IMG/VR virus record: IMGVR_UViG_3300028608_000917
Coordinates: 1-20,089 of that record
DNA: 20,089 nt
Source: a virus
Strand: one strand, 5' to 3'
Translations under genes and position numbers: made by a program
Shown here: positions 1 to 20,089 of the stretch, piece by piece
Position numbering within the stretch: position 1 is the first letter of the stretch
Layout: every line of letters starts with the position of its first letter
The notes under the pieces: model-generated
Database searches by the model: none
The model's input: the letters and a program-made list of their open reading frames with translations, nothing else
What the model was told of the DNA's origin: nothing

Positions 1-1
1 G

Positions 2-109
2 CGCAGCGGCCGGGAGATCCTCGGCATCGTCCAGGGCTTCCAGCAGCAGTTCGAGCAGGACGACGAGCAGCGCACCCGCCGCCGTCGACGACGGCGGAAG
101 GAGGGCTGA
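2..109 (+). CDS. C-terminal end of upstream tail-region protein (partial)
   Basis: An open frame enters from the left edge and stops at TGA 107-109, giving 35 residues. It is glutamine- and acid-rich in the middle and ends in a run of seven arginines followed by KEG. The next gene starts one base after the stop and its ribosome-binding site (AAGGAGGG) lies inside this frame, so the two are translationally coupled. The gene immediately before a tape measure in long-tailed phages is normally the tail assembly chaperone, often its frameshifted extension. That identity rests on position only; the fragment is too short to recognise by sequence. Confidence 0.5.
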   Translation, partial: RSGREILGIVQGFQQQFEQDDEQRTRRRRRRRKEG

Positions 110-110
110 C

Positions 111-2090
111 GTGGCTGTCCTGGACGAGTTGCTGGTGCGCCTGGGCGTCGACATGTCCGAGGCCCAGGGCGAGGTGGACGAGGGCGCGCAGGGCATCGAG
201 AACCGGCTCAACGGACTCAGCGCGGCCGGCGGGCTGGCGGCCGCCGGCCTCGCCGGGGCGTTCGCCATGGGCCTGGAGTCCGCGATGGACATCTCCTCCG
301 TGGAGACCAAACTCCAGAACCAGTTGGATCTCACCGACGAGCAGGCGTCGGCGGCCGGGCACATCGCTGGTGACGTCTACGCCGCCGGGTTCGGCGAGTC
401 CCTCGACGCCGTCGGCGAGGCGTTCAGCGCGGTGGAGTCGTCCATGCAGGAGTTGGGCTCGGTGTCCGACGCGGAGATGCAGCAGCTGACGAAGTCGGCG
501 CTCGGCCTGTCGGAGACCTTCAACTTCGACGTCACCACGGCGGCCGCGGGCGCGGGCAACATGATCAAGGCCGGGCTTGCCAAGGACGGCACCGAGGCCA
601 TGGACCTGCTCGCCGCGGCCGCGCAGCAGTTGCCGTCCTCGATGCGCGAGGAACTCCCCGACGTCATGAAGGAGTACTCGGAGTTCTTCGGCCAGCTCGG
701 CTTCACCGGCCCGCAGATGATGGGCCTGCTCGCCGAGGCCGCCAAGAACCCGACGTTCGAGCTCGACAAGATGGGCGACGCGCTGAAGGAGTTCAGCCTT
801 CAGATGGCCGACACCGCCAAGGTGTCCGCCCCGCTGAAGGAGCTGGGCCTGGACGTCGACCACATCCAGAAGCTCATGAACACCGGGCAGGGCACGAAGG
901 CCTTCGACGAGGTCAACGGCGCGCTGCTGAAGGTCGAGGACCAGACCAAGCGCACCGCGCTCCAGGCCGCGCTGTTCGGCGGCCCGGGTGAGGACATCGG
1001 CAACACCCTCCAGGCGATCGCCGAGGCGGGCGGCGCGGCCGGCTCGAGCATGACCGGCGTCGCCGGATCCGCGAAAGAGATCACGGACAACATGGCCGCG
1101 TCCCCCGCGCAGCAGTGGGACTCCGTGATGCGGACCGTCACCGAGACCCTCGGCGTGGCGCTGCTGCCCGTCCTCAAGCTCGTGTCAGACCTGCTGGCCA
1201 AGCACCCCGGGCTGGTCCAGGCCCTGGTGCCCATCGTCCTGGCCCTGGCCGCCGGGCTGGCGATCGCCGCGGCCGCGCAGTGGGCGATGAACTCGGCGAT
1301 GCTCGCGAGCCCGATCACTTGGATCATCCTCGGCGTCGCCGCGATCGTCGGCGCGATCCTGCTGATCGCCACCCAGACCGACCTGTTCCAGAAGGCGTGG
1401 GCGCTCGCCTGGGGCGCGATCAAATCCGCCGCATCGGCGGTCGCGAACTGGTTCACCGGCACTGTGCTGCCCGCCCTCACCACGGCCTGGAACGCCATCA
1501 AGGGCGCGGCCCTGGCCGTGGGCAACTGGTTCACCGGCACACTCCTGCCGAAGATCACCGGGGTGTGGAACGCCATCGCCACCGGCGCGAGCGACATGTG
1601 GACGAAAATCAAGGGCTACTGGAACGCCATGGTCTCGTTCATCACCGGCATCCCGGGGCGGATCAGCAGCGCCGTGGCCGGCATGTGGAACGGGATCCCC
1701 GCCGCGTTCCGGTCCGCGATCAACAGTGTGATCGGCGGCTGGAACCGGCTGTCATTCTCGGTCGGCGGCGGCTCGTTCATGGGCGCCGACATCCCGTCCT
1801 TCACCCTCAACACCCCGAACATCCCGTACCTGGCCGACGGCGGCATCACCACCGGCCCCACCCTGGCGATGATCGGCGAGGGCCGCGAGCAGGAAGCCGT
1901 GCTGCCCCTGTCGCGGCTCGAGCAGCTCATCAACCAGCCCATGAGCGCGGCCGCGCTGCGCAACATCGCCCCCGCCGAGACCCGCGTGACGCTCGCGTTC
2001 GAGGGCGCCACCGACAAGTTCGTGGCGTTCCTCCAGGACGTCACCCGCACCCAGGGCGGCGGATCCATCGTGCAACTGGCAGAAGGGTAG
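111..2090 (+). CDS. Tail tape measure protein
   Basis: The 659-residue product fits a siphovirus tape measure, which sets tail length during assembly and helps DNA ejection. The N-terminus is an alanine/glycine-rich amphipathic region. Two strongly hydrophobic stretches lie near residues 363-390 and 398-420, the usual membrane-active segments. After them a 26-residue repeat is visible: tryptophans at 434, 460 and 486 begin related units of the form W-N/G-AIK, with NWFTGT in the first two. The C-terminus has the phage-tail motif GGITTGPTLAMIGEGREQEA followed by VLPLSRLEQL. GTG at 111 is chosen because AAGGAGGG sits just upstream. At about 1.5 angstrom per residue the length predicts a tail near 100 nm. 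Position before a very large minor tail gene supports the call. Confidence 0.9.
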   Translation: MAVLDELLVRLGVDMSEAQGEVDEGAQGIENRLNGLSAAGGLAAAGLAGAFAMGLESAMDISSVETKLQNQLDLTDEQASAAGHIAGDVYAAGFGESLDAVGEAFSAVESSMQELGSVSDAEMQQLTKSALGLSETFNFDVTTAAAGAGNMIKAGLAKDGTEAMDLLAAAAQQLPSSMREELPDVMKEYSEFFGQLGFTGPQMMGLLAEAAKNPTFELDKMGDALKEFSLQMADTAKVSAPLKELGLDVDHIQKLMNTGQGTKAFDEVNGALLKVEDQTKRTALQAALFGGPGEDIGNTLQAIAEAGGAAGSSMTGVAGSAKEITDNMAASPAQQWDSVMRTVTETLGVALLPVLKLVSDLLAKHPGLVQALVPIVLALAAGLAIAAAAQWAMNSAMLASPITWIILGVAAIVGAILLIATQTDLFQKAWALAWGAIKSAASAVANWFTGTVLPALTTAWNAIKGAALAVGNWFTGTLLPKITGVWNAIATGASDMWTKIKGYWNAMVSFITGIPGRISSAVAGMWNGIPAAFRSAINSVIGGWNRLSFSVGGGSFMGADIPSFTLNTPNIPYLADGGITTGPTLAMIGEGREQEAVLPLSRLEQLINQPMSAAALRNIAPAETRVTLAFEGATDKFVAFLQDVTRTQGGGSIVQLAEG

Positions 2091-2097
2091 GCAGCCC

Positions 2098-5000
2098 ATG
2101 GTGTCGTGGCCGCTGAAGCGGATCGGTGAGGCGCTCATCGACGGACAGTGGGTGAGCCTGCCCCTGCGCGAGTCCACCAGCGTCACCATCAACCGGGGCA
2201 TCAGCGCCGAGGGCACCCTGGCCCGGCCCGGCAGCATGACGGTGCGGGTCAACGACGCCGACGCGACGCTCAGCCCGCGCAACGCCGAGAGTGAGCTGTA
2301 CGGGAAGTTCGGGCAGGGCACCCGCTTCCGGTTCCGTGTCGGCGACGTCCCCGACACCCCGGCCGCGACCATGACCGACACCTTCAACCGGACCGTGGCC
2401 AACGGGTGGGGGACCGCGGACTCCGGCCAGACGTGGGCGATCTGGGACCCGGCCGGCTCCTCCCCACCAGCCGCCAACTACAGCGTCTCCGGCGGGGCCG
2501 GGAAGTTCACCGTCACCGCCCTCAACAGCTCCCGCTGGATCACCACCGACGGCGCCGACTTCGACGACTTCGACGCCACCTTCACCATCGCCACCGACAC
2601 GCTGCCCGTCGACGACAGCGCCGTAGAGGGCATCCTGCTCACCGTCGCCGCCCGCATCGACCGCACGGCGATCACCATGTACTACGTCGACATCGAGCTG
2701 CTGCCCGACACCGGCCTGGCCGGCAACGCGGGCCTGCGCGTGGTCCTGTCCGGATACCGCGCAGACACCGTCATCACCCCGGCCATCACCCCCGTGCAGC
2801 AGATCCCCGGCCTCACCTACGCCGCCGGCGTCCCCCTGCGGGTGCGGCTGCGCTGCGAGGGCCCGGAGATCCGCGCCCGGGTGTGGCCCGACGGCGACAC
2901 CGAGCCGGAGCACTGGCACCTCCAGGCCTACGACACCACCTACACCGAGGGCGGCGAGTTCGGCTTCCGCGGCTCGGTACGCGGCGACCTCACCGCCACC
3001 CCCGTCGCCATGAGCTTCGCCGACCTCGAGCTCCGGCCCCTGGCCGACGCCCCCGACGCGGTACGGATGACCGGCGAGGTCTCCGGCATCGACCCCTACG
3101 AGAGCGAGGACGGGCCCGAGAGCGCCTACGTCGACCTCGACGTGGCCGGGGCACTGCGCCGCTACGACGGCCCCCAGAAGCCCCTCAAGAGCGCGCTGCG
3201 CAGGCACGTGGGCATCTACGCCTCACAGGCCTACTGGTCTTTCGAGGAGGGCGCCCAGGGCGACATCCACGTGGCCGAGGTGGGCGAGCAGTCGACCACC
3301 GGACCGCTGACCGCCACCGGCCTGGAGTTCGCCAAGGACTCCACCCTGGTCGGCAGCGGCCCGCTGCCCACCGTCAAGGCCGGCGGCACCCTCAGGTCCG
3401 CGCCGATCCCGGGCGAGAACACCGGCTATTGGTCGCTCTACCTGATGTTCCGGATCCCCACCGCGAGCTTCCCCGCCAGCGGCGAGCACCAGATCCTTTC
3501 GTGGACCACGGGCACCGCCACCTTCACGGTGTTCGCGGAGACCATCGCCAGCGTGCCGTGGATCCAGCTGCGCGGCACCGCCACCGACGGCACCGACCTC
3601 GGCACCGTCGGCATCTCCAACACCAACCTGCTCGCCGCCGGATACCCCGACCTGCGCGACAACTGGCAGCAGCTGAAGGTGTACGCCCAGCAGTCCGGCG
3701 CCAACACCACGGTGCGCCTCGCCGTCGCCTACCCGGGCACCACCGGCCTCGGCGCCAACCTCGCCTCCGCCGCCATCAACGCCGACCGGGTGCGCCGCAT
3801 CAACACCACCTTCGGCACCGGCGTCGCCGGCATGAGCATCGGCCACCTGGCCACCTTCGGCAGCGCCACCACCGACTCGTTCGTCAGCCCCAACATCTAC
3901 GGCGCCACGAACAACCCCCTGGCCTGGGCATTCGGCGCCCCGGGCCTACGCGCCCGGGACTTCATGTCCGTCCTCGCTTGCGACCAGGCCGTGGCCCTGG
4001 ACGTGTACGGTCCCGCCGCCACGCTGCTCGGCCCGTACACCACCGACTCCTTCGTCTCCCTCGTGCGGGCGGCCGCGGACACCGACCTCGGCCTGCTCGT
4101 CGAGCGCCGCGACGGGATCGGCCTGGAGTACTACAGCCGCGAGTCCCTCTACAACCGGCCCGTCGACCTGGTCCTCGACTACGCGTCCGGCATGGTGTTC
4201 GCGCCGTTCGAGCCAACGGACGACGACAAGGGGCTGGCCAACGTCCTCACGGTGCGCCGCAAGAACGGCTCCGAGGCCACCGCCGAGGTCACCAGCGGCC
4301 GCCGCTCCACCCAGGCCCCGCCCGACGGCATCGGCATCAAAGAGTCCAGCGCGGAGACGATCGTGCTGGCCGACAGCCAGCTGCCCGACCAGGCCGGCTG
4401 GCGCCTGCACCTGGCCACGTGGGACGAAATGCGGGTGGCCAGCCTCACCCTGAAGATGGCCAACCCCCGCATGCGAGGCCTCCTCGACGCCGTCCTGGCG
4501 CTGCGCGAGGGCTCCCGTATCCAGGTCATCAACACCCCCGTCCGCTACGGGCGGGAAGGCTTCGACCTGCTGGTGCGCGGCAGCCGCGAGGTGCACGCCG
4601 AGGGCGTCTTCGACGTCACCCTCAACTGCGCCCCCTACGGCCCCTACGTGATCGGCGTCGTCGCCGTCCACGAGGACTTTGAGGACACCACCCTCGAGGT
4701 CTCCGCCACCAACGGCGGCAACGCCTCGTGGGCGCGCTCGCAGCTGCACTACAACTCGGGTGTCTGGTCGTTGCGGTCCGGCGCGATCGGCAACAACCAG
4801 ACGTCCGACTGGATCTGCGCGGTGCCCGACGGGGCCACGGAAATGCGGTTCTGGTACTGGACGTCGAGCGAAGCCGCGGGCCCGGGCTTCGCCGGTGACC
4901 GGCTCATCGTCCTGGTCGACGGCTTTCAGGTGCTGCTGGCGCAGGGCGTCACCGGGTGGACGCAGAAGATCGTGCCCGTCGCCGGGGCAAGCAGCGTCAT

Positions 5001-5973
5001 CTTCCGGTACGCCAAGGACAACAGTTCGACGTCCGGTGAGGACGCCGTCCACATCGACGACGTCATGTTCACGGGGACGGCCCCGGTCCGCGTCGACACC
5101 GACGGCTCCGAGCTGCTCGCCGCGGCCACCCGCACGGCCACGTCGTTCGTCGTGGCGACCACGCCTCTCGACGCCCCGCTGTGGACCAGGGACCCCGTCC
5201 AGCTGCCTTTCGACGTCCGCGCCGGCGGGGAGGTGATGCGGGCCAGCGCGTTCGCCAGCTGGGCCACCGACACCTTCACCCGGACCGTGGCAGGCGGGTG
5301 GGGCAGCGCCGACACCGGGCAGGCGTGGGGTGTCGTGGGCGGCGCCGGCGCCTCGGACTTCTCCGTCGGCTCCGGCTACGGCTCGCACCTCCTCAGCACC
5401 GTCAACGTCTCCCGCCGCTGCGGCCTGGACTTCACCTACGCGGACGTCGACGTCGTCGTGTCGGTCACCACGTCCGCCACCGCCACCGGCAACAGCCTCT
5501 ACGGCGGCCCCGTCGTCCGCTACGTCGACGGCGACAACCTGTACCACCTGCGCATCGAGTTCACGACGGGCAACGCGATCAACCTCGACCTGCGCAAGCG
5601 GGTGTCCGCCGTCGAGTCGTCCCTGGCCACCTACGCCACCGGCCTCACCCACGTCGCGGGAACGTTCGTGAAGGCCCGGCTCCAGGTGCGGGGCACGAAG
5701 CTGCGCGCCAAGGTCTGGGCGGCCACGGCCACCGAGCCCGACTGGCAGATCACGGTCACCGACAGCTCGGTCACCACGTCCGCCTTCGTGGGCTGCCGGT
5801 CGATCGCGCACGCCAGCAACACCAACGTCAGCCCCTCCATCCGCTACGACGCCTTCGAGGTCATCAACCCGCAGACCATGACCGTCACCGCCCGGTCCGT
5901 GAACGGCGTCGTCAAGCCGCAGACCGCCGGAACGGCCGTCTCCCTCGCCCGGCCCGCCCGGCTCGCACTCTGA
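2098..5973 (+). CDS. Large minor tail / baseplate protein with duplicated lectin-like domain
   Basis: This 1291-residue protein lies directly after the tape measure, where distal-tail, hub and tail-associated proteins are encoded. Residues 1-90 resemble a hub-type N-terminal domain. Residues about 93-318 and 1057-1260 are two copies of one beta-sandwich-like domain. Both begin TDTF-x-RTVA-x-GWG-x-AD-x-GQ-x-W, and share a late R-x-K/R-VW motif and a closing F/Y-x-DLE or AFEV strand. Residues about 379-560 look like a LamG/concanavalin-type fold (YWSFEEG start), and about 858-990 look like another jelly-roll (HEDFED...HIDDVMF). The region around residues 610-850 looks like the conserved hub core. 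Sugar-binding folds at the tail tip suggest host cell-wall recognition; this is inferred from fold resemblance. ATG 2098 is preceded by AGAAGGG. No separate distal-tail gene is present, so functions may be fused here. Confidence 0.8.
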   Translation: MVSWPLKRIGEALIDGQWVSLPLRESTSVTINRGISAEGTLARPGSMTVRVNDADATLSPRNAESELYGKFGQGTRFRFRVGDVPDTPAATMTDTFNRTVANGWGTADSGQTWAIWDPAGSSPPAANYSVSGGAGKFTVTALNSSRWITTDGADFDDFDATFTIATDTLPVDDSAVEGILLTVAARIDRTAITMYYVDIELLPDTGLAGNAGLRVVLSGYRADTVITPAITPVQQIPGLTYAAGVPLRVRLRCEGPEIRARVWPDGDTEPEHWHLQAYDTTYTEGGEFGFRGSVRGDLTATPVAMSFADLELRPLADAPDAVRMTGEVSGIDPYESEDGPESAYVDLDVAGALRRYDGPQKPLKSALRRHVGIYASQAYWSFEEGAQGDIHVAEVGEQSTTGPLTATGLEFAKDSTLVGSGPLPTVKAGGTLRSAPIPGENTGYWSLYLMFRIPTASFPASGEHQILSWTTGTATFTVFAETIASVPWIQLRGTATDGTDLGTVGISNTNLLAAGYPDLRDNWQQLKVYAQQSGANTTVRLAVAYPGTTGLGANLASAAINADRVRRINTTFGTGVAGMSIGHLATFGSATTDSFVSPNIYGATNNPLAWAFGAPGLRARDFMSVLACDQAVALDVYGPAATLLGPYTTDSFVSLVRAAADTDLGLLVERRDGIGLEYYSRESLYNRPVDLVLDYASGMVFAPFEPTDDDKGLANVLTVRRKNGSEATAEVTSGRRSTQAPPDGIGIKESSAETIVLADSQLPDQAGWRLHLATWDEMRVASLTLKMANPRMRGLLDAVLALREGSRIQVINTPVRYGREGFDLLVRGSREVHAEGVFDVTLNCAPYGPYVIGVVAVHEDFEDTTLEVSATNGGNASWARSQLHYNSGVWSLRSGAIGNNQTSDWICAVPDGATEMRFWYWTSSEAAGPGFAGDRLIVLVDGFQVLLAQGVTGWTQKIVPVAGASSVIFRYAKDNSSTSGEDAVHIDDVMFTGTAPVRVDTDGSELLAAATRTATSFVVATTPLDAPLWTRDPVQLPFDVRAGGEVMRASAFASWATDTFTRTVAGGWGSADTGQAWGVVGGAGASDFSVGSGYGSHLLSTVNVSRRCGLDFTYADVDVVVSVTTSATATGNSLYGGPVVRYVDGDNLYHLRIEFTTGNAINLDLRKRVSAVESSLATYATGLTHVAGTFVKARLQVRGTKLRAKVWAATATEPDWQITVTDSSVTTSAFVGCRSIAHASNTNVSPSIRYDAFEVINPQTMTVTARSVNGVVKPQTAGTAVSLARPARLAL

Positions 5974-5982
5974 GGAGGACCC

Positions 5983-6423
5983 ATGTCCTACGCCGCCGGT
6001 GACCTGCTCACAGCCGGTCGCACCAACCGGCTCCAGGCCAAGACCTACGACGCCACCGGCACCACCAACCTGGCGCTGACCACAACGGAAACCGACATCG
6101 CCGGAGCTTCGGTCACGCTCACCACCGAGACCCCGGGCGCCATCTACGTGGTGCGCGCCGACTTCAGTTTCGACATCGCGTCGGCCACGACCGCTTTCAC
6201 ATCCGGCGTCTGCCAGCTGGACGGCGTCAGCCTCTCCGGCCAGGCGAGGTGGAGCGGTGAGGTCGGCACCGACTACGGCCCGGCCTCGCACGGCTGGCGC
6301 GGCACGATCGCCGCCGCCGGAAGCCACACCTTCAAGCTCCGCGGCGCCATCAGCGCCGGCACGGGCATCACGGTCCTGGCCGCCTTCACGAAGCTCTTCG
6401 TGACCATCCACGAGGTGGTGTGA
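5983..6423 (+). CDS. Small tail-tip / fibre-associated protein
   Basis: The 146-residue product starts at ATG 5983 behind a strong GAGGAGG site and lies nine bases after the minor tail gene. It is rich in Thr, Ala and Gly with alternating beta-strand patterns (for example GASVTLTTETPGAIYVVRADFSF and GTIAAAGSHTFKLRG), typical of a C1q/TNF-like or jelly-roll distal tail protein. It has no signal peptide, membrane segment or catalytic motif. Location between the large minor tail protein and the lysis genes supports a virion tail-tip role. The exact family is not recognised. Confidence 0.6.
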   Translation: MSYAAGDLLTAGRTNRLQAKTYDATGTTNLALTTTETDIAGASVTLTTETPGAIYVVRADFSFDIASATTAFTSGVCQLDGVSLSGQARWSGEVGTDYGPASHGWRGTIAAAGSHTFKLRGAISAGTGITVLAAFTKLFVTIHEVV

Positions 6424-6424
6424 C

Positions 6425-6970
6425 GTGGCCGCCGCTGAGGCGGCCGGGAACCTGGTCCTCAAGGGCGAGTACTGGACCGACGTCATCACGCCCGGGGTGA
6501 CGCTGCCGGTCGACACCGTCACCGACACCTGGCGCACCATCGCAACGCGGGTCCTGCCCGTCGACCCCGGCGACGTCCTGGACGTTGATGCCCGCACGAG
6601 GGTCACCAACGACACGGGCAGGACCCGCAACCAGCCCGGCTACACGGTCGGGGTCGGCGCCCACCTGTGGATGTACGACTGCGACCCCGACCCCGACGAG
6701 GCTGGCGTGGTGCCGGTGGTGTCTGCCCGCCCGTGGGCGCGGATCGGCCCTTCGTGGGGCGACAACGTGGACCGGGACCGGCACCACCTGCCGATCCACG
6801 TGACCGCGCACTGGCAGGTGCCGGCCACCTGGCCGCCCGGCCACCGAATCGTGATCGTCCTGCGCGCAGACGCGCACAGCACGGCCGCGGTGGCGGGCGA
6901 TGCGCTCGCCGTCGACGTCGGCTACACCCTGCTCAAGGTCAGCCGAAAAGCCCTCGCCCCCGTCGGCTGA
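6425..6970 (+). CDS. Hypothetical tail-region protein
   Basis: This 181-residue product begins with GTG one base after the preceding stop, so it should be co-translated with the small tail-tip protein. The sequence is beta-rich with many Asp, Val and Pro residues, a central DCDPDPDE acidic stretch, and a WGDNVDRDRHHLPIHV segment. There is no membrane helix or recognisable catalytic motif. As the last gene before a hairpin and the endolysin, it closes the structural operon and is most likely a virion component. The function is not recognised; a beta-sandwich accessory fold is only an impression from strand pattern. Confidence 0.6.
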   Translation: MAAAEAAGNLVLKGEYWTDVITPGVTLPVDTVTDTWRTIATRVLPVDPGDVLDVDARTRVTNDTGRTRNQPGYTVGVGAHLWMYDCDPDPDEAGVVPVVSARPWARIGPSWGDNVDRDRHHLPIHVTAHWQVPATWPPGHRIVIVLRADAHSTAAVAGDALAVDVGYTLLKVSRKALAPVG

Positions 6971-6988
6971 CCCGCCATCCCACCGCCC

Positions 6989-7013
6989 GCCCCGCGCCGA
7001 TCCGGTCCGGGGC
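6989..7013 (+). terminator. Hairpin between tail operon and lysis genes
   Basis: GCCCCG (6989-6994) pairs with CGGGGC (7008-7013), and an inner CCG/CGG pair continues the stem around ATC. There is no long U tract; TTCGTCATGTC follows. The hairpin lies 18 bases after the stop of the last tail gene and just before the endolysin start, so it may act as a partial terminator or processing site. Confidence 0.5.
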
Positions 7014-7034
7014 TTCGTCATGTCTGGAGCCCAC

Positions 7035-7751
7035 ATGGCCACACCGCTCACCGCCTCCCAGGCCATCGCCGCGCTGAGAGCGGAGGGCGTCACCGTCGTC
7101 GAGGTCGGCGCGTGGCGCACCCACAACCGCAACTCGAAGGGGAGCTGGGGGCCGGTCAACGGCGTGGTCATCCACCACACCGTCACGTCCGGCACCGCCA
7201 ACTCCGTCGACATCTGCTACAACGGCTACGCCTCGCTGCCCGGCCCGCTCTGCCACGGCGTTATCGACAAGGCCGGCGTCGTCCACCTCGTCGGCTGGGG
7301 CCGCACCAACCACGCTGGCAGCGGCGACGGCGACGTCCTCGCGGCGGTCGTCGCAGAGAAGCCGCTGCCCGCGCCGAACGAGAACGACACCGACGGCAAC
7401 GTCCACTTCTACGGCTTCGAGTGCGTCAACCTCGGCAACGGCCAGGACCCCTGGCCGACCGTCCAGGTCGAGGCGATCGTCCGCGCGTCGGCCGCACTGT
7501 GCCGGGCGCACGGCTGGGGCAAGGACGGCGACACCTCGGTCATCGGCCACAAGGAGTGGACGAACACCAAGATCGACCCTCGCGGGCCGGGCATCACGAT
7601 GCCCGACGTCCGCAAGCGGGTCGCCGAGCGGCTGAAGCACACCGCGTCCTGGTCGCCGGGCACGTCGACGCCGACCCCGGCGCCGACCACCGCGGAGCGG
7701 CTGACCGCTCTGGAGAAGCGCGTCACCGCGCTGGAGAAGAAGGGGGCCTGA
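7035..7751 (+). CDS. Endolysin, N-acetylmuramoyl-L-alanine amidase
   Basis: The 238-residue protein has an Amidase_2/PGRP-type zinc amidase domain, which cuts the bond between MurNAc and the stem peptide of the cell wall. Visible zinc ligands are H47 in VVIHHTVTS, H172 in VIGHKEW and D181 in KIDP, the H-H-D set of this family. The catalytic domain spans about residues 20-200. It is followed by a Pro/Thr linker (SPGTSTPTPAPTT) and a short heptad segment with LTALEKR and VTALEKK, with no visible cell-wall-binding domain. Start ATG 7035 is chosen because GGAG lies five bases upstream. ATG 7020 is an alternative, and the longer open frame begins inside the previous gene. A holin follows one base downstream. 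Confidence 0.92.
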   Translation: MATPLTASQAIAALRAEGVTVVEVGAWRTHNRNSKGSWGPVNGVVIHHTVTSGTANSVDICYNGYASLPGPLCHGVIDKAGVVHLVGWGRTNHAGSGDGDVLAAVVAEKPLPAPNENDTDGNVHFYGFECVNLGNGQDPWPTVQVEAIVRASAALCRAHGWGKDGDTSVIGHKEWTNTKIDPRGPGITMPDVRKRVAERLKHTASWSPGTSTPTPAPTTAERLTALEKRVTALEKKGA

Positions 7752-7752
7752 C

Positions 7753-7980
7753 ATGGCCAAGGAGTCCACGAAGCGCACCGCGCGCACGGTCCTCCAGACC
7801 GCGCTCGGCTTCGCGATCGTCCTGCCCGCGGTCGTCGCCGCGTCCGGCGTTCCGGCCGCGCTGCCGTGGGTCGCGGGCGCGCTCGCGATCGCGGGCGGCT
7901 TCGCCCGGGTGATGGCCGTGCCTGGCGTCCAGGCGCTGCTCCCTGCGTGGCTGCGGACCGACGACGGCGGCCGCGAGTGA
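7753..7980 (+). CDS. Holin (two transmembrane helices)
   Basis: A 75-residue protein starting one base after the endolysin stop. It has a basic N-terminus (KESTKRTAR), two hydrophobic helices at about residues 13-31 and 36-54 joined by a short turn with Gly and Pro, and a charged C-terminus (RTDDGGRE). This topology, size and place next to an amidase are those of a phage holin, which would permeabilise the inner membrane to time endolysin access. No family-specific motif can be cited, so the call rests on topology and context. Confidence 0.8.
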   Translation: MAKESTKRTARTVLQTALGFAIVLPAVVAASGVPAALPWVAGALAIAGGFARVMAVPGVQALLPAWLRTDDGGRE

Positions 7981-8243
7981 CTGCCCCGGCAGACCCGTCG
8001 GGCGTCTACATCAGCTCGGCCCAGATGTACCAGGAGCTGAGATCCCTGAGTGATGGTCTGACCCGGGTAGAGACGAAGCTCGACGGGATCGGGCAGGGTC
8101 TGAACGATCTCGGCAAGGACGTCGCCGACCACGAGACCCGCATCCGCACCCTGGAAAAGGCCCGGTGGCCGCTGCCCACGATCGGCGTCCTCGCCGGTGT
8201 GGCCGGCGCCGCGACTGGAGCCGTCGCCCTCTTCGCCCGATGA
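7977..8243 (+). CDS. Coiled-coil, single-helix membrane protein (XhlA-like lysis accessory)
   Basis: The GTG start at 7977 overlaps the holin stop by four bases (GTGA), which fixes an 88-residue product. Residues about 15-62 form a predicted coiled coil (SLSDGLTRVETKLDGIG then DVADHETRIRTLEK). A C-terminal membrane helix follows at about 65-87, rich in Gly, Ala and Val. This architecture matches XhlA-type haemolysin-like proteins that work with a holin in Gram-positive phage lysis. It ends two bases before a strong terminator, so it is the last late gene. The XhlA assignment is by architecture and context rather than a diagnostic motif. Confidence 0.7.
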   Translation: MTAPADPSGVYISSAQMYQELRSLSDGLTRVETKLDGIGQGLNDLGKDVADHETRIRTLEKARWPLPTIGVLAGVAGAATGAVALFAR

Positions 8244-8245
8244 CC

Positions 8246-8279
8246 GCGGCCCCGCTCTCCTTCGGGAGGGCGGGGCCGC
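8246..8279 (+). terminator. Rho-independent terminator at end of lysis operon
   Basis: GCGGCCCCGC (8246-8255) pairs perfectly with GCGGGGCCGC (8270-8279). The stem continues through a T-G wobble and CTCC/GGAG to a UUCG tetraloop, 15 pairs in all, and is followed by TTTCG. It sits two bases after the last lysis gene. The next gene converges from the opposite strand, so this probably works in both directions. Confidence 0.88.
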
Positions 8280-8296
8280 TTTCGTCATGTCCGGGG

Positions 8297-9052
8297 TCAG
8301 CCGCGGGGTGGCTGCCCGTACACGCTCACCCACCGGTCGCCGCGCATCACGATGTCCGCCGTCTCGACGGCGCGGCCGGTGGCCTGGTCGTAGTAGGTCC
8401 GCTCGATGGCGAGGACCGGGCCGGGCGGGGTCATGCCGAGGGACTGTGCCTCCGCGCGGGTGGCGAGCCGGGCGCGGACCCGCTCGACGGGATCGCCGAC
8501 CTCGATGGAGAGGACCCGCATACGGGCGGCCACGCCGACGCCGGCGTAGGGGCCGACCTCGGGCAGTGCGACCAGGGAGGAGCCAGTCACCTCGAGCGGC
8601 TCCCACGACTCGGCCAGCTGCACCGGCTGCTCGTCGGCCAGGTACGTGTACGAGGTGTGCATGACGGCTGCGCCTGGCTGGATACCCAGGCGCGCGGCGA
8701 CCGACTCGCTGGCCTTCTCCGTGGTGGAGTCGTGCCGCCACGTGCCGACCGCGCCCTGCTTGGCGGCGCCCTCGGCGAACGGGCTGTCCTCGCTGCGGCG
8801 CCGGTGCTGGCGGACGAGGAGCTCGGGTGTCTCCTGGCTGCGGACGTAGTGGCCGGCCCCGTGGCGGGAGACGACCAGGCCGTCGTCGACGAGCACCTTG
8901 TAGGCGCCGGTGGCGATGGAGTTGCTGCCGCCGTACTGGGCGGAGATCTCGGCGACGGACGGCAGGCGGGTGCCGGGTGGGAGTTCGCCGGATTCGATCC
9001 GTGCGCGGAGTTCCTCGGCGACCCGCAGGTACAGCGGCGGCTCCGTGCTCAC
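8297..9052 (-). CDS. GntR family (HutC/UTRA type) transcriptional regulator
   Basis: The 251-residue product has an N-terminal winged helix at about residues 5-72 (YLRVAEELRARIESGELPPG, then RLPSVAEISAQYG and LVSRHGAGHYV), the classic GntR DNA-binding domain. A UTRA ligand-binding domain follows from about residue 95 to the end, with the typical RVRARLATRAEA and ERTYYDQATGRAVE elements. The GTG start at 9052 is preceded on its strand by GGGAGGG. It is divergent from three small genes, with palindromic operators between. The arrangement recalls KorSA-type regulators of actinobacterial integrating elements, which repress a neighbouring transfer or replication gene. In this phage it could control the divergent small genes and itself. 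The ligand is unknown. Confidence 0.88.
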   Translation of the reverse strand: MSTEPPLYLRVAEELRARIESGELPPGTRLPSVAEISAQYGGSNSIATGAYKVLVDDGLVVSRHGAGHYVRSQETPELLVRQHRRRSEDSPFAEGAAKQGAVGTWRHDSTTEKASESVAARLGIQPGAAVMHTSYTYLADEQPVQLAESWEPLEVTGSSLVALPEVGPYAGVGVAARMRVLSIEVGDPVERVRARLATRAEAQSLGMTPPGPVLAIERTYYDQATGRAVETADIVMRGDRWVSVYGQPPRG

Positions 9053-9080
9053 TGTCCGCCCTCCCTCATGTGACTTGCGT

Positions 9081-9139
9081 GACAGAGTAGCCAGCGCCCC
9101 GCTACTCTCGTGCGAGAGTCAGTCTCTCGCATGAGAGCG
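9081..9139. promoter_or_regulatory. Divergent promoter and candidate GntR operators
   Basis: Two 14-bp palindromes lie 19 bp apart centre to centre: CTCTCGTGCGAGAG (9107-9120) and CTCTCGCATGAGAG (9126-9139). A further inverted repeat pairs AGAGTAGC (9086-9093) with GCTACTCT (9103-9110). For the + strand a plausible promoter is GTGACA (9081-9086), an 18-bp spacer and TACTCT (9105-9110). This puts the start point inside the first palindrome, so a bound regulator would block it. GntR proteins bind such palindromes; the specific pairing with the adjacent gene is inferred. Confidence 0.6.
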
Positions 9140-9150
9140 GGTATTTCGCC

Positions 9151-9393
9151 ATGCCTACCAGCCGTGCCACCGCATTACGAGAGGCCCTCGAGGAAGCCCT
9201 CGACGGGCAGCCGGTGCGCCTCACCCCCCGCCAGCACGGCACCCGCGTCACTGCGGCCGCGCCCGAGCCGGCGGACTGGGACCGGTGGCGCCGGGTCATC
9301 GCCGTACTTCAGAGCGCGGACGACTGGGGCAGCAGCAGCGGGGGCGGAGCACCCGAGATCTGGGCCGAGATCAAAGACGAGGTGAGCCCGTGA
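9151..9393 (+). CDS. Small hypothetical protein, first gene of GntR-divergent operon
   Basis: The 80-residue protein begins at ATG 9151, 11 bases downstream of the second palindrome, with no clear ribosome-binding site. It has a helical, charged N-terminus (ATALREALEEALDGQP), then a TPRQHGTRVTAAAPE segment and a DWDRWRRVIAVLQSADDWG segment rich in aromatic residues. There is no membrane helix or metal motif. Its stop overlaps the next start by one base, so the three genes form one unit, presumably controlled by the divergent GntR protein. The function is not recognised. Confidence 0.6.
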   Translation: MPTSRATALREALEEALDGQPVRLTPRQHGTRVTAAAPEPADWDRWRRVIAVLQSADDWGSSSGGGAPEIWAEIKDEVSP

Positions 9394-9593
9394 TGCAGCT
9401 CGACAGCACCCAGCCAGCCGAGCCGGACCAGCAGCCGGCCGTCCTCCGGTCCGTCGGCATCGCCCGGTGCGCGTGGCACCAGGGCTTCAGTGCGACGGCC
9501 CGCCTGGTCCGGGACGCCGAGGGCGCCCTGCACTTCGCATGCTTCTCGTGCCGCGAGGCCTACGACCTCAAGCCCGTCGCGGACCAGCCGTGA
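9393..9593 (+). CDS. Small zinc-knuckle protein
   Basis: ATG 9393 overlaps the preceding stop (TGATG), giving 66 residues. C26-x2-H29 and C50-x2-C53 form a plausible single zinc site separated by a short beta-hairpin region. The rest is polar and partly disordered (DSTQPAEPDQQP). Small Cys/His-knuckle proteins are common in actinobacteriophage accessory operons and may bind nucleic acid or protein. No specific family is recognised. Tight overlap on both sides supports expression with its neighbours. Confidence 0.6.
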   Translation: MQLDSTQPAEPDQQPAVLRSVGIARCAWHQGFSATARLVRDAEGALHFACFSCREAYDLKPVADQP

Positions 9594-9901
9594 ACCCCGC
9601 CTTCGTCCAGCCCGTCGAGATGCTGCCGATGCCGAAGGCCGACACCCTCACCGAGGGCCAGCTCGACGGGAAGGTGTGCGTCTGGTGCGGTGTCCGGCCG
9701 CGCGAGCCGCTGCACCTGGGCCCACGCCTCAGCGTCCTCGCTGGGCGGCTGCACCGCTGGCTGCCCATCGCTCACCGCCGTTGCGCGGCAGAGAAGGCCG
9801 GCAAGACCTACGAGCTGCACCGGCGGACGTGCGCGCGCTGCGCCCCCCGGGACTACTGCCCTGACGCGGTCGCCCTGTACGAGCTGTCGCAGACCGCCTG
9901 A
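9590..9901 (+). CDS. Small Cys/His-rich protein
   Basis: GTG 9590 overlaps the previous stop as GTGA, giving 103 residues; ATG 9620 is an alternative start. Metal-binding candidates are C30 and C33 (CVWCG), H62 and C65 (HRRC), and C81, C84 and C90 (CARCAPRDYC). Together these could make two zinc sites, which suggests a nucleic-acid- or protein-binding role. It is the last gene of the three-gene unit and is followed four bases later by a strong double hairpin. The function is not recognised. Confidence 0.6.
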   Translation: MNPAFVQPVEMLPMPKADTLTEGQLDGKVCVWCGVRPREPLHLGPRLSVLAGRLHRWLPIAHRRCAAEKAGKTYELHRRTCARCAPRDYCPDAVALYELSQTA

Positions 9902-9904
9902 TCG

Positions 9905-9944
9905 ACCGCCCGCCCCGCACCCCGTGCCGTTGGGGGCGGGCGGT
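9905..9944 (+). terminator. Terminator after the small-gene operon, first hairpin
   Basis: ACCGCCCGCCCC (9905-9916) pairs perfectly over 12 bases with GGGGCGGGCGGT (9933-9944), followed by TTCC. It begins three bases after the last stop codon of the operon. Confidence 0.8.
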
Positions 9945-9947
9945 TCC

Positions 9948-9987
9948 GCGGCCCCGGCCGGCGCCCCCCGTCGCCGACCGGGGCCGC
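9948..9987 (+). terminator. Second, back-to-back terminator hairpin
   Basis: GCGGCCCCGG (9948-9957) pairs with CCGGGGCCGC (9978-9987). An inner CGGCG/CGCCG stem closes an eight-base loop, and TTT follows. With the preceding hairpin it isolates the GntR module from the integrase region. The gene-free stretch 9902-10160 otherwise holds a palindrome at 10068-10083 and the candidate att site. Confidence 0.8.
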
Positions 9988-10105
9988 TTTCCGCGCTCAC
10001 CTTGGATTCGAAGGCGATCACGCGCGGACCTGAATCCAGCCACAAACATGCAGGTCAGAGGCATGGTTCCTCGCCAGCGAGGACCCTTCCAGTCGTGATC
10101 CTTTG

Positions 10106-10159
10106 AGTGGTGTTGCAGCCGTAGATTCGGGTTCCCGAACCCCAGACAAAGACACCACT
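10106..10159. other. Candidate attP site of the serine integrase
   Basis: AGTGGTGT (10106-10113) and ACACCACT (10152-10159) are perfect inverted arms. TTCGGG (10126-10131) and CCCGAA (10134-10139) are perfect inverted inner arms. Both pairs share one centre, the TT at 10132-10133. The 54-bp length, partial symmetry, central dinucleotide and position directly upstream of the integrase start match attP sites of large serine integrases (phiC31, TG1 type). Function is inferred, not shown. A regulatory palindrome is the main alternative. Confidence 0.6.
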
Positions 10160-10160
10160 G

Positions 10161-11666
10161 GTGAGCCACACTCAGGACATGAAGACCACCCAGTCGGCGG
10201 GCGGCCGGACGCGCGCCGTCATCTACTGCCGCATCAGCCAGGACCGCACCGGAGCCGGCCTCGGCGTCGACCGCCAGCGCGAGGACTGCGAAGCCCTCGC
10301 CACCAGCCAGGGCTGGGACGTCGTCGAGACCTACGTCGACAACGACATCTCGGCCTACAGCGGCAAGAAGCGCCCCGGCTACCGGCAGATGCTCGCCGAC
10401 CTCAACGAGGGCAAGGCCACCGTCGTCATCGCCTGGCACACCGACCGGCTGCACCGCTCGCCGACCGAGCTGGAGGAGTACATCAACCTGTCCGACCGGC
10501 GCGGCATCTCGACGCACACGGTGCAGGCCGGGACCGTCGACCTCGCCACACCGTCCGGCCGGATGACCGCCCGGATCCTCGGCGCCGTCGCCCGCCAGGA
10601 GTCCGAGCACAAGGGTGAGCGCGTCGCCCGGGCGCGCCGGCAGAAGGCCCTCAACGGTGACTGGATGGGCGGCATCCGCCCGTTCGGCTGGGGCCTACCC
10701 ACCGGCGAGACGAAGAAGCGGGTCGACCGCAAGACGGGCGAGGAGGTCGAGGAGCCGGAGCTGGACATGCTGAAAGCCGTGCCCGAAGAGGCCGAGGCAC
10801 TGCGGTACTGGACCGACGAGATCCTGTCCGGCGGATCGATCCGGTCACTCGTGCGCTGGTGCGCGGACAAGGGGATCACCACGACGCGCGGGAACCCGGT
10901 CACCCACACCGACATGCGCGACATGCTGCTGCGCCCGAGGAACGCCGGAATCGCCGTCTACAGGGGCGAGGAGGTCGGCCGGGGCAGGTGGGACCAGATC
11001 GTCGAGGAAACGAAGTACAGGGCCGTCGTGGCGATCCTGAGGGACCCGTCACGGACGACGACACCGGGAGCGACGCCGAAGTGGCTGGGCTCGCTGCTGT
11101 ACCGGTGCGGCCGGGGCGCGTGCACCCGCTTCGTGTACGCGACCCAGTCCGGCGGCCGCAGCTACCCGTCGTACCGGTGCCAGGACGGGCACGGCGGCGG
11201 CCGGCGCGCCGAGGTGGTGGACCAGTACGTCGAGGACACGATCGTCGAGCGGCTGTCACGGGACGACGCGCACGAGCTGCTGGAGCCGGTGCCGGACGGC
11301 GTCGACGTGGCCGCGCTCCAGGCGGAAGCCGAGGGGATCCGCGGCCGGATGCGGGACCTGGGCGGCCTGTTCGGTGCCGGGCAGATCGACATGGTCGCGT
11401 TCACCGAAGGCACGGACACGGCGCGCGCGCAGCTGGAGGGCGTGATGTCACAGCTGGCTCGGGCGGCGACGGTGGATCCGCTCGTCAGCCTGGTGGGGGC
11501 GCCGGATGTACGTAAGGCGTGGCGCGGGATGGAGCTGGACCGGCAGCGGGTGGTGCTGCGGTCACTGGTCGAGGTGACCCTGAAGACCCCGCGCCCGGGC
11601 CGCATGCCGGACGGCGGATACTTCGACTACGACGCCGTGGTTTTCAAGTGGGTGCGAGGCAAGTGA
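10161..11666 (+). CDS. int: Large serine recombinase, phage integrase
   Basis: The 501-residue protein catalyses attP x attB recombination through a phosphoserine link. The resolvase-type catalytic domain covers about residues 16-165, with nucleophile S26 in VIYCRISQD and conserved arginines in DRQREDC and TDRLHRSP. A recombinase domain follows (about 190-300; GWMGGIRPFGWG-like segment, GGSIRSLVRW, TRGNPVTHTDMRDML). The zinc ribbon has C316, C321, C340 and H344. A coiled-coil-like stretch spans about 383-436, inserted where these enzymes control synapsis. Two starts are possible: GTG 10161, used here, and ATG 10179. Neither has a clear ribosome-binding site. A candidate att palindrome ends one base before GTG 10161. 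The downstream neighbour converges nine bases away. No recombination directionality factor could be identified. Confidence 0.95.
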   Translation: MSHTQDMKTTQSAGGRTRAVIYCRISQDRTGAGLGVDRQREDCEALATSQGWDVVETYVDNDISAYSGKKRPGYRQMLADLNEGKATVVIAWHTDRLHRSPTELEEYINLSDRRGISTHTVQAGTVDLATPSGRMTARILGAVARQESEHKGERVARARRQKALNGDWMGGIRPFGWGLPTGETKKRVDRKTGEEVEEPELDMLKAVPEEAEALRYWTDEILSGGSIRSLVRWCADKGITTTRGNPVTHTDMRDMLLRPRNAGIAVYRGEEVGRGRWDQIVEETKYRAVVAILRDPSRTTTPGATPKWLGSLLYRCGRGACTRFVYATQSGGRSYPSYRCQDGHGGGRRAEVVDQYVEDTIVERLSRDDAHELLEPVPDGVDVAALQAEAEGIRGRMRDLGGLFGAGQIDMVAFTEGTDTARAQLEGVMSQLARAATVDPLVSLVGAPDVRKAWRGMELDRQRVVLRSLVEVTLKTPRPGRMPDGGYFDYDAVVFKWVRGK

Positions 11667-11675
11667 CCTGATTCT

Positions 11676-12509
11676 CTACGGCTCGCTCACTGTCTGCTTC
11701 TCAAACTCATCAAGATCCTTGTACGTCTGAAGGACCCTCTGGAGACTGGCCTTCTGGTCCGGATCCGTCTCACGGTTGATCTGATCCTCTAGCTGGCTTT
11801 CCTGCCCTGGAGGCGGAAGAAAGTTCTTCCGCCTCGCACTGGCTACCCACTTGGCTGCTGTTGAGTGCGGTGCGCTGAAATGGTTAGCCACCTCCCGGGT
11901 AGGTGGCGACCCAAGCTTGTCGGCGGCGAGGTAGACGACGGCCACCTGGCGCAAGAAGTCGTCGGTGATCCGGTTTCGCTTGCGCTTGGGCGACGGGGCA
12001 GCATGCTGATCGCGCACGGCGTAAGCCTCGGCCGTGTGATCCCGCAGTTTCTCCACCCACCGCATTGCGGCACTAGGTCGAGTCTCGTAGGCAACCACCG
12101 ATCGGACGCCGTGAGCGGGCTCCATGTCCTCGTCAGGCCTGCGCTCCTCCTCCATAAAGGCGGCAAGGTACCGAGTCATGAGCGCCACGCCCATCTGCTT
12201 CCACCGCCTTGCAGGCACAACCTTTCGGAACTTCTCGTAGGCGACCGGCAGGTCTACTCCAGCACTGCGCGCCTCTGTGAGCGTCAGCTCACCCTCGAAG
12301 ACCTGGAAGTGGAGAAACAGCGCGAAGTCATCGTCGCCCGGCCACTCGGCACTCCACATGCCGATCGTTCCCACCGCCAGGTGAAAGAACTCCGGGAGCA
12401 GAACCGTTCCGACTTGCACGAGGTCAGGCAGTTCATCGATGTCATCTGGGGAGAACCACGGGTGCACCGAGTAGTGCCATCCCGATGGGGGGTTCAGGTA
12501 ATCGTCCAC
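11676..12509 (-). CDS. HTH protein, candidate immunity repressor
   Basis: With GTG 12509 as start the product is 277 residues. This start has AGGA seven bases upstream; ATG 12539 is the alternative and the open frame continues to 12845 without support. The C-terminal part holds a basic patch (SPKRKRNR) and a helix-turn-helix at about residues 178-231 (FLRQVAVVYLAADKLGSPPT, then REVANHFSAPHSTAAKWVASA). An acidic helical tail follows. The N-terminal part is unrecognised. The gene lies next to the integrase and is divergent from an Xre-type gene with an inverted operator pair between them, the usual layout of a phage immunity switch. G+C is clearly lower than in neighbours: three 60-base lines counted 31, 35 and 37 G+C against 45 in the integrase. 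This suggests separate acquisition. The repressor role is inferred. Confidence 0.65.
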   Translation of the reverse strand: MDDYLNPPSGWHYSVHPWFSPDDIDELPDLVQVGTVLLPEFFHLAVGTIGMWSAEWPGDDDFALFLHFQVFEGELTLTEARSAGVDLPVAYEKFRKVVPARRWKQMGVALMTRYLAAFMEEERRPDEDMEPAHGVRSVVAYETRPSAAMRWVEKLRDHTAEAYAVRDQHAAPSPKRKRNRITDDFLRQVAVVYLAADKLGSPPTREVANHFSAPHSTAAKWVASARRKNFLPPPGQESQLEDQINRETDPDQKASLQRVLQTYKDLDEFEKQTVSEP

Positions 12510-12561
12510 GCCCTCATCCTGCCCGCATCGGCAAGACATTGGCAAGAGCAAGGGCACCCTT

Positions 12562-12616
12562 ACCCTAGCCACTCCCTCCCCACTGGTGGACTTAATGGCA
12601 AGGCTGTGGCTAGGGT
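12562..12616. promoter_or_regulatory. Divergent promoter with 11-bp inverted operator pair
   Basis: ACCCTAGCCAC (12562-12572) and GTGGCTAGGGT (12606-12616) are perfect inverted copies 33 bp apart. Each copy carries TAGGGT, a plausible -10 element, pointing outward on its strand. For the + strand, TGGACT (12587-12592) with 18 bp spacing could be the -35. The predicted + start is at or near the A of ATG 12624, so the Xre mRNA may be leaderless. Operators that contain the -10 of both divergent genes fit mutual repression. Confidence 0.6.
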
Positions 12617-12623
12617 GTGAGCC

Positions 12624-12878
12624 ATGGCAAAAGTGCAAGCGCTGCGCCTCGCTAGCGTGCGCTCGGCCCTGAGAAGTGGGGAAGCCGAGCGCCTGCGAGT
12701 AGCAGCACAGCTCTCGATCAGCGAAGTTGCCCAGGCCTGCGGCGTGGATCAATCCACCGTGTGGCGCTGGGAGCGCGGAGTGCGCAAGCCCCGCGGCGAT
12801 GCAGCTCTCGCCTATGGCGAGCTGCTCGAGTCCCTTCGTCAGCAATCCTCGTCACCCGACGAGAGGGAAACGGCGTAG
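12624..12878 (+). CDS. Xre-type helix-turn-helix regulator (Cro-like position)
   Basis: The 84-residue protein carries one helix-turn-helix at about residues 27-70: LSISEVAQACGVDQSTVWRW, then ERGVRKPRGDAAL, the Xre/HTH_3 pattern. Its N-terminus is basic. It is divergent from the candidate repressor and opens the rightward early region, so a Cro-like or excision-control role is plausible but unproven. ATG 12624 lacks a ribosome-binding site (GTGTGAGCC upstream), which fits leaderless translation from the predicted promoter. Two hairpins follow the stop. Confidence 0.75.
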   Translation: MAKVQALRLASVRSALRSGEAERLRVAAQLSISEVAQACGVDQSTVWRWERGVRKPRGDAALAYGELLESLRQQSSSPDERETA

Positions 12879-12915
12879 CTGTGGCAAGGCCACGGGCTAC
12901 CCATGACGGCGCCGG

Positions 12916-12979
12916 TCCCGCGTGCGAGGCGGGATCGGCTGCCTGAAACGACGAAGAGGCCGCGTGCGAGGCGGCCTCT
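12916..12979 (+). terminator. Tandem hairpins with identical loops
   Basis: TCCCGC (12916-12921) pairs with GCGGGA (12929-12934), and AGAGGCCGC (12955-12963) pairs with GCGGCCTCT (12971-12979). Both hairpins close the same seven-base loop, GTGCGAG. No U tract follows. They lie in the 150-base gap between the Xre gene and the early operon and could be a weak terminator, an RNA-processing element or a protein-binding RNA. Confidence 0.5.
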
Positions 12980-13028
12980 CCAGTCGAGCAATCCGCACCT
13001 ACCAGCAAGTAGAGATCGGAACAGCTCT

Positions 13029-13358
13029 ATGAACAAGCAAACCACGGCAACGGCGCCGTCGGCCAGATCGACCATCAGCGAGAGCCCTGAGATGCAGGCC
13101 CGCATCGAGCGGGACGTCGACCGCATCATGGCCGCCATCACCGACCCCATCGCCGCTTTCCAGGCGCTCACCGCCGGCCTGCATGTCGAGGAGTGGGACA
13201 CCGCCTCCCTCGACGAGAACCTCCGCGACAAGTTCGTAGCCTTCTACCTGGAGCGCAAGGACGGCACCCGCCTCCTCGTCGTCCCTGTCGGCCAGGACCC
13301 CGCCGTCCGGCTCCACGCCGTCCGCGCCCTCCTCGCTCACCCGGGGGTGACGGCATGA
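13029..13358 (+). CDS. Hypothetical early protein
   Basis: ATG 13029 gives 109 residues. The open frame extends upstream to 12903, but that part covers the tandem hairpins and reads as Arg/Pro-rich junk, so the inner start is preferred; its ribosome-binding site is weak (CGGAAC). The product is acidic and helical in its middle (MQARIERDVDRIMAAITDPI) with a C-terminal FYLERKDGTRLLVVPVGQDP strand segment. There is no metal or membrane motif. It is the first gene of the tightly packed early operon, overlapping the next gene by four bases. The function is not recognised. Confidence 0.6.
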   Translation: MNKQTTATAPSARSTISESPEMQARIERDVDRIMAAITDPIAAFQALTAGLHVEEWDTASLDENLRDKFVAFYLERKDGTRLLVVPVGQDPAVRLHAVRALLAHPGVTA

Positions 13359-13747
13359 CGACCGCCGTCGACACCGAGCAGCGCATCACGACCGTGGCTG
13401 GCGCCCTGTGCGTGGCCAACGCCGTGTACGCCGAGGCCCTCACGATGCCCAACCCGGCCGCGACCCTCGACAACATCTGCGACGTCCTGCCTGAGGTCCT
13501 GCCGCAGGTGATCGGCATCCTCAGGACCACCCCGGAACTGACCAAGCTGCTGACCGACGACGTCACCGACCGCCTCTGGGCGTACACCGCCGTCGAGCAC
13601 GCCCGCGCTGAGGCGGGCGAGGGCTACGGCTACGTCTTCGACCTGCTAGTAGAAGCGCTGAAGAAGGGCGCGGACCCGCACGTCATGAGGAAGACCGCCC
13701 TCGACGTGCCCCGGCGGATCCGTGAACTCGCAGAGGCGGCCTCGTGA
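13355..13747 (+). CDS. Hypothetical early protein, helical
   Basis: The ATGA overlap with the preceding stop fixes the start; the product is 130 residues. It is mostly helical and acidic (NICDVLPEVLPQVIGILRTT, then PELTKLLTDDVTDRLWAYTA) with no cysteine pairs and no clear membrane segment. It may be a small helical-bundle accessory protein. No family is recognised. Four-base overlaps on both ends mean coupled translation with its neighbours. Confidence 0.6.
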   Translation: MTTAVDTEQRITTVAGALCVANAVYAEALTMPNPAATLDNICDVLPEVLPQVIGILRTTPELTKLLTDDVTDRLWAYTAVEHARAEAGEGYGYVFDLLVEALKKGADPHVMRKTALDVPRRIRELAEAAS

Positions 13748-13980
13748 CCGCCTCGCAGAACACCGTGCTGGCCGGGGGTGTGCAGCTCGTGGACACCCCC
13801 GGCCGCCCGGCCCAACCCGACCGCCCCCGGCGCTTCGAGGACGACGCCCGCAACGACGCCTACTGGGCGCGGATCGTCGCCTGTGTGGACTCCGCGCCGC
13901 CCTTGGACGCCGAGCAGCGAGCCGTGATCAGGACGGCGTTCTCCACCGTCACAACCAACGCTCGGGAGGCGGCGGCATGA
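13744..13980 (+). CDS. Small hypothetical early protein
   Basis: The GTGA overlap at 13744 gives a 78-residue product. The first third is Pro-rich and likely disordered (DTPGRPAQPDRPRR). The rest is helical: ARNDAYWARIVACVDSAPPL, then DAEQRAVIRTAFSTVT. The second half resembles short conserved segments common in Streptomyces phage and element proteins, but no function can be named. It overlaps the next gene by four bases (ATGA). Confidence 0.55.
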   Translation: MTASQNTVLAGGVQLVDTPGRPAQPDRPRRFEDDARNDAYWARIVACVDSAPPLDAEQRAVIRTAFSTVTTNAREAAA

Positions 13981-14546
13981 CCGACCCGATCACCACGTTC
14001 TCCGGAGCCCACCCGTACCGGCCCCAGTGCGTTGTCACCGCGGCCCGGGAGGTCTTCGAGAAGGTCTTCGAGAAGAGCCTGCACGTCGCGATCCCCGAGC
14101 TGGCCGTCAAGGTCGCCGAGGTCATCACCACCGACGTCAGCAAGGGCCGGTGCCCCCGCTGCCACGACCCGCTCTACCCAGACGTGAAGCCCGGGAACTG
14201 GAAGCCGGCCGGGACCCGAGCCCTGCCCTGTCGGTGCCTGCCCGTCTGCGAGACCTGCGCTTCCTGGATCGAGCCGATCATCGGGACCAACCCGGTCACG
14301 GCCTGGCCCACCGACACGGATCTCGACGACGACGGCGAGGAGACGCGCAAGGAGCACGAGCACGAGCGCGTCATGCGGCTGAAGGCACAAGCCGAGACCG
14401 CGGTTCTGGAGGCCGGGCCCGGCGGTCTGGTCCTCGTAACCACCGAGGGTGTGGCCCCGGTCGTCGTCCAGCCTCGTCCGCATCCGGGCGGCTGGCTGGA
14501 GTTCGGCTACGACGACACCGACGACCAGCGGGAGCGCACGTCATGA
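13977..14546 (+). CDS. Early protein with Cys-rich zinc-binding region
   Basis: ATG 13977 overlaps the preceding stop (ATGA) and gives 189 residues. A helical N-terminus (REVFEKVFEKSLHVAIPELA) is followed by a metal-binding stretch with C59-x2-C62, C85-x-C87 and C91-x2-C94. That number of cysteines could hold one or two zincs. An acidic linker (TDTDLDDDGEETRKEHEHE) and a C-terminal beta-rich part follow. A nucleic-acid- or protein-binding role is possible; no named family is recognised. Confidence 0.6.
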   Translation: MTDPITTFSGAHPYRPQCVVTAAREVFEKVFEKSLHVAIPELAVKVAEVITTDVSKGRCPRCHDPLYPDVKPGNWKPAGTRALPCRCLPVCETCASWIEPIIGTNPVTAWPTDTDLDDDGEETRKEHEHERVMRLKAQAETAVLEAGPGGLVLVTTEGVAPVVVQPRPHPGGWLEFGYDDTDDQRERTS

Positions 14547-14860
14547 CCCGTACTCCACAGGACACGTTCCTGTCCGACCAGGCGCTCGCCGCCGCGCGGG
14601 ACGCGGCCACCGACCCGACCCTCGTACCAGTCGCCATCACCGCGGCCAACGGCGAACAGTGCACCTGGTGCGACTGCCCGCTCGGCCCGGACTCCCCTCA
14701 CAACCGGCGCGACTACCGCTGCGGGGGCTGCACCCACACGGCCAAGAGCGTCGTCAGCACCTTCGCCGGCCCGGCCCTCCGCTACGACTTCCCCGCCTGC
14801 GAGCGGCACACCGCCGACATCGTGGCCGCCGTCGCCCAGACCGTGGCAGGTGCCCGATGA
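14543..14860 (+). CDS. Small zinc-ribbon early protein
   Basis: The ATGA overlap at 14543 gives 105 residues. Metal candidates are C40, C43 and C45 (CTWCDC), C60 and C63 (CGGC), H65, C86 and H89 (CERH). Together they are arranged as a plausible treble-clef or double-knuckle fold. It is one of several Cys-rich small proteins in this operon. The function is not recognised. It overlaps the next gene by four bases. Confidence 0.6.
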   Translation: MTRTPQDTFLSDQALAAARDAATDPTLVPVAITAANGEQCTWCDCPLGPDSPHNRRDYRCGGCTHTAKSVVSTFAGPALRYDFPACERHTADIVAAVAQTVAGAR

Positions 14861-15099
14861 CCGAGCACCGCCCCGGCCGCTGGCCCGTCGACGAACCCGT
14901 CGATCTCATCCCCGACGACCTCTACCTCCAGCGGGCCGCCGAGCGCGGCCGCCACGAGATCGTCCTCGGCTCGATCCGCGCCCACCTCGAAGAGCAGCCC
15001 ACCCCGGTCGCGGTGCTCGCCGCCGTCCGCCGGTGGACCAACGAGGTCATCGCCGTGGGCGACGAGGTCGCCAAGACCAAGCGGCGCAGCACCGGCTGA
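14857..15099 (+). CDS. Small hypothetical early protein
   Basis: The ATGA overlap at 14857 gives 80 residues. It begins with a Pro/Asp-rich part (RPGRWPVDEPVDLIPDDLYL) and continues as a charged helix (RAAERGRHEIVLGSIRAHLE), then a helical end with VLAAVRRWTNEVIAVGDEVA and a basic tail (KTKRRSTG). It is the last gene of the coupled run and is followed directly by a perfect 16-bp hairpin. No family is recognised. Confidence 0.55.
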   Translation: MTEHRPGRWPVDEPVDLIPDDLYLQRAAERGRHEIVLGSIRAHLEEQPTPVAVLAAVRRWTNEVIAVGDEVAKTKRRSTG

Positions 15100-15101
15100 C
15101 C

Positions 15102-15139
15102 GCGGGCGGGCACCGTCGGGGATGACGGTGCCCGCCCGC
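15102..15139 (+). terminator. Perfect 16-bp hairpin before the primase gene
   Basis: Bases 15102-15117 pair without mismatch with 15124-15139 around a GGGGAT loop (core GGGCACCGTC / GACGGTGCCC). No U tract follows. It starts two bases after the last stop of the early operon and 41 bases before the primase start. It may be an attenuator, a partial terminator or an mRNA-stabilising stem. Confidence 0.65.
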
Positions 15140-15180
15140 CACACGAACCACTGATCCAGCTCGCAGAAGAGAGCACGTTC

Positions 15181-16041
15181 GTGACCGACACCATCGCCTT
15201 CAATAGGCTCGCCGATCTCCTCGGCGGCATGGGCGAGCCCACCCGCTACCAGGGCGGGGCGCTCCGTACCCGGGGCATCTGCCATGGCGGCGACTCCCCC
15301 AACACCGTCGCGATCAGGCGCGGTAACAACGGCGGCGTGGTCATCCACTGTCACAAGTGCGACGGCAACGCCGAGTTCCTCGCCGCCATCGGCTGGACCG
15401 AGGCCGACCTGTTCGACGAGCCGCTAGAGCGGCAGCACGACCGGCCCGCCGACGATACGTGGATTCCCTGCCGCGAGCGCGGGCACAAGCGCGTCGCACA
15501 GTACGTCTACCGCGACGAGAACGGCACCGTCGTCCACGGCGTCACCCGCTGCGACCACAAGTGCTTCGCCCAGTGGCGGCCAGAGCCGAGGACCAAGTCC
15601 GGCCGCCGCTGGTCCCTGAACGACGAGCGCGGCAACCGGCTCGTCCCCCTCGTGCCGTACCGGCTGCCCGAGCTGCTGGCGGCGCGAGAAGCCGACCGCG
15701 TCATCTGGATCGCCGAGGGCGAGAAGGACGTGAACGCCCTCGTCGACCACGGCCTGGCCGCCACCTGCAACGCGGGCGGCGCCGGAAAGTGGACCGCCGA
15801 CCACGCCCGCTACCTCGAAGGCGCCGACGTCACCATCGTCGCCGACCGCGACGACAAGGGACGCGAGCACGCCCTCCATGTTGTGGAGACCCTGCGCGGC
15901 CTGGCGCACTCCGTGTACGTCGTGCAGGCCAAGACCGGGAAGGACGCCGCCGACCACTTCGCCGCCGGCCACGTCGACTCCGAGTTCCACGAGGTGTGGG
16001 CCCCGGTTCCCTGCCCCGGAACCCCGGTGGTGCAGGGGTGA
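15181..16041 (+). CDS. Replication primase with zinc ribbon and TOPRIM domain
   Basis: The 286-residue protein would lay RNA primers for phage DNA synthesis. An N-terminal zinc site is visible as C34-H35 and C57-x2-C60 (ICHGG ... VIHCHKC). A region typical of phage primases follows, with YVYRDENGTVVHGVTR and LVPLVPYRLPELLAAREA. The TOPRIM core has E179 in AEGEKDVNAL and the D222-x-D224 pair in VADRDDKG, the metal-binding residues of this fold. GTG 15181 has AGAAGAGAG upstream. Its stop overlaps the start of the helicase gene (GTGA), so the two are co-translated and probably act together at the iteron block just downstream. Length suits a compact phage primase without its own helicase domain. 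Confidence 0.85.
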   Translation: MTDTIAFNRLADLLGGMGEPTRYQGGALRTRGICHGGDSPNTVAIRRGNNGGVVIHCHKCDGNAEFLAAIGWTEADLFDEPLERQHDRPADDTWIPCRERGHKRVAQYVYRDENGTVVHGVTRCDHKCFAQWRPEPRTKSGRRWSLNDERGNRLVPLVPYRLPELLAAREADRVIWIAEGEKDVNALVDHGLAATCNAGGAGKWTADHARYLEGADVTIVADRDDKGREHALHVVETLRGLAHSVYVVQAKTGKDAADHFAAGHVDSEFHEVWAPVPCPGTPVVQG

Positions 16042-17201
16042 CCGAGAAGCCCGACTGGCAGCCGAACGTAGACGCCGTGGAAGAACCCGTCGCCCGGCGC
16101 CTGGTCCTCACGCCAGCGAGCAGTATCCGGATCCGCCCGGTGCGCTGGCTGTGGGACACCACGCCCCCGGACGCGCCGCCCACATCGCACGGCCGCATCC
16201 CGCTGAACTCCCTGGCAATCGCGGCGGGCGGGCCGGGCCTCGGCAAGTCCCAGTGCGCCTGCTGGTTCACGGCGCGCATTACCACCGGGAGCCTGCCGGG
16301 CGAACTATGGGGCAAGCCCCGCAGTGTCATCTACGCGGCCACCGAGGACTCGTGGACGTACACCATCGCGCCTCGGCTCGTTGCCGCTGGCGCGGACCTG
16401 GACCGCGTCTTCCGTATCGACGTTCAGGACGACGACGAGCTGCACGCCCGGCTCACTCTGCCGAAGGACATCTCGTTGGTCGGCAAGGCGGCCGAGGAGT
16501 ACGGCGTTGGACTACTGGTCGCCGATCCCCTGCTGTCGATGATCGACAGCAGCATCAACGACTACCGGGCCGCCGAAGTCCGCTCCGCCCTGGAGCCGCT
16601 CGTCGCGGCCGCCGACAAGCACGGGTTCACGATCCTCGGCCTCGCCCACTTCACGAAGGCGGGCGGCGCCGATCCCCTCAGCAGGATCGCGGGCTCCGGC
16701 GCCTTCGGCCAGCTCATCCGCTCGCTCATCGCCTTCGCCAAACAGGAGAGCGAGGAAGGCGAGGAGGAGTTCGTCATGAGCCTGGAGAAGAACAACCTCG
16801 GCCGGCTCGGGCTGCCGTCATTCACGTACACCATCCAGCCGATCACGGTGGACACCGAGGAAGGACCGTCCTACGTCTCGCGGTTCGCGCTGGGACCGGA
16901 GTCGACGACCAGCGTCCGCGAGGTGATGCGCGCCGAGACGAACGGTGAGGGTGCCGGATCGAACGAGGTCGTCGAGTGGCTGCAGGGCTGGCTCACCGAC
17001 CTCGGCGGATCGGACGAAGCCCGCGAGATCAAGAAGGCGGCGCGCAAGGAGGGCTACAGCGAGTCCGCCGTCGACCGCGCGAAGAAGAAGCTCGGCATCC
17101 GTTCGAAGCAGCAGGGGTTCGGGCGAGACCGGACGTCGCACTGGTACCTGCCCGAAGCATGGTCGAAGGCCATGGCCGACGACCTCCCCCGTACAGCCTG
17201 A
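16038..17201 (+). CDS. RecA-fold ATPase, replicative helicase type (RepA/AAA_25-like)
   Basis: GTG 16038 overlaps the primase stop and gives 387 residues; the open frame upstream is a shadow of the primase gene. Walker A is GGPGLGKS (residues 64-71, K70), Walker B is GVGLLVADPL (D163), and LGLAHFTK is the following motif with the sensor histidine. This set is typical of RepA-type hexameric helicases (AAA_25). The C-terminal region from about residue 285 is charged and helical and may be a winged helix (EVVEWLQGWLTDLGGSDEAR, ESAVDRAKKKLGIR). It probably unwinds DNA with the primase. It lies directly upstream of the candidate origin, and its last codons run into that repeat block. Confidence 0.85.
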   Translation: MTEKPDWQPNVDAVEEPVARRLVLTPASSIRIRPVRWLWDTTPPDAPPTSHGRIPLNSLAIAAGGPGLGKSQCACWFTARITTGSLPGELWGKPRSVIYAATEDSWTYTIAPRLVAAGADLDRVFRIDVQDDDELHARLTLPKDISLVGKAAEEYGVGLLVADPLLSMIDSSINDYRAAEVRSALEPLVAAADKHGFTILGLAHFTKAGGADPLSRIAGSGAFGQLIRSLIAFAKQESEEGEEEFVMSLEKNNLGRLGLPSFTYTIQPITVDTEEGPSYVSRFALGPESTTSVREVMRAETNGEGAGSNEVVEWLQGWLTDLGGSDEAREIKKAARKEGYSESAVDRAKKKLGIRSKQQGFGRDRTSHWYLPEAWSKAMADDLPRTA

Positions 17202-17400
17202 CGTACATGACGTGCATGACGAGATTGGCCGTGACCTGCGACTTCTTCACAGGGTGTGGCTGACGAGATTGACGAGGTTGGTGACGAGATTGGGACGGCC
17301 ATCCTCACCAATCTCGTCACCCGGAATCGCATTCTCGTCACCAATCTCGTCACCGCAAAACAGCAGGTCAGCCCCAATCTCATCAATCTCATCAATCAAT
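17199..17400. repeat. Inverted iteron block, candidate replication origin
   Basis: GACGAGATTG occurs at 17218, 17262 and 17283 with a variant at 17271. The reverse complement CAATCTCGTC occurs at 17309 and 17342, with variants at 17330, 17375 and 17384 and a partial copy at 17393. A 12-base form, GGTGACGAGATT, is exact at 17280-17291 and inverted at 17310-17321 and 17343-17354. A nine-base series TGACGTACA, TGACGTGCA, TGACGAGAT runs from 17199 to 17225. One 60-base line here has 28 G+C, far below the neighbours. Iterons beside primase and helicase genes, with an A+T-rich end, fit an origin. The gap 17202-17455 holds this block and a small upstream ORF. Confidence 0.7.
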
Positions 17401-17423
17401 TTTGTGTGTAGGAGGGGACGAGC

Positions 17424-17459
17424 GTGAGCCGACCACCCGACTCGAGTAGGTCCTCGTGA
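17424..17459 (+). CDS. 11-codon upstream ORF (leader peptide candidate)
   Basis: GTG 17424 sits eight bases after a strong GGAGG (17411-17415). It encodes an 11-residue peptide rich in Ser, Arg and Pro ([11 protein letters not shown]) and stops at TGA 17457-17459. That stop overlaps the GTG start of the next gene (GTGA). The next gene has no good ribosome-binding site of its own, so ribosomes finishing this ORF could restart there. It may be only a ribosome-loading device. Confidence 0.45.
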   Translation: MSRPPDSSRSS

Positions 17460-17653
17460 ACGTCGACGACGTCGTGGCGGAGAAGATCGCCGCCGCCCGC
17501 GCCCGCGCCGAGGCCGCCAAGCGCCGGCGCGCAGCCCTCGCCGCCGCCCGGCAACGCGGCCTCGCCGCCCGCCACGCCCAGAAGCTCCGCAACCAGGCCA
17601 GCCGTGGGGATACGCCCACGGTTGCCGAACCCGCCGCCGAGGAGAACCAGTGA
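17456..17653 (+). CDS. Small basic helical protein
   Basis: The 65-residue product starts at GTG 17456, overlapping the short upstream ORF. Most of it is one Ala/Arg/Lys-rich helix ([20 protein letters not shown] and [20 protein letters not shown]) with an acidic, disordered tail ([11 protein letters not shown]). Such highly basic helices can bind DNA or RNA. Position next to the candidate origin makes a DNA-associated role conceivable, but no family is recognised. It overlaps the next gene by four bases. Confidence 0.55.
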
Positions 17654-18027
17654 CCGACCGCACCCTCACCCCCGGCCCACTCACCGCCGCCACCGACGAC
17701 ATCCGCGACCACGGATACGCCATCGTGCAGACCCGCATCGAACGCGTCCCCGTCGGCTACCGCAGCACCCTGTGCGCCGAGCCGGACGGATGCGCCCGGC
17801 CCACAACCCTCGTAACCGTCGCCCTCGCCGAGGTCACCGACGAGGGCGACGACGCCGTCGGCCTTCGCTTCGCGCGGGACGTCAACGGCGACATCGTCCG
17901 CATCCCAACCTGCGACGCGCACCGATGCGAGGCCAGCCACGACCTGTACTACGTGCTGACCGGCCGAACCCGACCGGACGGGATCCGCGCGTTCGACCTG
18001 CCCGGTCAGTACCTGAACTGGACCTGA
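17650..18027 (+). CDS. Hypothetical protein with Cys/His cluster
   Basis: The GTGA overlap at 17650 gives 125 residues. C42 and C48 and a later group C88, H91, C93 and H97 ([12 protein letters not shown]) could bind one zinc. Between them lie beta-strand-like segments ([15 protein letters not shown]). The C-terminus ends [11 protein letters not shown]. It may be a small zinc-stabilised accessory protein; no family is recognised. Three hairpins follow its stop. Confidence 0.55.
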
Positions 18028-18034
18028 CGACAGC

Positions 18035-18063
18035 GGCCGGGCCCGCGGATATCGGGCCCGGCC
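18035..18063 (+). terminator. GC-rich hairpin, first of three
   Basis: GGCCGGGCCCG (18035-18045) pairs perfectly with CGGGCCCGGCC (18053-18063) around a seven-base loop (CGGATAT). It begins seven bases after the preceding stop. There is no U tract, but position and stem strength suggest a terminator. Confidence 0.65.
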
Positions 18064-18079
18064 TCCCACCCAGCATCCC

Positions 18080-18110
18080 GCGACTTGCTTCCTCGCAGGA
18101 AGCAAGTCGC
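18080..18110 (+). other. Perfect 14-bp hairpin, second of three
   Basis: GCGACTTGCTTCCT (18080-18093) pairs without mismatch with AGGAAGCAAGTCGC (18097-18110) around a CGC loop. The stem is only moderately G+C-rich compared with ordinary terminators here, and no U tract follows. It could be an RNA structure or a protein-binding DNA palindrome. Confidence 0.6.
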
Positions 18111-18113
18111 CCC

Positions 18114-18140
18114 GACTGGGTGACAGCACGTCACCCAGTC
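18114..18140 (+). other. Perfect 11-bp hairpin, third of three
   Basis: GACTGGGTGAC (18114-18124) pairs perfectly with GTCACCCAGTC (18130-18140) around AGCAC. It lies three bases after the second hairpin and ends 19 bases before the HNH gene start, just ahead of its ribosome-binding site (GAAGGAG). It could influence translation of that gene or be a protein-binding site. Confidence 0.6.
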
Positions 18141-18159
18141 CAACCCGAAGGAGCCCGCC

Positions 18160-18708
18160 ATGGCAGGCGAGGCCGTGATGGCCCGGTTCTGGGCCAAGGT
18201 CAACAAGGCTGGATCCGTGCCCGAGCACGCGCCGGAAGTCGGGCGCTGCTGGGAATGGACCGGCGCCCAGGATGCCCACGGTTACGGACGTCTCACCGTC
18301 GGCGGCCAGTGGCGCGCCGCGCACCGCTGGTCCTTCGAGCTGGCCAAAGGTGCTATCCCCGCAGGCAAGTTCGTGCTGCACCGCTGCGACAACCCGGCTT
18401 GCATACGTCCCACCCATCTGAGACTCGGCACTCCACGGGAGAACACCGCAGACATGCACGCCAAGGGGCGCGCGGCCCGAGTCGGCCCCGTTGGCGAGCA
18501 GAACCGTCACGCGAAGCTCACCGCCCTGCAAGTGGTCAGCATCCGAGAACGCTTCGCCCGTGGCGAGCTGATCGTCCGCCTCGCTACCGATCACGCCCTG
18601 TCCGTGTCCTCCATCAGCTCCATCGTCAACGGGCGCTCGTGGGCGCACGTCGGCGGACCTATCCGACAGCCTGGCCAGCTCGGCCGGCGCGCACGAAAGG
18701 CGGCCTGA
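18160..18708 (+). CDS. HNH homing-type endonuclease
   Basis: The 182-residue protein starts at ATG 18160 behind GAAGGAG; ATG 18178 is an alternative. The HNH_3-type nuclease domain spans about residues 9-105: C30-W-E-W-T-G, HGYGR, AHRWSFE, then VLH74-RCDNP-x-C81-x2-P-x-H86-[11 protein letters not shown] and KGR. A C-terminal DNA-recognition part follows ([36 protein letters not shown]), with the intron-encoded repeat and HTH style of phage homing enzymes. It would cut DNA at a specific site and promote its own spread. It stands between the triple hairpin and SSB, suggesting insertion into the early operon. No intron halves are visible around it. Confidence 0.88.
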
Positions 18709-18710
18709 CC

Positions 18711-19253
18711 ATGGCCAACGAAACCGTCATCACCGTCGTGGGGAATCTCGTGGATGACCCCGAGCTGAGGTTCGCTCCGTCCGGTGTCGCGGTAGCGAAG
18801 TTCCGGGTGGCGTCGACGCCCAGGGTCTTCAACAAGACCACGAACGCTTGGGAAGACGGCGACGCCCTGTTCCTCACCTGCTCCGTCTGGCGGCAGGCCG
18901 CCGAGAACGTCGCCGAGTCCCTCACCAAGGGCATGCGCGTCATTGTCCAGGGCCGCCTCAAGCAGCGGTCCTATGAGGACGGGCAGGGCGTGAAGCGCAC
19001 CGTGTACGAGCTCGACGTCGACGAGGTCGGACCGACCCTCGCCCGCGCCACCGCCAAGGTCACGAAGAACCCGGCGGGCACTGGGTCCGTACCGGCGAAC
19101 GGAGCCAGTTCCGTACCAGCGAACGGAACTGGTGACCCGTGGGCGAACGCCCGGCCCGCCAACGGCCAGCAGCAGGGCGGCGGCTGGGGCAACCCGCCCG
19201 CCCAGCAGCAGCCCGCCGCCCAGGGTGTCGCTACTGACGAGCCCCCCTTCTAG
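18711..19253 (+). CDS. ssb: Single-stranded DNA-binding protein
   Basis: The 180-residue protein starts at ATG 18711; the long open frame upstream is a shadow. The OB-fold lies at about residues 1-112 with hallmark segments [38 protein letters not shown] and [21 protein letters not shown] flexible Gly/Gln/Pro/Asn-rich linker follows, containing a doubled SVPANG unit. The acidic tip DEPPF is the conserved partner-binding tail of bacterial-type SSB. It would coat single strands during phage replication and recruit enzymes through its tail. It belongs with the primase and helicase functionally, though the HNH gene and others lie between. The ribosome-binding site is AAAGG. Confidence 0.93.
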
Positions 19254-19261
19254 GAGCCGAC

Positions 19262-19468
19262 GTGACCCCGAACGAGATCCAGATGCTGATCTGCGGCATC
19301 GGCATCGGCGCGCAGGGCATGGCCGTGTTCGGCATGGTGTGCGACATGCGGTCCGCGCGCCGCAGCCGGACCGCGGCCGAGGCCGCGCTGAAGAGCGCCG
19401 CTGGCGACCACTACCTGAACAGCCTCCGCCTCTACCGACTCCAGCACCGGATGGAGGCCCGCCGGTGA
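19262..19468 (+). CDS. Small membrane-anchored hypothetical protein
   Basis: The 68-residue product starts at GTG 19262, eight bases after SSB. Residues about 6-27 are hydrophobic (IQMLICGIGIGAQGMAVFGM) and may form one membrane helix. The rest is a basic amphipathic helix (MRSARRSRTAAEAALKSAAG) ending in RLQHRMEARR. An N-out, basic-inside anchor is the likely topology. No family is recognised. Its stop overlaps the next start (GTGA). Confidence 0.55.
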   Translation: MTPNEIQMLICGIGIGAQGMAVFGMVCDMRSARRSRTAAEAALKSAAGDHYLNSLRLYRLQHRMEARR

Positions 19469-20089
19469 CCGCGGCCTGTGGGCTCTGTGAGCGGCAGATC
19501 GAGCACGGCTACCTGTGTCCGGGTGACACGCTCGCCCTGGCCGAACGCCTCGATCGCATGCCGAAGCTGTACGCGGCGCTGGCCGGGTTCATCACCCCGG
19601 CCGCCCGCGGCGGCGCCGAGCGGGTCTCCCGCGGTCACGCCGGCTCCACCCTGCCCGTCGACGAGACGGTCCTCGACCTGCGCTACGGCGGCATCGCCCT
19701 GGTCCTGGAGGGCTGGCGGTCCGACGTCCAGCGGGTTCGCGGCTGGGGCGAGCCGGCCATCGTTGGCGACGTCGAGGAGCGCGTGAAGCGGGCCGCCCGC
19801 TGGCTCGGCATGGAACTGGAGTGGATCGCTGCCGCCTACCCGGCCGCCGGTGATCTGGCCCGCGAGGTCCGCGAGATGGAGCGTGCCGCGCTGTCGATCG
19901 TCGGCGCGCTGCCCGAGCGTGGCCGGCTGCTCGGGCAGTGCGTGAACTCCGACCAGTCCGGCGTGCTGTGCGGCGCCCCGATCCGCCACCAGCCCGGACA
20001 GTCCAGGCTCGTGTGCGAGTGGTGCCACTGCGTCTACAGCAGCGAGCAGGACTGGCTGCTGCTGCTCCACCACCAGCCGGAGGCGACGG
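19465..20089 (+). CDS. Zinc-knuckle protein, possible DNA-binding protein (partial)
   Basis: GTG 19465 overlaps the previous stop, and the frame stays open to the window edge, showing 208 residues. An N-terminal CxxC (C5, C8) with C18 and a second cluster near residues 159-189 (C159, C169 and C184-EW-C187-H-C189) suggest two zinc sites. Between them is a helical region with ERVKRAARWLGMELEWIAAA and ALSIVGALPERGRL. Proteins with this layout in Streptomyces phages often end in a helix-turn-helix, which would lie beyond the window. That ending is inferred, so a DNA-binding role is only likely. Confidence 0.65.
   Translation, partial: MTAACGLCERQIEHGYLCPGDTLALAERLDRMPKLYAALAGFITPAARGGAERVSRGHAGSTLPVDETVLDLRYGGIALVLEGWRSDVQRVRGWGEPAIVGDVEERVKRAARWLGMELEWIAAAYPAAGDLAREVREMERAALSIVGALPERGRLLGQCVNSDQSGVLCGAPIRHQPGQSRLVCEWCHCVYSSEQDWLLLLHHQPEAT

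Follow-up and report, generated by a model that had tools for sequence, protein, structure and literature searches.

Directly behind a helicase-type gene in the DNA analyzed here lies a noncoding block of short facing repeats, and the question that this locus raises is whether the block is an origin of replication and, if it is, which protein reads the repeats. The DNA (hereafter, the window) is the whole of an IMG/VR record, 20,089 bases in length, and is part of a temperate phage. An earlier note, made from the letters alone, had called the block a candidate phage replication origin and had left the identity of the binding protein open.

The repeat array behind the helicase gene

The earlier note counted at least nine repeat copies that read forward and then inverted, and this count stands: positions 17217 to 17394 contain nine copies of TGACGAGATTG, none with more than one mismatch, of which four are forward and are followed by five inverted. 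With one mismatch allowed, the 20,089-base window has 9 matches to the 10-mer and 0 outside the array block, while dinucleotide shuffles of the entire window give a mean of 1.1 matches and a maximum of 6 (versus the 9 observed, in 178 bp). Two degenerate forward copies precede them, at 17199 and 17208. As the note also stated, the array is noncoding; the helicase open reading frame ends at 17201, and the block begins at the helicase stop codon. Its other end is indeed A+T rich, and the 40-mers at 17374 to 17413 have the lowest GC content of the full window (35%). The locus has both clustered short repeats in a noncoding block and an adjoining A+T-rich region, which are two of the features sought in an iteron origin. 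The features are as follows.

15181 to 16041 (+): Toprim primase gene (Pfam Toprim_2, 1.2e-5; PHROG DNA primase, 7.6e-22); its stop overlaps the helicase start codon
16038 to 17201 (+): candidate initiator-helicase gene, 387 aa, GTG start, for an ATPase of RecA fold and hexameric-helicase type with a predicted C-terminal winged helix (Pfam AAA_25, 1.2e-19; AlphaFold pLDDT 90; RSF1010 RepA, Z 19.6; DnaB, Z 19.7)
16959 to 17147 (+): winged-helix domain, codons 308 to 370, proposed to bind iterons (H-E-H-H-E-E in two models; Rpa2 winged helix, Z 8.7)
17061 to 17093 (+): recognition helix ESAVDRAKKKL, residues 342 to 352 (from the model; residue 346 tracks iteron sequence)
17073 to 17075 (+): D346 codon, inside the recognition helix
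17199 to 17216 (+): degenerate forward half-copies TGACGTACA (start 17199, in the stop codon) and TGACGTGCA (start 17208), from the sequence
17217 to 17227 (+): iteron 1, TGACGAGATTG (repeat match)
17261 to 17271 (+): iteron 2, TGACGAGATTG (repeat match)
17270 to 17280 (+): iteron 3, TGACGAGGTTG, 1 mismatch; TG common with iteron 2
17282 to 17292 (+): iteron 4, TGACGAGATTG (repeat match)
17309 to 17319 (-): iteron 5, inverted (repeat match)
17330 to 17340 (-): iteron 6, inverted, TGACGAGAATG, 1 mismatch
17342 to 17352 (-): iteron 7, inverted (repeat match)
17375 to 17385 (-): iteron 8, inverted, TGATGAGATTG, 1 mismatch
17384 to 17394 (-): iteron 9, inverted, TGATGAGATTG, 1 mismatch; TG common with iteron 8
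17232 to 17239 (+): second inverted motif, left copy, TGACCTGC (invariant in 7 aligned close relatives; present on plasmids L022 and L023)
17363 to 17370 (-): second inverted motif, right copy (GCAGGTCA on the + strand; kept in close relatives and on L022 and L023)
17374 to 17413 (no strand): A+T-rich end, candidate unwinding element (35% GC minimum; CAATCAAATTTGTGTGTA-like stretch kept in relatives)
18711 to 19253 (+): SSB gene, same replication module (Pfam SSB, 6e-30)

Measured from start to start, the steps between successive iterons are 44, 9, 12, 27 (at the turn), 21, 12, 33, and 9 bp. The spacings of 9, 12, 21, 33, and 44 bases given in the earlier note are therefore correct, but its reading of several of them as near whole helical turns does not hold for the recurring 9-bp step, which arises because adjoining 11-bp sites share a terminal TG (TGACGAGAT followed by TGACGAGATTG). 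In such 9-bp runs, TGACGAGAT is the repeating unit, and one last TG completes the series. The TGACCTGC/GCAGGTCA motif sits within the array; it is retained in all close relatives and almost retained on the plasmids described below. A nucleotide search with positions 16000 to 18700 against phage records returned no match.

Elsewhere in the window, an HNH endonuclease gene (18160 to 18708) lies between the array and the SSB gene; it has no match in the thirteen relative sequences compared and is likely a homing-type insertion. A large serine integrase gene (10161 to 11666), 75 to 83% identical in relatives, is located mid-element, between the lysis/tail genes and the replication module.

The helicase and its predicted C-terminal winged helix

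Pfam finds a single domain, AAA_25 (1.2e-19), in the product of 16038 to 17201. The AlphaFold model of the full-length protein (pLDDT 90.2, pTM 0.76, 35 sequences) has a RecA-type core that matches RSF1010 RepA (1g8y; Z 19.6 over 213 residues, 19% identity), DnaB (Z 19.7), and T7 gp4 (Z 19.4), and KaiC structures match the helicase model equally well. RSF1010 RepA is also recovered by a profile match (E 2.3e-6), and both scores point to a RecA-fold core close to 1g8y. No SF3/D5-type helicase domain was found in the helicase, for which Pfam reports AAA_25 only and the model fits RecA/DnaB/RSF1010-RepA folds.

The modeled C-terminal domain runs helix, strand, helix, helix, strand, strand, which is a winged helix, with residues 342 to 352 as its recognition helix. 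Since the search with the full-length structure leaves the C terminus untested, a separate check of this domain matters. When modeled alone (pLDDT 84.5), it has the same fold, and its best match, among many winged helices, is that of Pyrococcus Rpa2 (Z 8.7). A profile search of solved chains with the winged helix yielded no credible relative.

The earlier note saw no classical Rep initiator in the window, and this part of its account is upheld: ten window proteins and ten L022/L024 proteins gave no Rep-family match in Pfam. No classical iteron Rep initiator (Rep_3 and similar) was found among the proteins scanned, the helicase matching AAA_25 only. For the binding protein, which the note left open, we now propose the neighboring helicase as the most likely candidate, acting through its C-terminal winged helix.

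Conservation of the array in close relatives

Close relatives were taken from viral contigs (L006 to L010) and prophages of Streptomyces genomes (L011 to L013), with helicases 74 to 86% identical to that of the window; L006 is practically the same virus. In all of them the array is at the same site with the order of the arms unchanged and nearly all spacings kept, and in the closest relatives, L007 and L011, the spacings are identical to those of the window array. Presence of the repeats in relatives with the same primase-helicase pair had been suggested in the earlier note as a check on the origin, and the repeats are present. In the alignment, identity to the window is 90% for iterons, 75% for spacers, 61% for third codon positions at the end of the gene, and 42% for the region past the array. 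In L010 and L012, most copies have GACGA changed to GACGG (sixth base A to G), a concerted change that is as expected if a single protein reads all copies. L008 and L009 have full repeat copies at the second degenerate position (window TGACGTGCA).

The array travels with the helicase gene

Two complete circular Streptomyces plasmids, L022 and L023, encode helicases 73% identical to that of the window, and both carry the array. On L023 it directly follows the helicase gene. On L022 it lies at 14279 to 14433 and the helicase gene lies at 19218 to 21116, about 4.8 kb away with ParA and integrase genes between, which indicates that the array is not merely a 3' element of the helicase gene. There, the array is close to a homologue of window gene 17650 to 18027. 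(Our k-mer screen was limited to regions adjoining the helicase gene, and the L022 array, which lies away from that gene, therefore escaped it.) No other replication initiator was found among the main L022 proteins scanned. In a phage fragment (L014/L015), a gene that encodes Prim-Pol and AAA_25 domains in one chain overlaps at its 3' end with the same TGACGAGATTG array; the helicase part of L015 is about 37% identical to the window helicase, and L015 has no further window gene in common.

Of the window genes, only the one for the helicase with the predicted winged helix is found in all the array-bearing replicons compared, which are otherwise unrelated. The primase type varies (Toprim or Prim-Pol), and the helicase and array stay paired. 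The repeat occurs in two tandem copies in 32 other viral stretches, and it forms facing arms only where the helicase gene is present. The earlier note had also suggested testing the product of 17456 to 17653 for binding; that product is absent from L015, L022, and L023, all of which bear the array. Both array plasmids have annotated GntR-family regulators beside the helicase region (L022, 68 to 868; L023, 8251 to 9051), and the window has a GntR/UTRA-type regulator at 8297 to 9052 (-).

Arrays in the wider helicase family

We surveyed 145 non-redundant helicase homologues with enough sequence and called an array where at least 5 copies of some 10-mer, above the element's own shuffles, fell in the interval from -90 to +400 relative to the stop codon. 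Arrays are present behind the helicase gene in 51 of the 145 homologues. Control counts of at least 5 were obtained in 6 of 145 segments inside the gene and 8 of 143 segments further downstream. No array is seen at that location in roughly two thirds of the wider family, Rando14 and Omnicron among them. Behind their copies of the helicase gene, Corynebacterium plasmid pCG2 and mycobacteriophage Boilgate each have a distinct array, which in Boilgate consists of TGCACCGACTG repeats and lies between genes 66 and 67. The repeat types differ by lineage (TGACGTGACTG, TGAGACGAATG, TGAGAGTTATG, TGGTCCGACTG, TGGCCTGACTG, TGCACCGACTG, and others), and a TG-N7-TG frame, which was chosen to maximize the fit, fits 36 of 53 arrays. 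Among arrays with at least 6 copies, the step between same-strand neighbors is 9 bp in 56 cases and 12 bp in 20, and a 9-bp pair occurs in 24 of 38 such arrays.

The densest array surveyed (L092) has seventeen ACAGATTGG-type copies with a 9-bp period behind its helicase gene (stop at 3649). The same layout is also seen with another helicase class: in L383 (8479 to 8615), facing TGAGACGATTG-type iterons with a 9-bp period lie directly behind the gene for a 757-aa D5_N/DUF5906 replication protein that has no AAA_25 domain. Of two scans that started from the DNA, the one for TGACGTGACTG pairs found one array, already in the set, and the one for TGAGANGAWTG pairs found one facing array, behind a D5-type gene.

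The repeat sequence tracks the recognition helix

Residue 346, which immediately precedes the conserved R-A of the recognition helix, is D in the window. TGAC repeats are found in 13 of 17 arrays whose helicase has D or E at this position, compared with 0 of 36 with other residues (Fisher 2.8e-9; 0.0013 once collapsed to clusters of >60% ATPase identity). Within the window's own cluster (ATPase at least 67% identical), TGAC is found with D/E in 10 of 10 cases, versus 0 of 8 for others. In this cluster, Y at 346 pairs with TGAG (L028 and L049), and R-E, R-D, or R-T pairs with GAAGG- or GAAGA-type repeats (L031, L034, L173, L175, and L176). Four exceptions have D/E without TGAC (L261, L024, L329, and L178), the last of which resembles GC-rich background. 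In a partial Mantel analysis of the 37 frame-fitting arrays, iteron distance correlates with helix distance when ATPase distance is controlled for (r = 0.22; 13 of 2,000 permutations as high). ATPase distance given the helix also correlates with iteron distance (0.34), so shared descent explains much of the correlation between repeat and helix. The residue 346 pattern was first noticed in part of the same data. No new D/E-type array turned up in 396 further genomes of the phylum or in the two DNA-first scans.

Alternative explanations for the array

The array might be an operator, bound by a repressor or activator that controls the downstream SSB operon or the replication operon without a role in origin firing. 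In favor of this reading, the array is followed by a stretch resembling a ribosome-binding site and by a conserved T-rich end, and genes for HTH and GntR regulators are present in the window. However, the window's HTH and GntR genes are not common to L015, the genes past the array differ among the window, L015, and L023 while the helicase link is constant, and the repeat sequence follows the helicase recognition helix. A scan that may miss Streptomyces promoters found no sigma-70-like promoter in 16800 to 17800. We consider an operator unlikely. It is less likely still that host DnaA or another host factor recognizes the repeats and that the phage helicase is merely loaded there. Streptomyces origins carry many DnaA boxes, and the 9-bp spacing recalls these boxes, but the repeat is not a DnaA box, and it differs among elements whose helicases are >65% identical, in step with the helicase helix.

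We give an equally low probability to the possibility that the inverted arms are a structured hairpin (a cruciform, an RNA terminator, or a pRN1-like stem-loop) rather than protein-binding sites. The strand does fold (z = -4.55 versus shuffles), and pRN1 has a stem-loop origin behind its replication gene (PMC4234260). Facing iterons would fold in any case. Against a hairpin, there is no covariation (2 pairs changed on both sides versus 1.3 expected, and a covariation score reached in 75 of 500 shuffles), the arms mutate singly in L008 and L009, and a terminator scan found no T-tract terminator. That the repeats serve partition (as a parS-like site) or incompatibility is very improbable indeed: plasmids L022 and L023 have ParA genes, but none was seen in the window or L015, and the array is linked to the helicase. 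Each of these four readings is disfavored by the helicase link or by direct tests.

The array as a probable replication origin

From its sequence features and distribution, we conclude that the array block is very probably a phage DNA replication origin and that the helicase's own C-terminal tail probably reads the iterons. The joint statement, that a temperate phage-type element of Streptomyces replicates from this block and that the upstream helicase binds the block's iterons as initiator, is in our judgment likely. The proposal of an origin in the earlier note gains support from the repeats in relatives and on the complete circular plasmids L022 and L023, which have no other recognizable replication gene among those scanned. 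The GC-skew check that the note suggested gave a divided result. Detrended cumulative GC skew of L022 has an extremum at 14378, inside the array, but this extremum is a maximum. Cumulative GC skew of pCG2 has a maximum near the array start, nothing is seen at the array in L023, and a 37-kb relative has no inflection there.

We infer a course of binding, melting, loading, and bidirectional replication. Each winged helix would read one TG-N7-TG site, and the two facing arms would bring together protomers in two sets, from which helicase rings may assemble. The A+T-rich end would then open, the rings would load onto the two strands, with primers made by the adjacent Toprim primase, and replication would proceed outward.

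Discussion

The principle of an initiator helicase that binds iterons behind its own gene is already known from SaPI Rep. As described in PMC7581432 (citing Ubeda et al. 2007), the C-terminal domain of this initiator helicase recognizes iterons directly behind its gene, apparently as two hexamers, which is the plan that we propose for the window helicase. SaPI Rep is of the D5/SF3-type class (PMC7581432), whereas the window ATPase has a RecA fold (AAA_25, RSF1010 RepA-like) and the primase is encoded by a separate gene. For SCCmec Cch2, both binding and unwinding of a site of direct repeats just downstream of its gene have been demonstrated (PMC7581432). This system resembles the window in having repeats immediately 3' of a helicase gene, but the repeats are three of AAGTG type, the helicase is of another class, and there are no facing 9-bp arrays (PMC7581432). 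The pRN1 protein ORF904 is a primase-helicase with a C-terminal winged helix, and its origin, 3' of the gene, works when moved, which parallels the natural arrangement on L022; it differs in having an SF3 helicase and a stem-loop origin without iterons (PMC4234260). As summarized in PMC4234260, phage P4 alpha likewise combines a Toprim primase, a helicase, and an iteron-binding winged helix in one replication module, but in a single chain and with another helicase class. RSF1010 RepA (1g8y, Z 19.6) is among the closest solved helicase folds to the window protein. In RSF1010, according to the same source, the iterons are read by a separate protein, RepC, whereas in the window the helicase and proposed reader are in one chain.

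The use of this principle with an SF4/RecA-fold helicase, together with the apparent code, looks new. We found no description of the helicase-origin pair in the literature covered, which lies mostly outside subscription journals. More broadly, a large family of RecA-fold (SF4-type) helicases of actinobacterial phages and plasmids may be self-contained initiators, each with its origin behind its gene and read via the C-terminal winged helix by a simple code, in which TG is invariant every 9 bp and the variable bases are set by a few helix residues (at 346, D/E for TGAC and Y for TGAG). We regard the chances for and against this generalization as even. If it holds, origins could be located in elements that have yet to be studied, with the protein sequence as a guide to their specificities.

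Most actinobacterial phage origins and initiators are unannotated. For one family, this finding points to where the origin would lie, to which protein would read it, and to a rule that can be put to the test. It further suggests that an origin-reading domain can be part of a ring helicase of the DnaB/RSF1010-RepA fold, a type commonly believed to depend on a distinct initiator or loader. If this is true, origin recognition and helicase loading by one SF4-type protein would become directly testable, and compatible origins would become available for Streptomyces and mycobacterial vectors.
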